The notes under the pieces: generated by a model
Databases searched by the model: none
The model's input: only the letters and a program-made list of their open reading frames with translations
What the model was told of the DNA's origin: nothing
NCBI GenBank assembly: GCA_023150615.1
Contig: JAKLKO010000005.1
Coordinates: 124,001-188,000 of the forward strand
From: Phycisphaerae bacterium
GTDB lineage: Bacteria > Planctomycetota > Phycisphaerae > UBA1845 > UTPLA1
Reading direction: 5' to 3'
DNA: 64,000 nucleotides
In this document: positions 1 to 64,000 of the stretch, in pieces
How positions within the stretch are numbered: the stretch's first letter is position 1
Layout of the letters: each line of letters opens with the position of its first letter
Made by a program: the position numbers and the translations under genes

Positions 1-590
1 CGCTGGCGTTCCTGTGGGGCGGTGAGCGGTGGCCGATGTTCCTGGCGGCGTTTGGCGCGGTCATTGTCGGCGTATTCCTGCTCTGGAAGATGCTGAACTT
101 GACGGCGCGCGGTGTCCGCATCCGCGAGGCGGTGGTCTCGCGGATTCCGCTCATCGGTCAGACGTTCGCGTGCAGCCTGATCGCGCGATTTTCGCGCTGT
201 GCCGCAGTCCTCGCCGATGCGGGGCATCCGCTGCCGAACATCCTGCGGCTTGCGGCCGAGAGCACCGCCAGTCCGCTGCTGATTCGCGATGCGGAGCTTT
301 GCGCGTCGGCCATCGAGCGCGGCGAGCCCGCGATCGCTGCGACGGCGCGGACGAGGTTGATCCCCGCGTGCTTCGCCTTCACCTCCGACGCGTCGCGCGA
401 AGCGGACCGGCTGCCGGCGGCGCTGCACGAGATCGCTGAGACGTACTCCGATCTGGCCGAGCATCGCCTGATGATCCTGCGGACGGTCCTCGTGCCGCTG
501 TTCACGCTGGTCGTTGGTGCCCTGATCGGCCTCGGGATCGTTGCGATCTTCCTGCCGCTGCTCACGCTGATCAACGCGCTGACCGGTTGA
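1..590 (+). CDS. type II secretion system F-like membrane protein (C-terminal part)
   Basis: The frame is open from the left window edge, so the start lies outside. The visible 195 residues form the C-terminal half of a GspF/PilC-like inner-membrane protein. A transmembrane helix lies near the beginning, followed by a cytoplasmic helical domain with the family pattern of an 'RFSRCAAVLADAGHPLPNIL' stretch. The domain ends with a long hydrophobic pair of helices rich in L, V and I. GspF-type proteins sit in the inner membrane and connect the assembly ATPase to the pseudopilus. A second F-like gene follows after 28 bases, then three pseudopilin-like genes, which supports a small type II secretion or pilus-like operon. 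The exact subtype cannot be told without the N-terminus. Confidence 0.75.
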   Translation, partial: LAFLWGGERWPMFLAAFGAVIVGVFLLWKMLNLTARGVRIREAVVSRIPLIGQTFACSLIARFSRCAAVLADAGHPLPNILRLAAESTASPLLIRDAELCASAIERGEPAIAATARTRLIPACFAFTSDASREADRLPAALHEIAETYSDLAEHRLMILRTVLVPLFTLVVGALIGLGIVAIFLPLLTLINALTG

Positions 591-618
591 GGAGCGTGCG
601 CCCGCAGCGGGATGTTTC

Positions 619-1800
619 ATGGTCGTACTGATTTCAATCCTGATCTTCTTCGTGACGCCGCTCGTTCTCGTGGCGGTGATCCTCGGACACGCCGGCACGG
701 TGGCGCGGCGGCTTCAGGATCAGGAGTTGGTCGACAAGTTGTCGATGATCGTTTCGCAGAACCTGCCGCTGGCGCCGGCGCTGCACGCGCTGGCCCGCGA
801 TGCGCGGGGCTGGAACCGGCGGAGGATTCGCACGATCGCGCACGGCATCGAGCGCGGACTGCCGCTGTCCGAGGCGTTTCGTTGCGCGGATCGAAGCTGT
901 CCGGGTGAGATCATCGGCACGATCGCCGCGGCCGAATGGAGCGGGACGCTCGCACCGGCGCTGCGGACGCTGTCCGAGAAGTCGAAGCGCCGTGCCGCGC
1001 AGCGGGATCGCAACCAATGGTTCGTAATTCCCTACGCGCTCGCGGTCTTCGCCATCCTTACCATCGAGATTCTGTTCTTCGATCAGGGCATATTCCCCCA
1101 CTTTCTGGAGCTATTCTCCGATTCCGGGATGAAAGTCCCTCGACTGACGGACAGCGTGTTCCACCTTGTGAGGCATGACGAGAAGTCACGTGAGCCGGCG
1201 GAGGAACTGACCACCGGCGCCATGCTGCGTTACACCCTCTGGTCGGTTCTTGGCCTCGGCGTGGTATTCCTGACGCTTCGATCCACTCCGCGCCGGACCG
1301 GCAAGCCCGGATTGCTCATGCGGGCCGGCGACTCGATTCGCTGGCTGCTGCCGGGACTTCACGGCATCGAACTGGCGCGCGGACTGGCGACCGCGCTGCC
1401 GGCCATCGAATTCGCGCTCGTCGCCGGCTGGCCGTTGGAGGCGGCCGTCGATCGCGCCGCGGCGGTCGATGTAAACGTCCGCGTCCGCCGACGGCTCGCG
1501 GCCTGGGCTGATGCGATGAAGCGCGGTGACTCGCCGCCTTCGGCCGCGCGCGGGGCGGGGTTGCCCGAGCTGCTCATCCAGGCGCTCGCCGGGGGCATGC
1601 GCGAAGGGGATCCGATCCCCGGCATTCACTACGCGCGCGGCTATTACGAAGCGATCTGCCGGCACTGGCAGTTGTGGCTGGCGCAGGCCGCGTGGCCCGT
1701 CGTGACGCTGGTCCTCGGCGCGTTCGTCGGCCTCTTTGTCGTCGCCGTGATCGCCCCGATGGCCGAACTCGTGAGGGTGGTATGCGCATCCATTCAGTGA
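619..1800 (+). CDS. GspF-like type II secretion/pilus membrane protein
   Basis: A 393-residue protein, close to the usual size of GspF. It starts with a hydrophobic helix (about residues 3-23) and then two copies of an F-type cytoplasmic repeat. The first, around residues 35-115, contains 'LPLAPALHALARD' and 'GLPLSEAF'. The second, around 250-330, contains 'ALPAIEFALVAGWPLEAAV'. Membrane helices follow each repeat (about 135-160, 205-225 and 345-375). It stands directly behind another F-like gene, so two related platform proteins may pair in the inner membrane. The stop lies inside the next gene, which begins at 1782, so the two are translationally coupled. The F-family call is by fold pattern; divergence is high. 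Confidence 0.7.
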   Translation: MVVLISILIFFVTPLVLVAVILGHAGTVARRLQDQELVDKLSMIVSQNLPLAPALHALARDARGWNRRRIRTIAHGIERGLPLSEAFRCADRSCPGEIIGTIAAAEWSGTLAPALRTLSEKSKRRAAQRDRNQWFVIPYALAVFAILTIEILFFDQGIFPHFLELFSDSGMKVPRLTDSVFHLVRHDEKSREPAEELTTGAMLRYTLWSVLGLGVVFLTLRSTPRRTGKPGLLMRAGDSIRWLLPGLHGIELARGLATALPAIEFALVAGWPLEAAVDRAAAVDVNVRVRRRLAAWADAMKRGDSPPSAARGAGLPELLIQALAGGMREGDPIPGIHYARGYYEAICRHWQLWLAQAAWPVVTLVLGAFVGLFVVAVIAPMAELVRVVCASIQ

Positions 1801-2183
1801 GCACGAGGCGAAGTTCGTTCGCTTGCCGGGCGGCCATGCTGATCGAAGTTGCGACGGCGACCGTGATCATGGGCGCGCTCATGATGGCCTTCGCCGAGAC
1901 GGTGCACGTGTTCAATGAGCGCCGCGCGCTTCTCGAAGCGCGCGTGCAGGGAATGCTGGCCGCGGAGTCGGTGATCGAGCGACTCCGCTCGGCCGAGCCG
2001 TGGAGCGCAGCGGAGTTCGCCGCGGCGTATCCCGACATGATGTACCGAATCGATCGCGCGCCGGGCGCGGGGGACTGGCGCGAGCTGGATCGGATCACGA
2101 TTACGGTCAGCGGTCACACGCGCTTCGGACGTGAATTCAACGTGGCGCTGAGCGGCTATCTGCCCGCGGAGGCACGGCCATGA
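1782..2183 (+). CDS. pseudopilin-like protein (GspI-type?)
   Basis: A 133-residue protein whose N-terminus resembles a prepilin: a short basic leader (about 15 residues with R, R, R), then 'AAMLIEVATATVIMGALMM', a hydrophobic helix with the Glu typical of position +5 in mature pseudopilins. The globular C-terminal part has no motif I know. I chose the ATG at 1782, which overlaps the preceding gene by 19 bases, because starting further upstream adds out-of-character sequence before the leader. Its place between an F-like gene and another pilin-like gene suggests a minor pseudopilin of the same secretion apparatus. The processing peptidase is not in this operon as far as it is visible. CpaA at 53359 belongs to another pilus system. 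Confidence 0.6.
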   Translation: MRIHSVSTRRSSFACRAAMLIEVATATVIMGALMMAFAETVHVFNERRALLEARVQGMLAAESVIERLRSAEPWSAAEFAAAYPDMMYRIDRAPGAGDWRELDRITITVSGHTRFGREFNVALSGYLPAEARP

Positions 2184-2656
2184 GCGCTCCCACACGCTGC
2201 CGCGGCGGCTTCATGCTCAGTGAGGTCGGCATTGCCATGCTCGGTTGGGTCGTGGTCGCGACGCTGGCGGCGGCATTCGTCCGCGAGATACACCGCGCAT
2301 CGAACGCGCTGGCGCAGTCGGCTGCGCGCGAGGCGACGGCCGCTTCGATCCTCCGGCAACTGCACGCCGATACGGTCCGGGCCCGCCGCATCACAGGGGT
2401 TGATTCACACGCGGTACGGATCGAGACGATCGACCGCGTGATCGTCTACGGCGTCGAACCGGATGGGGTGTTGCGCCGTTGCGAGGGTGAACCAGACCAT
2501 GCGTGGAAGACGCCGGCCTGGCAAGTCTCGCTCTCTCCCGCGTCGGCCGCACGGGGCGATCTGCTGGAAGTGACGTTGTCCGGTCGGTCCGTCGATGTTC
2601 GCGCCGGCCGTGCACACTGGCTGCGGCGCGTCACGTTGCGAGCGATGGTGCCATGA
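2180..2656 (+). CDS. pseudopilin-like protein (GspJ-type?)
   Basis: A 158-residue protein beginning at an ATGA overlap with the preceding stop, so it is translationally coupled. After a short basic leader comes 'GGFMLSEVGIAMLGWVVVA', a prepilin-like hydrophobic helix preceded by Gly-Phe and carrying Glu at the usual position. The C-terminal region is rich in Arg and beta-forming residues and resembles the soluble part of minor pseudopilins such as GspJ, but I cannot assign the subtype by eye. It probably forms part of the tip complex of the same apparatus as its neighbours. What is seen is the leader and the helix; the subtype is inference. Confidence 0.55.
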   Translation: MSAPTRCRGGFMLSEVGIAMLGWVVVATLAAAFVREIHRASNALAQSAAREATAASILRQLHADTVRARRITGVDSHAVRIETIDRVIVYGVEPDGVLRRCEGEPDHAWKTPAWQVSLSPASAARGDLLEVTLSGRSVDVRAGRAHWLRRVTLRAMVP

Positions 2657-3042
2657 GCGCTTTCCGCCGAGCCATGACGTTGTTCGTCGTGATCGCCGCG
2701 GTCGCGATGGCGGCCGGCGTCGGCATCGTCCTGGCGGACGTTTTTGCGACGGCCGCGGCGCAGACGCGCCGCGTCGAACTCGTCATCACTGCGCGGCAGC
2801 TTGCGGCCAGCGCGGCCGTGCAGATCCAGCGCGCGCCGTCACGATCGAACGCAATCGCCGACGCACCGCCGCGCGAGCTCGACGTCTCCCACTTGCTGCC
2901 GCCCGGGCGAACCGGTCGCGTCCTCGTGCGCCGCGTTCGCACGACGCCCTCGGCCGCGACGCTTCGGATCGAGGCGATCGCCGGCGCCGGGCGACTGACC
3001 GAGCGGTGCGTACTGGAGTTGCCCGTCCTTCCGTCCGATTAG
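2653..3042 (+). CDS. small membrane-anchored protein of the secretion operon
   Basis: A 129-residue protein, again starting in an ATGA overlap (2653-2656). It has an N-terminal basic stretch and a single hydrophobic helix (about residues 8-30, 'MTLFVVIAAVAMAAGVG'), then a soluble part rich in Ala and Arg. Unlike its two upstream neighbours it lacks an obvious Glu at +5, so it could be a GspK-like or PilX-like component, or a plain anchored accessory protein. The tight coupling to the pseudopilin genes is the main evidence for a role in the same apparatus. It closes the operon: the Rieske gene starts 74 bases later with its own ribosome binding site. Confidence 0.5.
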   Translation: MSAFRRAMTLFVVIAAVAMAAGVGIVLADVFATAAAQTRRVELVITARQLAASAAVQIQRAPSRSNAIADAPPRELDVSHLLPPGRTGRVLVRRVRTTPSAATLRIEAIAGAGRLTERCVLELPVLPSD

Positions 3043-3116
3043 CATCCGCCGCCGTTCTTGACGGCGCTTGCGAGTCATCGTACCCTCGCCCGCGAGTTGC
3101 TCTGCGGAGGCTCGCC

Positions 3117-3626
3117 GTGACACCGGCGCAGGACAAACCGGAAGGCACGACGCGTCGCGGCTTTGCTTCGTGGGTGCTCATGTTCCTCGGGATCGCCGCC
3201 GGCTACGGCCTCGGCGCGCTGCACTTCTTCAAATACCTGGTTCCGCTCCGACAGGAGCGCCCGTCCCGCGAGATGTTCATCGGCACGCTCGACACCTTCC
3301 CGGTCGGCGCGACGCGAACGGTTCGCGATCCGCGCGGCCAGGAGATCATGATCGCGCGGATCACCGATGACGCCGCCGATCGATCGAGGAACTTCCGCGC
3401 CCTCTCCACGAAATGCCCCCACCTCGGCTGCAAGGTGCACTGGGAGGCCGGCCAAGATCGGTTCCGCTGCCCGTGCCACGAGGGCATCTTCGACAAGCAG
3501 GGCCGCGCCGTTTCCGGTCCGCCGGCGCAGGAGAACAAGGACCTGCTTGAGTTCGAGGTCCGGGTGCGGCCGGAGACCGGCGCGGTGTACGTGATGGTCG
3601 CGGAGGAAGCCCGCTATGGCGCATGA
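3117..3626 (+). CDS. Rieske [2Fe-2S] protein of a cytochrome bc/b6f-type complex
   Basis: A 169-residue protein with a basic N-terminus, one membrane anchor (about residues 18-40, starting 'FASWVLMFLGIAAG') and a Rieske fold. Both cluster-binding boxes are complete: C100-P-H102-L-G-C105 and C118-P-C120-H121-E-G. The four ligands and the disulfide Cys pair are therefore all present. It takes electrons from quinol at the Qo site of cytochrome b and passes them to a c-type cytochrome. The GTG start at 3117 is chosen because GCGGAGG lies six bases upstream and the anchor follows at once. The gene overlaps the cytochrome b gene by 11 bases, so the two are coupled. Confidence 0.92.
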   Translation: MTPAQDKPEGTTRRGFASWVLMFLGIAAGYGLGALHFFKYLVPLRQERPSREMFIGTLDTFPVGATRTVRDPRGQEIMIARITDDAADRSRNFRALSTKCPHLGCKVHWEAGQDRFRCPCHEGIFDKQGRAVSGPPAQENKDLLEFEVRVRPETGAVYVMVAEEARYGA

Positions 3627-5088
3627 GTCCGGCGCTGGCGAGACGCACGTCCGCGCGCCCGGCGGGCGGCTCTGGCAACTGCTGCCCGTCGACTGGGGAA
3701 AGGTCCAGGAGGTCACGAACGAGCCGGTCCCGGGGCACATCAAGCGCTGGTGGTTCGCGCTGGGCGGCACGCCCGCTTACCTGTTCTTCATTCAGATCAC
3801 GACCGGCATCCTGCTGTCGTTCTACTACGTGCCGTCGCCCGATCACGCCTACGACAGTGTCTCGGCCATCACCCACGCCGTTCCATTCGGCTGGTTCATC
3901 CGCAGCGTCCACAAGTGGGCGGCAAACCTGATGATCATCACGGTGCTGCTGCACATGTGCCGCGTGTTCTTTTCGTGCGCGTTCCGGCACCCGCGGCAGA
4001 TCAACTGGATCGTCGGCTGCGGCCTGCTGCTCTGCACGCTGTCGCTCGGATTCACCGGCTACTCCCTCATCCAGGAGCAGCTCAGCTACTGGGGCATCAC
4101 CGTCGCGTCCGAGCTTGTCGCGAACATTCCCCTCGTCGGCGCAACGCTGGCCACGTTCATGCGTGGCGGCGAGGAGATCGGGCCCAACACGCTGACGCGC
4201 ATGTACAACCTCCACGTCGGCATCCTGCCCGTGGTGACGATCCTGCTCATCGGGTTCCACATCGCCCTGCTGCGGATCCACGGCGTCTCCGACCTGTCCT
4301 TTTCGGATCCGCGCACCGAACCGGCGGCCGATCGGAAGCTGGCGCATCAGCTCCCCGGCGTACGACTCCTCGCGCTGGTCGCCGCGTTTGGCGCGCTGGC
4401 GTGCCTCCTCATGGCCGCGTTTCGCGCCACCTCCGCGACGCTGGTCGCGCGCGAACTGAGCCCGTCCAGCACGCGATTGCTCTGGCTTGTCGGCGGCGTA
4501 CTGTTGGCCACGACGTCCACGCTGCTATTTCGCGGACACATGTACGGCCTGCTCCTCTGGCTCGTGACCAGCATCCTCGCGATCGCCAAACTGATCTTCG
4601 ACCTGACGCATCGCGAGGCCGCCAGCACGCCGGTCTGGGTCATCGCCGCGGTTCTGCTGGCCATCACGGCCGTGTACGGCGTCGTGCGGCAGGACCGGTT
4701 TATCGAGGGCAAGGGTCCGGACAAGCCGTTCAACTTCTTTCCCGATCACATAATCACCGAGCTGCTGATCGGCACGCTGCTGCTGTTCCTGCTCACGCTG
4801 TTCACGCTCGTCTTCCCGGCCGAGCTCGGCGAGCGGGCCGATCCGCTCGTGACCCCGGACCACATCAAGCCGGAATGGTACTTCTTCTTCCAGTTCCGCC
4901 TCCTCAAGCTGACCGGACTCGATACGGCCGTCGTGCTGAGCGGGCTGCTGGTGGTGATGATCGTCGCGTGGCCGTGGATCGACGCCCTGCTCGAGCGGCT
5001 CGCGCCGAAGAAAGACCTCGGCATTTACGTCGGCATCGTCGCGTTTCTGACGTTCCTGGCCTTCACCGTCTGGGAAGCCACGGTGTAG
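3616..5088 (+). CDS. cytochrome b (b6-type, fused with subunit IV) of a Rieske/cytb complex
   Basis: A 490-residue integral membrane protein. Four haem-ligand histidines are visible: H99/H113 (13 residues between) and H200/H215 (14 between). The 14-residue spacing of the second pair is the b6f-type signature rather than bc1. The Qo motif PEWY is at 419-422, in the part matching subunit IV of b6f complexes, so petB-like and petD-like parts are fused. A further 110-120 residues with about four hydrophobic helices lie between the two parts (about 235-355) and are not in the standard protein. It catalyses quinol oxidation together with the Rieske protein encoded just upstream. The eight-haem cytochrome downstream is the likely electron partner. 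Confidence 0.92.
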   Translation: MAHESGAGETHVRAPGGRLWQLLPVDWGKVQEVTNEPVPGHIKRWWFALGGTPAYLFFIQITTGILLSFYYVPSPDHAYDSVSAITHAVPFGWFIRSVHKWAANLMIITVLLHMCRVFFSCAFRHPRQINWIVGCGLLLCTLSLGFTGYSLIQEQLSYWGITVASELVANIPLVGATLATFMRGGEEIGPNTLTRMYNLHVGILPVVTILLIGFHIALLRIHGVSDLSFSDPRTEPAADRKLAHQLPGVRLLALVAAFGALACLLMAAFRATSATLVARELSPSSTRLLWLVGGVLLATTSTLLFRGHMYGLLLWLVTSILAIAKLIFDLTHREAASTPVWVIAAVLLAITAVYGVVRQDRFIEGKGPDKPFNFFPDHIITELLIGTLLLFLLTLFTLVFPAELGERADPLVTPDHIKPEWYFFFQFRLLKLTGLDTAVVLSGLLVVMIVAWPWIDALLERLAPKKDLGIYVGIVAFLTFLAFTVWEATV

Positions 5089-5112
5089 CCGGGGATCAAT
5101 GAGGGAGCAGCC

Positions 5113-6729
5113 ATGTCGCTGAATCTGAAGCGAGTCATCGTCTTCGTCCTCGGAACGGCGCTGTGCGCCGCGCTGATCGTGGTCGCCGAGACCGAGTCGC
5201 GCCGCCACCAGCCGCCGCACAAGATGCCGCTGTCAACCGTGCTGGCGATGACGCCGGAGTCGAGCCGCAACTGCGTCGACTGCCACGCGCAGAACTCCCC
5301 GATGATCGTCGAGCACTGGAAGGGCAGCACCCATTCGCGAAAGGGCGTCGGCTGCGTCGAGTGCCATCAGGCCGAACGCGGCGACGCCGACGGCTTCGAT
5401 CACTACGGCCAGCACATCGCCACCGTCGTCTCGCCGCGCGACTGCGCCCGATGCCACCCCAAAGAGGCCGAGGAATTCGCCCGGAGCCACCACTCCAAGG
5501 GCGGCAACATCCTCGCCTCGCTCGACAACATCCTCGCCGAGAACGCCGAGGGCATGCGCGGGTTCTTCGATCCGCATTCGCCGACGCCGGGCCGAGACGT
5601 GACGCGCGTCAACGGCATGGCCAGCGCCGATCTCGGCTGCCGACAGTGCCACGGTGCGAAGGTCGCGCTGATGACAAAGGACGGCGGCAAGGTCAGCGTC
5701 GATGAACTCAAGCCCGGCCCGGATGGAAAGCCAACGAACACGGCCATCCTCGCGATGCTGGTTCGCAACGACGAGGGCCGCCCGAAATACCATCCATCGA
5801 CCTGGCCGAACACGGGGATCGGGCGGATCAATCTCGATGGATCGCTCGGCTCGTGCTCGGCGTGCCACAGCCGGCACGATTTCTCCCCGCGCCGCGCGCG
5901 GCAGCCGGAGAGCTGCGGCAAGTGTCACATGGGTCCGGACCATCCACAGAAGGAGATCTACGAGGAATCGAAGCACGGTATCGCATTTCGCGATCTGAAG
6001 GAGCAGATGAACCTCGATTCCGACTCGTGGATCCTCGGCAGGGACTACTCCGCCGCGCCGACCTGCGCCACCTGCCACATGTCCGGCCATACGCGGAACG
6101 GCGGCCGGATCACGCACGACCCCGGCGAGCGGATCTCGTGGACCAATCGGCCGCCGATCAGCCTCGTCATGGACGTGGACAAGGACCACAAGGTCGTGAC
6201 CGAGACGGACCCGGCGAAGCGCGCCGGCGTGATCGCCGACTCGGCCGAGCAGAAGCGCAACCGCATGAAGGACGTCTGCCTGCACTGTCACACGCCCGAT
6301 TACGTCAACGGCTTCTACCAGCAGTACGACGACCTCGTCGTGCTCTACAACGAGAAGTTCGCGAAGGCGGGCAAGAAGATCATGACGGCGTTCTACGAGC
6401 AGGGCCTGCTGACGAAGCTCGATTTCGACGAGGAGATCGAGTGGACGTGGTATCTGCTTTGGCACCACGAAGGCCGCCGCGCGCGGATGGGCGCATCGAT
6501 GATGGGCCCGGATTTTACGCACTGGCACGGGATGTTCGAAGTCGCCGAGCGTTTCTATCAGGAGCTGATCCCGCAGGCGCAGCACCTCGTCGCCGAGGCC
6601 GCCGCGAACGGCAAGACGTCGCAGGCCGAGGCCGTGAACGCGGTGATCAAGGACGTGCTGAGCCGGCCAGAGCACGGCTGGCGCCAGTTCGGCGACGCGC
6701 TTTCGACGGGCCACGCAGCGCAGAAGTAG
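5113..6729 (+). CDS. octaheme c-type cytochrome, hydroxylamine oxidoreductase-like
   Basis: A 538-residue exported protein with an N-terminal hydrophobic signal or anchor (about residues 8-25) and eight CxxCH haem sites: CVDCH, CVECH, CARCH, CRQCH, CSACH, CGKCH, CATCH and CLHCH. Eight haems, the length, and the C-terminal block 'WYLLWHHEGRRARMGAS' followed by 'MMGPDFTHWHG' fit the HAO family of octaheme enzymes. True HAO oxidises hydroxylamine and uses a Tyr cross-linked to the catalytic haem. In the block where I would expect that Tyr, residue 468 is Phe, which would favour a reductive role such as nitrite reduction, but this needs an alignment. The gene follows the cytochrome b gene by 24 bases, so it is probably wired to the quinone pool through that complex. 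Confidence 0.85.
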   Translation: MSLNLKRVIVFVLGTALCAALIVVAETESRRHQPPHKMPLSTVLAMTPESSRNCVDCHAQNSPMIVEHWKGSTHSRKGVGCVECHQAERGDADGFDHYGQHIATVVSPRDCARCHPKEAEEFARSHHSKGGNILASLDNILAENAEGMRGFFDPHSPTPGRDVTRVNGMASADLGCRQCHGAKVALMTKDGGKVSVDELKPGPDGKPTNTAILAMLVRNDEGRPKYHPSTWPNTGIGRINLDGSLGSCSACHSRHDFSPRRARQPESCGKCHMGPDHPQKEIYEESKHGIAFRDLKEQMNLDSDSWILGRDYSAAPTCATCHMSGHTRNGGRITHDPGERISWTNRPPISLVMDVDKDHKVVTETDPAKRAGVIADSAEQKRNRMKDVCLHCHTPDYVNGFYQQYDDLVVLYNEKFAKAGKKIMTAFYEQGLLTKLDFDEEIEWTWYLLWHHEGRRARMGASMMGPDFTHWHGMFEVAERFYQELIPQAQHLVAEAAANGKTSQAEAVNAVIKDVLSRPEHGWRQFGDALSTGHAAQK

Positions 6730-6782
6730 CGGCGGGCCTGTTTCGTCGAAGGCGGACGCGGGTCGGCCGGGGTTGCGCCCGG

Positions 6783-6810
6783 TTGTTCGGCCGGCGGTGC
6801 TGGATATAAT
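6783..6810 (+). promoter_or_regulatory. sigma70-like promoter of the tRNA-Phe gene
   Basis: A perfect -10 hexamer TATAAT stands at 6805-6810, a rare AT-rich patch in very GC-rich sequence. A weak -35 TTGTTC lies at 6783-6788 with a 16-base spacer. The tRNA begins 44 bases after the -10, which allows a short 5' leader removed by RNase P. Confidence 0.6.
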
Positions 6811-6853
6811 GCCCGGCTCGGCATGCACCGCCTTCGGGCGGATCGCTCCGGCC

Positions 6854-6926
<73 letters not shown>

Positions 6927-7034
6927 GTTCCCCCACACCGCTGCAACGCTGCGGATCTTCGCGCTGATCGGTCCTGCGGTCCGCGGGGACGGGTACGTCT
7001 GAACAGGGTCTGCCCGCGCCGTAGAATCCCGAGC

Positions 7035-7265
7035 ATGAGCGCACACCTCTCGATCCGCGAGTTGTTGCACCGCGAGGTGTTCGAGCCTTTTCGGATCGTC
7101 ACGACCAGCGGCGAATCCTGCGTGGTTCGCAATCCCGACAACGTGGCATTGCTGGAGCGCCGCTTGTTCATCGCCGCCCCGAAGTCGGATCGGTGGGCGT
7201 TCGTCGAGTACCTTCACGTGAATACCGTCGAGAGCCTCAACGGCCACATCCGCCGGCGGAAGTAG
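7035..7265 (+). CDS. small conserved protein with 'FEPFRI' motif
   Basis: A 76-residue soluble protein containing 'VFEPFRIVTTSGE' followed by 'VRNPDNVAL' and 'RLFIAAP'. I recall similar short proteins in several copies in planctomycete genomes, where they remain without a known function. The pattern (aromatic-Pro-Phe-Arg-Ile, then a T/S-D/S-G turn, then a beta strand with an Arg-X-Pro) suggests a small all-beta fold. A TAGAAT hexamer at 7022-7027 sits only seven bases before the ATG, so if it is a -10 the message would be leaderless or nearly so. No partner gene is adjacent; the tRNA precedes it. Confidence 0.6.
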   Translation: MSAHLSIRELLHREVFEPFRIVTTSGESCVVRNPDNVALLERRLFIAAPKSDRWAFVEYLHVNTVESLNGHIRRRK

Positions 7266-7421
7266 GCGGCCTCCGAACCGCTCCGCTGCGGCCGGCACTC
7301 CCGCACGCGCATCGACCGATCCAATCACAGGACCGCAATCGCCGCGCGCAGCACGCCCGTGCGCGGAGCGTAGACCGCACCGGACGGAGGATCGCATCGC
7401 GGGGAATCCGACGCCCCGCCC

Positions 7422-7889
7422 CTACCCATCAATCGCGAACGATGTCTCGTAGTCCTGCTGCGGATCGCCGTTGGCATTCTGATTCAGCGTCAGGCCCGAC
7501 GTGCTGCGGATCGGACTCCCGCCCGAACCGAGCAGGCGCAGCGTGACCGTGTTCGTCACGCCGGGGTTCAGCAGCGTCGACGCGTCCGCCACCGTTTCGA
7601 TCACGGCTTCCAGCAACGTGCCGCCCGCCGACACGGTCACGTTCGCGCTCGCATCGAGCGGCGTCTCGAGGATCACGTTCGTACCCGGGATCATCGACGT
7701 CAGATCGACCGGCCGGTTGAACAGCAGGTTGATGCGGATCTTTCCGCCGACGATCTCAAACTCCGTGGAGTCCGTCTGCATCGGCAGCGGCAGAAAGACG
7801 CGCAGCGCGCGTTCCGTCTGGCAGCCGATCATCGCCGACAGCCCCAGCAACAACATCCATGTCGCCCGTCGCCCCGTTCGCTCCATCAT
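7422..7889 (-). CDS. small secreted lipoprotein, unknown function
   Basis: A 155-residue protein with a clear lipoprotein signal: basic start (ERTGRR), hydrophobic core and lipobox 'SAMIGC', the Cys at about position 23. The mature part is predicted to be rich in beta strands, with many T, V, L and N residues. It resembles a single Ig-like or Big-type domain, for example the stretch 'GTNVILETPLDASANVTV'. AAGGAG stands in front of the ATG pair at 7889. The gene is monocistronic: the tRNA region lies beyond its end and the next gene upstream (8060-9397) is separated by a terminator. Function is unknown; a surface or periplasmic adhesion-like role is only a guess. Confidence 0.6.
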   Translation of the reverse strand: MMERTGRRATWMLLLGLSAMIGCQTERALRVFLPLPMQTDSTEFEIVGGKIRINLLFNRPVDLTSMIPGTNVILETPLDASANVTVSAGGTLLEAVIETVADASTLLNPGVTNTVTLRLLGSGGSPIRSTSGLTLNQNANGDPQQDYETSFAIDG

Positions 7890-7983
7890 CGTTCTTGCTC
7901 CTTGAATCCTGGCATCGTGAGGATCGAGCCCGCAGAAAGGGCGGAATATTCCTCCACCCGATCCTCCGCGTCAACCCGCAGAG

Positions 7984-8018
7984 AAAAGTCGGCCCCGGGC
8001 CGATCCGGACCCGGGGCC
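7984..8018 (-). terminator. rho-independent terminator of the DUF6600-like gene
   Basis: GGCCCCGGG at 7991-7999 pairs perfectly with CCCGGGGCC at 8010-8018 around a 10-base loop. On the minus strand the stem is followed by GACTTTTC. It lies 42 bases beyond the stop of the gene at 8060-9397, the normal place for an intrinsic terminator. Confidence 0.6.
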
Positions 8019-8059
8019 GCACAATCGCTTCGACTCGATTCGCGCGCGAATGCCGACGA

Positions 8060-9397
8060 CTACTTCTTCTTACCCTTCTTTTGATCGTCCTTGCCCTTGT
8101 TCGCGTCCTTATCGTCGCCGGGCGGCGTCAGTCGGAATCGGTTTCGGTCGACCTTGCCGTTGCCGAACTGCCCCTTCTGCACGCGCTCGTTGAACCGCTC
8201 CAGCAATCGCCGTTCGCGCTGCATCTGCTCCTTCAGTGCGTCGCGCTCCAGCTCCTGGCTGCGCCGCAGCTCGTTCGGATCGATTCCCATCGGCGGCTTC
8301 TTCAGCTCCCGCTGATGCCGCTCCTCCATCCGCCGACGCTCCAGCTCCATCCGCTCATCCAGCACGTGCCGGTCGCGGTCGAATTCCCGCCGAAAGTCCT
8401 CCGGCTTGAAGCGCTCCTTCAGCGGCCGGAACAGCTCCTTCGGCGTCTTGGCCGGCTTCGCATCCTTCAGCTTCGGCCGGAACAGCTCGATCAGGTCCTT
8501 GCGGATGTTTCCGCCGCGGGCGTGACGCACGTCCTCCACGTCATAGATCTTGTAACGCGGCACCGGCCGGCGTACGATCTTCTCGATCTCCTCCAGCTTC
8601 AGGCTCTTGTTCACGAACCGCTGATTGACCACGCTGTAGTTGGTCAGGTTGACCGTCAGGTTGAAGATCGACACGCTGCGATTCGGCCGCACGATGTGGT
8701 CGATCACCTGCGGTTCGCAGAAGTACCGCGCCGGCACAAAGCACCACGAGAACCGGTGCATCCCGCGGCACGACACGAGGTCGAAGTCAAACCCGAATCC
8801 CGGCCGATACACCGCCGCCGGCGGCAGCGGCGCCCATCCGATCCAGCCGCGGCCCGCGCGCCATGCCACCCACGCCGGCGACCACTCCGTGCCCGGGATC
8901 CACGCCCAGCCGTACCACGGATCGTAGTACCAGCGACCGTAGTGATAGGTCGCCCATCCGAACGGCTCGTACGACACCCACGTCCAGCCGCACTCGGTCC
9001 AGACCCAGTGCCCGTGGCTGTAGGGTCGCCAGCTCGGCGTCACGTCGTACGGAATCCAGACCCAGCCGTACGGTTCGCGAACGACCCATTCTCCGTACGG
9101 CGCCAGCTCGTAGTAGAACAGGCTCACGTCAAAACCGCCGCCGTACGCGCCCGGCGGAGGCCCCGGCGAGTACTGCCCGAAGTTTGCCTGCGCCAGTTGC
9201 GCCCGTCCCGGCGCCGCTGGAATCTCCTCGTCGCGAAACTCCGAGGCCTGCGCGTCGTCGTCCTGCGACCACGCCCGCTCGTCCCGCGCGGATTCGCGCA
9301 CCCGCGTGCGACCGTCATCGTCGCAGCCCGCCAGCAGCGCCCCGTTCGACATCAGCACCCATCCGATCATCACACTCGTCAGCACGCCGCGTCGCAT
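8060..9397 (-). CDS. aromatic-rich lipoprotein, DUF6600-like
   Basis: A 445-residue lipoprotein. The start at 9397 is chosen because AAGGAGG lies eight bases upstream and a clean signal with lipobox 'LLAGC' follows. The central part (about residues 95-200) is extremely rich in Trp, Tyr and Gly, with recurring units such as 'YGWVWIPYD', 'GHWVWTECGW' and 'YGRWYYDPWYGWAWIPG'. I associate this YxWGxW-type pattern with DUF6600. The C-terminal third is highly charged (E, R, K) with long predicted coiled coil ('ELERRRMEERHQRELKK') and ends in a Lys/Asp-rich tail. It is anchored to a membrane and exposed to the periplasm or cell surface. The function of the domain is unknown to me. Confidence 0.75.
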   Translation of the reverse strand: MRRGVLTSVMIGWVLMSNGALLAGCDDDGRTRVRESARDERAWSQDDDAQASEFRDEEIPAAPGRAQLAQANFGQYSPGPPPGAYGGGFDVSLFYYELAPYGEWVVREPYGWVWIPYDVTPSWRPYSHGHWVWTECGWTWVSYEPFGWATYHYGRWYYDPWYGWAWIPGTEWSPAWVAWRAGRGWIGWAPLPPAAVYRPGFGFDFDLVSCRGMHRFSWCFVPARYFCEPQVIDHIVRPNRSVSIFNLTVNLTNYSVVNQRFVNKSLKLEEIEKIVRRPVPRYKIYDVEDVRHARGGNIRKDLIELFRPKLKDAKPAKTPKELFRPLKERFKPEDFRREFDRDRHVLDERMELERRRMEERHQRELKKPPMGIDPNELRRSQELERDALKEQMQRERRLLERFNERVQKGQFGNGKVDRNRFRLTPPGDDKDANKGKDDQKKGKKK

Positions 9398-9665
9398 GGC
9401 TCGACCTCCTTCGGTTTGATGGTCCGTCTTCCCGTCGGGCCGGACGTGTACCGCGTCCGTGCGGGCCATCCTAATAGTCGACACGCCGGCGGGCCAGCGG
9501 ATAGCCGGCCGACCGGACGCGCCATAAGTCGTTGCGGCGCCTCAGTTGCGCGCCCGGGGCTGCGGGCCGGGCGATCGCGTTTTTTACGCCGTGTTGGATG
9601 TGCTTTTGCTGAAAGCGTGTGAGGCCGCCGGGAAGATAGAGTCGCCCGGTGCGACGGCGTCCCGC

Positions 9666-11183
9666 TCAGCGGTGCGGCTTGAGTTCTTCCTCGATGCGGG
9701 CAACAACCTCGCGGATCTTGCGGACCTGCGGCCCCGATGGCGCGATCCACTCGGCATCCAGGTCGAGTTCGACCATGCGGTCGATTTTGCGGTGGGCGAG
9801 CAGCACGGTGGTGTGGTTCTTATTGCCCATGAGCCGCGCGATCTCGGGCAGGCTCAGCGTCGTGTGCCGGCGGGCCAGGTACATCGCGACGTTCCGCGCG
9901 AGGGCGATCGTGCGGCTCTTGCGCGAGGAGTGCAGGTCGGCGGGCGTCAGTCCGAAGTACGTCGCCGTCGTCGATTCGATGTCGCCGACGGTGAGGATCC
10001 TCGCCGTGCGCACGAGGTGCTCGTCGAGGATATGGCGCGCCATCTGGACCGAAAGCTCGCACTTGGCGACGTTTGCGGTCGCGACGAGCTTGAGCAGCGC
10101 GCCTTCCAGCTCGCGCACGTTCGTCTGGATCTTCTCGGCGACGTAGGCGATGACCTCCTCGGGCACGGTGCGGCCGATCGCGGCGGCGCGGCGGCGGAGG
10201 ATCTCGCAGCGCATCTCCGTCGCGGGCGGATCGATCCGCACGACGATCCCGGAGACGAAGCGGCTGACGAGCGACTCGGAGAGCTGTCCGATCATCCGCG
10301 GGTGCGCATCGGATGCGAGGACGATCTGCTTGCCGATCCCGCAGACGGCGTTGTAGGTGTGGAGGAACTCGTCCTGCGTGGCGCGCTTATTGGAGAGGAA
10401 ATGCACGTCGTCGATCAGCAGCGCGTCGAGGTCGCGATAGCGCTGCCGGAAGGCCTCGAGCTTGCCGGTCTTCAGCGCCAACAGGAATTCGTTCGTGAAC
10501 GCCTCGGCCGGAACATAGCGCCAGCGGATGGCCCGCGATCCGTTTCCGTCGCCGTTGTACGCGTTGGCGATGCCTTGCAGGAGGTGGGTCTTGCCGAGGC
10601 CGCACCCGCCGTGGAAGAAGACGGGGTTGTAAGCCTGGCCGGGGCGTTCGACCACGTGCCGTGCGATGGTGAAGGCCAGTTCGTTGGCCGGTCCGACGAC
10701 GAAGTCGTCGAGCTTGAAGCGAAGCGGCGGGCGGGCCGCGGAGGCGTCGCCGTTGACGCCCGCGCCTTGTTCGCGCGCGCCGCGGTCGGCGTGCTTGTGG
10801 ACGAATTCGGCCTGGGAGTTGAGCTGGCTCTTGCGGAGCTGGCGGAGGAGCACCGGATCGATGGCGTAGCAGACGCGGACGTCGCGGCCGAGGACGTCTC
10901 GTGCCGCGGAGTTGATCGCATCCGAGAAGTGGTTCTCGATCCAGCTTCCGATGAAGAGGTTCGGCACGCCGACCTTCAGGATTCCATCGGCGATGGAAAG
11001 CCGCGTGGCGTTGCGGAACCAGACTTTAAAACGTTTCGGACCTACAATTTCAGCGATTCGGATTCTGATCTGTCCTTCGGCGTCGGGGGATGAAGCGTTC
11101 AAGGCGCGCACCTTCTTCGCGGGCCCGTTTCGGGTTTTTCTAATCACGGATGATGCTGAATGTGGCCGGGCCAGCGTCGCCAA
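9666..11183 (-). CDS. dnaA: chromosomal replication initiator protein DnaA
   Basis: The protein has up to 505 residues from a TTG at 11183; GTG codons at 11147 and 11111 are possible starts and none has a clear Shine-Dalgarno. Domain I is recognisable ('RFKVWFRNATRLS'). The AAA+ domain carries Walker A 'GGCGLGKT' (about residue 190), Walker B 'LLIDDVHFL' (about 253) and a box VII-like 'SESLVSRFVSG'. The C-terminal helix-turn-helix has the DnaA signature 'GNKNHTTVLLAHRKI'. DnaA opens the replication origin and represses its own gene by binding TTATCCACA boxes. dnaN does not follow; the downstream neighbour is an unrelated lipoprotein gene. A near-perfect DnaA box lies upstream at 11336. Confidence 0.95.
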   Translation of the reverse strand: MATLARPHSASSVIRKTRNGPAKKVRALNASSPDAEGQIRIRIAEIVGPKRFKVWFRNATRLSIADGILKVGVPNLFIGSWIENHFSDAINSAARDVLGRDVRVCYAIDPVLLRQLRKSQLNSQAEFVHKHADRGAREQGAGVNGDASAARPPLRFKLDDFVVGPANELAFTIARHVVERPGQAYNPVFFHGGCGLGKTHLLQGIANAYNGDGNGSRAIRWRYVPAEAFTNEFLLALKTGKLEAFRQRYRDLDALLIDDVHFLSNKRATQDEFLHTYNAVCGIGKQIVLASDAHPRMIGQLSESLVSRFVSGIVVRIDPPATEMRCEILRRRAAAIGRTVPEEVIAYVAEKIQTNVRELEGALLKLVATANVAKCELSVQMARHILDEHLVRTARILTVGDIESTTATYFGLTPADLHSSRKSRTIALARNVAMYLARRHTTLSLPEIARLMGNKNHTTVLLAHRKIDRMVELDLDAEWIAPSGPQVRKIREVVARIEEELKPHR

Positions 11184-11335
11184 CGGGAACCGCGCTTCTG
11201 CGACCGCTGCGGCCAGTTGAACAAAGGCCCATGCTATTGGCGTCGGGGGGCTTCGTCAATCGGGTAGTTTCACAGGTTTGCGTGGGAATTCTCTGATCGT
11301 TTGTGCGGACCGCCAGTTGGAGCAGAAAAAAAATC

Positions 11336-11344
11336 TTATCCACG
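11336..11344 (+). promoter_or_regulatory. candidate DnaA box upstream of dnaA
   Basis: TTATCCACG differs from the consensus TTATCCACA only at the last base. It follows an A-run (11326-11333) that is unusual in this GC-rich sequence, and a weaker match (GCATCCACA) begins at 11347. It lies about 150 bases upstream of dnaA, fitting autoregulation or part of an origin. One good box is not enough to call oriC. Confidence 0.35.
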
Positions 11345-11404
11345 CGGCATCCACACGTTGGCGGCGCTGTGGGGATGTTGTGAAGTGCCCGCGAGGCGTT
11401 GTTG

Positions 11405-12337
11405 CTATCCATTTGTCGGGCCGTCGAGTACGCGCATCCATGCATCGCGCGACATCGAAAAGCGCAGGCCGAACGCCGCGTAAACGCGATACGCCGGCTC
11501 GTTGTTCTTGTCAACGGCGAGACTGAGCGTTCGAAGTCCGGCCGTGCGAGCGAGTTGCAGCGCGCGGTGCACCAGATGCCGCGCCCGTCCGCGACGACGG
11601 TGGCGCGGCACGACGCCCATGTACACGATCTCCAGGGTGTTCCGAAGCGGAATCTCGCCGGTCAGGACGCAGCCGGCAGGTTCATCGCCGGCGAGCAGCA
11701 ACTGCCAGTGTTCGGGCCGGAATCGTGTGGCGCCGCGATAGCCGGCCATCACATCGTCGATGTGCCGAACGCCGTTGAGCGCGGGGCAATCGCGCGTGGC
11801 CTCGTAGGTGGCGACAATGGTGCGGGCGAATTCATCGCGGTGGTCGTCGGCGTAGTCGCGCCATGCAAGCGATGCGTCGTCGCACGGCGCGAAGTCGCGG
11901 GTTGCATCGCGGACGTCGCGCTCGAGGTAGTCCAGCCGCGCGAGCGATCGATATCCCGCGGCTGCGAGCGGCGCGGCCGAGACTTCCTCGGGATCGATCA
12001 GGCATTGCAGCAACCGCAGCCCGGCGTCGCGCGCGTAACGTTCGACTTCGGCGAGCAGCGCAATCGTTGCGTCCGCGCGCTCCGGCCGGCCGAATCCCGG
12101 CGGGAGGAAGACCATCGCGGTGCGCCCGGGCGATGGAACGACCGTGCAGGCGTTGGCGCGGACGTCGCCGTCGTCGATGACCCAGTGGCGCGTCAGGTCG
12201 AGCTTCATGATCTCGGCGTAGGCGCGGAAGAGATCGACGTGCGTGTCGGGAAGCGGCGGCGGCGTGGCGCGGCTGGCGAGGGTCCAGCGGAGGACTCGAG
12301 GGACTTCGTCGGGCTGCGCGGGTCGGACCGGCGGCAC
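11405..12337 (-). CDS. GNAT-family N-acetyltransferase
   Basis: A 310-residue protein. The C-terminal half (about residues 165-300) has the GNAT acetyl-CoA core: beta strand 'TLEIVYMGVVP' followed by the pyrophosphate loop 'RHRRRGRARHLV' (the R/Q-x-x-G-x-G/A motif), then 'LSLAVDKNNEPAYRVYAAFGL', the typical N-x-x-A-x-x-x-Y end of the fold. The N-terminal half (to about 150) looks like a second, degenerate GNAT repeat. It transfers an acetyl group from acetyl-CoA to an amine of unknown identity. The GTG start at 12337 has AGGAG nine bases ahead. The next gene upstream (12401-13342) runs the same way with a 63-base gap. Confidence 0.82.
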   Translation of the reverse strand: MPPVRPAQPDEVPRVLRWTLASRATPPPLPDTHVDLFRAYAEIMKLDLTRHWVIDDGDVRANACTVVPSPGRTAMVFLPPGFGRPERADATIALLAEVERYARDAGLRLLQCLIDPEEVSAAPLAAAGYRSLARLDYLERDVRDATRDFAPCDDASLAWRDYADDHRDEFARTIVATYEATRDCPALNGVRHIDDVMAGYRGATRFRPEHWQLLLAGDEPAGCVLTGEIPLRNTLEIVYMGVVPRHRRRGRARHLVHRALQLARTAGLRTLSLAVDKNNEPAYRVYAAFGLRFSMSRDAWMRVLDGPTNG

Positions 12338-12400
12338 GGATCGGGCTCCTGGGGTCGCGCAACGGGAGGTCTCGAACTGTACCGCCGCGCGGCGGCGCGA

Positions 12401-13342
12401 TCAATCACCGTCGAGGGCGCGCGACGCGGCGCGTATGACCGTTCCGACGTCCGGCCACGGCGATCCGCGCACGACGGCGACGTTGTCGCCGGGCGGTCGC
12501 CAGTGCGCTGGATCGGTCGGCCCGAAGACGGCCACGACGCGCGTGCCCACCGCCGCGGCGAGGTGCGTCGGTCCGGCGTCGTTGCCGATATAGAGTCGCG
12601 CTTCGGCGACCAGCGCGGCAAGTTCGCCGAGCGGCGGGTCCATGATCGTCGCGCCCACGGCGTCGATCGCGCGGCGCTCGGCGGCGGAGAACCGCTCGAG
12701 CTCCGCCGGGCCGAGGATGAACGCGACGTGCACCGCGCGGCCGACGAGCGTTTGCGCAACGGCAAGGAAACGGTCGAGCGGCCAGCACTTCGATGCGCCG
12801 CCGCTGCCGGGGTGGATGAGCGCGATGGGTGCGTCGCCCGGCGGGGCAAGCGTGTGGCGCGCGGCCTCGCGCGCCGAGGCGGAGATGACCAGGCGCGGCG
12901 GCGCGGCGCCGAGGTCAAGTCCTGCGGCACGAAAGTCGGCCAGCCACTGGTCGGTGACGTGGCCGGGCCAATCCGCCCGCAGCCGCGGATCAATGGTGAT
13001 GACACGGCCGGGGCAGATCGCCGCGAGGTTCTGCGCGAACGGCCCGCCGGGATCGCCGAGCGTGCTCAGGATGAGATCGTGTCGGGCGATGGCGTCGCGG
13101 ACGCGCGGCGGCGGGTCCGCGTGGGGCGCGAACAGCGTGTGAAAGCCGTCGGCGTCGAGGTCGAGGATGTCGCGGACGGGCATGGCGTTTCGGGCCAACC
13201 CGGCGATGGCGGGCCGGCCGAGGATCGAGAGGCTCGCCGCGCCGCCGCGGTGCAGGCCGGCCAGGATGGGGAGCGACAGCACGAAGTCCCCCAGCGCCGC
13301 GGCGTGGATGAACAGAGTACGGCAGTGGGCGGGATCGGTCAT
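12401..13342 (-). CDS. glycosyltransferase family 9 (heptosyltransferase-like)
   Basis: A 313-residue protein of the ADP-heptose:LPS heptosyltransferase family (GT9, GT-B fold). The N-terminus has the acceptor-side pattern 'ALGDFVLSLPILAGL'. The C-terminal nucleotide-sugar site contains 'IHPGSGGASKCWPLDRF' and 'YIGNDAGPTHLAAAVGT' followed by 'VAVFGPTDPAHWRP', all hallmark GT9 blocks. The enzyme probably adds a heptose or related sugar to the lipopolysaccharide core on the cytoplasmic face of the inner membrane. No other LPS core gene is adjacent, so the acceptor is unknown. ATG at 13342. Confidence 0.85.
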   Translation of the reverse strand: MTDPAHCRTLFIHAAALGDFVLSLPILAGLHRGGAASLSILGRPAIAGLARNAMPVRDILDLDADGFHTLFAPHADPPPRVRDAIARHDLILSTLGDPGGPFAQNLAAICPGRVITIDPRLRADWPGHVTDQWLADFRAAGLDLGAAPPRLVISASAREAARHTLAPPGDAPIALIHPGSGGASKCWPLDRFLAVAQTLVGRAVHVAFILGPAELERFSAAERRAIDAVGATIMDPPLGELAALVAEARLYIGNDAGPTHLAAAVGTRVVAVFGPTDPAHWRPPGDNVAVVRGSPWPDVGTVIRAASRALDGD

Positions 13343-13449
13343 GGGTGGTTTGCCGTCGATCGGCGGATTGTACGCCGAGCGTCGATCACCGCGCGAAGCG
13401 TCTCACGCAAGTGCGCGTTCGTTTGCGCGCATCGAACGCGGAAAGGCCG

Positions 13450-14019
13450 CTACGCCCAAGGCTCATCGCGCAGCGCGACCGGCGGGCCCAGGATCTCGCG
13501 GAGGAGGATCGCGCGGCGAAGGTCGCGCTTGGACGCGATCCCGACGCGCGAAAAACCGCTCGGAAACGGCTCGCGTCGCGGCGGCACGGCCGAGAGGACG
13601 GTGACCGGCCGGGCGGTCGGCAGCCGTGCGGGCCGAGCAGGTTCCGGCGGCAGCGCCGCGGGTCGCGCGGGAACGACGGTGACGCGGGCGGCCGGACGGC
13701 CTGACAGGATGTCGGACAGGTTCGGGATCGGCAGCGCGATCGGCGGCAGCGGTGCGGCGGGGCGTCGCCCATCGGGCACATCGGGCACGCGCGGCGGCGT
13801 CACGGTCCGCGGCTCGATGCGCTCGATCTTAATGACTTCGATCTCGGGCGCATCCTCATCCCGCGCGATCGACTCGGATTCGCCCGACGCGGACTTTCCG
13901 GCGGCCTTCTCCGCGCGGTTCTTGAACCACGCGACGATCGCGCTGGCCGCGGCGAGGATGAGCAGGCCGAGGACCTGCGCGAGGTTCTCGATCAGTTCGC
14001 CCTTTGCAAGCAGGTTCAT
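13450..14019 (-). CDS. single-pass membrane protein of the FloA operon
   Basis: A 189-residue protein with one N-terminal hydrophobic helix (about residues 10-30, ending 'AIVAWFKNRAEK'), an acidic stretch, a long Pro/Arg/Ala-rich linker and a conserved-looking C-terminus 'RRAILLREILGPPVALRD'. I associate that tail with proteins encoded next to floA in planctomycetes, where no function is known. The helix places it in the inner membrane with a cytoplasmic proline-rich tail. GAGGTG precedes the ATG at 14019. It is last in the gene order NfeD, NfeD, FloA, this protein, so it may be a partner of the flotillin scaffold. Confidence 0.6.
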   Translation of the reverse strand: MNLLAKGELIENLAQVLGLLILAAASAIVAWFKNRAEKAAGKSASGESESIARDEDAPEIEVIKIERIEPRTVTPPRVPDVPDGRRPAAPLPPIALPIPNLSDILSGRPAARVTVVPARPAALPPEPARPARLPTARPVTVLSAVPPRREPFPSGFSRVGIASKRDLRRAILLREILGPPVALRDEPWA

Positions 14020-14073
14020 TCAGCACCTCGGGCCGCCGACGTGCGGCCCCACGGCGCGCGTGCGCCCTCGCCT

Positions 14074-15156
14074 CTACGGCATCGGCGGCTTCTTGACATC
14101 CATCGGCGGCGGTGGCTGCGGGGGCGCCGCGCCGTCCGCGCGGGCCAGGCTCTCGCGCATCTGCGAATCAGCCTGCACGTTTCGCATGCGGTAGTAGTCC
14201 ATCACGCCGAGATGGCCCTTGCGGAAGGCTTCGGCCATCGCCAGAGGGACCTCGGCCTCGGCGAGCACAACCTTGGCGCGGTTCTCCTCAACGGCGGCGC
14301 GCATCTCCTGCTCGCGGGCGACGGCCATGGCGCGACGGCCCTCCGCCTCGGCCTGACGCATCTTCTTGTCGGCCTCGGCCTGCTCGGCCTGCAGGTGCGC
14401 GCCGACGTTCTGTCCGACGTCGATGTCGGCGATGTCGATGGAGAGGATTTCGAAAGCGGTGCCGGCGTCGAGGCCGCGCTCCAGCGTCCGCTTGGAGATC
14501 ATGTCGGGGTGTTCGAGGACCTGCTTGTAGTCGTTGGCTGAGCCGATCGCATTGACGATGCCCTCGCCGACGCGGGCGACGACGGTCTCCTCGGTGGCGC
14601 CGCCGACGAGTTGCTTGATGTTCGTCCGCACGGTGACGCGGGCGCGGGCCTTGAGCTGGATGCCGTCCTTCGCGACGCCGTCGATCGTCCCGCGGGCGCC
14701 GGTCTGCGACGGACAATCAATGACCTTCGGGTTGACGGAGGTCTGCACGGCGTCGAGCACATCGCGGCCGGCGAGATCAATGGCCGTGGCCGTCTTCCAG
14801 TTGAGGTCGATGTTCGCGCGGTGCGCGGCGATCAGCGCGCGGACGACGTTGATAACGCGACCGCCAGCGAGGAAGTGGCTTTCGAGGTCCTGTGTGGAGA
14901 TCTCGGTGAGCCCGGCTTTGATGGCCTGGATCTTGCTCTGGACGATCGTGGGCAGATGGACCTTTCGCAGACTCATGCCGAAGAGTTCGAAGATGCTGAT
15001 GTCGGCGTTGCTCATGTAGGCCTGCAGCCAGATTCGGAAGAAGCGGCCGAGGACCGCGATGAGCACCAGCAGGAAGAGACCGGCGACGCCCAGGAGCCAG
15101 GTCACGATTCCGAAGCTGCCGAGCTGTGCCAACGGCAAGTGTGTGAACGCAGACAT
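14074..15156 (-). CDS. floA: flotillin-like protein FloA
   Basis: A 360-residue protein matching FloA (UPF0365): N-terminal hydrophobic hairpin or helix (about residues 18-40), then '[12 protein letters not shown]' and an SPFH-like domain with '[12 protein letters not shown]', '[10 protein letters not shown]' and '[20 protein letters not shown]'. A long Ala/Glu coiled coil follows ('[24 protein letters not shown]'). The C-terminus is proline-rich. FloA assembles into functional membrane microdomains that organise signalling and protease complexes. GGGAGG lies ahead of the ATG at 15156. Two NfeD-family genes stand directly upstream on the same strand, the usual partnership of SPFH proteins with NfeD. 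Confidence 0.93.
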
Positions 15157-15176
15157 GTCGACCTCCCGGCGACGTC

Positions 15177-15683
15177 CTACGACGCGCCGTCTTGTTGACG
15201 CCGGGTCGCGCGAACGATCAGCGCGCCCGACACGATCCCCACGCCTTCCACGTCGCTGTCAGGATCGATGAAGCCGCTTTCGGCCGCGCACTGCACGCGG
15301 CGGCCGTTGAATTCGCAGATGCCCGCCGGACGCAGCGGACTGATCGACCGTCCGGCCGTGCCGATGAGCGATTGCAGGGCGCGGACGTCGAGGCTGGTAT
15401 CGGCCGGCGTCAGCACGGGGTTGGGCGGCGCGATCCAGCGGCCGACGGTGGTACGGCGGAAGACGCGGACGCCGATGATGGCGATGATCGGCACCAGCAG
15501 CACCTGCGCCGCGAGCGACACATAGCCGAGCACAAGCCCGACGCGGAACGCGAGGTAAAGCCCGCCGACGATGCAACCCGCGCCGCCGATGCCGAGCATT
15601 CCGTGCGACGGCAGAAAGACCTCGAGCACGAAGAGTGCGAGGCCGATCGCCTGGACGAAGATGGCCAGCCACGCATCGCTCAT
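15177..15683 (-). CDS. short NfeD-family membrane protein
   Basis: A 168-residue protein with two to three N-terminal transmembrane helices ('[23 protein letters not shown]', then '[17 protein letters not shown]' and '[10 protein letters not shown]') and a C-terminal OB-fold-like NfeD domain containing '[16 protein letters not shown]' and '[10 protein letters not shown]'. The LRP-G core (here 'LRPAG') is the typical signature. It lacks a protease domain, matching the short class of NfeD proteins. These act as membrane partners of flotillins. Only three bases separate it from the long NfeD gene upstream, and floA follows after 20 bases, so the three form one operon. Confidence 0.82.
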
Positions 15684-15686
15684 GCA

Positions 15687-17324
15687 TCAATCTCGCAATC
15701 GCCGTACGACCACGCGGTTGCCGTGACGCTCGATGACTTGCACGCGTGTGCCCGCCGGGATGTACTCCGATTCGCTCACGACGTCAACCAGCGTCGGTCC
15801 GAAGCGGGCCTTGCCCGCGGGCCGAAGGAGCGACTCGGCGATGCCGATGTCGCCCGGCTGCGCGGCGTAAGGATACGGGTCATCGGGCACGACGCGCTCG
15901 GGCGCGGGGTTCGGCGTGATGATCCGTCTCAGGAGCGGCGAGCGCGGCAGGATGCGGCTGAGCAGATAGGCGCCGATCGTGCCGACGATCAGCCCGGTCG
16001 AAACCACGGTGATGCCGACGCGGACGCCGTGCCAGGTGGCGGGCATCTGCGGCCAGTGCCAGTCGAAGACCGGGCTCGTGTCGCGCGGGACGATCGGCAA
16101 CTCGGGCTGGACGAAGCTCGCGACGAGACCGACGAGGACAAGTCCGAGCCCGAGCACACCGGTCACGCCGAAGCCGGGGATGAGGAACAGCTCGATGCAG
16201 AGCAGCCCGACGCCGATCACGACGACGACGATCTCCCAGACGTTGGCCAGTCCGGTGATGTACGGCGCGCCGAGGAACAGCGCCAGCGCGATGACGGCCA
16301 CTGCGCCGCCGACGAAGTGACCCGGCGCGTGAAACTCGGCGTACGCGCCCATGAGCATGAGGACGAAGAGGATGCTGCGGACGATCGGGGAGCTGAGCCA
16401 CGCGGCGAGCAGCTCGGACCAGTTGGCCTCCAGCCGCAGAAACGGCGCGGAGAGCTTGAGATACTCGGACAGCTCCGGCTCGGAACTCACGATGGCCTTG
16501 GCGAAACCGAACCAGAGCGCCTCCGTCTGCGTGAGCGTAAGCAGGTCGTTCGACTGCACGACAGGTTGCTGCACGTCGAGCGTCCTGCCCGAGAGCGGGT
16601 CCTTCATCTTGCGGACGAGCTGCCACTCGCCGGCGTTGCCGCCCGCCTCGCCGCTCAGGTAGGCGTCCTTCTCGGTGTCGCGGACGAACCGGCGCTGCCT
16701 CGTGGCCGTGTTCTCGATCCAGTAGATCTCGTTGCCGAGTCGGACCATCGACTCGGAGAGCAGCGGGTCGTAGCCGCGGCGGTGGGCCGAATCGCGGAAC
16801 TCCTTGAGGATCGGGCTTTCGGCCTTCGCGCGTTCGGTCTTGCCGAGCTCCTCGAGGCCGTCGGGGCTGAGCATGATCGGGGCGCAGTCACCGATGCGGC
16901 TGCTGCTGCTCATGACGATCTCGTCGCAGGCGACGGCGATCATCGAACCGGCCGAGAACGCATGCGGATGGACCCAGGCGATCGTGCGCAGGTCGGTGAC
17001 GTTCTTGAGGTAGTTGCAGATGTCCAGCGAGCTGGTCACCAGCCCGCCGGGCGTATCGAGCTCGAGCACGACCATCGTCGCGCCGCGGGCGCGGGCATCG
17101 TCGAAGCGCCGCTTCATGCTCGTGAACGTCACATCGTTGATCTCGTCGCGAACGGGGACGATGGCGGCGCGGTGAGCGCGATCGGCCGACGGCGACTTCG
17201 ACGGTGTGGTCTCGCGGCGCTCGGCGAGCACCGGGGCGACGCACGATGTGACGAGGGCGAACATCGCGGCGGTCCGCGCAGCACGCCGCCATCCGAACCG
17301 ATTCGGACGCAGGATCGGGTTCAT
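15687..17324 (-). CDS. long NfeD-family protein with ClpP-class serine protease domain
   Basis: A 545-residue protein. The start at 17324 is supported by GGAGG eight bases upstream and a following signal peptide. After the signal comes a ClpP/crotonase-fold protease domain with 'LELDTPGGLVTSSLDI' and the catalytic Ser in 'HAFSAGSMIAVACDEI'. Four or five transmembrane helices (about residues 300-440) follow. The C-terminal OB-fold NfeD domain contains 'SLLRPAGKARFG'. Such NfeD1b proteins cleave or process membrane proteins together with SPFH scaffolds. It heads the operon with the short NfeD and FloA. A TATAAT lies upstream on this strand. Confidence 0.88.
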   Translation of the reverse strand: MNPILRPNRFGWRRAARTAAMFALVTSCVAPVLAERRETTPSKSPSADRAHRAAIVPVRDEINDVTFTSMKRRFDDARARGATMVVLELDTPGGLVTSSLDICNYLKNVTDLRTIAWVHPHAFSAGSMIAVACDEIVMSSSSRIGDCAPIMLSPDGLEELGKTERAKAESPILKEFRDSAHRRGYDPLLSESMVRLGNEIYWIENTATRQRRFVRDTEKDAYLSGEAGGNAGEWQLVRKMKDPLSGRTLDVQQPVVQSNDLLTLTQTEALWFGFAKAIVSSEPELSEYLKLSAPFLRLEANWSELLAAWLSSPIVRSILFVLMLMGAYAEFHAPGHFVGGAVAVIALALFLGAPYITGLANVWEIVVVVIGVGLLCIELFLIPGFGVTGVLGLGLVLVGLVASFVQPELPIVPRDTSPVFDWHWPQMPATWHGVRVGITVVSTGLIVGTIGAYLLSRILPRSPLLRRIITPNPAPERVVPDDPYPYAAQPGDIGIAESLLRPAGKARFGPTLVDVVSESEYIPAGTRVQVIERHGNRVVVRRLRD

Positions 17325-17396
17325 GCCGCCATCCTCCGACGGGCGTACGGGCGGCGCATGCACTCCCCCCGCACGAGGCCCGTCCGACGCCGACAC

Positions 17397-17402
17397 ATTA
17401 TA
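17397..17402 (-). promoter_or_regulatory. -10 element upstream of the NfeD/FloA operon
   Basis: On the minus strand these bases read TATAAT, a perfect -10 hexamer, 73 bases before the operon's first start codon. No good -35 is visible at 16-18 bases, so the promoter may depend on an activator or the match may be chance. The position is right for the only promoter of the operon. Confidence 0.4.
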
Positions 17403-17458
17403 CGATTGGCGGCCGGGTCCGGCCGCCTATAAAGCGGAACGATCCTTCCACTCGACGA

Positions 17459-17999
17459 TCACGCGTCCGTGCGTCGCGCACGCGTTCCGGCCGCCCGGTG
17501 CGGGGCGAAACGCCGGCAGTGACGGTCGTGCGCAGCGGGGATCTGTCCGACGCCCATGAGATAGCACCTGGTCGTCGCCGGCCCCATGAAGCGGAACGTG
17601 CTGCCGAGCCTGTCGTAGAGCGCGCGGACCTCGCGCGGCGTTCGCGCCCGAAGCGCGTTGAACCCGCGCAGGTAGGAGCCGTGCGCGTCGGCGAGTTCGA
17701 GGAACGTGCGGGCGTTGTCGATCGTCGCCTTGATCTTGCGGCGGTTGAGGATGATCTGCGGATCGGCCAGCAGGCGCGTCACATCGGTCCATCGACGCGA
17801 CGCGCTCCGGCCGGAAGCCGAAGAACGCCTCGCGCTTGACGAGCACGATCCGCCATGAGAGGCCGCACTGGAAGATCTCCAGCGCCATGCGCTCGAGGTG
17901 TCCGCCATCCGTGCGAATCGGCCGGCCCCACTCGCGATCGTGATAGGCGATGAGCAGCGGATCGCTGCCAGTCCGGTTGCATCGCCGCTGCGGCGTCAT
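17459..17999 (-). pseudogene. tag: DNA-3-methyladenine glycosylase I, frameshifted
   Basis: The first part, read from the ATG at 17999 (GGAAGGTGAC upstream), encodes the Tag N-terminus: 'DPLLIAYHDREWGRPI' and 'ALEIFQCGLSWRIVLVKRE'. It runs off target after 'RPERVASMD' near 17787. The Tag sequence continues in the next frame as 'DVTRLLADPQIILNRRKIK' and 'ATIDNARTFLELADAHGSY', through to 'FMGPATTRCYLMGVGQ'. Dropping one base of the CC at 17786-17787 restores VASMDDVTRLL, so this is a +1 insertion or a sequencing error. A few residues also seem missing around 'REAFFGF'. Intact Tag removes 3-methyladenine from DNA. The gene points away from the cysteine desulfurase gene. Confidence 0.75.
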
Positions 18000-18018
18000 G
18001 TCACCTTCCGCCGGATTC

Positions 18019-18047
18019 TTGGCCCGCATCGTGCATTCCCCTACAAT
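18019..18047 (+). promoter_or_regulatory. sigma70-like promoter of the cysteine desulfurase gene
   Basis: TTGGCC at 18019-18024, a 17-base spacer and TACAAT at 18042-18047. It stands 26 bases before the ATG at 18074, in the intergenic space between divergent genes. Five of six bases match the -10 consensus; the -35 matches in its TTG half. Confidence 0.45.
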
Positions 18048-18073
18048 CAAACGCGTCACGACGCAACGGAACC

Positions 18074-19252
18074 ATGACCGATCGCCTCTACGTTGACAAC
18101 GCCGCGACGAGTTTTCCGAAGCCGCCGGAGGTCATGGCGGCGATGACGGAGTACGCCGAGCGGCTGGGGGCGTCGGCGGGGCGCGGGGCCTATCGCGAGG
18201 CGATGCAGACGGGCGAGCGCTTGAGGGAGTGCCGCGAGCGGCTCGCGCGGCTCATCCACGCGCCCGATGTACGGCAGATCGTCTTCGGGCTGAATTGCTC
18301 CGAGGCGCTGAACCTGGCGATGCGCGGACTGCTCGACGCGGGCGACCACGTCGTCACGACGCGCTTCGAGCACAACTCGGTGCTGCGGCCACTGCACGAC
18401 CTGGCCCAGCGCGCGGGCGTCGAGGCGACGTTCGTCGAGGCCGATCGCTCGACCGGCCTCGTCGACCCGGACGCGGTGCGTCGGGCGATGCGGCGCAACA
18501 CGCGGCTCGTCGTCTTGCAGCACGCGAGCAACGTGACCGGGACGATCCAGCCGATCGACGAAGTCGGCCGGATCGCGTCGGAGCACGACGTGCTGCTCTT
18601 GGTCGACGCAGCGCAGTCCGCCGGGCACCTGCCGATCGACGTGGTCGCGCAGCGGATCGACCTGCTCGCGTTCCCCGGTCACAAAGGTCTGCTCGGGCCG
18701 CTCGGAACGGGCGGTTTGTACATCCGGTTGGGCGTCGAGTCTCGCCTGCGGCCGCTGGTGGCGGGCGGGACGGGCTCGGTGAGCGAGCAGCCGACGCAGC
18801 CGACGCACCTGCCGGACAAGTACGAGTCGGGCAGTCACAACGCGATCGGTTTGGCGGGGTTGTCGGCGGCCGCGGAGTGGCTGCTGCGGCGCGGCGTGTC
18901 GGCGATTGCGCAGCACGGTCGGGAGTTGTCGCGGCGGTTTCTGGAGCGAGCCTCGGCGGTGGAGGGCGTGACGCTTTTCGGTCCCCGCGATCCGCGCGAG
19001 CGCGTGCCGGTGTTCAGCCTGCGCGTGGACGGGATGGAGCCGGCCGAGGCCGCGGCGGTGCTGGAGGCGGAGTTCGGGATACTGTGTCGCGCGGGGATTC
19101 ACTGCGCGCCGTGGGCGCACGAGACGCTGGGGACGGCGGCGGAGGGCGGGACGGTGCGGCTGAGCTTCGGCGTCTTCAACACGCTTGCGGACGTCGATCG
19201 CTGCGTCGAGGCGCTGTCGCGCGTGGCGCACTCGGTCGCCCGGACGGGGTAG
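18074..19252 (+). CDS. cysteine desulfurase family aminotransferase (class V)
   Basis: A 392-residue PLP enzyme. It begins 'YVDNAATSFPKPPEV', the typical N-terminus of the family. The PLP-binding part shows 'HASNVTGTIQPIDEVG', 'LLVDAAQSAGHLPIDV' and the Schiff-base lysine K204 in 'FPGHKGLLGPLGTGG'. The C-terminal 'CRAGIHCAPWAHETLG' holds the candidate active-site Cys in the R-x-G-x-HCA context of SufS-like (group II) desulfurases. It likely releases sulfur from cysteine for Fe-S clusters or thiolation. No suf or isc genes are nearby, so it is a stand-alone paralogue and the sulfur acceptor is unknown. Selenocysteine lyase activity is possible too. Confidence 0.88.
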   Translation: MTDRLYVDNAATSFPKPPEVMAAMTEYAERLGASAGRGAYREAMQTGERLRECRERLARLIHAPDVRQIVFGLNCSEALNLAMRGLLDAGDHVVTTRFEHNSVLRPLHDLAQRAGVEATFVEADRSTGLVDPDAVRRAMRRNTRLVVLQHASNVTGTIQPIDEVGRIASEHDVLLLVDAAQSAGHLPIDVVAQRIDLLAFPGHKGLLGPLGTGGLYIRLGVESRLRPLVAGGTGSVSEQPTQPTHLPDKYESGSHNAIGLAGLSAAAEWLLRRGVSAIAQHGRELSRRFLERASAVEGVTLFGPRDPRERVPVFSLRVDGMEPAEAAAVLEAEFGILCRAGIHCAPWAHETLGTAAEGGTVRLSFGVFNTLADVDRCVEALSRVAHSVARTG

Positions 19253-19446
19253 GTCACGATCTCCGCGGGGCCGCCTTCGCGAGGCTGATCCGGCAGCTTC
19301 GTCGCCACGGTGATGCAAACGTCAGTCGCGTACGCGTTTCGGTGCGTGCGCGAGCCTCCGTTCCCAACCCTTTCGCAAAGGCGAGGGAACGGATGGGGTC
19401 TCCGTGATCGTCAATGCCGAGAGGCTGGTGAGGCCGTGATGTTCGC

Positions 19447-19497
19447 CGAGTGAGTCAAGCCGGCTCTCTGTTCAGAATCCTTGAGCCGGCTCACTCG
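19447..19497. terminator. hairpin between convergent genes
   Basis: CGAGTGA-(5-base bulge)-GCCGGCTC at 19447-19466 pairs with GAGCCGGCTCACTCG at 19483-19497, loop of 16 bases. It lies between convergent genes (desulfurase and propeller protein) and overlaps the propeller's stop codon. No T-run follows on either strand, so it may end transcription weakly or protect 3' ends. Confidence 0.4.
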
Positions 19498-21245
19498 AAG
19501 ACCGCAGAGAATTTCGCCGTCCGGTCGGCTGGAACCTGTCCCGGTGCGAACCAGGTGATCTCCTCGCCGGGGGTCAGATTGGGCGTGCTGCCGAAGTACA
19601 GGCCGCCGTTCGCGCCGATGGCCGGCGGTACCCAGTCCAACTGACCATCGACCTCGAACTCCCACAGCACCGAGAACCCGCTCGCCGCATTGTAGGTCAA
19701 TCCGTACATGCGGCCGTTGACGCCGCCCGCGCCGATCGTCGGATGCTTGCCGCGGATGCCGACGTAGATGCGCCCCGCCGCGTCGACCGTCGGCGCGGTC
19801 ATGCCGCCGACGCCGGGCTGCGGACGTGACGCGGGATCGAACGTGTGCAGGATGCTCCCGTTCGCGGGGTTGATCGCGAAGAGGGCCCCGCCCTCGCCGT
19901 TGCTCGTGCGCAGGTGCGTCGTCGAGGCGTAGAGCACGTCGAGGTCCTGGCCGGTCTCGACGATCGCGAGTCCGGCGGTGAATTGCGCGGTGCTGGAGGG
20001 ATAGCCGTGCGGCTCGACCATGTGTATCGGCCAGGCGTATTCCGCGCGGTTGCCGCGGTCGCGGAGCGCGAACACGACCGGTGCAAGCCCGAGGAACTGC
20101 GTCTCGCACCCCGCGACGAAGATACGGCCATCGGCGCCGACGGCGATCGCGCGGGCGTAACCGAACGGCTGGAACAGCCGCTGGTCGTTGCGAACGTCGA
20201 ACGACCACCGGAGCCGGTCGGCATCGCTCGCGCCGGGCGGCTGCGCGAGATCGAAGGCGAGAATCCTGCCCGGCACGGTCACGTCGGTGCCGAAGGTGCC
20301 GACGTAGAGCGTGCGGCCATCGGAACTGAGGGCCGGCGGCGTGACGATCCAGTTGTCGAGCGTGGCGGCCGACGCGGGATAGCGCCAGACCAGATCGCCG
20401 TTCGCGTCGATGGCGTAAACGGCGTTGGTTTCGTAGCACGGGTCGTTGGGCGGATTGCCCGGCCAGGGTACCGCGCCGGTGGCGAAATAGAGGATGTGGT
20501 CCGGACCCATGACCGGCCCGCCGATGACCTCGCCGCCGCCGTCCGGATCGTTGGGTCGCTGGGGATTGAAGGTCTGAAAGGACCATTCGACGCCGCCGGT
20601 CTCGGGGTCGATAGCGAAGAGCCGGCCATCGCCGCGGCCTACGTAGATCGTGCCATCGCGCGGGTCGAGGCAGGGCGTGCCTTCGATCGTGCCGTTGTAA
20701 AACGAGACGAGGTAGTCGTTGTTCGCGCCGCACCAGAACTGATCCCGCGGGAGTTTGTTGCGGCCGGGCAGGAGATAGCCCACGGGTGTTACTGCGGGCA
20801 GGACGGGCGGGAAGCGTTCCTGCGAATTGGGCGCAGCGTCGGCGAGGTGCAGCGCGTAAAAGCGGCCATCGCCCTTATCCCACCGGTCGGGCGAGAGCGC
20901 GAGGTCACGTCGCAGGACGCCCCAGGAGCCGAAGTAGACAGCATTGTTGCTCAGCACCGCCTGGATGTTGATCGCGGCCGCGCCGACGGCGAAGTAGGTC
21001 CAGTTGGTCGGCGCGGCGGGATCGGCGGAGGTCGGTCCGTTGAACGGCGAGCGGGCGGTGCGGCGGACGTTTTGCGCGAACATGGGCCAGGGAAATCGCG
21101 CCGCGTTCCAGACCGGCAGCGGCCCGATCGGCGGCGGGTTGTTCGGCGGTGGATTCGGAATCGGTGTCTGGCACGCGATGAACGGCGCGCAGGCGAGCGC
21201 GGCGAAGTGCAGCAAGGTGATGGCAGGGAATCGGGTTCGGCTCAT
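19491..21245 (-). CDS. exported PQQ-like beta-propeller protein
   Basis: A 584-residue protein with a signal peptide. A Cys at 'FIACQTP' may be lipidated, though the lipobox is imperfect. A Pro/Asn-rich linker follows. The rest consists of repeated blades of a PQQ-like (YVTN/pyrrolo-quinoline) beta-propeller, for example 'TIYVGRGDGRLFAIDPETGGVEWSF', 'TNAVYAIDANGDLVWRYP', 'GRTLYVGTF' and 'ALFAINPANGSILHTFDP'. Typical blades show W at the end of A/D strands and a G-x-x-Y/L-A-I/L-D motif. No cofactor ligands are evident. Such proteins often bind surfaces or act as assembly scaffolds; no catalytic function is supported here. The start at 21245 is chosen for the signal peptide behind it. Confidence 0.78.
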   Translation of the reverse strand: MSRTRFPAITLLHFAALACAPFIACQTPIPNPPPNNPPPIGPLPVWNAARFPWPMFAQNVRRTARSPFNGPTSADPAAPTNWTYFAVGAAAINIQAVLSNNAVYFGSWGVLRRDLALSPDRWDKGDGRFYALHLADAAPNSQERFPPVLPAVTPVGYLLPGRNKLPRDQFWCGANNDYLVSFYNGTIEGTPCLDPRDGTIYVGRGDGRLFAIDPETGGVEWSFQTFNPQRPNDPDGGGEVIGGPVMGPDHILYFATGAVPWPGNPPNDPCYETNAVYAIDANGDLVWRYPASAATLDNWIVTPPALSSDGRTLYVGTFGTDVTVPGRILAFDLAQPPGASDADRLRWSFDVRNDQRLFQPFGYARAIAVGADGRIFVAGCETQFLGLAPVVFALRDRGNRAEYAWPIHMVEPHGYPSSTAQFTAGLAIVETGQDLDVLYASTTHLRTSNGEGGALFAINPANGSILHTFDPASRPQPGVGGMTAPTVDAAGRIYVGIRGKHPTIGAGGVNGRMYGLTYNAASGFSVLWEFEVDGQLDWVPPAIGANGGLYFGSTPNLTPGEEITWFAPGQVPADRTAKFSAVFE

Positions 21246-21601
21246 GGCATCCTCGTGACGCGGGCCGACTTGACGCCGAGCGTCTTCGTCGCGCGACTGC
21301 GGGTTCTCGGACTTGCGAGGATGTTCGCGAGGGGACTGCCCGATGAGTGTCATATGAGCATACCGGAATATCGGCGCGATTACAACGGGGGGAACATCGC
21401 ACCAGCAGGACGGACGTAGCGTTCGGCGGCGCCACGCCATTACACGTCACCCCCGCGCAAGCGGGGGTCCAGTAGCCCGGCTCTTCGCGCTTGATGTCCT
21501 GGATTCCGACGTTCGTGGGAATGACCAACTCGGCACGTTGGTGGGATGCAAGAAGGTGAGTTTCGAGGACCGGTTGTGAAGCCCTTGAATGCAAACCAAC
21601 G
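21246..21601. other. intergenic region with a palindromic repeat, no gene
   Basis: This 356-base stretch separates the propeller gene from the ABC exporter. Its only distinct content is the REP-like element at 21446-21525. I see no coding sequence with plausible composition or start in either strand, and no convincing promoter. Confidence 0.6.
21446..21525. repeat. REP-like element made of two inverted half-sites
   Basis: The left arm (21446-21472) begins GTCACCCCCGCG and ends GGGGGTCCAG; it is itself a hairpin with stem CCCCCGC/GCGGGGG around loop GCAA. The right arm (21499-21525) begins CTGGATTCC and ends GTGGGAATGAC, an inverted and diverged version. This is the architecture of widespread repeats with GTCATTCCCGC...GCGGGAATCCAG half-sites, which are mobilised by RAYT-type transposases. 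No such transposase gene is in the window. Confidence 0.6.
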
Positions 21602-22417
21602 TCACGCGGCGGGGATGTCGCGGCGGATGAAGATGACCAGCCCGGCCGTCCACGCGGCGACTGCCGTCGCGGTCAGGACGGCGAGGTCGTGCCACGGCCA
21701 CTGGCCTGTCGCGACGATCGGCAGCGGCTTGTAGTAGTCCAGGACGCCGAGAAAGGCGACGCGTCTTGCCGGCGACCAGAAGACGGCCAGGAAATTGAGT
21801 GCGAACGACACCAGCAGCGCGCCGGAGATCAGTCCGATGGCCGGTCCGCGCCGCGTGGCGGCGGCCGAGATCGCGAACGCGCTCGCGCCGACGGCGAGAT
21901 AGAGGGCGAAGAGGTTGACGCAGACAATGGCGAGCCGGGGCAGGTCGAACGGGCCCTTGTCGAGCAGCGCTTGTCCGATCCAGGCGCCGACCCACGGCGC
22001 GACGCAGAGCAGGACGCCAACGAAGGACCACGCCGCGGTGAGCGTGACGTAGAGCCGCGCGCGGCCGATCGGCAGGGTGAGCAGCAGGTCGGCCGTGCCG
22101 CGGTCGATCTCGCCGGCCAGCACCCGCGTGCAGAACGCCGTGACGAAGGCCCAGCAGACCAGGTGCACGACGGGATGACTGAAGCCAACGCACATGAACC
22201 CGGCGGGGGTCATGTAGCGCGAGATATCCGCGCCGGCCAGGAGTGTGAGGAACTGCAGGACGAAGGGTGGGAGCTTTCGGAAGTACTGCTCCATGTCGTG
22301 GAGGGAGTAGTCGATGGCGAGGGAGAACAGGGAGATGAAGAGAACGATCGCGCCGACGGCGAGCACGATGAGCACGCACGAGTCGCGGAGCGTCTTGAGG
22401 AGCACGGCGCGATTCAC
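21602..22417 (-). CDS. ABC-2 type transporter permease
   Basis: A 271-residue protein with about six hydrophobic helices ('VLIVLAVGAIVLFISLFSLAI', 'HLVCWAFVTAFCTRVLAGE', 'SFVGVLLCVAPWVGAWIG' and others). It has the ABC-2 layout with 'GEIDRGTADLLLTLPIGRARLY', the conserved E-x-x-x-G-T-x-x-x-L-x-x-P block. The GTG at 22417 overlaps the stop of the ATPase gene (GTGA), so the two subunits are made in coupled fashion. It should form the membrane channel of an exporter with that ATPase. Substrate is not evident; similar two-gene systems export lipids, polysaccharide or antibiotics. Confidence 0.82.
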   Translation of the reverse strand: MNRAVLLKTLRDSCVLIVLAVGAIVLFISLFSLAIDYSLHDMEQYFRKLPPFVLQFLTLLAGADISRYMTPAGFMCVGFSHPVVHLVCWAFVTAFCTRVLAGEIDRGTADLLLTLPIGRARLYVTLTAAWSFVGVLLCVAPWVGAWIGQALLDKGPFDLPRLAIVCVNLFALYLAVGASAFAISAAATRRGPAIGLISGALLVSFALNFLAVFWSPARRVAFLGVLDYYKPLPIVATGQWPWHDLAVLTATAVAAWTAGLVIFIRRDIPAA

Positions 22418-23340
22418 GGTCGGTCGCCCGAAGCGCTGGCCGCGGCGCGCGGCAGCGCCGCGGCCGGTTCGTCGTAATACGCGAGAAAGAGGTCTTCCAG
22501 GTCGGGCTTGCCGATTTGGGCATCCTCGACGTCGCAGCGCGCGAGCCATTCAAACAGCGGTTGCAGCGACCCGGTCCACGCACCGGCGGCGGATCGGTCA
22601 TCGCGGCGGTGCCAGCTCAGTGCGGACGGCGCCGGCGGGAGGTTCGCGCCGGGTCGGATGCGGAGTTCGACGCGCCGTGGCGCGCGGCTGCGGAGGGCGT
22701 CGATCGTCTGCTGTTCGATGAGTCGGCCGGCGCGAACGATCGCGACGTGGTCGCAGAGCGCCTCGACCTCGCCGAGGACGTGGCTGGAGAAGAGAACGGT
22801 CGCGCCCCGTCGCACGGCCGCGCGAAGCTCGTCGTAGAGCGTCTGCTGCACGAGGGGGTCGAGGGCGCTGGCCGGTTCATCGAGGATGAGCAGCTCCGGC
22901 CGGTGGGCGAGGGCGATGAGCAGGCCGAGCTTCTGCTTCATGCCCTTCGAGCAATCCCGGACGCGTCGATCCAGAGGGAGGTCGAAGGCTCCGGCCAACC
23001 GCGCGACTTCGTCGCGGGCATCGGCGCCGCGCGCTGCGGTAAAGAAGTCGAGGGTCTCGCGCGCCGTGAGGTGGTCATACAGGCGCAGGTCGCCGGGCAG
23101 ATATCCGGTGCGTCGCCGGATGCGGATCGAGTCGCGGCGGCTGTCGAGGCCGAGGACCGCAGCGCGGCCGCGCGTGGGTCGAAGCAATCCGAGCAGGAGC
23201 CGCAGCGTCGTGGTCTTGCCGGCGCCGTTGGGTCCGAGGAATCCGAAAAGCGATCCGGCCGGGACGAGGAGATGAAGGTCCTGCAAGGCGCGCACGCGGC
23301 CGTAGTGCTTGGTGAGGGCGTCGGTTCGGACGGCGTGCAT
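22414..23340 (-). CDS. ABC transporter ATP-binding protein
   Basis: A 308-residue ATPase. Walker A GPNGAGKT is at residues 36-43, the Q-loop region 'GYLPGDLRLYDHLTARE', the signature as 'CSKGMKQKLG' (about 131), Walker B 'LLILDEP' (about 153) with the D-loop 'SALDP', and the switch His in 'LFSSHVLGEVE'. The S-x-G-M-x-Q signature and D-L-R-L-Y pattern fit ABC-2 exporters (DrrA/NodI-like). A C-terminal extension of about 80 residues is present. It powers the permease encoded in GTGA overlap downstream. Confidence 0.92.
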   Translation of the reverse strand: MHAVRTDALTKHYGRVRALQDLHLLVPAGSLFGFLGPNGAGKTTTLRLLLGLLRPTRGRAAVLGLDSRRDSIRIRRRTGYLPGDLRLYDHLTARETLDFFTAARGADARDEVARLAGAFDLPLDRRVRDCSKGMKQKLGLLIALAHRPELLILDEPASALDPLVQQTLYDELRAAVRRGATVLFSSHVLGEVEALCDHVAIVRAGRLIEQQTIDALRSRAPRRVELRIRPGANLPPAPSALSWHRRDDRSAAGAWTGSLQPLFEWLARCDVEDAQIGKPDLEDLFLAYYDEPAAALPRAAASASGDRP

Positions 23341-23531
23341 GGGCGTGCATTAGACGATCGAACGCGCGCGTCAACAAGCAGCGCGGGCGGTGGCGATCGT
23401 TTGGCGCATCCGTTAATCTGCCGGTTCTGAGCGCGGCACGGCGCGTGGCGTGCGTCCGGCGCCGCGATGCGGGGGGAATGTCGCGCGGTTCGCGCGCTTG
23501 TGCGTGGCGTGCGGGTCGACGAGGTGTCGAA

Positions 23532-24521
23532 ATGACGAAGGACGTCCTGGTATTTGCGGAACAGCGAGACGGGCGCCTGCATCCCGGCGCGCTACAGGCG
23601 CTCGGTGCCGCGTCGGAACTGGCGGGCAAGACCGGGGGGAAGGCGGTGGCCGCGCTGATCGGCGCATCGGTGGGCGCGCTGGCCGAACCGCTGGAGCAGG
23701 CGGGCGCGGCGGTCGTGTACCTGGCGGAGGATGCGCGGTTCGCACGCTACAACCCGCTGTCATGCACGGCGGCGCTGGCGGCCATCATTGGGCGGGCGGA
23801 TCCGCAGATCGTGCTGATGCCGGCGACCATCATGGGTCGTGATCTCGGTCCGCGCGTGGCGGTGCGATGCAACGCGGGCCTGGCGACGGACTGCACCGAG
23901 GTCGGGACCGACGGCGGTGCGCTGCGGGTCCGGCGGCCGATCTTCAACGGCAAGGCGACTAGCGTGGTGACGTTTCGGTCCGACCGGCTCCAGATGGCCT
24001 CGCTGCGGCCGAACGCGTTCTCCGCGCCGGCGGCGGATGCATCGCGGAAGGCGGAGCGCGTCGCGGTGAGCGTGCCGGCGACTCCGGATGAGCAGCGACA
24101 GACCACGAAGGACGTGGTTCGCACCGGCGGCGAGGAGAAGGACGTCACCGAGGCGAGCATCGTCGTCTCGGGCGGGCGAAGCCTGAAGTCGGCGGAGAAC
24201 TTCAAGATCCTGTACGAATTGGCGCACGCGCTGGAAGGGGCGGTGGGCGCGAGCCGCGCGGCGTGCGACGCGGGCTACCAGCCGCACAGCCGCCAGGTCG
24301 GCCTGACGGGCAAGACGATCACGCCGAATCTCTACATCGCCTGCGGGATCAGCGGGGCGATCCAGCATCTGGCGGGGATGCGCGGCAGTCGGCGGATCGT
24401 CGCGATCAACACGGACGCCGAGGCGCCGATCTTCAAGGTAGCGGACTACGGCGTGGTGGCGGACCTGTTCGCGTTCGTGCCGCTTCTCACGGCGGAAGTG
24501 AAGAAGGTCCGCGGCGGATAG
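23532..24521 (+). CDS. etfA: electron transfer flavoprotein alpha subunit
   Basis: A 329-residue FixB/EtfA protein. The N-terminal Rossmann-like domain begins '[22 protein letters not shown]'. The C-terminal FAD domain shows the full family signature: '[21 protein letters not shown]', '[19 protein letters not shown]', '[16 protein letters not shown]' and '[19 protein letters not shown]'. EtfA with EtfB moves electrons from flavin dehydrogenases to the quinone pool or ferredoxin. The etfB gene, normally directly upstream, is absent; upstream lies only a short intergenic gap and the ABC genes. A fumarylacetoacetate hydrolase family gene follows 29 bases later and may be co-transcribed. Confidence 0.93.
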
Positions 24522-24550
24522 AAGCCTCAGGAATCCCCCCCGGAGCTCTG

Positions 24551-25462
24551 ATGAAATTCTGCTACTTCTATCGATCCGAAGCGGAACGGGATGCGGACTC
24601 GATTCGGCGGATCCCGCGCGGCGGCCAGGTCGGCGTCGTCATCGGAGACACGGTGCACCGCCTCGACGTGCCGCCGGCCCTACTCCGCGATGGGTTCGAA
24701 TGGGCCGACGGCGCGTTCGAAGCGCTGGCCCGGCTTCGACCCGGGCCTGCGGCGGGTCCCCTGGACTCGGTGTGGCTCGGCGCGCCGGTGATCCGCGCGG
24801 CACAGTTCCTGGATTTCTACGCCTTTGAGCAGCACGTCAAGACCGCGCGGAAGCTGCGCGGTTTCGACTTTGTCGTGCCCGAGTGGTACGAGATCCCGGC
24901 GTACTACAACTCGAACGCGACGACGCTGTTCGGGCATCGACAGATGGTCCGCTTCCCGCCCGGCGAGGAGAAGATGGACTACGAGTGCGAGCTGGCTTGC
25001 GTGATCGGCCGCACGATCCGCGACGCAACGCTTGAGACGGCGCGGTCGGCCATCGCCGGCTACACAATCCTCAACGACCTGTCGGCGCGGGCGCGGCAGC
25101 GACAGGCGATGGCGATCAACATGGGCCCCGCGCCCGGCAAAGACTTCGGCAGCGCGCTCGGCCCGGTGCTGGTGACGAAGGACGAGATCGGCGACCTGTC
25201 CGCGCTGGGCATGCGGGCGTACGTCAACGGCGCGCTTTGGACCGATGGCCGGTTCGGGACGATCCACTACAGCTTCGAGCAGATGATCGTCTATGCATCG
25301 GCGTGCCGGACGCTTTATCCGGGGGATGTGCTGGGTTCGGGGACGGTCGGCGGCGGTTGCGGGCTGGAGCTGGGCAGATTCCTCAAGCCGGGGGACGTGG
25401 TGCGGCTGGAGATCGATCGCATCGGCGTATTGGAGAACCGCGTGGAGCGCGCGGGGGCGTGA
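24551..25462 (+). CDS. fumarylacetoacetate hydrolase family enzyme
   Basis: A 303-residue FAH-superfamily protein. The metal site is recognisable: 'YECELACVIGRTIRDAT' (E-x-E) and the distal Asp in 'LNDLSARARQ'. The typical 'GKDFGSALGPVLVTKDEIG' and 'YPGDVLGSGTVGGGCG' blocks are also present. Members split C-C bonds or hydrate/decarboxylate 2-keto acids in aromatic and sugar catabolism using Mg2+ or Ca2+. GGAG stands five bases before the ATG. It follows etfA closely. A homogentisate 1,2-dioxygenase family gene is at 46148-47374, so a fumarylacetoacetase role in tyrosine breakdown is possible, but the gene is not adjacent and the family is broad. Confidence 0.85.
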   Translation: MKFCYFYRSEAERDADSIRRIPRGGQVGVVIGDTVHRLDVPPALLRDGFEWADGAFEALARLRPGPAAGPLDSVWLGAPVIRAAQFLDFYAFEQHVKTARKLRGFDFVVPEWYEIPAYYNSNATTLFGHRQMVRFPPGEEKMDYECELACVIGRTIRDATLETARSAIAGYTILNDLSARARQRQAMAINMGPAPGKDFGSALGPVLVTKDEIGDLSALGMRAYVNGALWTDGRFGTIHYSFEQMIVYASACRTLYPGDVLGSGTVGGGCGLELGRFLKPGDVVRLEIDRIGVLENRVERAGA

Positions 25463-25504
25463 CCCTCTAGCGGGTCTCCGGCTTTCGAGGTTGCATTGTG
25501 AATG

Positions 25505-26893
25505 TCACGTGCGCTTGAGGACGACCGCGGTGAGGTCGTCGTCCTGAGGGGAGCCGCCCGCAAAGTCGCGCACGGCCTCATGGAACTGCGAGATGATCTC
25601 GCGCGCCGGCCGCGCGTGCGCGTCCATCAGTACCTGTTTGAGCCGTTCGATGCCGAATTGCTCGCTGGCGGCATTGCGCCATTCGAAAAAGCCATCCGTG
25701 ATCAGCACGAGCACATCCCCGGCTTGAAGCAGGAGTTCCTGCTCCGGGCCGTACTTGACGCCGGGCGCGACCCCGAACGGAATGTCGTGGGCGTTGAAGG
25801 CGTCGACCGCGCGCCGCGCGTGCTGATAGAGCAGGATCGGTCCGTGGCCGGCGGACAGGAGCTTTACGCCGTGCGTGTTCGGATCCACGAGCGCGACGAC
25901 GAACGTGATGAAGCGGTCGTCGGGCAGGTCCTGGATGAGCAGGTCGTTGATGTGCTGCATGAGCGCGCCGAGTTCGCCGCCGGAGGTGAAGCTGGCGCGA
26001 GCGTAGGCCCGGCAGACGGCCGTGACGAGCGCGGGGCCGATCCCGTGGCCCGTGACGTCGGCGAGGGACGCGACGACGCGGCCGTCGGGGAGTTGTTGCC
26101 AATCGTAGTAGTCGCCGCCGGTCTGGTCGGCGGGTTGGCTCCAGCCGGCGATCTCGAATCCGTCAATGCGGGGCGTCTCGCGCGGCAGCAGTCCCTCCTG
26201 GATCGAGCGTGCGATGTCGAGATCATGCTCCATCTGCTCGACGCGTTGCCGCGCGGCGGCCTCGTTCAGCGCGGCGATGACGTGCGCGCGGACCTGACGC
26301 GCGACCAGTGCGGCGGCGATGCCGGCGATGGTGAAGAACGCACCGTACGTGTAGTACCAGGCGAGGTTGCCGTTGCGGGGCAGCACCGCCGATGCGTCGC
26401 CAGACGAGAAGACGTACGTGACGAGCCCTGCGTGGGCCGATCCCGCCAGCATCCCGGTGACAAGGCACAGGAGAGGGCTGAGCCGCAGGATCGAAAGGAC
26501 GATGAGGAAGGTGTAGACGAGGATGATGGGTCCCGTAACGGCACGGATCGGCCCGGCGAACGCGCTGCGGGTGAGGAAGAACATGACGGCCGTGGGGAAG
26601 AGGGCTTCGACGGCGACGTTGAACCAGACGAAGGCCGCCGGGGGCTCGCAGCAGCGGCGCACCGCGCGTGAGACGACGGCGAGCATCAGGAACTCGTAGC
26701 CGATCAGTCCGAGGACGACGAGGCAGATCGGCGCGATGAGGGCGCGCTCGTTGGCGTTTCCGAAAAAGGCCGCGCGGACGAGTCCGAAGCCGAGGGCGAG
26801 CGCCGCGACGATGATGACGCTTAGGATGCGCAGCCGCTCGCTGCGGAGGGTCGCCTGCCAGAAGGCCTCCGATCGGATCGCATCGCGGGTCAT
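25505..26893 (-). CDS. membrane-bound SpoIIE/RsbU-type protein phosphatase
   Basis: A 462-residue protein. The first 200 residues contain six hydrophobic helices, then a short coiled linker ('ALNEAAARQRVEQMEHDLDIA'). The catalytic PP2C-like (SpoIIE) domain starts with 'ARSIQEGLLPRETPRIDGFEIAG' and 'QTGGDYYDW', where the acidic residues bind the metal. It continues with 'ADVTGHGIGPALVTA' and 'LITDGFFEWRN' and ends 'DDDLTAVVLKR'. Such phosphatases dephosphorylate anti-sigma antagonists (STAS proteins) in partner-switching pathways. No STAS or anti-sigma kinase gene is adjacent. The membrane part may be the sensor. Confidence 0.9.
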   Translation of the reverse strand: MTRDAIRSEAFWQATLRSERLRILSVIIVAALALGFGLVRAAFFGNANERALIAPICLVVLGLIGYEFLMLAVVSRAVRRCCEPPAAFVWFNVAVEALFPTAVMFFLTRSAFAGPIRAVTGPIILVYTFLIVLSILRLSPLLCLVTGMLAGSAHAGLVTYVFSSGDASAVLPRNGNLAWYYTYGAFFTIAGIAAALVARQVRAHVIAALNEAAARQRVEQMEHDLDIARSIQEGLLPRETPRIDGFEIAGWSQPADQTGGDYYDWQQLPDGRVVASLADVTGHGIGPALVTAVCRAYARASFTSGGELGALMQHINDLLIQDLPDDRFITFVVALVDPNTHGVKLLSAGHGPILLYQHARRAVDAFNAHDIPFGVAPGVKYGPEQELLLQAGDVLVLITDGFFEWRNAASEQFGIERLKQVLMDAHARPAREIISQFHEAVRDFAGGSPQDDDLTAVVLKRT

Positions 26894-26940
26894 GGAATCC
26901 CTCGAGCGGACGTTTCGGCCGGCCGCGTCGGCAACGGCGA

Positions 26941-27243
26941 CTACGCGAGGATATCGCCGCTGCGCCGCGTGTAGGAGACCTGCGCGGGTTCGAAGCGACG
27001 CGCCGATTCGGCCCGCAGGCGCGGCGCGTGCGCGGCCTGGTAGTGCTCGTACGCCTGGCGCGACGGGAATTCGTATTGAACCACGAAGGTATTCCGCGGA
27101 TCATCGAGTCGCACGAGCCGGCCGTGCGTCGCACCGGCCTGCAGGATGTCGTTGATGTGCTGTTCGGCGATCCAGCGGATCCAGTCGTCCGTGATGGACG
27201 GGTCGGTGATCGTGGCCGTGACTTCGTACATGATGCGTGTCAT
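26941..27243 (-). CDS. small DUF4286-like protein
   Basis: A 100-residue ferredoxin-fold-like protein. It begins 'MYEVTATITDPSITDDWIRWI' (start at 27243 with GGAGG in front) and continues with 'FVVQYEFPSRQAYEHY' and 'RLRAESARRF'. This matches the small DUF4286 family of antibiotic-biosynthesis-monooxygenase-like shape, in which no activity is proven. It is divergently placed relative to the amidohydrolase gene that starts 98 bases away. Confidence 0.72.
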   Translation of the reverse strand: MTRIMYEVTATITDPSITDDWIRWIAEQHINDILQAGATHGRLVRLDDPRNTFVVQYEFPSRQAYEHYQAAHAPRLRAESARRFEPAQVSYTRRSGDILA

Positions 27244-27341
27244 GTGCGACCTCCGGTCAGGGCGTTCGGGCCTCGCGCCGCGGCCGCGGCGGTACGATCG
27301 TGGTTTGGTACCGCATGTAGGTGTAATGGGTTGAGGGTCGA

Positions 27342-28658
27342 ATGGCAACCGTGATCCAAGACGCGCTCGTGGTCGGCCTGGACCCGGCGTCGGTGATCGA
27401 GGGCGGCGTACGGATCGAAGGGGACCGCGTGACAGCGGTAGGCCCCGGGGTCTGTCCGTCGGCGGGTGATGAATCGATCGATGCGCGCGGCGCGGTGGTC
27501 CTGCCTGGGCTGGTGAACGGCCACACGCATCTGTACGCGGCGCTGGCGACGGGGATGCCCGCGCCGCCGCGGGCGCCGACGAACTTCCACGAGATCCTGC
27601 GGTACGTCTGGTGGCGGCTCGATCGGGCTCTCGATGCCGAGTCGATCCGCACGAGCGCCCGAATCGGCGCGCTCGATGCCCTGCGCTGCGGAACGACGAC
27701 GCTCATCGATCATCACGCTTCGCCGGAGTGCATCGCCGGCAGTCTCGACGCGATCGAAGCGGGACTGTCGGACGTCGGGCTTCGCGGCGTGCTGTGCTAC
27801 GAAGTGACGGAGCGGAACGGGCGTGACGGCGTTGCGGCCGGTCTCGCGGAAAACGAGCGTTACGCGGCGCGGTGCGCCGGTCGGCGCGCGGGCCGATTCG
27901 CGGCGATGATCGGCGCGCACGCGGCGTTCACGATGCGCGATGAGGATTTGGCGGCGTGCGCGGCCCTGGCGCATCGATTCGGCGGTGGCGTGCACATCCA
28001 CGTCGCGGAAGACGGGTGCGACGACGCGATCTGTCGCGCGACCCACGGCGGCGGACTGCTCGACCGGCTGGCGGCGAGCGGAATCCTGAAGATCGAGTCG
28101 ATCCTCGGACACGGCACACACCTGACGGCCGACGACCTGCGGCGCGTCAATGCCTCGAACGTCCGCGTGGCGCACAATCCGCGATCGAACATGAACAACC
28201 GCGTCGGCTATGCACCCATCGACCGTCTCGCGCGGCCGATCCTGCTGGGGACCGACGGCATCGGCGCGGACATGTTCGCCGAGCTGCGCGCCGCGTGGTT
28301 CAAGGCGTGCGATGCGAGGGTCGCCGTGCCGCCGGATCGGTTCGTTGCGATGCTGGCTGAGAACGCGCGGGCGGCGAGCGAACGGCTGGGCGTGCGCATC
28401 GGGGCGCTGGAGCCCGGCGCGGCGGCCGACGTGGTGGTGACGGACTACGTCCCGGCGTCGCCGCTGACCGCGGGCAGTCTCGCGGGGCATCTGATCTTCG
28501 GTCTATCCGCAACGCACGTTCGCACGGTCCTCGTCGGCGGCCAGGTGCGGCTGCGCGATCGGCAGGTGGTCGGCCTGGATGAACCGGGCGTACGTCGCGA
28601 AGCGCGAGAAATCGCGCGGCGGATGTGGGAGCGACTCGAGCGGATTACGTTAGGCTAG
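27342..28658 (+). CDS. SsnA/TrzA-type amidohydrolase
   Basis: A 438-residue metal-dependent hydrolase. The metal ligands are seen in 'NGHTHLYAAL', 'GVHIHVAEDG', 'ILGHGTHLTADD' and 'LLGTDGIGADM', in the order of the cytosine deaminase-like/SsnA subfamily. The N- and C-terminal strands form the usual beta-sandwich ('LVVGLDPASVIEGGVRIEGDR', ending 'VLVGGQVRLRDRQVV'). Members deaminate or dechlorinate N-heterocycles, and SsnA itself is linked to purine degradation and selenate. The substrate here is unknown. Its stop overlaps the stop of the convergent NADAR gene by four bases. Confidence 0.85.
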   Translation: MATVIQDALVVGLDPASVIEGGVRIEGDRVTAVGPGVCPSAGDESIDARGAVVLPGLVNGHTHLYAALATGMPAPPRAPTNFHEILRYVWWRLDRALDAESIRTSARIGALDALRCGTTTLIDHHASPECIAGSLDAIEAGLSDVGLRGVLCYEVTERNGRDGVAAGLAENERYAARCAGRRAGRFAAMIGAHAAFTMRDEDLAACAALAHRFGGGVHIHVAEDGCDDAICRATHGGGLLDRLAASGILKIESILGHGTHLTADDLRRVNASNVRVAHNPRSNMNNRVGYAPIDRLARPILLGTDGIGADMFAELRAAWFKACDARVAVPPDRFVAMLAENARAASERLGVRIGALEPGAAADVVVTDYVPASPLTAGSLAGHLIFGLSATHVRTVLVGGQVRLRDRQVVGLDEPGVRREAREIARRMWERLERITLG

Positions 28659-29224
28659 CGCCGCCCGTCCGTTCGCAGTTCGTCACGGACATGCATGAGG
28701 ATTCGCCCGAGTCGGTTCTCGCCCTCCCCCTGATAGACGCCCCAGACGCGGTCCCCCCAGTTGTTGCCCTCTTCGAGATAGGCGTCGCCGGTCGCGAGCA
28801 GCTTCGCGCGAAGGTCCGCGTCCCGCGTGAACTTGTCGCGGACGCACGCCTCCATCACGGTGAATTTCACGGACTCCCAATCGGGTCGCAGCGGAAGCGC
28901 CCGGCCCGCGCGCTTCGCCTGCGCGGGCGTGGGCAGCGCGGCAATGCGGCGTCGCTCGACCACGTCGAGCGTCTTGGCGGCCTGGTACGCGTGCTCGACC
29001 GATGGATAGATCATGCCCTCGAAATGCACCTCGGCGGACCAGAAGTTCGAAAGGAAACGGTACGGCCCGCGGAACGACGAGATCCTGTTGTTCGAATCGG
29101 CGGGCGAGGAGCGATCGTGTTGAGTTGTGGCCGTCGGTGAAGCACAGCCCGCGACGAGCGCAATCGACGCCGCGATGATTGTGGGCGTTCGGTGGCTACG
29201 ATTCCCGGCACGCGGTCGAGGCAT
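28655..29224 (-). CDS. NADAR domain protein with lipoprotein signal
   Basis: A 189-residue protein. Residues 50-185 form a NADAR/YbiA domain: 'YRFLSNFWSAEVHFEGM', 'YPSVEHAYQAAKTLD', 'SVKFTVMEACVRDKF' and 'NNWGDRVWGVYQGEGENRLG'. YbiA removes N-glycosidic groups from early riboflavin intermediates, and other NADAR proteins reverse ADP-ribosylation of nucleic acids, both in the cytoplasm. This one starts with a basic leader and 'IIAASIALVAGCASP', a lipobox with Cys at about 27. There is no alternative start between the signal and the domain, so export looks real. The start at 29224 is chosen for the signal; an upstream start is not excluded. Confidence 0.8.
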   Translation of the reverse strand: MPRPRAGNRSHRTPTIIAASIALVAGCASPTATTQHDRSSPADSNNRISSFRGPYRFLSNFWSAEVHFEGMIYPSVEHAYQAAKTLDVVERRRIAALPTPAQAKRAGRALPLRPDWESVKFTVMEACVRDKFTRDADLRAKLLATGDAYLEEGNNWGDRVWGVYQGEGENRLGRILMHVRDELRTDGRR

Positions 29225-29346
29225 GCCTGCGCAGTCTATCGCGGACGGGCGCGGGTCGAAGGCCCCGGTCGTAACCCGCCCGCGGCCGGAATCATCGAAA
29301 TCCGCGGGCGGCTGGATCATGTCGGTCGGTTATGAGGAGCGGCGTC

Positions 29347-30255
29347 ATGCGACAGGCGATCATCCCGTTGTTGCTGGTGGGGCTGTCCGGCTGCCAGAGT
29401 CCGCGACTGGACGTCAGCGATACGTACGCGATGCCCGGCCGTGTCAGCGTTCTGGAGGCGCACGTCGAACAGCGCGCAGTGCTGGGCGATGACCGGGGCG
29501 TGCCTGGCGCGCGGGTCGTATTCCGCGTCGATGACCGCACGATCGGCGAGGCGGTGACGGACGGCGAAGGCCTCGCGCGGCTGACCTGCGCGCTACAGGA
29601 GGGTGAAGGGCACATCCACGCCGAGACGACCGTGGCGGGCAAGTCGCTTCGCGCCGAGGGCGGCGTGTACGCCTGGCCGAAGGATCGCACGATCATCGTC
29701 TGCGACATCGACGAGACCGTGTCGGACACCCACATTCGCGAGTTGCTGACCGGCCGCGATGAGGACACGCGCTCGCAGCCGCTGCGCGGTTCGGTCGAGA
29801 CGCTGAAAACGCTGGCCTCGCGCTACGGACTGCTGTACCTGACCGCGCGGCCGGGGTCGTTGATGGCCAAGACGCGGACGTGGCTCGAGCGGCACGGGTT
29901 TCCATCGGCGCCGCTGATCACGACGCCGTCGATCGGCGGCTCGCTGGCGCCGCGGCGATTCAAGGACCGCAAGCTGATGGAACTACGTCGCAACTGGCCG
30001 AACCTGCTCATCGGAATCGGCAACGCGAACTCGGACTCGGAGGCGTACGCGAAGAACGGGCTTCTGGCACTGATCATCGACGATGAGGACGACAACCGGT
30101 TCCGCTCGCACGCCGTCGTCCTGCGGGACTGGCGAATGGTGCGGGCGTTCTTCGATGCGAACGAGGCGGTGCTGGCCGAGCCGACGAAGCTGGCCGACGT
30201 GCTGGCCAGCGAGGGAATGCTGCTGCGGCCGGTTATTCGCTACCAGAAAGACTAG
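29347..30255 (+). CDS. lipoprotein with LNS2/HAD-like phosphatase domain
   Basis: A 302-residue lipoprotein: lipobox 'GLSGC' at about 16. The first domain (about 25-105) looks like an Ig-like or Big domain. The second (about 110-300) is HAD-like with 'IIVCDIDETVSDTHI' as motif I (DxDxT), 'LLYLTARPGSLMAKTR' as motif II, 'RFKDRKLMEL' as motif III Lys and 'LIGIGNANSDSEAYAKNG' as motif IV. The order and the 'YLTARP' block match LNS2/PITP-like phosphatidate phosphatase domains. The ATG at 29347 is chosen since GAGGAG lies seven bases in front. It may dephosphorylate lipids or small phosphates on the outer side of a membrane. Confidence 0.75.
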   Translation: MRQAIIPLLLVGLSGCQSPRLDVSDTYAMPGRVSVLEAHVEQRAVLGDDRGVPGARVVFRVDDRTIGEAVTDGEGLARLTCALQEGEGHIHAETTVAGKSLRAEGGVYAWPKDRTIIVCDIDETVSDTHIRELLTGRDEDTRSQPLRGSVETLKTLASRYGLLYLTARPGSLMAKTRTWLERHGFPSAPLITTPSIGGSLAPRRFKDRKLMELRRNWPNLLIGIGNANSDSEAYAKNGLLALIIDDEDDNRFRSHAVVLRDWRMVRAFFDANEAVLAEPTKLADVLASEGMLLRPVIRYQKD

Positions 30256-30271
30256 CCCATCGCTGCGGCGG

Positions 30272-31552
30272 TCAGATCATCAGGCTCGCGACGCAGGCAG
30301 TCATCCAGCAGGCGAGCGCCCCGCCAAGCATCGCGCGCGGCCCGAGTCGCGCAAGGTCGTGGCGACGATCGGGCGCCATCGCGCCGATGCCCGCAATCTG
30401 AATCGCGATCGAGCTGAAATTCGCAAACCCGCACAACGCGAACACCGACAACTGCACCGCGCGCGGGGAGAGGCGCCCGTCGCTGATCATCTCGGCGAGC
30501 GAACGATAGGCGATGAACTCGTTGGCCGCCATCGCCCGGCCGAGCAGGCTGGCCAGCGGGCGGCAATCGTCGACCGGACCGCCGATCAGCCACGCCACGG
30601 GATAGAACAGCAGGCCGAGCAGCGCGTCGAGCGAGAGCTGCTCGACGGCCATCGCGCGCAGCGCGGGCTGCATGAAATCGAGGCGGCCGAGCGCGCCGAG
30701 CGCCGCGTCGAGCAGGCGGATGATCGCGATGAACGCGATGAGCATGGCCGCGACGTTCAGCGCCAGGCGCAGCCCGTCGAGCGCGCCGTTCGCGGCCGCG
30801 TCGATGACGTTCACGGTCTCGCGCGGAAGTTTCAGCCGTACCGTCCCGGCCGTGACCGGCTGTTCCATCTCGGGCAGGAGGATCTTGGCGATCACCAGCC
30901 CGGCTGGGGCGGAGATGATCGACGCAGTGAGCAGGTGCTGGGCGAAGCCGGCCATGGCGGCCCGGTCGTCGTGGCCGAGCAGCGAGGTATAGACCGCGAT
31001 CAGGCTGCCCGCGATCGTGGCGAATCCGCCGATCATCACGGCGTTCAGCTCGGAGCGCGTCATGGACGGGATGTACGGTCGCACGAGCAGGGGCGCTTCG
31101 GTCTGGCCGAGGAAGATGTTCCCGGCGGCCGAGAGACTCTCGGCGCCGCTGACGCGCATCAGCCGCTTCATGACGTACGCCATCGCGGCGACCGCCTTCT
31201 GCAGCACGCCGAGGTGATATCCGACGGCCGAGAGCGAGGCGAAGACGATGATCGTCGGAAGGGCCTTCGCGGCGAAGACGAAGCCCCACGCGTCCGGCCG
31301 GCTGTCGACGAGGTTTCCGAAGACGAAGCGGGCGCCTTCATCCGAGGCGGCGATCAGCACTGTGACGAGATCGCCGATCGCGCCGAAGATCGTCATTCCG
31401 ATCGTCGTCTTGAGTACGAAACTCGCCAGCGCGAACTGAAGCGCCAGTCCCGCCGCGACCGTTCGCCACGGAAACGCCCGCCGGTTCGACGAAAGCAGCC
31501 ACGCCACGAGTAGGAAGACCGTCAGTCCCAGCAGCGCGCGGAGTTCGCTCAT
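30272..31552 (-). CDS. concentrative nucleoside transporter (CNT/NupC family)
   Basis: A 426-residue integral membrane protein with about nine hydrophobic helices. Diagnostic CNT blocks are present: 'GQTEAPLLVRPYIPSM', 'RSELNAVMIGGFATIAGS', 'MAANEFIAYRSLAEM' and 'ALCGFANFSSIAIQIAGIG'. It imports nucleosides with H+ or Na+. The start at 31552 lies one base after the stop of the thymidine kinase gene, so the two are one operon: uptake of (deoxy)nucleosides and phosphorylation of thymidine, a pyrimidine salvage unit. Confidence 0.93.
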   Translation of the reverse strand: MSELRALLGLTVFLLVAWLLSSNRRAFPWRTVAAGLALQFALASFVLKTTIGMTIFGAIGDLVTVLIAASDEGARFVFGNLVDSRPDAWGFVFAAKALPTIIVFASLSAVGYHLGVLQKAVAAMAYVMKRLMRVSGAESLSAAGNIFLGQTEAPLLVRPYIPSMTRSELNAVMIGGFATIAGSLIAVYTSLLGHDDRAAMAGFAQHLLTASIISAPAGLVIAKILLPEMEQPVTAGTVRLKLPRETVNVIDAAANGALDGLRLALNVAAMLIAFIAIIRLLDAALGALGRLDFMQPALRAMAVEQLSLDALLGLLFYPVAWLIGGPVDDCRPLASLLGRAMAANEFIAYRSLAEMISDGRLSPRAVQLSVFALCGFANFSSIAIQIAGIGAMAPDRRHDLARLGPRAMLGGALACWMTACVASLMI

Positions 31553-31553
31553 C

Positions 31554-32183
31554 TCAGGCAGGCTCGGGCGCCGGACCGGGAAGCGGCTCAAAGCAGCGGC
31601 CGCAGCGCGGCTCGTAGCAGTCGGCGCCGCCGACCATGAAGTTCTCGTGCACGGGCACCAGCCGCTGCGAGTAGCGGGCCTCGCCGCCGCACTTCGTGCA
31701 CCTCGCCGAGGTCGCGATGACCTCGTCGGCCATCGCGGCCAGCTCGGGCATCGGCGTGAACGGTCGGCCCCACGCATCGTTGTCGATGCCCGCGACGAAG
31801 ACGGTCTTTCCTTCGGCGAGCAGCGTGCTCGTTGCGTCGATCAGCGCGCGGCCGAAGAAGTGCCCCTCGTCGATGGCGATGACGTCCGCGTCAGCGGCGA
31901 GCCGCTGGATCGTGGCGGCGTCGGGGGCGCGCTGTGCATCGAAGCGGTCCTCGTCGTGCGTGACGAGGTGGGCGGCGTCGTAGCGGTCGTCGATGCGGTG
32001 CTTGAGGGCCAGAACGCGCCGTCCGGACCGCTGGGCGTCCCGGAGCCGCGCGATCAAACACGTCGTCTTGCCGCTGAACATGCAGCCGGCGATCACGACC
32101 AGCCGGCCGGGATGTGGGGAACGGTCCTGCACGGTCTGCGGCGCTCCGGGTCCGGACTGCATTGTGCCGCCGGGATTCTGCAC
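31554..32183 (-). CDS. tdk: thymidine kinase (type II)
   Basis: A 209-residue thymidine kinase. P-loop GCMFSGKTT at residues 33-41, Walker B-like 'VIAIDEGHFFG', the lasso segment 'VAGIDNDAWGRPF' and zinc-binding Cys pairs 'CTKCGG' and 'CYEPRCGRC'. The lasso segment has 'DND' with Trp-Gly-Arg where the family usually has aromatic residues. A start at 32183 or the second Met at 32162 is possible; both keep the P-loop. The enzyme phosphorylates thymidine with ATP and works with the nucleoside transporter encoded one base downstream. Confidence 0.94.
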   Translation of the reverse strand: MQNPGGTMQSGPGAPQTVQDRSPHPGRLVVIAGCMFSGKTTCLIARLRDAQRSGRRVLALKHRIDDRYDAAHLVTHDEDRFDAQRAPDAATIQRLAADADVIAIDEGHFFGRALIDATSTLLAEGKTVFVAGIDNDAWGRPFTPMPELAAMADEVIATSARCTKCGGEARYSQRLVPVHENFMVGGADCYEPRCGRCFEPLPGPAPEPA

Positions 32184-32312
32184 GGCAAGTCGGCGTAGGT
32201 CGGCACGGATCGCCAGAGGGATCGCAATCAGATGTGCTCGAGATGCGAGGAGGCTGTGGAACCGGCGCGAGTCCGGTTGCGTTCGGCCAAGCCGTGTGCG
32301 CGATATCCGGCA

Positions 32313-32546
32313 TCACGCTGAGGAAGGATGATGCCTGGCTGCGAGCCATCGCGCCGCGACGTCAGCGAACAGCGTGACGAAGACGGAACGCTGGTACGGA
32401 TCGTCCCATTCCCCAGAATCGTCGCGCCATCCGAGCGTGACCGAAATCGTCGCCGCGTTGCCGGCTCGTTCGGCTTCGACATTGCACTTCGTGCGCCGTA
32501 GCGGATGCTGTCCATTCGTGAACTCAAGGTCAAGACCCGTGAGCAC
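32313..32546 (-). CDS. small hypothetical protein, possibly a gene remnant
   Basis: A 77-residue frame from a GTG at 32546; the same frame stays open further upstream to about 32650 with plausible sequence ('FTGSDRPVKDAWAVLTG'), but without a good start codon. The composition is that of a real soluble protein, with 'GWRDDSGEWDDPY' and few Arg/Ala runs, unlike the shadow frames around it. It could be a short gene or the end of a truncated one. No family recognised. Confidence 0.35.
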   Translation of the reverse strand: MLTGLDLEFTNGQHPLRRTKCNVEAERAGNAATISVTLGWRDDSGEWDDPYQRSVFVTLFADVAARWLAARHHPSSA

Positions 32547-32711
32547 CGCCCATGCGTCCTTGACCGGTCGATCGGACCCCGTGAATGCCGGAGCGGTTTC
32601 CGTGCCGAGCAGGCACGATTGAAACCTATCCGAACGCGCGAGTGCGTTCTATTGGTATTTCTACCCAAAATGAGGCACGGTTCGTCGAGTGCGGGCGTAT
32701 TGGCTGCGAAA

Positions 32712-32742
32712 AGTAGAAAGGGCGGGCCATTACGACCCGCCC
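32712..32742 (-). terminator. rho-independent terminator of the redoxin gene
   Basis: GGGCGGG (32720-32726) pairs with CCCGCCC (32736-32742) around a nine-base loop. On the minus strand the stem is followed by TTTCTACTTTT. It lies 66 bases past the stop of the redoxin gene. A clear intrinsic terminator. Confidence 0.8.
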
Positions 32743-32807
32743 GGATCGATCCTGAATTGCTCCGCAGCGTTAACTCCGCTCCTGACGCGCGACGCGGAGC
32801 GAACGCG

Positions 32808-33419
32808 CTACCGCTTGTACTTCACGCTGCAGCCGAACGACTCGGTCTTCGACACCGGCACGTCCTTGCCGGCCAGAAGGGCGTCGAGGGCCTCGGCCGC
32901 GTACTGCCGGCTCCCGTTGCGCTCATCGAGCGAGCCCATGTAGGCCAGCGTCCCCTTGTTGACGATGAAGATGTGCGGCGTGGTCCGCGCGCCGTAGGCG
33001 CGGCCGACCTTGCCATCGAAGTCCGACAGGATCGGATACGGGATCTTCGCGGTCTTGGCGTAGTCGCTGTTCTCGCGCGTGGTGTGGTAGTTCGTGCTGT
33101 CGATCGCGAGCCAGACGACGCCCTTCTTCGAGTACCTCTCGCAGGCGGCCTTCATCTTGTCGTGGTAGGCACGCGTGACCGGACATTCGCGATTGAACCA
33201 CTCGAGAACGACGATCTTGTCCTTGACATCGTCGAGCCTGTAGGTCTTGCCATCGCTGGCCTCGAGTGCGAAGCCCGGCGCGCTCGCGCCGATCGTGGCC
33301 GTCGTCGCGCCCTCCGACTTGCCCGCGCCGGACGATGAGCCGCCCTTGGCCGATGCGCGGGCGACGATCAGCGCGGTCGAGAGGATCAGCGCGGTGATGA
33401 CGAGGTGATTCTTCTGCAT
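32808..33419 (-). CDS. exported thioredoxin-fold redoxin (AhpC/TSA-like)
   Basis: A 203-residue protein with a signal peptide ('VITALILSTALIVARASAKG') and a Gly/Ser-rich linker. The redoxin fold shows 'APGFALEASDGKTYRLDDVK', 'VVLEWFNRECPVTRAYHDKM' and 'RTTPHIFIVNKGTLAYMGSL'. The active site is C-P-V-T rather than CxxC, as in one-Cys or peroxiredoxin-like members; a second Cys stands at the C-terminus in 'FGCSVKYK'. It likely reduces periplasmic peroxides or thiols. AAGGAGA precedes the ATG at 33419. A strong terminator follows. Confidence 0.82.
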   Translation of the reverse strand: MQKNHLVITALILSTALIVARASAKGGSSSGAGKSEGATTATIGASAPGFALEASDGKTYRLDDVKDKIVVLEWFNRECPVTRAYHDKMKAACERYSKKGVVWLAIDSTNYHTTRENSDYAKTAKIPYPILSDFDGKVGRAYGARTTPHIFIVNKGTLAYMGSLDERNGSRQYAAEALDALLAGKDVPVSKTESFGCSVKYKR

Positions 33420-33868
33420 GGCGATTCTCCTTTTCTTCAGGGCCTTCTTCGATAGTCGATGCTCATGAAGGTTTGTTCCGAACGGGACGAAGCGAATCTT
33501 CGCCGGCCGGTGCCGCAACGCAAACCCTGGCACGACGAGCCGCGCATCACCGCCCGGTCGTCCGCAAACGCCACCCCGCTTACGCCACGGGCTCCGCCGG
33601 GATCGGAACGACCGATCGGCATGCGGCTCCGCCACCTTCCCTTGGATGACAGGACGGATGACAGGCCCAGGCCCGGTCGAAAAACGGGTCCCGGGCCCAG
33701 GGCCGCGGGCCTCGCGGGGTGCTTCGGCGTCGTCGGGGGTTTCCCTAGCCTGGTGTCGGAACAGGTGTTAGAATCCTGTTCTTCGATCTTCCGCGGGGCC
33801 TTTTTTCTGGCGCGGTGGTGCGGTCCGGCCCTGGAGCGGGAGAGCAAGCCCCTTGGAGATTTCATTCG
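33420..33868. other. intergenic region between divergent genes
   Basis: No gene is supported here. It contains a tandem direct repeat GGATGACAGG (33644-33653 and 33656-33665) and right after it an imperfect GC-rich inverted repeat (about 33664-33704, GGCCCAGGCCCGG against CCGGGCCCAGGGCC). A TAGAAT at 33769-33774 could be the -10 for the dehydrogenase gene, but no -35 is evident. Both neighbouring promoters must lie in this stretch. Confidence 0.45.
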
Positions 33869-34753
33869 ATGAAGGCGGCGATCGTCGGCGTGGGCGTGGT
33901 CGGTACGGCGATGAAGGCGCTGGTCTCCGACGCGGTGGATTACGACGTGAAGACGCACCCGGATTCGCGTCGCAATGACGTGAACGCGTGTGATATCGCG
34001 TTCGTGTGCGTGCCGACGCCGCGGGCCGCGGATGGTTCGTGCGACACGAGCATCGTCGAGGAGGTCGTGCGCTGGTTGAAGACGCCGCTGATCGTCATCC
34101 GCTCGACGATCTCGCCGGGCACGACCGAGCGCCTCAAGGCCGAAACGGGCAAGCGCATCGTCTTCCAGCCCGAGTACCTCGGCGAAACGACGGCGCATCC
34201 GATGTGGAACATGCGCGGGCGGGAGTTCATCGTCCTCGGCGGCGCGCGCGAAGACAACTCGGCCGTCGCCGACTTCTACAAGAGGTTCCATCACTCCGAG
34301 CTGCGGTTCTACTTCTGCGATGCGACGACCGCCGAGCTGGCGAAGTACATGGAGAACTCGTTCTACGCCGTCAAGGTGACGTTCTGCAACGAATTCTTCG
34401 ATCTGGCGCAGGCGTTCGGCGTGGACTTCAACGAGTTGCGAGAGATATGGCTGGCCGATCCGCGGATCAGCCGCGATCACACCTTCGTCTATCCGCAGCA
34501 GCGGGGGTTCTCGGGCAAGTGCCTGCCCAAGGACGTCTCGGCCATCATTCACGCGGCGAAGCAGCAGGGTTACGAAGCGCATTTGCTTCGGGCCACGATG
34601 GCGGTGAATGACCGCTTCGTCACGCTCAACGGTGGCAACGGTGAAAAACCGACCGAGCGTCGCGCAGCGGTCGAGCCGGCTGTGCCGACGGCCCCGCGCC
34701 GCGTCGTTCGCTCCGAAGCGCCGGCGACCGTGGGCACCTACCGCACGGACTGA
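33869..34753 (+). CDS. UDP-glucose/GDP-mannose dehydrogenase-like protein, short form
   Basis: A 294-residue protein. The N-terminal NAD domain begins 'AAIVGVGVVGTAM' and includes 'IAFVCVPTPRAADGSCD' and 'IVIRSTISPGTTERL'. The central domain has 'YLGETTAHPMWN', 'ELAKYMENSFYAVKVTFCNE' and the catalytic Cys in 'GFSGKCLPKDVSAI' (about residue 217). Normal family members (about 430 residues) continue with a UDP-sugar-binding Rossmann domain. Here it is replaced by about 50 residues of Arg/Ala/Pro-rich tail. It may be inactive, bind its sugar differently, or need a partner. GGAG stands ahead of the ATG at 33869. Confidence 0.82.
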   Translation: MKAAIVGVGVVGTAMKALVSDAVDYDVKTHPDSRRNDVNACDIAFVCVPTPRAADGSCDTSIVEEVVRWLKTPLIVIRSTISPGTTERLKAETGKRIVFQPEYLGETTAHPMWNMRGREFIVLGGAREDNSAVADFYKRFHHSELRFYFCDATTAELAKYMENSFYAVKVTFCNEFFDLAQAFGVDFNELREIWLADPRISRDHTFVYPQQRGFSGKCLPKDVSAIIHAAKQQGYEAHLLRATMAVNDRFVTLNGGNGEKPTERRAAVEPAVPTAPRRVVRSEAPATVGTYRTD

Positions 34754-34829
34754 GACGCTACTCGACGACGAATCCACGAATCCGGCCGGTGCTAGGCCGC
34801 GGCGGCGCGCAGTGCTATCGTAGAGCGCC

Positions 34830-36530
34830 ATGTCGCTCGTCAGCCTGCCGCAGACCGTTCGCAGCCTCGCGCGCCTGCGGATCATCGCGCAGGTGCTGAC
34901 GAAGCACGGCTTCGGCCACATCGTCGAGCGCGTCCAACTTCGTCGATACATCCCGCTTCCGAGCTGGCTGATCGGTCCGCCGCCCGATGCCTTCGAGCCC
35001 GACCTGCTCCGCAGCGTCGGCCAGCGGCTCGTGCGCGTCTGCGAAGAGCTCGGGCCGACGTTCGTGAAGCTCGGACAGCTCGCGGCCGGCCGGCCGGACA
35101 TCCTGCCGCCGGTGATCGCAACCGAGTTGTCGCGCTTGCAGGACGACGTCGCACCGTTTCCATCGGCGCAGGCACGGCGTTGCATCGCGGACGCGATCGG
35201 CAAACCGATCGAGGCGATCTTCCGCTCGTTCGACGATGCGCCGTACGCCAGCGGCTCGATCGCGCAGGTGCACCGCGCGGTCACCGCCGACGGCCAGGAG
35301 GTGGTGGTCAAGGTCCGCCGCCCCGAGATCGACTCGGTCATTCATCTCGACGTGACGATTCTTCGCTGGCTGGCGGGAGCGATCGAGAACCACATCCCCG
35401 AGTTGCGCTTTGCCCGCCCGCGGGTGCTGGTCGACGAGTTCGCGCGGGCGATCACGCGCGAGCTGGATTTCGTCAACGAGGCATCGTTCACGACGCGCTT
35501 CGCCGATGCCTTTGCCGACGATCCGCACGTCCGCATCCCGGCGGTGCGCTGGGACCTGACCGAATCCAACGTGCTCACGCTGGAGTATCTCACCGGCCTG
35601 TCGCTCCGCGAGGTGCAGGATGATCCGAAGTGCGGCGTCGATCGCGCGTCTGCGGCAAAGCACCTCGCGACTTGCTTCATGCGACAGTTCTTCGACCTAG
35701 GCCTGTTTCACGCCGATCCGCATCCGGGCAACCTGCTGTTCATCCGGCCCGACCGCGTCGGCCTGATCGACTTTGGCAACGCGGGCCAGATCGAGGAGGA
35801 GCTTTCGGCGCGGCTCGTCATCGCCCTCGTGGGCACCATCCGCAAGGAGGTCGACCTGATCATCGACGTCCTGGCGGATACCGGCGCGCTCGGCGCGAAC
35901 ACGAACCGCGATTCGCTGCGCCGCGACCTGCGCGAGATGCTCGAGAAGTACTACGGCCTGCCGCTGCGGAGACTCGAACTGGGGGCGATCTTCTTCGAAC
36001 TGATGGAGATTTCGCGGCGTAACGACGTGACGCTTCCGCGCGAGTTCGTGCAGCTCGGCCGGAGTCTCGTCGCCGTCGCGGGCGTGGCGCTCCAGCTCGA
36101 TCCGGAGCTGAACCTGCTCGAGATCATCGTGCCGCGCCTCCGTCGCACACTGCTCAACCACTTCTCCGGCGGCCGCGTGCTCCGCGAGTTGGGCTTCGGA
36201 CTGTGGCACCTGCTCAACATCCTCCGCGAAGCGCCGCGGCTGATCCGCGACATCCTCCGCCGTGCGGGCCGCGGGCAGTTCCAGGTCAACATCCGCCACC
36301 AGAACCTCGACTACCTCGCCAGCGAGGTGGACCGCTCGAGCAACCGCATGGCGTTTTCGATCCTCATGGCGTCCACCGTTATCGGAAGCTCCATGCTCAT
36401 CAGCATGAACCGCTCCGAAACCATCATGAACCTGCCGATCCGCTACCTCGGCGTCGTCGGTTACCTGATCTCCTTCGTCATGGCCGTCTGGCTCGTCATC
36501 GCCATCCTCCGCAGCGGAAAACTCTCCTGA
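34830..36530 (+). CDS. ABC1/UbiB-family atypical kinase
   Basis: A 566-residue protein. UbiB hallmarks: 'FVKLGQLAAGRPDILP' (KxGQ, about residue 78), the Ala-rich nucleotide loop 'ASGSIAQVHRA', 'VVVKVRRPEI' with the ATP-binding Lys, 'REVQDD', 'LFHADPHPGNLLF' and 'GLIDFGNAG' (DFG-like). Two C-terminal hydrophobic helices (about 505-560) anchor it in the membrane. UbiB proteins support ubiquinone or other quinone lipid synthesis and lipid trafficking, likely as ATPases. No quinone-synthesis gene is beside it. Confidence 0.93.
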   Translation: MSLVSLPQTVRSLARLRIIAQVLTKHGFGHIVERVQLRRYIPLPSWLIGPPPDAFEPDLLRSVGQRLVRVCEELGPTFVKLGQLAAGRPDILPPVIATELSRLQDDVAPFPSAQARRCIADAIGKPIEAIFRSFDDAPYASGSIAQVHRAVTADGQEVVVKVRRPEIDSVIHLDVTILRWLAGAIENHIPELRFARPRVLVDEFARAITRELDFVNEASFTTRFADAFADDPHVRIPAVRWDLTESNVLTLEYLTGLSLREVQDDPKCGVDRASAAKHLATCFMRQFFDLGLFHADPHPGNLLFIRPDRVGLIDFGNAGQIEEELSARLVIALVGTIRKEVDLIIDVLADTGALGANTNRDSLRRDLREMLEKYYGLPLRRLELGAIFFELMEISRRNDVTLPREFVQLGRSLVAVAGVALQLDPELNLLEIIVPRLRRTLLNHFSGGRVLRELGFGLWHLLNILREAPRLIRDILRRAGRGQFQVNIRHQNLDYLASEVDRSSNRMAFSILMASTVIGSSMLISMNRSETIMNLPIRYLGVVGYLISFVMAVWLVIAILRSGKLS

Positions 36531-36569
36531 TCGGGCGCGATCGGACCGAATTAATCGGCAGATACCGCC

Positions 36570-38660
36570 ATGTCCCGTCCGCGCGCCCATAGCCCGATCG
36601 GTTCGCTCCGCGCTCCGCCGACGCCTCGCACGCCCGCCGGCCTCTTCGGACCGGGGGCCTTCCTCCAGAATCTGTATGCGACCGGTCCGTCCCGCCCGTC
36701 CGCGCTGCGCGGCTGGGCGCTGACGCCGCTCGCTCGGGCGGACATCGTCCTGGCGATGGTCCTTGCCGCCTCCGCGATGTGGGTGCGCCAGCCGTTCATC
36801 GTGCACGGCGAATCGCTGCTGCATTCGGACGAGGCGATCGTGGGGCTGATGGCGCAGGACATCGCCGATGGAACGCGCTACCCGATCTACTTCTACGGCC
36901 AGCGTTACATGGGCGCGCTCGAAGCATACGTCGTCGCGGGCCTCCGCCACCTGCTCGACGATCCGGTTGTCGCGCTGCGGAGCGGACCGGCGTGCTTCTT
37001 TGCACTCCTTGTGGCCGTGCAGTTCCTGATGCTGACTCGCTGGTATGGGCGCCTCGCGGGGTTGGTGGCCGCGGCGTCACTGCTCGCGGCGCCGCCGATG
37101 TTCGTGCAGTGGAGCGTTGCGGCGCGCGGCGGATACATCGAAATCCTGCTCTGGGGCAGCGCGGCGATGTGGGCGTACGCGGAGTGGTTCGTGGCACGGT
37201 CCGATCCTGCCGGCCCGCGGCGTCGCTTTCTGTTTGGCGCGATCCTCGGATCGGGGATGTGGATCAACCCCTCGATCATCGTCTTCGCGCTGCCGATCGC
37301 GATGCACGCATTCCTGGCGCGGGTCTGGCCGATCATCCGCGCCGGACCGGACGTTTCGCGCTTCGTGGGACGTCTGGGGCCGCTCGCGCTGCCGGTGTTC
37401 GCGGCAAGCGCCATCGCGCTGACCAGCCTCGTGCACTGTGTGTGGGTCGAGGACGGCCGCATCCGTCGCCTGACGCTGCTCGGCGTGCTCCCGCCGGCCA
37501 TTGCGAAGCTCGTCATCGGCCTGGCCGTCGCGGGCGGTGCGTTCGCCCTGCTGCGGCATCGCGAGTTGCGCGAGCATGTGCGCACAGCGCTGGCAAGATC
37601 CGCCGGGCTCGTATTCGGCATCGTGGCCGGAGCGACGCCGGCGATCGTCTATCTCGTCGGCGGCGCGGTCGGTCGGTACGCGCTCGACCCCTCGCTGCCG
37701 CTCGGGCTGCGTCCGTTCTGGAAGTGCGGCGCGACGCTGGCCTACCTGTTCGACGGACTGCCGATGTTGTTCGCCGCGGATGCGCGGACGTATCTCGATC
37801 TCGTGCTGCTCGGTCGCGATTCGCCGCTCCGCCCCTTGCCGCTGGATGTGTCGCTGGCAGTTTCGGCGGCGGACGTGCTGGTCGGCGGCGCGATGTTGAC
37901 GATCGCCGCGGCCCTTCTCGTCCGCTACCGCAGCGAGTTCGTGCGGTTGTTGTCGTTGCGCGGCGGGACTTGTGCCCCGGTGATGATCCCGGCGCTCGGC
38001 GCGGTGACGCTGATCGGGTTGTTTCTGCTGAGTGGCGCCGCGGTCGACATCAACAGCGTCCGATACCTCGTGCCGATCTGGGCGTTCGTTCCCGGATTGA
38101 TGGCGGCCGCAGTCTCGACGCGGCGGCGGCCGCGGCTCGGCGCGGCCGCGATGGCGCTGCCGGCGCGATTCGCCACCGTGCTCGTGCTTCTGGCGTGGAC
38201 CTACGGACAATCGGCGATGGCCGCACAACTCGGCCAGCCGCACCCGCTGCGACGCGCAGCCGACACGCTGGTGGGGCGCTCCACCGGCACCGCGACGGCC
38301 GAGATCTTTGACGCCCACGTGCTTTCGTTCCTGACCGGACAGCGCTGCCGAGTCGCGGAATACCGGCCGTTCTGGTCGCGCCTGGCGCACTATCGCGCGA
38401 CCGAGGCCGATCGGGCGGTCCAGCGGCGGACGTTTGTCGTCGAGACGCGACCGGGCGATTGGTTGAGCGACTGGCGGCGTCTGCGACTGCCGGGCGATCC
38501 TCCGCCCGAGACGCATCGGACGCTCTGGCCAAGGATCGAGCGGTACCTTCGCGGACAGCCAGACGCACTCGAGTCGATCGAGCGCCTGGATGACCGGTTC
38601 TCGCTGGTGCGGCTGCGACATCCGCTCCCGCCCGAATCCCGCATCTCCACACTCCCGTAG
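36570..38660 (+). CDS. GT-C type membrane glycosyltransferase (PMT/GT39-like)
   Basis: A 696-residue protein with about 11 to 13 hydrophobic helices. The first loop after helix one carries 'HSDEAIVGLMAQDIADG' with the catalytic-type Asp-Glu, then 'YPIYFYGQRYMGALEAYVVAG', a layout known from the ArnT/PMT-like GT-C superfamily that uses polyprenyl-phosphate sugars on the outer face of the membrane. The C-terminal 120 residues are soluble and periplasmic. The sugar donor and acceptor are unknown. It precedes the PqqD/HPr-kinase-like locus, with 131 bases between. Confidence 0.72.
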   Translation: MSRPRAHSPIGSLRAPPTPRTPAGLFGPGAFLQNLYATGPSRPSALRGWALTPLARADIVLAMVLAASAMWVRQPFIVHGESLLHSDEAIVGLMAQDIADGTRYPIYFYGQRYMGALEAYVVAGLRHLLDDPVVALRSGPACFFALLVAVQFLMLTRWYGRLAGLVAAASLLAAPPMFVQWSVAARGGYIEILLWGSAAMWAYAEWFVARSDPAGPRRRFLFGAILGSGMWINPSIIVFALPIAMHAFLARVWPIIRAGPDVSRFVGRLGPLALPVFAASAIALTSLVHCVWVEDGRIRRLTLLGVLPPAIAKLVIGLAVAGGAFALLRHRELREHVRTALARSAGLVFGIVAGATPAIVYLVGGAVGRYALDPSLPLGLRPFWKCGATLAYLFDGLPMLFAADARTYLDLVLLGRDSPLRPLPLDVSLAVSAADVLVGGAMLTIAAALLVRYRSEFVRLLSLRGGTCAPVMIPALGAVTLIGLFLLSGAAVDINSVRYLVPIWAFVPGLMAAAVSTRRRPRLGAAAMALPARFATVLVLLAWTYGQSAMAAQLGQPHPLRRAADTLVGRSTGTATAEIFDAHVLSFLTGQRCRVAEYRPFWSRLAHYRATEADRAVQRRTFVVETRPGDWLSDWRRLRLPGDPPPETHRTLWPRIERYLRGQPDALESIERLDDRFSLVRLRHPLPPESRISTLP

Positions 38661-38791
38661 CGTGCGATCCCGCGCGAACGGCGCGAAATTCGGCCACACC
38701 GTCTTTTGGTCGAGCCGCCGCAAAGCCCTTCGCCGATAACACAAGCGTTGCCGCGCAGGTCGCGTGGTTGGCGGCCGCGCAGGATTTGCGC

Positions 38792-39085
38792 ATGGATCAT
38801 CGTCGCGACGAATCGAGCCTGCCGCCCGGCGAAGCGCCGGACGCCGCGTCCGCATCACCGGATGTACGGGTTGCCGACCGCCATCCGCGCCGCGACTTCC
38901 TCAAGAAGACCGCCGCACGCCTGATCTACGTTGCACCGATCGTCGAGACCTTCGTCGCCGCGCCGCTGATGGCAGCCAGCGGCTTTGGCTCAATTGGATC
39001 AGTCGGAGGTGCGCCGCCGCCGCCCGAGACGCCGCCGCTCGACAAGTCGGCCGAGGTCCAGCCGATCGTGCCGTCGCCGAAGTGA
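38792..39085 (+). CDS. small protein with Tat-like leader, candidate substrate peptide
   Basis: A 97-residue protein. Residues 1-38 are polar and acidic. At 39-45 stands 'PRRDFLKK', then a hydrophobic stretch 'TAARLIYVAPIVETFVAAPL' ending in AAS. A Gly/Ser/Pro-rich tail without cysteines follows. The twin Arg plus F-L-K-K resembles a Tat signal set unusually far from the N-terminus; the block 'YVAPIVETFVA' resembles short proteins I associate with PqqD-type clusters. The gene ends four bases before the PqqD-like gene, so it is first in that operon. Possible roles are an exported or modified peptide substrate of the downstream enzymes. ATG at 38792; AGGA upstream. Confidence 0.55.
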   Translation: MDHRRDESSLPPGEAPDAASASPDVRVADRHPRRDFLKKTAARLIYVAPIVETFVAAPLMAASGFGSIGSVGGAPPPPETPPLDKSAEVQPIVPSPK

Positions 39086-39089
39086 TCCG

Positions 39090-39368
39090 ATGATGCATGC
39101 GCTTCCACGTATACAGTCGCATCTCACGGTTCGGACGCTGGCCGGCGAAGCGGTGGTCTACGATCCCCGATCGCGCGCAACGCACCGCCTGAACGCGACC
39201 GCATTGACGATCTGGCGCTGGTGTGCGGAGGCCCGCGGCTCCGCCGACGTCGCACGGCGGCTGACGGCGACGTTCGAGGTCGATGCCGCGCAGGCCGAGG
39301 CGGACGTGCGGGCGACAATTGACGCGCTATACGAGCGCGGGCTTACCGACGGGCTGCTGCTGTCGTGA
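39090..39368 (+). CDS. PqqD-like peptide chaperone / RiPP recognition element
   Basis: A 92-residue protein of PqqD shape: a three-strand beta part with 'GEAVVYDPRSRATHRLNATALTIWRWC' followed by three helices ('SADVARRLTATFEVDAAQAEADVRATIDALYERGL'). PqqD and RRE domains bind leader peptides and present them to modifying enzymes. It starts at the first of two adjacent ATGs. Its stop overlaps the start of the HPr-kinase-like gene (TGATG). It belongs to the class of PqqD proteins encoded with HPr-kinase-like and nucleotidyltransferase genes ('HPr-rel-A'). Confidence 0.78.
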   Translation: MMHALPRIQSHLTVRTLAGEAVVYDPRSRATHRLNATALTIWRWCAEARGSADVARRLTATFEVDAAQAEADVRATIDALYERGLTDGLLLS

Positions 39369-40324
39369 TGGGCGAGGACCAAACCAATCCGGCTGCGCCC
39401 AATCGTGCGGACGGTGATGCGCTCGTCCACGTTGCGCGCTATCAACTGGGCGTGATCGGCCTTGAGCTTCGTTCGGACTCGCGGCGCGCGGTGCGCGAGT
39501 ACGATCGGTACTATGCCGAATTCCGATGCGCGTCGCACGCGACCGATCCCATCGTCGTTGACGTTCGCCGCTCCGCGTCGCGCTGGCGGCGAAATCAGCG
39601 CTTCGACGTGTCGAGCAATGGCCGGCCGCGATCCTCGTTTCGATCGGCGGCCGACGTGCCGCCGCACGTCGACTGGGCGGTGAATTGGGCCATCGGTTTG
39701 GACCGCGGCGAGTACTTTCAGGTCCACGCGGCCGTGCTGAGTCGCGGCGCGCACGGCGTGGTTCTTGCGGGTGCTTCGGGGTCGGGGAAATCGACGCTCG
39801 CGGCCGCGCTGCTGCTGTCCGGCTGGGGCTATCTCGGCGACGAGTTCGCGCTGCTCGATCCGGACGACGGTCGTCTACTCGCGTTTCCGAAGGCGCTCTG
39901 CCTGAAGCAACCATCGTGGAAACTGTTGCGCTCGGCGTGCGGACTGAGCGGCCTGCGCGCGTGCTGCCGGCGTCGCGCGGAGGGACCGGTCGCGCTGCTG
40001 CCGGCACGGCGCGTGCGCGGCGATGCGATCGCAACCTCGGCAATGCCGCGACTGCTCGTGTTTCCGGCCGCTCGGACCGGCGGCGCTCCGCGCGCGCGGC
40101 CCATCACACCCGCCGATGCGTTGATGCGCTTGGCGCGGCTGAGCTTCAATTTCTTCTCGTACGGCGCTCGCGGACTGGAGGTCCTGGAACGATTGGTGCG
40201 GTCCGCGCCGGCGTACGAGCTGGCGGCCGGCGAGCTTCGTGCAACGGTGCGGTTGCTGGGCGAACTGTTCGACGACGCGCTTGAAGCGCTGCGCGAGGAT
40301 GCGCCCATGCGGGTACCGGCATGA
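39368..40324 (+). CDS. HPr kinase-like protein (HPr-rel-A type)
   Basis: A 318-residue protein. The core has the HprK P-loop GASGSGKST at 135-143 (Lys141) preceded by 'YFQVHAAVLSR', and 'GWGYLGDEFALLDPDDGRLLAFP', the HprK-like C-terminal arrangement of acidic residues. HprK phosphorylates Ser46 of HPr in sugar regulation. This relative has no HPr gene beside it; it lies with PqqD-like and nucleotidyltransferase genes and may phosphorylate a peptide or protein. Both its start (TGATG) and its stop (ATGA) overlap the neighbours, so the operon is fully coupled. Confidence 0.78.
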   Translation: MGEDQTNPAAPNRADGDALVHVARYQLGVIGLELRSDSRRAVREYDRYYAEFRCASHATDPIVVDVRRSASRWRRNQRFDVSSNGRPRSSFRSAADVPPHVDWAVNWAIGLDRGEYFQVHAAVLSRGAHGVVLAGASGSGKSTLAAALLLSGWGYLGDEFALLDPDDGRLLAFPKALCLKQPSWKLLRSACGLSGLRACCRRRAEGPVALLPARRVRGDAIATSAMPRLLVFPAARTGGAPRARPITPADALMRLARLSFNFFSYGARGLEVLERLVRSAPAYELAAGELRATVRLLGELFDDALEALREDAPMRVPA

Positions 40325-41427
40325 TGTCAGACGACGCGCGACGATTCTGTCGCGTGCTTGCGGCGCTGGCGCCGGACGGTCCCACTCGCGCATCGGACGT
40401 CCAAGCCCCGGGACTGGATGATCGCGCCGTCGCGTTGGGGCTGGGGCCGGCGATGTACGCCGCGGCACAGCGCGCGCTTGCCCATGACGATCGCGCGGCC
40501 GCCCGGTTCCCCCGGTCGCGCGCCGCGTACTTCCGCGCGGCGGGGCGCACGTCGCACCAGTTGGCCCAGGCGGAGAGCATCGCGGTCGCACTGCGCAGCG
40601 CGGGACTGCCGGCGATCGCCCTGAAGGGCATCGCGCTCGCACGTCGGTACTACGCCGATCCGGCCGCGCGGCCGATGATCGACATCGACCTGCTCGTGCG
40701 CGGGGCGGACCTCGCCAGCGCCGAGGCCATGCTCCGGCGCGCGGGCTTCACCGATGCCGTGGACGCGACCTTCGCCGCGACGCTCCGCCGGCGACATCAT
40801 CACCTTCCCCCGCTCCGGGACCCGGCAGGCGGCGAGCTGATCGAGCTGCATCACGATTTGCTTCCGCGCGCATCGCGCGTCCGCATCGACGTCGATGCGC
40901 TCTGGCGGCGGAGCATCACCGAGCCGGACTCGGCGCTGCGGTTTCTCGCACCCGAAGACCTCTACCTCCACCTGGCGATCCATTTGCTGCACTCGTCGGC
41001 CGTGATCGGTCGGATCGGCGCGCTGCTCGACTTGCACGTGCTCGCGACGACGGAGATGCAGCGTGCGCCGGACTTCGGCGCGCGGTTGTCCGCGCGGGCA
41101 ATCTCTCTGGGATTGTCGCACTGGGCCGGGCTGGCCGCGGCGCTCTCGCACGACGTATTTCAGACCGACCTGGCCGGCGACCGCCCGCGCAACTCGATCG
41201 GCGTTCGCGTCTCGCCCCGCCAGGTCCGGCGATTCCGCGATGCACTGCTATCGCCGCTGGAGCGTCCACTGGACCGCGCGCAGCACGATCGGTGGATGCG
41301 CCGCAAGCTTTGGCTGGAGCGGCCGACGGTGCTGCATGGGCTTCGGCTGGCCGCTGGCGCGCTTATGGACGCGGTGCGACGGCCGAGGCCTCCGTCGATT
41401 CGGCCAGCGACGTACACGTCCGGATGA
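40321..41427 (+). CDS. nucleotidyltransferase family protein (NTP_transf_5-like)
   Basis: A 368-residue protein with 'LPAIALKGIALARRYYADPAARPM' followed by 'IDIDLLVRGADLASAEAML', the D-x-D metal motif of the PF14907-type nucleotidyltransferases. The remainder has helical content with 'ELIELHHDLL', a conserved L-H pattern. It probably transfers a nucleotide to a protein or peptide substrate. It closes the operon of the small Tat-leader-like protein, PqqD-like protein and HPr-kinase-like protein. Its last 65 bases overlap the end of the convergent receiver-HDOD gene. Confidence 0.78.
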   Translation: MMSDDARRFCRVLAALAPDGPTRASDVQAPGLDDRAVALGLGPAMYAAAQRALAHDDRAAARFPRSRAAYFRAAGRTSHQLAQAESIAVALRSAGLPAIALKGIALARRYYADPAARPMIDIDLLVRGADLASAEAMLRRAGFTDAVDATFAATLRRRHHHLPPLRDPAGGELIELHHDLLPRASRVRIDVDALWRRSITEPDSALRFLAPEDLYLHLAIHLLHSSAVIGRIGALLDLHVLATTEMQRAPDFGARLSARAISLGLSHWAGLAAALSHDVFQTDLAGDRPRNSIGVRVSPRQVRRFRDALLSPLERPLDRAQHDRWMRRKLWLERPTVLHGLRLAAGALMDAVRRPRPPSIRPATYTSG

Positions 41428-43177
41428 ATTCCGCGTACGTGACGGGCAGGCGCACGGACGCGTGGGGGCGGGCCTGCAACCCGTCGGGCAGCGGCGCCTC
41501 GGCCGGAAAGGCGCGGACGACGACGAGCGGCAGCGGTCGCTGCAATCGGGCCTCGAGCGAGGCGAGTTCCGCGACGCCCGACTTGAGGTCGCCGCTCGCG
41601 GCGGCGGAGACAACCGCGACGGTCGGTCGCTCCGACTCGCTCCATCCCATCTGATCGCAGAACAACCGGACCGGGTCATCGTCGCGCCGGGCGATGACCG
41701 CGATGCGCGGCGGTTTGGCGACTTGACTTGCCAGTTCGCGGGAGAACGCCTCGCGTAGATGCGTACTGCCGGAACAGGCGTAAAAAAGCTCGGTGTCGTT
41801 GACGCGGTCGCAGATGCCGCGCGCGATTTTCGCCGCAACGGCCGGCGCGATGTCCAGCGCGTCGACAAACCGCGCGGTCGACAGCAGCGTCGGCGCGCCG
41901 CTGTTGCCGAGCACGACCGCGTGGGCGATCCGGTTCGCAAGCGCGACCACGGTGGCGGCGACTTGCGCGGCGCCGCGCTGCGATCGGTCCGGCGCAATCA
42001 AATCATGACCCGCCGCCGCCTCGATCGTGGTTCGCGGCAGGCGCCACTCCTCGAGCACGGCGCGCGTCACATCGGCGTGCGTGAAACCGAGCGCATGGCG
42101 TTCGATCGCGGAGAGGTCGGAGGATTCGACGCCGCAGCGATCCAGGAGCGGCCGGTAGACGTCGGGATAGAGGTCGTCGATGACCATGCGGCCGATGTCG
42201 TGCAACAGGCCCGCGAGGAAGAGTTGATCCGCGTCGGGGCGGTGGATGGCGCTGGCCAGGTCCTCTGCGACGAACGCGGTTGCGAGCGAGTGTTCCCAGA
42301 AGTGCTGCGGAACGAGCCCGCCGGGCAGAACGCCGTCGAAGTGATCGATCGTGAGGATCGCGATCGCGAGGTTGCGGATGCTCGTCATGCCGAGGCGCTT
42401 CACGGCTTCGGGGATGTTCCGTGCGCCCGTCCCAGTGCCGTACGCGGATGAATTCGCACCGGCCAGCAGCCGGAGCGAGAGCGCCTGGTCGAGTCGCACG
42501 GCGGCCGCGATGTCCTGGAGCGAACTGGCGCTGCTCTGAGTGAGTTTGATGACGTGCTGGAGGACGGGCTGAATGCCGCGAAGCTGCTGCTTGGCGCGAA
42601 TCTCCTCAATCGTGATCGGGGCCGGCGTAACTCTTGTTTGCCCCGGAGTCGGCGCGGGGGTTGACGCGGGCCTCGGCGACGGAGTCGTCGCGGCCGGCGA
42701 CACGTTTGACGTGCCCGGCGCTGGCATCGCGGGGGCCGCTCGCGGGGACGATTGCGACGCGCTCGGGTTGGCCGACGGCGGCGCATCCGCGGATGCGACC
42801 GGACGACTGCCCTCGCCGAGGTGTTCGCGGATGCGCGCGGTCAATTCCTCGGTCGAGAAGTTCGTCTTGAGAAGGTAGCCCTGCACGCCGACGTGTGCGG
42901 CCCGCTCGACCATCGCGCGCTCCGACAGCGCGGTGAGCATGATGACCGGAATGTCGCGCATCCGCGGATCGGCGCGCAGCAGCTTGAGACACGTAATCCC
43001 GTCCATCTGCGGCATGGCGATGTCGAGCAGGATCAGGTCCGGCCGGCGCTTCTGCACCAGGTCGAGCGCTTCAGGTGCGCTTGCGGCCGAGATCGTCTCG
43101 TAGCCGAAGAGTCGAAGCGTGGCGGCGATGGGCTCGCGAAAGATCGGCATGTCATCAACGATCAGAATCGTGCTCAT
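41363..43177 (-). CDS. response regulator with HDOD domain
   Basis: A 604-residue protein. Residues 1-120 form a receiver: 'IVDDMP', phospho-acceptor D52 in 'LILLDIAMP', 'LTALSE' and 'LLKTNF'. After a long Pro/Ala/Ser linker comes an HDOD domain (about 195-400) with 'LRGIQPVLQHVIKL', 'AVRLDQALSLRLLAGANSSAY' and 'AVKRLGMTSIRNLAIAI'. The helical core contains 'HFWEHSLATAFVAEDLA' and 'LFLAGLLHDIGR'. HDOD proteins relate to HD-GYP domains but usually lack phosphodiesterase activity; here some HD-type residues are present ('LLHDIG'). The C-terminal 150 residues look like a degenerate receiver. The gene starts inside the stop of the sensor kinase gene (ATGA). Confidence 0.88.
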   Translation of the reverse strand: MSTILIVDDMPIFREPIAATLRLFGYETISAASAPEALDLVQKRRPDLILLDIAMPQMDGITCLKLLRADPRMRDIPVIMLTALSERAMVERAAHVGVQGYLLKTNFSTEELTARIREHLGEGSRPVASADAPPSANPSASQSSPRAAPAMPAPGTSNVSPAATTPSPRPASTPAPTPGQTRVTPAPITIEEIRAKQQLRGIQPVLQHVIKLTQSSASSLQDIAAAVRLDQALSLRLLAGANSSAYGTGTGARNIPEAVKRLGMTSIRNLAIAILTIDHFDGVLPGGLVPQHFWEHSLATAFVAEDLASAIHRPDADQLFLAGLLHDIGRMVIDDLYPDVYRPLLDRCGVESSDLSAIERHALGFTHADVTRAVLEEWRLPRTTIEAAAGHDLIAPDRSQRGAAQVAATVVALANRIAHAVVLGNSGAPTLLSTARFVDALDIAPAVAAKIARGICDRVNDTELFYACSGSTHLREAFSRELASQVAKPPRIAVIARRDDDPVRLFCDQMGWSESERPTVAVVSAAASGDLKSGVAELASLEARLQRPLPLVVVRAFPAEAPLPDGLQARPHASVRLPVTYAEFIRTCTSLAESTEASAVAPRP

Positions 43178-45828
43178 GTCTTGGCCTCGCAGAGGATCCG
43201 GGCCGCGTCGCCGACCGGTGCGGCTTCCGCCAGGTCGGCGCGCAGCGAACATCGAATTGTGGTGCCCTTTCCGGGCGCGGTCTGCGCGATCACTGTGCCG
43301 CCGTGCGCCGCGACGATCCCGCGGCAGATGGCCAGTCCGAGTCCGGCCCCCTGCACGTGGTTTTCGCCGACGACGCCCGAGTTGAGCGCGAACGCCTGCC
43401 CGAGCTGCGCCGCCACCTCGGGCGGCATGCCACAGCCCGTGTCGCTGACGGTCATCTCGACCCGCCGGCCGTCGGCGCATGTCCGGCCGGTCACGTCGAC
43501 GCGGATCGAACCGGCCCGCGTGTGCTTGCACGAATTGCTCAGGAGGTTGACGAGCAGTCGCCGGATCGCGGCGGCGTCTCCGTTCATCTGCACGTCCTCC
43601 GGAGTTACGCGAACCTTTAGCTCCACGTTCGATTCATCGACCAGCGGCCGAACCGTGTCGATCGCTGCCCCGCAGGTCTCCGCCAGGTCCACCGTCGTCC
43701 AGTTCCATTGCGCCGCGCCGCTGTTCAGCCGCGCCACCTCGAGCAGGTCGCCGACGAGTCCGGCCATGCGGATCGCCTCGTCGTGGATGCCCTTGAGAAA
43801 CGTGTCGAACTCCGCAGTTTCGCGCGCCGCATCCATCAGCAGGAACTCCGCCATGGCGCGAAGCCCGGCCAGCGGTGTGCGCAGCTCGTGGCCGACAATG
43901 CCGAGGACGCGCTCCTGCGCGCGGATGGCCTGCTCAAGGTGGTCATGTTCCTGTTCGATGCGCAGGCGCGTCAGGCGTTCGGTCTCCAGTCGCTTGCGCT
44001 CCGTGATGTTCTCGTGCGCGACGACGAGCCGCACGGCCTCGCCCTCGCCGAAGCGCGTCACGTTCACCGTGAACCAGCGCTGCTCCTCGGGACTGTGACA
44101 CGGGTACTCGAGGCAATAACTGTTCAGCTCGCCCCGCGCGATCGATCGCATCGCATTCGCCATTTCGATGGCGCGCTCCGAGTCCGCGCCCACCGCGCGC
44201 TCGCAAACCTCGACGTAATTGCGCCCGACGCACCAGTTCGGGCAGCGCAAGCCGTTCGACTTCGCGAACCGCCGCCACGCTTCGTTCACGGCCAGGACGC
44301 GCCCCTCGCGGTCAAGGATGGCGACGTGGTCCGTCAGCGCATCGACTGTGGCCTGGAGCATGTTGTAGGATTGCTCGCGCTCGGCGGCGATGCGGCGCTC
44401 GACAATGCCCAGCGCCAGGTAGTTCGCAACCGCCGCCAGCGAACGCATCGTCATTCCCGACATCCGTTTTCGCGAGAACATGGCGACCACGCCAACGAGC
44501 TCGTCGCCGTGCAGGAGTGGATAGCCCGCGAAACTGACCATCTTCTCGCGAAGGGCCCATTCCTGGTTGCCGACGTAGTGATCACCGATGACGTTGTTCG
44601 TCAGGTGCGGCTTGCGACTCGCCGCAATGCGACCGATCTTGAACGCCCCGAGCGGAACTCGGGCATGCCCGCCGTCGATGTGCGTGTAGAGGCCCGCGCT
44701 GGCCTTGAGCTCGAGCATCGCGTCGCCTTCGTGGTAGGTCCAGATCCGCGCAAAGGCCACATCGAGTCGATCGACGAACGCCTGGGCACAGCGCTGCAGC
44801 GACTCGTGGAGCGCCCGACCCGGTGCCACGGCGAGCGCGATGTCGGCCGCCAGCGCCGTGACGTTCGATCGTTCGTCGAGCTGCCGTGTCAGCTCGGCGT
44901 CCAGCGGGACGATGATCCAGTAATAAATGAGCGGCGAGGAAAACACCGTCATCAGCGTCGCGGTCACGAGGGCACGGACCCAGTCGGGCAGGCCGCCGAA
45001 GGCCGGCATCAGGCAGAAGAGGACGGCCTCGCAAGTCAGCACGACGGCGGCGATCTTGACGATCGCGGCGCGGAGTTTCGCCGTGTGCTCGGCGGCGTGG
45101 CTTCGCGTGCGTCGGACGATCAGCCACACCAGCAGCGGCACGGCGATGCTCAGAACGGCGAGCAGGACGGTGGTCTGCCACAGCGCGGACTGCGCCGCGG
45201 CCACGCGCTCATCGAGCGGCCGGATCACCTCGACGAAACCGGCCACGTCGCCGACTTGCCAGTCCCGCTTGGTGCTGGCCGGGTTGTTGTTGTGGCACAT
45301 CGTGCAGGTCTCTGACATCTGCTCGGCCACGGCGTAACGAAGCGACGGCCGGCCCTGGAACGTCTCGAACCGATAGAACGGCCGCTCGGGCGCGCGTCGT
45401 AGTTCGGCGAACGCCTCGCGCTCGAAGCCGTCCATTTCGGGGCGTCCCGCCCGCCACGGGAACGGATGATCGCCGCGGAGCCGGATCACCGCTCCGGGTC
45501 GGATCGACTCGTATTCGGCGGCGAGGTTGGCGAAGAACGTGGCCGGTGGCGGAATGGCCAGGCCGCGCTCCTTGTAGTCGTGGGCGACGGCGACGCCCTG
45601 GTCCCGCAGATGAGCGACGATCTCGCGGTCGTAGATCTTCCGCACGAGCAGCAGCGCGCGGGCGTGCAGTTCCGATCCCTGAAGCGCCATCGCTTCGGTG
45701 AGGTTTTGGGTGCGCCGATTGAGGACCCAGAGACCGCTGAGCAGCAGCCCCGCGATCAGCGAAAAGAGCAGGGCCGACGCGGCGCCCGGCCGTCGCAGCG
45801 TCCGGCTCGTGGATGACGTAGACGTCAT
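43174..45828 (-). CDS. sensor histidine kinase with c-type haem periplasmic domain
   Basis: An 884-residue protein. N-terminal helix (about 20-36), then a periplasmic domain like DUF3365/Tll0287 with a haem c site C175-T-M-C178-H179. Two further membrane regions (about 210-235 and 255-310) follow, then a GAF-like domain (about 335-490) and a PAS domain with 'ITERKR' at its end. The kinase core has H647 in 'GIVGHELRTPLAGLRA' and ATPase boxes 'LLVNLLSNSCKHT', 'VSDTGCGMPPE' and 'GAGLGLAICRGIV'. Covalent haem implies sensing of redox, O2 or NO at the periplasmic face. GGAGG precedes the ATG. It is coupled to its likely partner, the receiver-HDOD protein. Confidence 0.93.
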   Translation of the reverse strand: MTSTSSTSRTLRRPGAASALLFSLIAGLLLSGLWVLNRRTQNLTEAMALQGSELHARALLLVRKIYDREIVAHLRDQGVAVAHDYKERGLAIPPPATFFANLAAEYESIRPGAVIRLRGDHPFPWRAGRPEMDGFEREAFAELRRAPERPFYRFETFQGRPSLRYAVAEQMSETCTMCHNNNPASTKRDWQVGDVAGFVEVIRPLDERVAAAQSALWQTTVLLAVLSIAVPLLVWLIVRRTRSHAAEHTAKLRAAIVKIAAVVLTCEAVLFCLMPAFGGLPDWVRALVTATLMTVFSSPLIYYWIIVPLDAELTRQLDERSNVTALAADIALAVAPGRALHESLQRCAQAFVDRLDVAFARIWTYHEGDAMLELKASAGLYTHIDGGHARVPLGAFKIGRIAASRKPHLTNNVIGDHYVGNQEWALREKMVSFAGYPLLHGDELVGVVAMFSRKRMSGMTMRSLAAVANYLALGIVERRIAAEREQSYNMLQATVDALTDHVAILDREGRVLAVNEAWRRFAKSNGLRCPNWCVGRNYVEVCERAVGADSERAIEMANAMRSIARGELNSYCLEYPCHSPEEQRWFTVNVTRFGEGEAVRLVVAHENITERKRLETERLTRLRIEQEHDHLEQAIRAQERVLGIVGHELRTPLAGLRAMAEFLLMDAARETAEFDTFLKGIHDEAIRMAGLVGDLLEVARLNSGAAQWNWTTVDLAETCGAAIDTVRPLVDESNVELKVRVTPEDVQMNGDAAAIRRLLVNLLSNSCKHTRAGSIRVDVTGRTCADGRRVEMTVSDTGCGMPPEVAAQLGQAFALNSGVVGENHVQGAGLGLAICRGIVAAHGGTVIAQTAPGKGTTIRCSLRADLAEAAPVGDAARILCEAKT

Positions 45829-46147
45829 TCGCAGGTCCTCCGACTCCGTCCGGCGTCGACTCCGCTCGGACGAATCGCGCGGTACCGGTTTCGCCCGCAG
45901 ACGATCCGAAGCGCAACGACGCGTGCGGCGACGCGCTTCGTCCGCGGAGGGACCCCATCGGGCTATCGGTGCTACGGACCTGCGGCGTGACGTATCCGGC
46001 GAGGATCAGAGACGTTTTCGGGGCGTCTGATAACGCCGATCGATCGAGCTGTTCCGACCGGGAGTTATCGCGTCATGGGCGCTCCGCGCTGTTCAGGATT
46101 GCGTGTGGCTGAATCATTCGAGCCCGACGGATTGACCGTGCCGCGCG
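45829..46147. other. intergenic region, no gene seen
   Basis: 319 bases between the sensor kinase start and the dioxygenase stop. It must contain the kinase operon's promoter. I see no good -10 or -35, no repeat and no plausible small gene. Confidence 0.5.
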
Positions 46148-47374
46148 CTACCGCGCCCCCGGCGCATCCACCCCGCCGCCCTCCCGGCTCACCCAAGTCA
46201 GGTGGTAGTCCCGGTCCTCGATCTCGTGTGCCACGGTCGTCAACCGCAACTGCTTGTACGTATCGCACATCACCGCCAGCTCGCTCGTGCGGTCCGTGCC
46301 GACGCTCTTCTCGTACGTCCCCGGGTGCGGCCCGTGCGGAATACCCGCCGGGTGCAGGCTGATCGAGCCGGACATGATGCCGCGGCGACTCGTGAAGTTC
46401 CCGGCCACGTAAAAGAGGATCTCATCCATGTGCACGCTGGCGTGGCCGTACGGGCAGGGAATGGCCTTCACGTCGCCGCGCTGGAAGTAGTCGACCTTCC
46501 GCGGAACGAACGAGCACACGACGAAGTTGTTGCCCGCAAACGTCAGGTGGATCGTCGGCGGCAGGTGGATCGTTGACGTCTTCGGCTGATAGTCGTGGAT
46601 GTTGAATGCGAAGGGATAGACGAATCCATCCCAGCCCACGACCTCGACCGGGAAGTGCGGGTGCAGGTGCACCGTCAGCACGTCCTCGCGCTTCACGACA
46701 AGCTTGAACGGCGCCTTTCCGTGTTCCGCCTCGTGGTAGGTCAGCAGCGACTGCGGCGCGCGGAAGTCACGATGTGAATATGGCGCGTACATCGTGATCT
46801 GGCCGGAGCGGTTGCGCCACTCCTTCGGGATGTCGATGAACTGCGTGCCCTCGAAGACGAGGAACTCGGGCGCGGCGCCGTCGTCCCAGCGGATGCGATA
46901 GGGCGTGGCCCGCGGGATGTGTACGTAATCGTGCTCGCGGAAGGGCAGGACGCCGAAGAGCGTCTCGAATCGGCCGGTGCCCTTGAAGACGAAGTAGAGT
47001 TCGTCGCCGTCGCCGTTGGCGAAGAAGCGCGGCGAGCGCTCCGTCGGCTTGACCATGCTGATCTGTACGTCGGCGTTGAACATCAGCACGCGCCGCGCGT
47101 CGAGAAAGTCGCCCTTGAGCCGCAGGTCGAAGGTCTTGATGTGCCGCCGGTGGAGCGGCTGCTCGCCCAGCGGCTCGAACGGGCAGAAGCCCGGGATGGC
47201 GAGCTTCTCGACGGCGTTCTCGTCCGTGGGCGGCACGCGGTAGTAGAGGATGCTGAACGGGCCTTCGAAGCCCTCGCGGGTGTGGCAATGCTCCATGAGG
47301 AGCTTGCCCTGCTCATCGTGAAAGGTCGTATGAGGCTTGGGCGGGACTCGGCCGAGCTGCATGCGATGGATCAT
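46148..47374 (-). CDS. hmgA: homogentisate 1,2-dioxygenase family protein
   Basis: A 408-residue cupin-type dioxygenase. The iron ligands appear in 'HASVHMDEILFYVAGNF' (His, then Glu) and 'SISLHPAGIPHGPHPGTYE' with several His residues, matching the family's conserved order. Other family blocks are 'YFVFKGTGRFET', 'YVHIPRATPYRI' and 'FPVEVVGWDGFVYPFAFN'. It opens the ring of homogentisate to maleylacetoacetate in Tyr/Phe breakdown. A fumarylacetoacetate-hydrolase family gene is in the window (24551), but no maleylacetoacetate isomerase or HPPD gene was seen. Start at 47374. Confidence 0.85.
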   Translation of the reverse strand: MIHRMQLGRVPPKPHTTFHDEQGKLLMEHCHTREGFEGPFSILYYRVPPTDENAVEKLAIPGFCPFEPLGEQPLHRRHIKTFDLRLKGDFLDARRVLMFNADVQISMVKPTERSPRFFANGDGDELYFVFKGTGRFETLFGVLPFREHDYVHIPRATPYRIRWDDGAAPEFLVFEGTQFIDIPKEWRNRSGQITMYAPYSHRDFRAPQSLLTYHEAEHGKAPFKLVVKREDVLTVHLHPHFPVEVVGWDGFVYPFAFNIHDYQPKTSTIHLPPTIHLTFAGNNFVVCSFVPRKVDYFQRGDVKAIPCPYGHASVHMDEILFYVAGNFTSRRGIMSGSISLHPAGIPHGPHPGTYEKSVGTDRTSELAVMCDTYKQLRLTTVAHEIEDRDYHLTWVSREGGGVDAPGAR

Positions 47375-47498
47375 GTCGACGGCTCCTGTTCGGAGGGGAT
47401 TATAACCGGTTCGAGCGCGGCGATTCCGCCGGCCGCTCGCGCAGCGGAAACGGATGCGCCGCGGCGCGGATCGTGCAGCGAATCGGCGCCGAGTGATG

Positions 47499-49493
47499 CT
47501 ACGGGCAGGCCGTATTGGGATCGGTCGCGAGCTTGCTGACGAACGCCGCGAGGTCGCCGGCCGTGTCGACGTCGGCCGTCATCGTGTTGCCGTTCAGGTC
47601 GCTGACAAGGCAGTCGGTGCTCGTGAGCACGCAATCGACGAAGCCGTTCGTGTCGAGACCATCGACGCGTCCGTCGCCGTTGAAGTCGCCGGCGCAGCGG
47701 ATGAGCACGACGGCCCATCCCGCGCGGATCATGCCGCCGCCGTCGATCGCGCGGATCGGAAACGCGTCAAATCCGTAATAGCCGCCGTCCGGCGTGTAGA
47801 CGAGTTGCGTTGCGCCGTTCACCGTGACGGCCGTGCCGTGCGAACCGGGACCGGTGACGAGGTATGTGTGCGAATCCGTGAGATTCGGATCGGCCGTGAG
47901 CGGCGACGTCGGCGCAGTGGGGAGCGGATCGACGGCGAAGAGCCGCGCGTGCGTGGCCGTCGGCGCGACGTTTCCTGTCGGGGCCGGGAACGCCGATGTG
48001 AGCGTGAGCGTTGTGGTCTGCACACCGTTGGAGCCTGGATTGCCTGGGCTCGCCCCACCCGGACCCGCCGGGCCGAGGTTGGTGGTCGGTGCGTTCAGGC
48101 TGACGGCGGCCGAGACGGTCCGCGCGACTGCGGCCGACGAGCCGCCCGCCCCGCCTCCGCCATGTCCGCCGTTACCACCCGTGCCGCCGTTTCCACCGTT
48201 TCCGCCGGGACCGCCATCATCCGCGCCGGGTCCGCCGCTTGCGCCGGCGCCGCCGGAATTGCCGCTGCCCCGGTTGCCGCCCGCGCCGCCTGCAGCGCCG
48301 CCGACGGTGTTGAAGATGCAGTCGGTCGTGTTGATCGTGCCATCATTTGCCACGATCGCGACGGAAGAGCCGCCGTGCCCGCCGCCGGTACCGCCCGTGC
48401 CGGGGTAACCGCCCTCACCGCCACCCCCGCCGCCGCCGCCGCGGTCAGCGTTGCAGAAGAGGTCGCTCCGACCCCCGCCGCCACCTCCACCGCCCCCGCC
48501 GCCTCCGCCGGGACTTCCGATCGAGCCAGCGCCGCCGTCGCCAAATGGCGGCGTTCCGCCAAGGCCGTCCGCACCGGCTGCGCCGGGAGCGCCGGATTGT
48601 CCCGCCGCACCCGGGTTGCCGCCGCCGAAGCATGCATCGTCTTGTCCGCCAATTCCGCCGACACCGCCGGCGCCTCCTCCGGGCGCGGTTAGGCCCGGGC
48701 CGCCGGTCTGTCCGTCCGCCGTGTTGTATCCGCCGATGCCGCCGAAGCCCCCGCGTTGCGGCGAGCCGATCCCAAAACCGCCGGGTGTGCCGCCGCCGCC
48801 GTTTCCCGAGCAGCCGTTGCAGCCGCCCTGGCCGCTCGAGCCTGCTTGCCCGGGTGCCCCGAGGGAGCCGTTGGTGCCCGCCACGCCGTTGCCGCCGAGT
48901 CCGGCGGTGAGTGTGCAGCGCGCCAGGTTGAGCGTCGCCGTGTTCGATCGTGCCAGCAGCGCGACCGAGTGTCCCGAAGGCGATGCGTTGTTGGCCGAAA
49001 CGAGGCGGAGCCGGTCGATCAGGCTCGCGCTGGTCAGCGCCTGTGCGTAGGTTCCGATGGTTGAGCCGTTGACGACGGCCTGGGTGTTGCCGCGCGTCCA
49101 GAGGGGCGTGGGATCATAACCGCCGTAGATTGCGACACGGCCGGAAAGGACAAGTGTCTCATTGTACGTTCCGTTGGCGACGTAGACGTCGCGCGGCGGC
49201 GTGAGCAATCGCGCCGCGAGCACGGCCGCGCCGATCGTCTGCATCGGGGCGTCGATCGTGCCGGCGTTCGAGTCTAGCCCGGTGTTCCTGACAAAGATCG
49301 GTCCGCAGCGCATTCCGTCGATGCCGTCGCCGTTGCTGTCGGTAAACGCGTCGTCTGGCAGGTCGAGCGCGGCCGGCGGCGGATTCACCAGGCAGGCCGC
49401 GTCGATCGCGGTGGCGATGGATGGGACGATCGTAAGGGCCGTCATGGTCGGCAGCGCGACGACGATGAGCGCACGAAGTGCGCGGTGGCACAT
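47499..49493 (-). CDS. exported glycine-rich protein with dockerin-like tail
   Basis: A 664-residue secreted protein. After the signal peptide comes a DUF1565-like segment ('DSNAGTIDAPMQTIGAAVLAAR', 'DVYVANGTYNETLVLSG'), the start of a right-handed beta-helix. The middle (about 205-465) is a huge Gly-rich block with many GG, GGNGG and GAPG units and an 11-Gly run. Then come Ig-like strands and at the C-terminus two Ca2+-loop repeats: 'GDFNGDGRVDGLDTNGFVDC' and 'SDLNGNTMTADVDTAGDLA', a dockerin-like type I pair. Planctomycetes use such tails on many exported proteins. A surface-attached structural or sugar-binding role is inferred. Confidence 0.72.
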   Translation of the reverse strand: MCHRALRALIVVALPTMTALTIVPSIATAIDAACLVNPPPAALDLPDDAFTDSNGDGIDGMRCGPIFVRNTGLDSNAGTIDAPMQTIGAAVLAARLLTPPRDVYVANGTYNETLVLSGRVAIYGGYDPTPLWTRGNTQAVVNGSTIGTYAQALTSASLIDRLRLVSANNASPSGHSVALLARSNTATLNLARCTLTAGLGGNGVAGTNGSLGAPGQAGSSGQGGCNGCSGNGGGGTPGGFGIGSPQRGGFGGIGGYNTADGQTGGPGLTAPGGGAGGVGGIGGQDDACFGGGNPGAAGQSGAPGAAGADGLGGTPPFGDGGAGSIGSPGGGGGGGGGGGGGRSDLFCNADRGGGGGGGGEGGYPGTGGTGGGHGGSSVAIVANDGTINTTDCIFNTVGGAAGGAGGNRGSGNSGGAGASGGPGADDGGPGGNGGNGGTGGNGGHGGGGAGGSSAAVARTVSAAVSLNAPTTNLGPAGPGGASPGNPGSNGVQTTTLTLTSAFPAPTGNVAPTATHARLFAVDPLPTAPTSPLTADPNLTDSHTYLVTGPGSHGTAVTVNGATQLVYTPDGGYYGFDAFPIRAIDGGGMIRAGWAVVLIRCAGDFNGDGRVDGLDTNGFVDCVLTSTDCLVSDLNGNTMTADVDTAGDLAAFVSKLATDPNTACP

Positions 49494-49886
49494 GGATCGT
49501 CCCTCCTCTCAAGAGGATTGATTGTCCGGCCGTCCGCTCATCGTACTCGGAATTCGCGTTGCGATGCAATTGCATTCTGGTGCGGACGGCGACACGACTT
49601 GGCGGGCCGCGAGACGCCGGCCGATACCGCGCGCCGCGTCGATGGGCCCCGGGCCGGTTCGCGTTCTGGCATCCGGCATCTTGCCGGATGCGCGGTGCTC
49701 ACGGCGCCTTTGGACAAGGCTGGCACGTGGTCCAACCGCTCGTGCGAGGTCCGGTTTCCGAAGACAGTTCGCGTGTGTGTTCTGCGGTTGCGCCCGCCGG
49801 AGGTGGAAGGAAGTCGGCGTGAACGGGAGAGGCCCTCGCAACAGCGCGCGTGGAATGGTCCCTTTGCACCATGGCGACATGCCGAA
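49494..49886. other. intergenic region with a perfect hairpin, no gene
   Basis: 393 bases separate the glycine-rich gene from the gene at 49887-50261. A perfect nine-bp stem GCATCCGGC/GCCGGATGC (49669-49691, five-base loop) is the only clear structure. No T-run follows it on either strand. No coding frame looks real. Confidence 0.5.
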
Positions 49887-50261
49887 TTACTGGCCAGTGG
49901 TTGTGTCTCGATCGCGCGGCGAACCCGCGCGGATGCGAACAGGATCGGGAAAGTCGCGGTACAGCGCGCTCCGCACGTCCTTGACCATCGAGTACATGCG
50001 GACGTGCAGACGCTCGATCTCCCCGCTGCGCGTCGCGACGAGATCGAACGCATCCTCGAGCTGCCCGAGTCGCTCAATCTCGATCGAGATCTGGAACTCC
50101 CCCAGCTCGCTCGGGCCGAAGCCGTACTTCCGCCGACGCACGTGGTAGTCGTGCAGCAGCCCGCGCTGCTTGAGATACCCGAGGTAGCCGTGAACGGCCT
50201 CGACGAACTCCAGGTCCTTGTGCGAATCGACGAGGTTGCACCAGATCTCGAAGTGGTTCAT
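49887..50261 (-). CDS. small conserved protein, unknown function
   Basis: A 124-residue soluble protein. It begins 'MNHFEIWCNLVDSHKDLEF' and continues 'GYLGYLKQRGLLHDYHVRRR' and 'GPSELGEFQISIEIERLGQLE'. The alternation of strands and helices suggests a ferredoxin-like dimeric fold of stress-response or antibiotic-monooxygenase type. I recall similar proteins (DUF6614-like) but cannot confirm the number. GGAG precedes the ATG at 50261. The kinase-like gene at 50417 is divergent. Confidence 0.6.
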   Translation of the reverse strand: MNHFEIWCNLVDSHKDLEFVEAVHGYLGYLKQRGLLHDYHVRRRKYGFGPSELGEFQISIEIERLGQLEDAFDLVATRSGEIERLHVRMYSMVKDVRSALYRDFPDPVRIRAGSPRDRDTTTGQ

Positions 50262-50416
50262 GCCGCGCTCCGGACATCCGACGTTCCGCGGCCGGAGCGC
50301 TCCGGCCGGCGGGATTCGTTCGCGGATTGTACGCCAGACCGGCCGCGCGGGTTCGCGCAAGGCAGTGAGAATGGGCGGACTTGGGCGGTCGGCAACCGCG
50401 GCCTACACTAGAGGTC

Positions 50417-51466
50417 GTGACCGAGCAGCGCGAGAAGCTGAGCGCCGAAGAGCTGGCGATCGTCCTGAGTCATTACGACCTGGGGCTGGTGCAGGAGGTG
50501 CGCGAGTTCGCGCGCGGGTCGCACCGCGCGCCGAAGGTCACCATCCGCACCGATCGCGGCCGGTTCATCCTCAAGCGCCGGCCGGCTGGCAAGAACGACC
50601 CGTACCGCGTGGCGTTCGCGCATGAGCTTCAGAACTACCTGGCGAAGAAGAACTTCCCCCTGCCGCACCTGATCGGAACGAAGGAAGGCAACATCTCGAT
50701 GCTGCGGCTCGGTGACCACGTCTACGAAGTGTTCGAGTTCATCCCCGGCGAGCGCTACGACGGCGGGCTGGTGGCGACCTATGAGGCCGGCAAGGTGCTC
50801 GGGCTCTATCACCGGCTGGTGCGCGAGTATCACCCGAAGTGGACGCCGCCGCGCGGGCACTACCACAACTCGCCTGTCGTGCGGCAGCAGCTCAAGGAAA
50901 TCCCCGTGCGATTGCCGGCGAAGGTGCCGATCGACGGGAAGGAAAAGGAACTCGAATCGGTCTGTGCGCAGTTGCGCGACACGTACGACAACGCGGCCGT
51001 CCGGATCGACAAGCTCGGCCTGCCGAAGTGGGAGATGCAGATCGTGCACTCCGACTGGCACCCGGGCAACATGCTCTTCCGCGAGGGACACGTCGTCGCC
51101 GTGATCGACTACGACGCCGCGCGGATCCAGCCGCGCATCACCGACATGGCCAACGGCGTTCTGCAATTCTCGCTCCAGACCGGCTCGCGCGATCCGGAGA
51201 CCTGGCCCGCCGAGCCGGACGAGTCGCGCTCGCGCCGTTTCATCCGCGGCTATGATGAGATGGACCAGCTCAGCCTGGCGGAGCTCGACACGATCCCGCT
51301 GCTGATGGTCGAGGCGCTCATCGCCGAGGTATCGCAGCCGATCTGGACGCACGGCACGTTCGCGCGGATCGACGGCTTCCGCTTTCTGAAGATGGTCGTG
51401 CGCAAGACCGACTGGCTCATGAAGTTCGGCAAGCAGTTGACGCAGGACCTGAAAGAAGCGACGTAG
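50417..51466 (+). CDS. aminoglycoside-phosphotransferase-fold kinase (CotS-like)
   Basis: A 349-residue protein from a GTG at 50417. The kinase lobe shows 'KVTIRTDRGRFILKRRP' with the ATP Lys, 'YEVFEFIPGERYDG' as hinge, the Brenner-type catalytic loop 'QIVHSDWHPGNMLFREG' and the metal Asp in 'VAVIDYDAARIQPR'. This is the CotS/APH/choline-kinase-like fold. Substrates of relatives are small molecules or sugars on the spore surface; here unknown. The PDZ protein gene follows 40 bases later on the same strand. Confidence 0.82.
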   Translation: MTEQREKLSAEELAIVLSHYDLGLVQEVREFARGSHRAPKVTIRTDRGRFILKRRPAGKNDPYRVAFAHELQNYLAKKNFPLPHLIGTKEGNISMLRLGDHVYEVFEFIPGERYDGGLVATYEAGKVLGLYHRLVREYHPKWTPPRGHYHNSPVVRQQLKEIPVRLPAKVPIDGKEKELESVCAQLRDTYDNAAVRIDKLGLPKWEMQIVHSDWHPGNMLFREGHVVAVIDYDAARIQPRITDMANGVLQFSLQTGSRDPETWPAEPDESRSRRFIRGYDEMDQLSLAELDTIPLLMVEALIAEVSQPIWTHGTFARIDGFRFLKMVVRKTDWLMKFGKQLTQDLKEAT

Positions 51467-51506
51467 CGGGGCGAGTCGCCGGCGTCCGCCGCAACGGGCG
51501 CCTCGG

Positions 51507-52268
51507 GTGGTGATGATGACGACGATGCTCGTGTGGTTGCTGACGATTGGACCGGCCGCGGCGCCGCCGGTGACCAGTGCGCCGGCCGAGGCGTCGATCG
51601 AAACGCTGATTGCAGACCTGTCGCGCCCGCAGTACGACGCGCGCCTGGCCGCCGCACGGGCGATTGTGCGGATCGGTCCGCCGGCGTACGGTCCGCTGAA
51701 GGAGGCGTTCCGCTCCACAAGCAGCTACGACGTGCGACGGCAGATTCGCCGCATCGCCGAACGGATCTACGTCGAGGAGGCGCTCGGTCCGCCACCGGCG
51801 TTTCTTGGCATTCAGCACGCGCCGATCTCGCCGGCCGAGGATCCGAATATCCCGATGGGCACGATCCGCATCCGCATCCAGAACGTGATCCGCAACACGT
51901 CGGCGGACGCCGCCGGACTTCGTCCAGGCGACGTGATCTTGGGCGCGAACGGCAAGACGTTTCCGCCGAGCGATGATCCGCGCGAGAATTCGTTCCGCAC
52001 ATGGATCGCGTCGAACAAGGCCGGCAGCGAATGCACGCTGGAGATCGAGCGCGATGGCCGGCGACGCTCGATCGTCGTCCGGCTTGGCGAGATGCCGTGG
52101 AACATGGGGTACAACTACGCCGGCGCATCGGATCGACTCGAGTCGCGGTTGGCGACCTTTCCCGCGTGGTGGCAGGAGAACTTCGATCCGACGGGCGAGG
52201 TCGACGTGACCGGCCCGAGCGACCAGGATCGGCGCTGGCGGCTGCGGACGGGCCGGGGGGCGCGGTAG
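51507..52268 (+). CDS. exported HEAT-like and PDZ domain protein
   Basis: A 253-residue protein with a signal-like helix ('MTTMLVWLLTIGPAAAP'). Residues 30-95 look like one or two HEAT-type repeats ('LSRPQYDARLAAARAIVRIG', 'LKEAFRSTSSYDVRRQ'). Residues 105-195 form a PDZ domain with 'FLGIQHAPI', 'VIRNTSADAAGLRPGDVILGANG' and 'CTLEIERDGRRRSIVVRLG'. No protease domain is present, so it probably binds peptide ends or acts as an adaptor. Starts at GTG 51507 or ATG 51513 are equally plausible. Confidence 0.78.
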   Translation: MVMMTTMLVWLLTIGPAAAPPVTSAPAEASIETLIADLSRPQYDARLAAARAIVRIGPPAYGPLKEAFRSTSSYDVRRQIRRIAERIYVEEALGPPPAFLGIQHAPISPAEDPNIPMGTIRIRIQNVIRNTSADAAGLRPGDVILGANGKTFPPSDDPRENSFRTWIASNKAGSECTLEIERDGRRRSIVVRLGEMPWNMGYNYAGASDRLESRLATFPAWWQENFDPTGEVDVTGPSDQDRRWRLRTGRGAR

Positions 52269-53040
52269 CGCGGGGGCGGAGTTGGGGATCAAGCCTCAAG
52301 CAGGCGCGCGACGGCGTTCGCGCCGCTCTTCGCGCAGGTTCTGCGCCGGTGGGCGGCAGATTCTGCGCTGCGATGCCGCAGTTCTTGCGCCGCCCCCGAC
52401 TTGCCCGCGGGGCGTGATATCGGCGATGGGCGGACTCGGTCGGCGCGTCTCCGATGCGCATCGCTGGCGGACCGCGCATGGTCTGCGCAGCGCGCGGTCC
52501 GGAAACGTCTCACACGGCGAGATGGCCGCGAGATCGCGCGCGAACGCAGCGTCTGGATAATGAGATTCTCCGCATCGACGCGAATCTGCTAACCGATATC
52601 AACACTGAAAAGCGGCGTCGTCGCCGGGTTTTTCGTTGGCGACCGCGGTCCCAACGCAGGAAATGGGGACGCGGTTTGCCCGGTGCGGAAATGAATCTTA
52701 CCTTGAGGATGTCGATGCCCGAAACCCGGGCGAGTCGCGGGCGCCCGACGCTGCGGTCGACGGTCACGTCGCCGCACCGATCGAGGATGCCCGTCGAGAA
52801 GCGGCTCACGGGGGGCGGAAGCCGGGGCCATCGAGGATCACGCAGGGGGCAGGTCGGCCGCTGGGGCCGGGCCGCACGGATCCACGAGCGGTTCGAAGCG
52901 ACGTTGAAGGACAGAACGGACATGTCCTTATCGGGAGTGCCCGCCCAGGAGGTGGGGCTTCAAGCATGTTCGCGCCGGGGTGAGAAGGGACGCTCGACCA
53001 GCGCTGGGGGTCTTCGGACCCGATCTGGAAGGGTGGAACC
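52269..53040. other. long intergenic region upstream of the Tad locus
   Basis: 772 bases with no gene I can support; open frames here have the composition of random GC-rich sequence. It contains a possible terminator (52611-52633) and must contain the promoter and any regulators of the flp-tad transcript. A lower-GC stretch lies around 52560-52610. Confidence 0.5.
52611..52633 (+). terminator. possible weak terminator
   Basis: CGGCG (52613-52617) pairs with CGCCG (52622-52626) over a four-base loop, then GG and TTTTT. The stem is short. It would isolate the Tad locus from read-through of the PDZ gene. Confidence 0.35.
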
Positions 53041-53226
53041 ATGAACTCGTTCCTTTGCCGCGTCAAGCAGTTCCTCAAGAGTGAGGACGGACCGACCGCG
53101 ACCGAGTACGCGGTCATGCTGGCGTTGATCATCATCATCGCGCTGGGCGCGATTAGCGCGCTGGGCACCAAGGTCTCGACGGTGTTCACGAACATCGAGG
53201 CGGAGCTGCCGGACGGCGCCGGCTAA
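53041..53226 (+). CDS. flp: Flp/Fap family pilin
   Basis: A 61-residue pilin. Leader 'MNSFLCRVKQFLKSEDGPTATEY' has the G-x-x-x-x-E-Y cleavage motif: cut after Gly, with Glu and Tyr at +5 and +6. The hydrophobic helix 'AVMLALIIIIALGAISALGTKV' follows. Flp pilins polymerise into bundle-forming adhesive fibres. GGAAGGGTGG stands ahead of the ATG. The gene is the first of the Tad locus and is followed by a strong hairpin. Confidence 0.94.
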   Translation: MNSFLCRVKQFLKSEDGPTATEYAVMLALIIIIALGAISALGTKVSTVFTNIEAELPDGAG

Positions 53227-53254
53227 CCGACGCCTCCCAGGAACGGCTCATTCG

Positions 53255-53285
53255 GGCGGGTCGGAGGCCGGTCCTCCGACCCGCC
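53255..53285. other. 13-bp hairpin between flp and cpaA
   Basis: GGCGGGTCGGAGG (53255-53267) pairs with CCTCCGACCCGCC (53273-53285), loop CCGGT. No T-run follows, so full termination is unlikely. It could stabilise a short abundant flp message or cause partial termination. Confidence 0.6.
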
Positions 53286-53358
53286 TGGATGCTTGATCGA
53301 CGGGTATCACGGGTCGGCCCGTCCGGGTCGACGCAAACGGGTGGGAGCAGGCCAGACC

Positions 53359-53937
53359 ATGTTCGGATCCCTTGCGATGACGCCGGATGCGTATCTGATG
53401 CTGACCGCGGCCGTGGTCGTTCCCGCGACGCTGTATGCGAGCTGGATCGATTACAAGGAACGTCGCGTGCCCAACTGGCTGAACGCGTCGCTGGCGCTGG
53501 CGGGACTGCTGGCGCAGGCGGCGTTTTTCGGCTGGAGCGGACTGGGCGCGGGCGCGGCCGGGCTGGCGGTTGGCTTCGGGTGCCTGATCGTGCCGTGGGC
53601 CATGCACGGGATGGGCGCGGGGGATGTGAAGCTGATGGCGGCGATCGGGGCCTGGTTTGGACCGTGGATGTGCCTCGCGGGTTTCGTCGTGGGCGCGCTC
53701 GTCGGCGGCGTGATCGCGTTGATCATGATCGCGCTGCAACGCAAGTGGGCGCACGCGACGGCCAATCTCGGGGTGATCCTGTTCAAGCTCAGCCGGCGGG
53801 ACACGTGGTTCAGTGAGTTCGGCTCGGCCCGGAGCTTCGGCTCGACCAGCTCGCTGCTGCCCTACGGCATCCCGCTGACGATCGGGTCCTGGATCGTGCT
53901 GGCGGCCCAGATAACCGGATGGTGGAAAGTCCTATGA
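53359..53937 (+). CDS. cpaA: prepilin peptidase CpaA/TadV
   Basis: A 192-residue integral membrane aspartic protease with about five helices. Catalytic Asp residues: 'SWIDYKERRVPNWLN' (D near 33) and 'GMGAGDVKLMAAIG' (GxGD). The short form without an N-methylating domain is typical of TadV/CpaA. It cleaves the Flp and TadE/F leaders on the cytoplasmic side. Start at 53359 with GGGAG upstream. Its stop overlaps the ATG of tadE. Confidence 0.93.
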   Translation: MFGSLAMTPDAYLMLTAAVVVPATLYASWIDYKERRVPNWLNASLALAGLLAQAAFFGWSGLGAGAAGLAVGFGCLIVPWAMHGMGAGDVKLMAAIGAWFGPWMCLAGFVVGALVGGVIALIMIALQRKWAHATANLGVILFKLSRRDTWFSEFGSARSFGSTSSLLPYGIPLTIGSWIVLAAQITGWWKVL

Positions 53938-54374
53938 TGAAGCGATTCTTCTCACGGCGTCGGCGACGCGGAAGCGCGGTGGTCGAAACGGCGGTCATGG
54001 CGCCGCTGGTCGTTTCCGCGATGTTGGGCATGGTCGAACTCGGCTATGCGTACATGGTGCGTCAGACCGTCACGAACGCCGCCCGCGAAGGCGCGCGCGC
54101 CGCGGTCATGCCCGGCGCGGCGACCGCCGACGTGAACGCGGCCGTCGATGCCACCATGGGCGCCGCCAACCTGCAGGGCTACACGACCGCAACGAACCTG
54201 GCGGATGCCCCGGCGGACGAAGACGAGATCTGGGTCGAAGTGTCGATTCCGTTCTCGCGGGCGTCGATTACCGGCGGGTTCTTCGGCGGCGGATCGTTCG
54301 AGATCTCCTCGCGAACCACGATGCGCCGCGAGGGTAGCGGATCATCGGGCGACGGCGAAGGCGTCATTCCCTGA
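53934..54374 (+). CDS. tadE: TadE-like pseudopilin
   Basis: A 146-residue protein: basic leader 'FFSRRRRRGSAVVETAVMAPLVV' with Gly before the cut and Glu at +5, then the TadE hydrophobic helix 'SAMLGMVELGYAYMVRQTV' and the family signature 'NAAREGARAAVMPGA'. TadE/F-type minor pseudopilins are needed for Flp pilus assembly. The gene starts in overlap with the cpaA stop. Confidence 0.88.
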   Translation: MMKRFFSRRRRRGSAVVETAVMAPLVVSAMLGMVELGYAYMVRQTVTNAAREGARAAVMPGAATADVNAAVDATMGAANLQGYTTATNLADAPADEDEIWVEVSIPFSRASITGGFFGGGSFEISSRTTMRREGSGSSGDGEGVIP

Positions 54375-54395
54375 CGAAGGAGCGCGACAACGCGT

Positions 54396-55391
54396 ATGCG
54401 GCCGCGGACAGTCATACTGCTGGTGATCGGACTCTCGATCGGCGGACTCGCCGTCAAGATGGGCGTTGACATCGTCAAGCGCGCCCAGGCGAGCCAGGGC
54501 ACCTCCCGGCCGGTCGTCGTGACGGCCGCGAACATCGACGCCACCGCCGCGCTGACCGAGGGCATGCTCAGCGTCAAGCGCGTGCCCGAGGCGCTCGTGC
54601 CGAGCGGCGCGATCACCGACCTGCGCAAGATCATCGGCCGCGTGGCTGCGACCTCCATCCCGTCCGGCGTCGTGCTCAGTACGTCGATGCTCGCGCCGCC
54701 CGGCACGGAGCCGGGATTGCGCAGTCGCATTCCCGACGGCTATCGCGCCGTGGCGGTGAAGGTGGACGAGGCTTCCGGCGTCGCCGGTTTTCTTGTTCCC
54801 GGAAGTCGTGTGGATGTGTCGGCGATGATGACCCGACTCGTGAACGGACGCTCGAAGAGCTACACCGAGCTGATCCTCACGGACGTGGAGGTCGGCGCGG
54901 TCGGCCAATCGCTCAGCGCCGGCGGCGGAGACTCGAAGGGCGGGAAGCTCTTCCGCTCGGTGACGCTGCTGCTGCCGCCGGCCGACGTTCCCAAGCTGCA
55001 ACTCGCGATGTCGAAGGGGCAGATTCACCTCGCGCTGCGAAACGGGCGCGATGGGGGGCTGGAGCGGTCCGTCGCGGCCGCCGAGCGATTCCGGGAACTC
55101 CTCTCCGCCTTTCGCACGCGTTCCGAACCGCGGCCCAAGCCGCGCGCGAAGCTCGAACCGCTGTCCGCCGTCGGTGCGACGCAGACCGTCGAGGTCTATC
55201 GCGGCGCGACTGTCGAGCGACTCGTGTTCCGCGAAATCGGCGGCAAGTGGCAGGCCGCTGGCGCCGGATTGTCAGGCGGTGCACTGCCCTCGGGGCTCTT
55301 CACGCCGGTCAAGGACGGTGCGGAGTCCGGGACGAAGGGCGGATCGGAACCGGACCAGGCGGATTCGGGCGACAAGGAGGTCGGCGAATGA
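54396..55391 (+). CDS. cpaB: Flp pilus assembly protein CpaB/RcpC
   Basis: A 331-residue protein with an N-terminal membrane helix ('VILLVIGLSIGGLAVKM'), a SAF domain (about residues 40-100, 'VVVTAANIDATAALTEGML') and a RcpC-type beta region ('RAVAVKVDEASGVAGFLVPGSRVDV'). The C-terminus is a Lys/Pro/Asp-rich tail. CpaB sits in the periplasm and helps the secretin in pilus biogenesis. It ends in an ATGA overlap with cpaC. Confidence 0.93.
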   Translation: MRPRTVILLVIGLSIGGLAVKMGVDIVKRAQASQGTSRPVVVTAANIDATAALTEGMLSVKRVPEALVPSGAITDLRKIIGRVAATSIPSGVVLSTSMLAPPGTEPGLRSRIPDGYRAVAVKVDEASGVAGFLVPGSRVDVSAMMTRLVNGRSKSYTELILTDVEVGAVGQSLSAGGGDSKGGKLFRSVTLLLPPADVPKLQLAMSKGQIHLALRNGRDGGLERSVAAAERFRELLSAFRTRSEPRPKPRAKLEPLSAVGATQTVEVYRGATVERLVFREIGGKWQAAGAGLSGGALPSGLFTPVKDGAESGTKGGSEPDQADSGDKEVGE

Positions 55392-57322
55392 CCGGTGTGT
55401 ATCGCGGATCAGGGTCGATCCTCGGACGTCGACTCGCGCTGCGCGGCGGCGTTTGTGCGTTACTGCTGGCGGTCGGCGCCGCCGCGGGAATGCCGTCCAT
55501 CGCCGCGGCGCAGTACGTGCCCAACGTGATGCTGCTTCAGAGCGCGACGCTGCTGCCGGTCCAGACCGATGCGCCCCGGGCGATGTCCAACACCGCGCTG
55601 TGCATGGCGCCGTTCGATCTGCCGGCGAACCCTCCGGTGTTGGACGGCGTGCGGGCCAACCGGCCGATGTGCGTCGCCGTGGCATCCATCGGCGAGCCAG
55701 TGTTTTACGATGAGCCCCGGATCAACGCGACCGAGGCACCGGTGGCGGCCGACGCCGCGCCGCCGGCCGTACCCGACAAGCCGATCGCCGCACCGAGTGA
55801 TTCGAAGGACGCGCCCGCGGGCTATGCCATGATGCAGTCACCGCCATCCGCGCCGCCGACGGCTCCGTCGACGGGCGGCGTCGTGACCACGATCGTCGAG
55901 TCGCAGCAGGAGCCGCAGCGCGTCCGACTGGTGAAAGACAAGTCGCTCACGCTGAGTTTCAGCAAGTCGGTCGCCCGCGCGTCGATCGCCAGTCCCGAAA
56001 TCGCCGACGTGCTTGTGCTGTCGCCGACGCAGATCGTCGTCACGGGCAAGTCCTTCGGCAGCACGCAACTGGTCATCCACACCGCCGACGAGGAGCAGAA
56101 GGTCTTTGATCTGTTCGTCGAGATCGACCTGCCCCTGCTGCGCGAGCTGATCCGCAGCATCTCGCCGACGGCCAACGTGCAGGTCCGCAGCCTGCTCAAC
56201 ACCGTCGTGCTGACCGGCGCCGTGCCCGACGCCATGACCGCCGAGCGGATCGCCGAGCTGGCCGAATTGCTGAACCCCGGCCGCGTCCGCAATCAGCTCA
56301 TGGTCGCGGGCCAGCAGCAGGTCCTGATCCGCTGTACGGTCGCCGAGGTCAACCGTTCGGCCATGCGCGAGCTGAACATGAACTGGTTCTTCGGCGGCGC
56401 GACCTGGTCGCGGGAGTTCTTCTTCGCCAACAACCTCGACAACATCAGCCCGACCCAGGTCCAGAGCTCCGGCCTGCCCAATCTGCTGCTCGGCCAGCAG
56501 ACCTACACGCTGCTGCCGAACGTCAACAACGTCGCGTCGACGAACATCACGCTGGGCTTCCCGCGGGCCGAGATTCAGGCCTTCGTGCAGGCGCTGCGCG
56601 AGAACGGACTCGTGCGCGTCCTGGCCGAGCCGAACCTGATCGCCATCAGCGGGCAGAAGGCCACCTTCCTCGCCGGCGGCGAGGTCCCGATCCCGATCGC
56701 CCAGGACCAGAACACGATCTCGATCGAATTCAAGCGCTTCGGTGTGCAACTCGAGTTCACGCCGTACACCGTCGGCGGACAGATGATCCGTCTGACCGTC
56801 GCGCCCGAGTTCAGCGAGATCGACCCGGCAAACTCGATCGTGCTGGCCGGCTTCACGATCCCCGGCTTCTCGACGCGCCGCGCCGAGACGACCGTCGAGG
56901 TCGGCAACGGACAGACGTTCGCCCTGGCCGGTCTGCTCAACGAAACGGTTCGCGCCACGGCGCGCAAGATCCCCGGGATCGGCGACGTCCCCGTGCTGGG
57001 GACACTCTTCTCGTCGATGCAGTACCAGCGCAACGAGACCGAACTCGTGATTCTCGTCACGCCCGAACTCGTGTCGCCGCTCGATCCGCAGCAGGTCGGC
57101 GCCGTGCCCGGCCAGCTCATTCGCGAGCCGACAGACGCCGAGTTTTTCCTGGGCCAGCAGTTGGAAGGACGACCGCTTCCGCCGCCCGAGGTCGGCGAGG
57201 TGCCGCGAAACACCCGTCCGATCAACGTGTATCCCGGCGGTTCGGAATGGACGAGCACGGCCGTGACCATGGCGTTGCGCGGCCCGTGCGGGATGTCGTT
57301 CGACGAGGAGGAAGAACGCTAG
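55388..57322 (+). CDS. cpaC: Tad pilus secretin CpaC/RcpA
   Basis: A 644-residue secretin. Signal peptide to about residue 36, then about 130 residues rich in Pro/Ala. The N-terminal domains have 'LTLSFSKSVARASIASPEIADV' and 'GKSFGSTQLVIH' (pilus-secretin N domain) and a BON-like segment. The secretin core has 'QVLIRCTVAEVNRSAMREL', 'LRENGLVRVLAEPNLIA', 'KATFLAGGEVPIPI' and 'VPVLGTLFSSMQYQRNETELVILVTPELV'. It forms the outer-membrane gate for the Flp fibre. Coupled to cpaB. Confidence 0.94.
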   Translation: MTGVYRGSGSILGRRLALRGGVCALLLAVGAAAGMPSIAAAQYVPNVMLLQSATLLPVQTDAPRAMSNTALCMAPFDLPANPPVLDGVRANRPMCVAVASIGEPVFYDEPRINATEAPVAADAAPPAVPDKPIAAPSDSKDAPAGYAMMQSPPSAPPTAPSTGGVVTTIVESQQEPQRVRLVKDKSLTLSFSKSVARASIASPEIADVLVLSPTQIVVTGKSFGSTQLVIHTADEEQKVFDLFVEIDLPLLRELIRSISPTANVQVRSLLNTVVLTGAVPDAMTAERIAELAELLNPGRVRNQLMVAGQQQVLIRCTVAEVNRSAMRELNMNWFFGGATWSREFFFANNLDNISPTQVQSSGLPNLLLGQQTYTLLPNVNNVASTNITLGFPRAEIQAFVQALRENGLVRVLAEPNLIAISGQKATFLAGGEVPIPIAQDQNTISIEFKRFGVQLEFTPYTVGGQMIRLTVAPEFSEIDPANSIVLAGFTIPGFSTRRAETTVEVGNGQTFALAGLLNETVRATARKIPGIGDVPVLGTLFSSMQYQRNETELVILVTPELVSPLDPQQVGAVPGQLIREPTDAEFFLGQQLEGRPLPPPEVGEVPRNTRPINVYPGGSEWTSTAVTMALRGPCGMSFDEEEER

Positions 57323-57447
57323 ATTCATGCGAGCACCGCCGGCCGGCCTGAGGCGGCGGAACAGCGGGGGAACGGGGGGACGGTCGGGGCGATCGCAACG
57401 GCGTCAGGGGGCCGCGCCGAACGTCACCGAAAGGCGGAGGGTGAGAT

Positions 57448-59361
57448 ATGTCGCTTTCTCAAACGCGAAATCGCAGTTCCGCGCAGCGGCGCGGTTCGGC
57501 GCTGGTCCAGACGGCGCTCTTCGGGACGTTTGTCGGTCTCGGCTGCGCAGCGATCGCGATCGACTCGGGGTTGCTGTTCAACGCGCGGGCCGAACTTCAG
57601 CGCGCGGCGGACGCGTCGGCGCTGGCGGCCGCGGCGCAACTCGTATCCGGCTCCAGCGCCCTGAGCGCGGCGCGTGAAGAAGCGGCAAGGTTCGCTGCGC
57701 TCAACCGCGTGCAGGGTCTCGCGCCGTACGTCAACGGGGACCAGGATGTCGTCTTCGGTCACGCAGCGCTCAACGGCACGCGCTATGAGTTCCAGCCCAA
57801 CGTGCAGCCGTATGACGCCGTGCAGGTTACGGTCAAGCGCGATGGTTCAGACTCCCTCCACCCCGGCATCGACCTCACGTTCGCGCAGGCGATCTTCCTG
57901 GGCGATGCCGAGGTCCAGGCGACGGCGACGGCCATGCTCGTGCCGCGCGACATCGCGATCGTCATCGACCTCTCCGGCTCGATGAACGACGACAGCGAAC
58001 TGCGGCACTATCGGGAGTACACGTCGGAGGTGCAAGGCACGTCGCGGCCCGGCGTGCAGGTCAACCTCGAGGACGTCTGGCTTGCCCTTCCCTGCACGAA
58101 GGGCAACAACGGCGTCGGCAACGGCGTCGATCCGCAGCCGCCCGGAAACCCCGGCAACCAGAACGACCAGCCCGGCACCGGTCCCGGTTCGCCCAACAGC
58201 CAGGGCGGCAATCCCAGTCCCGGCGCTGATCCGTCGGGCGGGGGCAACTCGTGCGGCGGACCGCGCTGGGGTTGGATGTCCGGTTTCGGCTCCACGATCG
58301 TGCTCGGAAGCTACACGCCCGTCGGTGATCCGGGACTCTACTACATCCCGAGATACGCGACCTGTTCCGACGCGGATGTGATCGAGAACCTCACGACCGC
58401 CGGCTATTCGGCCGCCGAGCGATCGGCGCTGCTCTCCTCGGCCTATGACGGCACGTTTACCTATTACACCAATCGCGTCAAGGTCTTGCTTGGGCTAGCC
58501 GGCTGGCGCAGTAAGAAACAGGACAGCAAGTACTCCGGCGGCCCCGGCAACGGCGACAACCGCGTCGATACCAACGAACTGACGCAGCAGGCGTCGTGGC
58601 CGTTCGCGGGCGGGTCGTGGAGTGACTACATCAGCTACGTCTCCGGCAGCTCGCAAATGACGGCGACCGATTCCAACTTCCGGTATCGCTACGGCATCAA
58701 GACCGTCGTGAACTACCTGCTGGAGAAGCAGGCGCGCGCGAGCGGTTGTCCGGAACTCGCCGCCGCACCGGAGTTGCCGCTCAAGTCCGCGAAGGACGCG
58801 GTGCAGACGATGATCGACCTGATCATCTCGCTCGACTCGGACGATCACTGCTCGCTCGAGGTGTTCGCCACCACCGGCCGGCACGAAGTGAACCTGACCG
58901 TGCCGGGGGGCGGACAATCGCTGGCAGCCGCGCTGCAGACCATTCCTGACACGCTCTACCAGCGCCAGGCGGGACATTATGACAGCACGACCAACATCGG
59001 CGCGGGGCTGCACAAGGCCATCACCGAGCTGACGAGCAACCGTGCCCGATCCACCGCCGCCAAGGTCGTCATCCTGCTGACCGACGGCAAGCCGAACGTC
59101 GGCGAGAACGGCCTCTCGCCGGAGGACTACGCGATTGATCGCGCGCATGCCGCGGCCAACCTCGGAATGACGCTCTACACCATCGGCGTCGGCGCCGACG
59201 TCGACCCGGAACTGCTCCAGCAGATCGCCGACATCGGCGATGGCGAGTACTTCTATGCCGACAGTACGCCGGACGAAAACGGTCAGCCGATGTACGTCAC
59301 GCAATTGCACGAGATCTTCGAGCGGCTCGGTAGCGAACGACCGGTCCGCCTGATCGACTGA
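57448..59361 (+). CDS. tadG: TadG-like pilus protein with split VWA domain
   Basis: A 637-residue protein: TadE/G-like N-terminus ('GSALVQTALFGTFVGLGCAAIAIDSG', then 'RAELQRAADASALAAAAQLV'). The VWA metal site D174-x-S176-x-S178 in 'VIDLSGSMNDDSE' comes next. The rest of the VWA fold ('VVILLTDGKPNVGENG') comes only after about 300 residues. In between lie a Gly/Asn/Pro-rich low-complexity stretch and a folded-looking segment. It is anchored by one helix and placed in the periplasm. The role of TadG proteins is to support pilus assembly or surface attachment. Confidence 0.85.
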   Translation: MSLSQTRNRSSAQRRGSALVQTALFGTFVGLGCAAIAIDSGLLFNARAELQRAADASALAAAAQLVSGSSALSAAREEAARFAALNRVQGLAPYVNGDQDVVFGHAALNGTRYEFQPNVQPYDAVQVTVKRDGSDSLHPGIDLTFAQAIFLGDAEVQATATAMLVPRDIAIVIDLSGSMNDDSELRHYREYTSEVQGTSRPGVQVNLEDVWLALPCTKGNNGVGNGVDPQPPGNPGNQNDQPGTGPGSPNSQGGNPSPGADPSGGGNSCGGPRWGWMSGFGSTIVLGSYTPVGDPGLYYIPRYATCSDADVIENLTTAGYSAAERSALLSSAYDGTFTYYTNRVKVLLGLAGWRSKKQDSKYSGGPGNGDNRVDTNELTQQASWPFAGGSWSDYISYVSGSSQMTATDSNFRYRYGIKTVVNYLLEKQARASGCPELAAAPELPLKSAKDAVQTMIDLIISLDSDDHCSLEVFATTGRHEVNLTVPGGGQSLAAALQTIPDTLYQRQAGHYDSTTNIGAGLHKAITELTSNRARSTAAKVVILLTDGKPNVGENGLSPEDYAIDRAHAAANLGMTLYTIGVGADVDPELLQQIADIGDGEYFYADSTPDENGQPMYVTQLHEIFERLGSERPVRLID

Positions 59362-59452
59362 CGCGGGCCCGACGGGGGCCGCCGCCGGACGCCCGCGCGT
59401 TCTGCGGCGGCCTCCGACGCCGGGCGGGGCTTAAGTGGAAAGCAGGCAGCCA

Positions 59453-60709
59453 ATGACCGGGTCCATTCGTGTCATCCTGTTCAACGCCGACGAGGCGTAC
59501 GCGCCGGAGCTTCGCCGCGCGCTGACCGCACAGCCGGCGGTCAAGATCGTCGCGGAGTTGGACGAGCCGAGCCTGCTGCCGCAGGCGGTCGCGCAGTTTC
59601 CTTCCGATCTGGTGCTGCTCAATCTCGATCCGGCGCCGCTCGTGGTGCTCGAGGTCGCCGCCCAGGTCGTCGCCGCCTCGCCGAAGCTCGCCGTCTTCGC
59701 CGCCAGCGCGAGCACCGAGGGGGATGTCCTGCTCCGCGCCATGCGTGCCGGCATTCGACGCTTCCTCGTCAAGCCGATCGACAACGACGACCTGCGACAG
59801 GGCCTCGCGCAGATCGCCGCCGATCGCTCCGAGACCGAACAGCCGGGATCGCTGATCTCCGTCATGGGTTCGGCCGGCGGCGTCGGCGCGACGTTCGTCG
59901 CGACCAACCTGGCCGTAGAGCTGGCCGACCTGATCGGCACTCAGGGAAAGGTCGCGCTGCTCGATTTCGACTTTCGCTTCGGGCAGGTCGCGACCATGCT
60001 CGACCTCGAGCCGCACTTCACGATCTCGGACCTCTGCACGACCGTCGAGGCGCTGGACCCGGCGATGATCGACAAGGCGCTCGTCCGGCACCGCTCCGGC
60101 GTTTACGTCCTCGCGCGGCCGCTGCACTTCCATCACGCCGAATCCATCACCGCCGCGCACTGCGCCAGCGTCATGGCCATGTTGCAGCAGATGTTCGACT
60201 ACGTCGTGATCGACGGCCCCACGCGAAGCGACCCCACGGGCCGGACCGTGCTGGACGCGGCCGACCACAATCTGCTCGTGATCCAACTGCTCGTGCCGTG
60301 CGTGCGGAACGCGGCGCGGATGATCGAAGAGCTCGTGTCGCAGGGCTTCAACGGCGACCGGATCAAGCTGATCTGCAATCGCACCGGTCGCGAATCCATG
60401 CACCTTGACGCCGCGCAGGTCGAGCGGACCCTTCACCGATCGCTGATGCACTCGCTGCCCGAGGACTGGCGCGTCGCCAGCACCACGGTCAACCTCGGCC
60501 AGCCGCTGATCCAGGAATTCTCGCGCAGCCGCCTTCGGCAGTCGCTGCGCGAACTGGCGATGAAGGTCCATTGTCCCGGCGAGATTCCGGCCACGTCGTC
60601 GGGCGGTCTGCTGAGCAAGCTGATCAAGGGGATGGCGCGGACGACGTCCGGTGCGGAGACGTCGAGCGCCGCCGTGGCGCCGGCACTGCCCGGCGCGGCA
60701 ACGACGTAA
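59453..60709 (+). CDS. cpaE: Tad pilus localisation ATPase CpaE/TadZ
   Basis: A 418-residue protein. A receiver-like N-terminal domain without the phospho-Asp pocket ('VILFNADEAYAPELRRAL', 'AMRAGIRRFLVKPIDNDD') is followed by a MinD/ParA-like ATPase domain. Its deviant Walker A is 'GSAGGVGATFVATNLA' (about 138-152), with 'ALLDFDFRFGQVATMLDLE' next and 'DYVVIDGPT' later. CpaE/TadZ marks the cell pole and recruits the assembly machinery. The ATG at 59453 is preferred over a GTG 18 bases upstream. Confidence 0.92.
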   Translation: MTGSIRVILFNADEAYAPELRRALTAQPAVKIVAELDEPSLLPQAVAQFPSDLVLLNLDPAPLVVLEVAAQVVAASPKLAVFAASASTEGDVLLRAMRAGIRRFLVKPIDNDDLRQGLAQIAADRSETEQPGSLISVMGSAGGVGATFVATNLAVELADLIGTQGKVALLDFDFRFGQVATMLDLEPHFTISDLCTTVEALDPAMIDKALVRHRSGVYVLARPLHFHHAESITAAHCASVMAMLQQMFDYVVIDGPTRSDPTGRTVLDAADHNLLVIQLLVPCVRNAARMIEELVSQGFNGDRIKLICNRTGRESMHLDAAQVERTLHRSLMHSLPEDWRVASTTVNLGQPLIQEFSRSRLRQSLRELAMKVHCPGEIPATSSGGLLSKLIKGMARTTSGAETSSAAVAPALPGAATT

Positions 60710-60822
60710 CGCCCGCCGGGGCGATCGTCGGGGGTTTCATCGGGGGACCGGGATTTGCGGCGGAATCGACCGTGCGTCGGCGGCCGCGAACCTCGGCAGG
60801 TCGGACCGGGAGGTGTACGAGG

Positions 60823-62286
60823 ATGTTCGGTAAGTCTGCTTCCGTTCTGCGCAAGCTCTCACCCAAGACGGAACTCAAGCCGGTGACGGCTCCGCCGCCG
60901 CCCGCGCCGGGCGCCGCCGCGCCCGCCTCGCCGACCTCGACGGTCGCGCCGCCGCTGCCCGCGACGCCGCGCAAACCGGAATCGCGCGCGGACGACCGCT
61001 CCGACCAGTTCTACGAAATCAAGACGCGCGTCCACCGCAAGCTGGTCGAGCAGCTCGACCTGACGGCCCTGAATCAGCGCAACAGCGACGAGGTCCGCGA
61101 CGAGGTCCGCGAGGCCGTCACCTCGCTCTGCCAGCAGGAAAACGCCCTGCTGAACGTCAACGAGCGCATGCGCCTGATCGAGGAGATCCTCGACGAGACG
61201 TTCGGCCTCGGTCCACTCGAGACGCTTCTAAAGGACCACACCATCAGCGACATCCTCATCAACGGCCCGAAGCAGGTGTACGTCGAGCGCCGCGGCCGAC
61301 TGGAGTTGTCCAACGTCCGGTTCCGCGACAACGCCCACGTGCTGCACGTGATCGACAAGATCTGCTCGTCGATCGGGCGCCGCTGCGACGAGGTCACGCC
61401 GATGGTCGATGCGCGCCTCAAGGACGGCTCGCGCGTCAACGCCATCATCCCGCCCCTGGCGATTGACGGCCCGTCGCTGTCCATCCGGCGCTTCGGCAAG
61501 GATCCCATCACCTGGGACGATTACCTGCGGTTCAAGAGCGTCGCGCCGCAGATGGTCGACTTCCTCAAGGCCTGCGTCGAGGCGTCGCTGAACATCCTCA
61601 TCGTCGGCGGAACCGGATCCGGAAAGACGACGCTGCTCAACAACATGTCCGCGTTCATTCCCCCGACGGACCGCATCGTCACCATCGAGGACGCCGCCGA
61701 GCTTCAGCTCCGACAGCCGCACGTGGTCCGGCTCGAGACCCGCCCGGCCAACATCGAAGGCAAGGGCCGAATCACGATCCGCGACCTGCTCATCAACGCC
61801 CTGCGAATGCGGCCCGATCGCGTCGTCGTCGGCGAATGCCGCGGACCCGAAACGCTCGACATGCTCCAGGCGATGAACACCGGGCACGACGGCTCGCTTA
61901 CGACCATTCACGCCAACAGCACGCGTGACGCCGTGCAGCGCGTCGAAACGATGGTCATGATGGCCGGCTTCGACCTGCCCGTGCGCGCCATCCGCCAGCA
62001 GTTCGCCTCGGCCATTCACCTGATCGTGCATGCCGCGCGCCTGACCGGCGGACCACGAAAAGTGATGTCCGTCACCGAGGTGCAGGGCATGGAAGGCGAC
62101 GCGATCACCATGCAGGAAATCTTCAAGTTCGAGCAGCAGGGCATCGACGCGTCCGGTAAAGCCTTCGGCCAGTTCGTCGCGACCGGGCTGCGCCCCGCGT
62201 TCCTCGATCGCCTCGGCGCCCACGGCGCGCATGTAGACCTCTCGATATTTGAGCGCCGCGTCCTGTTATCCGACAAAGAGGGATGA
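60823..62286 (+). CDS. cpaF: Tad pilus assembly ATPase CpaF/TadA
   Basis: A 487-residue secretion ATPase. Pro/Ala-rich N-terminus, then an N-domain with '[20 protein letters not shown]'. Walker [10 protein letters not shown] at 262-270 (Lys268), Asp box '[12 protein letters not shown]', Walker B '[21 protein letters not shown]' and His box '[13 protein letters not shown]' are all complete. It drives both extension and retraction in Tad systems. It ends in an ATGA overlap with tadB. Confidence 0.95.
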
Positions 62287-63311
62287 CGGAGTCGTTCCTC
62301 CCCATGGGGTCGCTGCTGGCACAGTTCGGCTCGCTCGAGTCGCTGGCGCTCTACGTCCTGCCGCTCGCCGGCTCGATCCTGCTGGTCTTCGGCATCGCGC
62401 AGGTCGTCGCCGACCTGCGCCGGACCGAGTCCCGGCGCGTCGAAACTCGACTCCGCGAGCGCTGCGGCGCACAGGCGGCGCACAACGAGGCCGCCGCCCG
62501 CGAATCGCTCCTGCGGCAGCTCGACGTCCCCACGACCGGACTCACCGGGCTGATCGGCCGGCTGAAGTTCATCCCCAATCTCCAGCGCGCCATCGAACAG
62601 GCCAACCTCCCGTGGGTGGCCTCGACCCTGCTGCTCAACCTCATCGGGCTCGCATGCCTGGCGTACCTGGCGTGCACGCTGTCGAACCTCGCCGTGTGGT
62701 GGGGCGTCGGCGCGGCGTTCGCGATGATCGTGCTGCCGCTCCTGTACATCCACATCCGGCGCAAGCTGCGCCTGAACCGGTTCCTGCACCAGTTGCCCGA
62801 CGTCTTCGAACTGATGAGCCAGGGCCTCCGCGCCGGGCACTCCCTCGGCAACGCCATCCACCTCGTCTCGCAGCAGATGCACGACCCCGCGGGCACCGAG
62901 TTCGCGCGCGTCTTCCACGAACAAAACCTCGGCCTCAAAATCGAAGACGCGCTCCAGAACATGGCCAACCGCATCCAGATCATGGACGTGCGGTTCTTCG
63001 TCACCGCCGTGCTCATCCAGCGCTCCAGCGGGGGCGACCTCGCCGAAGTCCTCGACAACATCAGCGGCGTGATCCGCGACCGCATCAAGCTCTTCGGCAC
63101 CGTGAAGGCCCTGACGGCCGAGGGCCGGCTCTCCGGCTACGTGCTCTTCGTGCTGCCGTTCGCCGTCTTTGCGGTCGAGCAGGTGATCAACCCCGAGTAC
63201 GGCCGCATCCTGCTGGAGGAGCCGATCGGTCACTACATGCTGATTACGGCGTTCGTGATGCAGCTCATGGGTCTGGCGATGATCAAGAAGATCGTCAACA
63301 TCCGAGTCTAG
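62283..63311 (+). CDS. tadB: Tad pilus inner-membrane platform protein TadB
   Basis: A 342-residue membrane protein with hydrophobic helices near both ends and in the middle (about 18-38, 118-155, 280-300, 315-338). The cytoplasmic T2SSF domain has 'QLPDVFELMSQGLRAGHSLGNAIH', 'EFARVFHEQNLGLKIEDALQNM' and 'LIQRSSGGDLAEVLDNISGVIRDR', the standard TadB motif order. It forms the inner-membrane base of the Flp pilus with TadC. It starts inside the cpaF stop. Confidence 0.93.
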   Translation: MTESFLPMGSLLAQFGSLESLALYVLPLAGSILLVFGIAQVVADLRRTESRRVETRLRERCGAQAAHNEAAARESLLRQLDVPTTGLTGLIGRLKFIPNLQRAIEQANLPWVASTLLLNLIGLACLAYLACTLSNLAVWWGVGAAFAMIVLPLLYIHIRRKLRLNRFLHQLPDVFELMSQGLRAGHSLGNAIHLVSQQMHDPAGTEFARVFHEQNLGLKIEDALQNMANRIQIMDVRFFVTAVLIQRSSGGDLAEVLDNISGVIRDRIKLFGTVKALTAEGRLSGYVLFVLPFAVFAVEQVINPEYGRILLEEPIGHYMLITAFVMQLMGLAMIKKIVNIRV

Positions 63312-63324
63312 CGGCGGGCGCGTC

Positions 63325-64000
63325 ATGGCGGAAATCGGGATCCTGTTGCTGCTCTCGGTCATCGCGATCGGCCTCATCGCGTACTCGCTGATGCCGAATC
63401 GCCGCGAGCGCGACGAGACCGTCGAGCGCCGCGCGGCCGGACTGTCGTCGACGGCCAAGCCCTCGGAAATCTCGCGCCAGGCGCGCGACGCCGCCATGAA
63501 GAACATGTTCGAACGCGCCGCGCCTCTGCTCTCGCGGCCCGTCATGCCCAAGACCGACTCGGAGCAGTTCTCGCTCCGGACGCGCCTGGCGAACGCCGGC
63601 TTCCGGCGCGAATCCGCGCCGATGATCTTCCTTGCCAGCAAGACCGCCGCCGCCGGCGTCGCCGGACTGATCGGCCTCGCCTTCGCCATCTCGAACGGCT
63701 ACACCTGGAACAACGTCTTCGGAATTGCGGCCCTCGGCGCCGGCGTCGGCTTCATGTTTCCAAACCTCTGGCTCTGGATGGCCGTCAAGCAGCGCAACGA
63801 AAACATCCTCCACGGACTGCCCGACTCGCTCGACCTGCTCGTCTGTTCCGTCGAGGCAGGCCTGGGTCTCGACGCGGCGCTGCTGCGCGTCGGCGACGAG
63901 ATGAAGTTCGTCTACAAGGAGCTGGCCGAAGAGCTCCAGATCGCCACGATCGAGACCCAGATGGGCGTAACGCGCTCCGAAGCGCTGACGCGCATGGCCG
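63325..64000 (+). CDS. tadC: Tad pilus inner-membrane platform protein TadC (N-terminal part)
   Basis: The frame opens at the ATG at 63325 and stays open to the window edge (225 residues). One helix at the N-terminus ('GILLLLSVIAIGLIAYSL') is followed by a basic linker and two helices (about 95-145). A T2SSF domain then begins: 'LHGLPDSLDLLVCSVEAGLGLDAALLRVG' and 'EELQIATIETQMGVTRSEAL'. This is the usual TadC pattern. It follows tadB after 13 bases. The rest of the gene lies beyond the window. Confidence 0.92.
   Translation, partial: MAEIGILLLLSVIAIGLIAYSLMPNRRERDETVERRAAGLSSTAKPSEISRQARDAAMKNMFERAAPLLSRPVMPKTDSEQFSLRTRLANAGFRRESAPMIFLASKTAAAGVAGLIGLAFAISNGYTWNNVFGIAALGAGVGFMFPNLWLWMAVKQRNENILHGLPDSLDLLVCSVEAGLGLDAALLRVGDEMKFVYKELAEELQIATIETQMGVTRSEALTRMA

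Follow-up and report, generated by a model that had tools for sequence, protein, structure and literature searches.

What do the enzymes of the HPr-rel-A systems act on? These systems form a named set of families to which the model libraries that we searched assign no substrate, and the question is raised anew by a locus of a Phycisphaerae bacterium (contig JAKLKO010000005.1, positions 124,001 to 188,000), in which genes for a PqqD-like protein, an HprK-related kinase and a PF14907 nucleotidyltransferase follow a small gene. The window, by which we mean the whole stretch of 64,000 nucleotides that was analysed and in whose numbering all positions are given, was initially read from its letters alone; that original prediction proposed an HPr-rel-A-like trio accompanied by a dedicated substrate peptide.

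The locus and its three enzymes

Re-reading of the open reading frames placed four coupled genes on the + strand at 38792-41427, packed as tightly as first described: the PqqD start lies 4 bases past the stop of the small gene, the PqqD and kinase genes meet in a TGATG overlap, and the kinase and nucleotidyltransferase genes in an ATGA overlap. A search for a sigma-70 promoter or a terminator at the locus found no support for either. The features discussed below are:

36570-38660, + strand: candidate fifth member, a membrane protein of ~10 TM segments, without Pfam match
38792-39085, + strand: precursor (substrate) gene, 97 aa, with an acidic n-region, a leader and a Gly/Ser- then Pro-rich core
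38888-38893, + strand: twin-arginine codons R33 R34 of RRDFLKK, from the alignment, with TatC in the genome
38927-38944, + strand: YVAPIV (Y46-V51), a YxxPx[V/L/I] motif within the leader's hydrophobic core, predicted to bind the RRE
38975-39082, + strand: predicted core after the signal-peptidase-like site (LMA|ASGFGSIGSVGGAPPPPETPPLDKSAEVQPIVPSPK); putative cleavage, first Ser at +2
39090-39368, + strand: PqqD-like RRE gene, 92 aa, above the TIGR04353 cut-off
39368-40324, + strand: HprK-related kinase gene, 318 aa, ATG at 39368, TIGR04352 E 1.5e-47
39767-39793, + strand: P-loop GASGSGKST of the kinase, intact, with K141 at 39788-39790
40321-41427, + strand: PF14907 nucleotidyltransferase-fold enzyme gene, 368 aa, PF14907 132.9 bits

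Comparison of the three enzymes with the family models, a check suggested at the outset, gave a divided result. The PqqD-like protein scores 44.7 bits against TIGR04353 (cut-off 35) and the nucleotidyltransferase, whose gene adjoins the kinase gene and overlaps its stop, exceeds the PF14907 cut-off of 31.2, while the kinase matches the full TIGR04352 profile at 162.1 bits and stays under the equivalog cut-off of 200, as does that of a second planctomycete locus (L063) at 175 bits. Hence, by the curated rule, the window kinase belongs to a divergent HPr-rel-A-like branch: the trio and its peptide stand as originally proposed, and membership of the kinase in the equivalog does not.

The P-loop noted in the first reading is indeed intact, and the kinase, the only one of its kind in this genome, keeps the residues that are invariant among its relatives (H120, G140, K141, T143, D158, E159, K180 and G206). 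Its residue 205 (about 39980) is Glu, where 98% of the relatives have Lys, a substitution that may tune or impair the enzyme.

Upstream, the nearest relative, L032, has a homologue of the 36570-38660 protein (5.6e-171) directly before its precursor gene; every other searched locus lacks one. The window protein might serve the pathway as a GT-C glycosyltransferase; it has no Pfam and no PDB sequence match, so that this assignment finds no support there. The sequence HSDEA follows its first TM segment.

The small protein as partner of the trio

The small protein matches no family among the NCBIfam and Pfam models, and we found no substrate model for HPr-rel-A in either library. Its distribution is more telling. 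We surveyed 101 related genomes, with a strong match to the kinase in 52 and a weak one in 2 more; an alignment search, to whose alignment part of the surveyed genomes had contributed and others had not, recovered the small gene in 51 of the 52 strong-kinase genomes against 2 of the 49 others (Fisher p 3e-25). An iterated profile run over 40 fetched loci and the window found relatives in 35. The precursor lies within the locus itself in 59 of 74 distinct kinase loci, and the genomes of six loci without it have it on another contig or far off. In genome G096, five precursor genes stand in tandem ~330 kb from the kinase; these Cys-rich genes (L134, 4394-7000) have similar upstream segments, and CGGTCGGGGG precedes four of them.

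A comparable picture emerges in the Pseudomonadota, where TIGR04352 is matched above its cut-off in 50 of 299 genomes. At 25 of 30 such loci an upstream gene encodes RRRxLLKxL..VPxIxTL..GAALA, and a profile of this precursor detects it in 40 of the 50 genomes above the cut-off against 0 of the 249 others (p 1e-40). The co-occurrence that the original prediction had put forward for checking is, in short, nearly perfect in both phyla.

In-frame fusions are the best indication that PqqD and the kinase have the small protein as their target. In five loci (L135, L136/L117, L137, L138/L070 and L139/L127) kinase and complete precursor are encoded, in this order, by a single open frame, and in three (L039/L079, L140 and L149/L125) a PqqD domain comes first and is continued by the precursor. 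Co-occurrence and fusions together rule out a chance operon neighbour. With the synteny, they make the gene at 38792 very probably the precursor of this system.

A leader with the marks of a Tat signal and of an RRE dock

Among 34 aligned relatives the leader has a conserved order, RRxFL, then [Y/F]xxP[V/I/L], then AxA. R33, R34 and P49 (window numbering) never vary, an aromatic residue almost always occupies position 46, and the AxA-like pair ends the hydrophobic stretch; in the window member the predicted cleavage-site motif is LxA, not AxA. The twin arginines, the hydrophobic region and the AxA-like site, together with TatC in the genome, are the sequence traits of a Tat substrate, which bears out the first description of the protein as Tat-leader-like. 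The further expectation, that the leader would be conserved and the tail variable, also holds among the relatives.

Embedded in the same segment, [YFW]xxP occurs in 68 of 76 distinct precursors, and an aromatic residue and Pro stand at fixed spacing from RR in 67 of the 76, against 7 of 495 control sites (RRx[FVLM][LMVI] in the same DNA). The motif [Y/W]xxPx[L/V/I/F/A] is that of lasso and LPP leaders binding discrete RREs (PMC13381572). The leader is thus predicted to join, in one segment, a YxxPxΦ RRE-binding motif, which the original prediction had not noticed, and a Tat-like signal; in the literature searched, from which subscription journals are largely absent, we found no paper combining RiPP, twin-arginine, leader peptide and RRE.

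In a profile comparison the leaders of planctomycetes and Pseudomonadota align (hhalign 92%, E 5e-7), the latter keeping RR, an AxA-like site and mostly the Pro, with the aromatic residue missing. In four Mariprofundaceae loci (L130-L133) the PqqD and kinase genes are likewise preceded by a gene for an RR..Y[IAV]PP leader and a Cys-rich core.

A Tat-like signal could by itself account for the RR, the hydrophobic core and the AxA, and one may ask whether the small protein is simply a common peptide exported by Tat, or a small protein of the cell surface, that has its operon in common with the trio, the kinase having another target, for instance an HPr-like protein or a regulator of exopolysaccharide. 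HPr is the classical substrate of HprK relatives, and the pseudomonadal loci sit amid glycosyltransferase genes. This reading is nonetheless very unlikely: it sits poorly with the five kinase and three PqqD fusions, with the lack of the precursor in all 249 Pseudomonadota genomes without an above-cut-off kinase, and with an invariant Pro and an aromatic residue held at RRE-motif spacing so far above the control sites.

The PqqD-like RRE

The best PDB sequence match of the PqqD-like protein is TfuB1 (6jx3), and its nearest solved relatives are TfuB1, TbiB1, LppB and other PqqD proteins, the nearest lasso RREs having been crystallised with leaders. In an ungapped alignment its N35 and D72 correspond to N33 and D70, the residues by which LppB holds the kinked Pro and the Tyr hydroxyl. 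N35 is invariant save in loci where the leader has lost its aromatic residue: three loci combine Lys with Asp-35, and the fusion L140 combines Leu with Ser-35. In the clade of L111, L115 and L116 the leader aromatic is replaced by Lys, N35 by Asp, and D72 by Arg or Cys; to judge from these sequences, leader and PqqD may form a re-matched pair.

Most Tyr leaders are paired with Asp-72, and no Phe leader is (p 5e-6, on raw counts). Because the kinase tree has just two Tyr/Phe changes in the leader, this covariation is phylogenetically confounded and gives no independent support; we set it aside as proof of contact and regard it as suggestive only. In an AlphaFold model of the natural L039 PqqD-precursor fusion the PqqD domain is confident, and FVAPLV is immediately followed by a short strand at pLDDT ~41-55, a confidence too low for the model to serve as proof of docking.

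Variable cores and their companions

The predicted core of the window member is 36 residues long, Gly/Ser-rich and then Pro-rich, so that the Gly/Pro-rich tail of the first reading is right for this protein and does not extend to the relatives, whose tails are either short and Ser/Gly-rich or Cys-rich. In 28 precursors the protein stops 5-15 residues past the predicted cleavage site (33% Ser, 18% Gly); in 43 the core is Cys-rich. The pseudomonadal core has ~100 residues and mostly ends in SCWxSF. In 59 of 75 relatives the predicted core has its first Ser/Thr between +1 and +3.

The cores also differ in their company. A VKOR-DsbA fusion protein, identified by Pfam, is encoded in 19 of 26 loci with Cys-rich cores against 0 of 33 with Cys-free cores (p 5e-10, a value that ignores kinship and leaves the association exposed to shared ancestry). 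Such a restriction of a disulfide-forming protein to Cys-rich cores is what one would expect of an exported core. Genes for GT2 and GT4 glycosyltransferases are often found downstream in the relatives' loci. Adjoining short-core loci in L050 (7310-8176), L060 and L062 are genes for TPR repeats joined to an RNA polymerase alpha C-terminal domain.

These data bear on another alternative, in which the small protein is the substrate but its RR serves the kinase or the RRE as a recognition element, with the peptide remaining intracellular or leaving by some other route. A long (median 34 residues), acidic (median charge -3) stretch precedes the RR, which is unusual for a Tat signal, and LPP employs other proteins, a peptidase of the SipW type and an exporter of the MsbA type. 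Against this stand the AxA-like site directly after the hydrophobic stretch, the restriction of VKOR-DsbA to Cys-rich cores with its implication of export, and the RR itself, invariant in planctomycetes and Pseudomonadota and present in the four zetaproteobacterial loci. We consider this alternative quite unlikely, and Tat export of the peptide the better account.

Relation to known systems

The closest described counterparts are the linear polyphosphorylated peptides (LPP; Popov et al. 2026, PMC13381572), which their description confines to Bacillota. The window system shares with them a discrete RRE, an HprK-like kinase, an NTP transferase and the absence of a lasso cyclase, and the precursors likewise have a YxxPx[V/L/I] leader, a variable C-terminus and a Ser near the leader-core junction; the combination that defines LPP, that is, RRE, HprK-like kinase, NTP transferase and a linear precursor with YxxPxΦ, is present here. 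Other features differ. The LPP leader consensus YxxPxVLxHQxIxFETxxS is shared only in its part YxxPx[V/I/L]. The LPP cluster includes genes for a leader peptidase (SipW-like) and for an exporter (MsbA-like), whereas Pfam scans recognised no dedicated peptidase or exporter among ten genes neighbouring the window operon, and neither of these two types in the recurring neighbour clusters of the relatives. Unlike LPP, the new loci have the Tat-like RR and AxA, very short or Cys-rich cores, VKOR-DsbA and fusions. Planctomycetes, TIGR04352 and Tat all go unmentioned in the LPP paper. RRE-Finder makes no mention of HPr or kinases, and neither 'HPr-rel-A' nor 'HprK-related kinase' returned a paper from the searched literature, in which subscription journals are scarcely represented.

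The lasso peptides paeninodin and pseudomycoidin likewise employ a B1 protein (a PqqD-like RRE), an HprK-like kinase and a nucleotidyltransferase that tailor Ser (PMC9266682). They differ in that the window genome has no B2 protease (PF13471) and the scanned neighbours include no asparagine-synthetase-like macrolactam cyclase, and we rejected a lasso peptide on these grounds.

A plausible mechanism

We propose, at a probability of roughly two in three, that the locus directs an RRE-guided, phosphorylated, Tat-exported RiPP resembling LPP. RRE docking, (poly)phosphorylation of Ser, decoration and export are put forward because the LPP and pseudomycoidin pathways use such enzymes: LppK polyphosphorylates core Ser-3 of a precursor presented by the RRE (PMC13381572), and, according to a review, pseudomycoidin Ser is phosphorylated by PsmK, while the attachment of hexoses to that phosphate requires PsmN (PMC9266682). 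Briefly, the Tyr-x-x-Pro-x-Val of the leader's hydrophobic stretch would dock into the groove of the PqqD-like RRE, which would present the precursor to the HprK-related kinase. The kinase might then (poly)phosphorylate a core Ser near the leader, S63 being the first candidate, and the PF14907 enzyme would subsequently place a sugar, phospho-sugar or nucleotide on that phosphate. The twin arginines would route the precursor through Tat, and signal peptidase I would cut off the leader at the AxA-like site. Bound PqqD might meanwhile hide the Tat signal; we propose that, as a consequence, export would be limited to modified peptide. The target that has long been missing for HPr-rel-A is, then, very probably an exported small peptide, one that by analogy with these pathways is most likely phosphorylated before export.

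The last enzymatic step admits a variant, the one suggested in the original prediction, in which phosphorylation of the peptide by the kinase would be followed by nucleotide transfer through the PF14907 enzyme, giving a nucleotidylated product. The enzyme keeps the residues invariant among its relatives (K102, G103, R117, D121xD123, H177 and H221), among them the conserved K-G...R-x-x-x-D-x-D motif that speaks for this variant. The best folds matched by its structure model are also those of nucleotide-transferring enzymes, including ANT(2'')-Ia and other minimal nucleotidyltransferases (aminoglycoside and tRNA-modifying), none at E <= 0.001. Weak matches to the CDP-ribitol enzyme FKRP, again none at E <= 0.001, suggest phospho-sugar transfer instead. 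Further, the one activity reported for such an enzyme beside an HprK-like kinase is the addition of hexose to phospho-Ser by PsmN, with the caveat given there that nucleotidylation followed by host glycosylation is still possible (PMC9266682), and LppN had no detectable role in a heterologous host (PMC13381572). We regard a nucleotidylated product as rather unlikely; decoration of the phosphate in the broader sense remains part of the preferred mechanism.

Evolutionary scope

More tentatively, one could see the planctomycete, pseudomonadal and zetaproteobacterial HPr-rel-A systems as a single family of Tat-exported RiPPs, in which the same leader segment would serve as RRE dock and Tat signal, PqqD would act as a proofreading chaperone that releases only phosphorylated (and further decorated) peptide, and the cores would range from five residues to disulfide-rich domains. 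With a partner peptide now found in two phyla, and with enzyme-substrate fusions at hand, the function of HPr-rel-A becomes testable. If the proposal is true, kinase-tailored linear RiPPs would reach beyond Bacillota, the first case of an RRE leader overlapping a Tat signal would be at hand, and the disulfide-forming VKOR proteins and glycosyltransferases of many such loci would be accounted for.

The Mariprofundaceae loci L130-L133 possibly represent a third lineage with another chemistry. In L132 (3714-6585) a radical SAM protein is encoded between the precursor and the PqqD/HprK-like kinase. In the window itself, the - strand at 47502-48884 holds a predicted open reading frame that is very Gly-rich.
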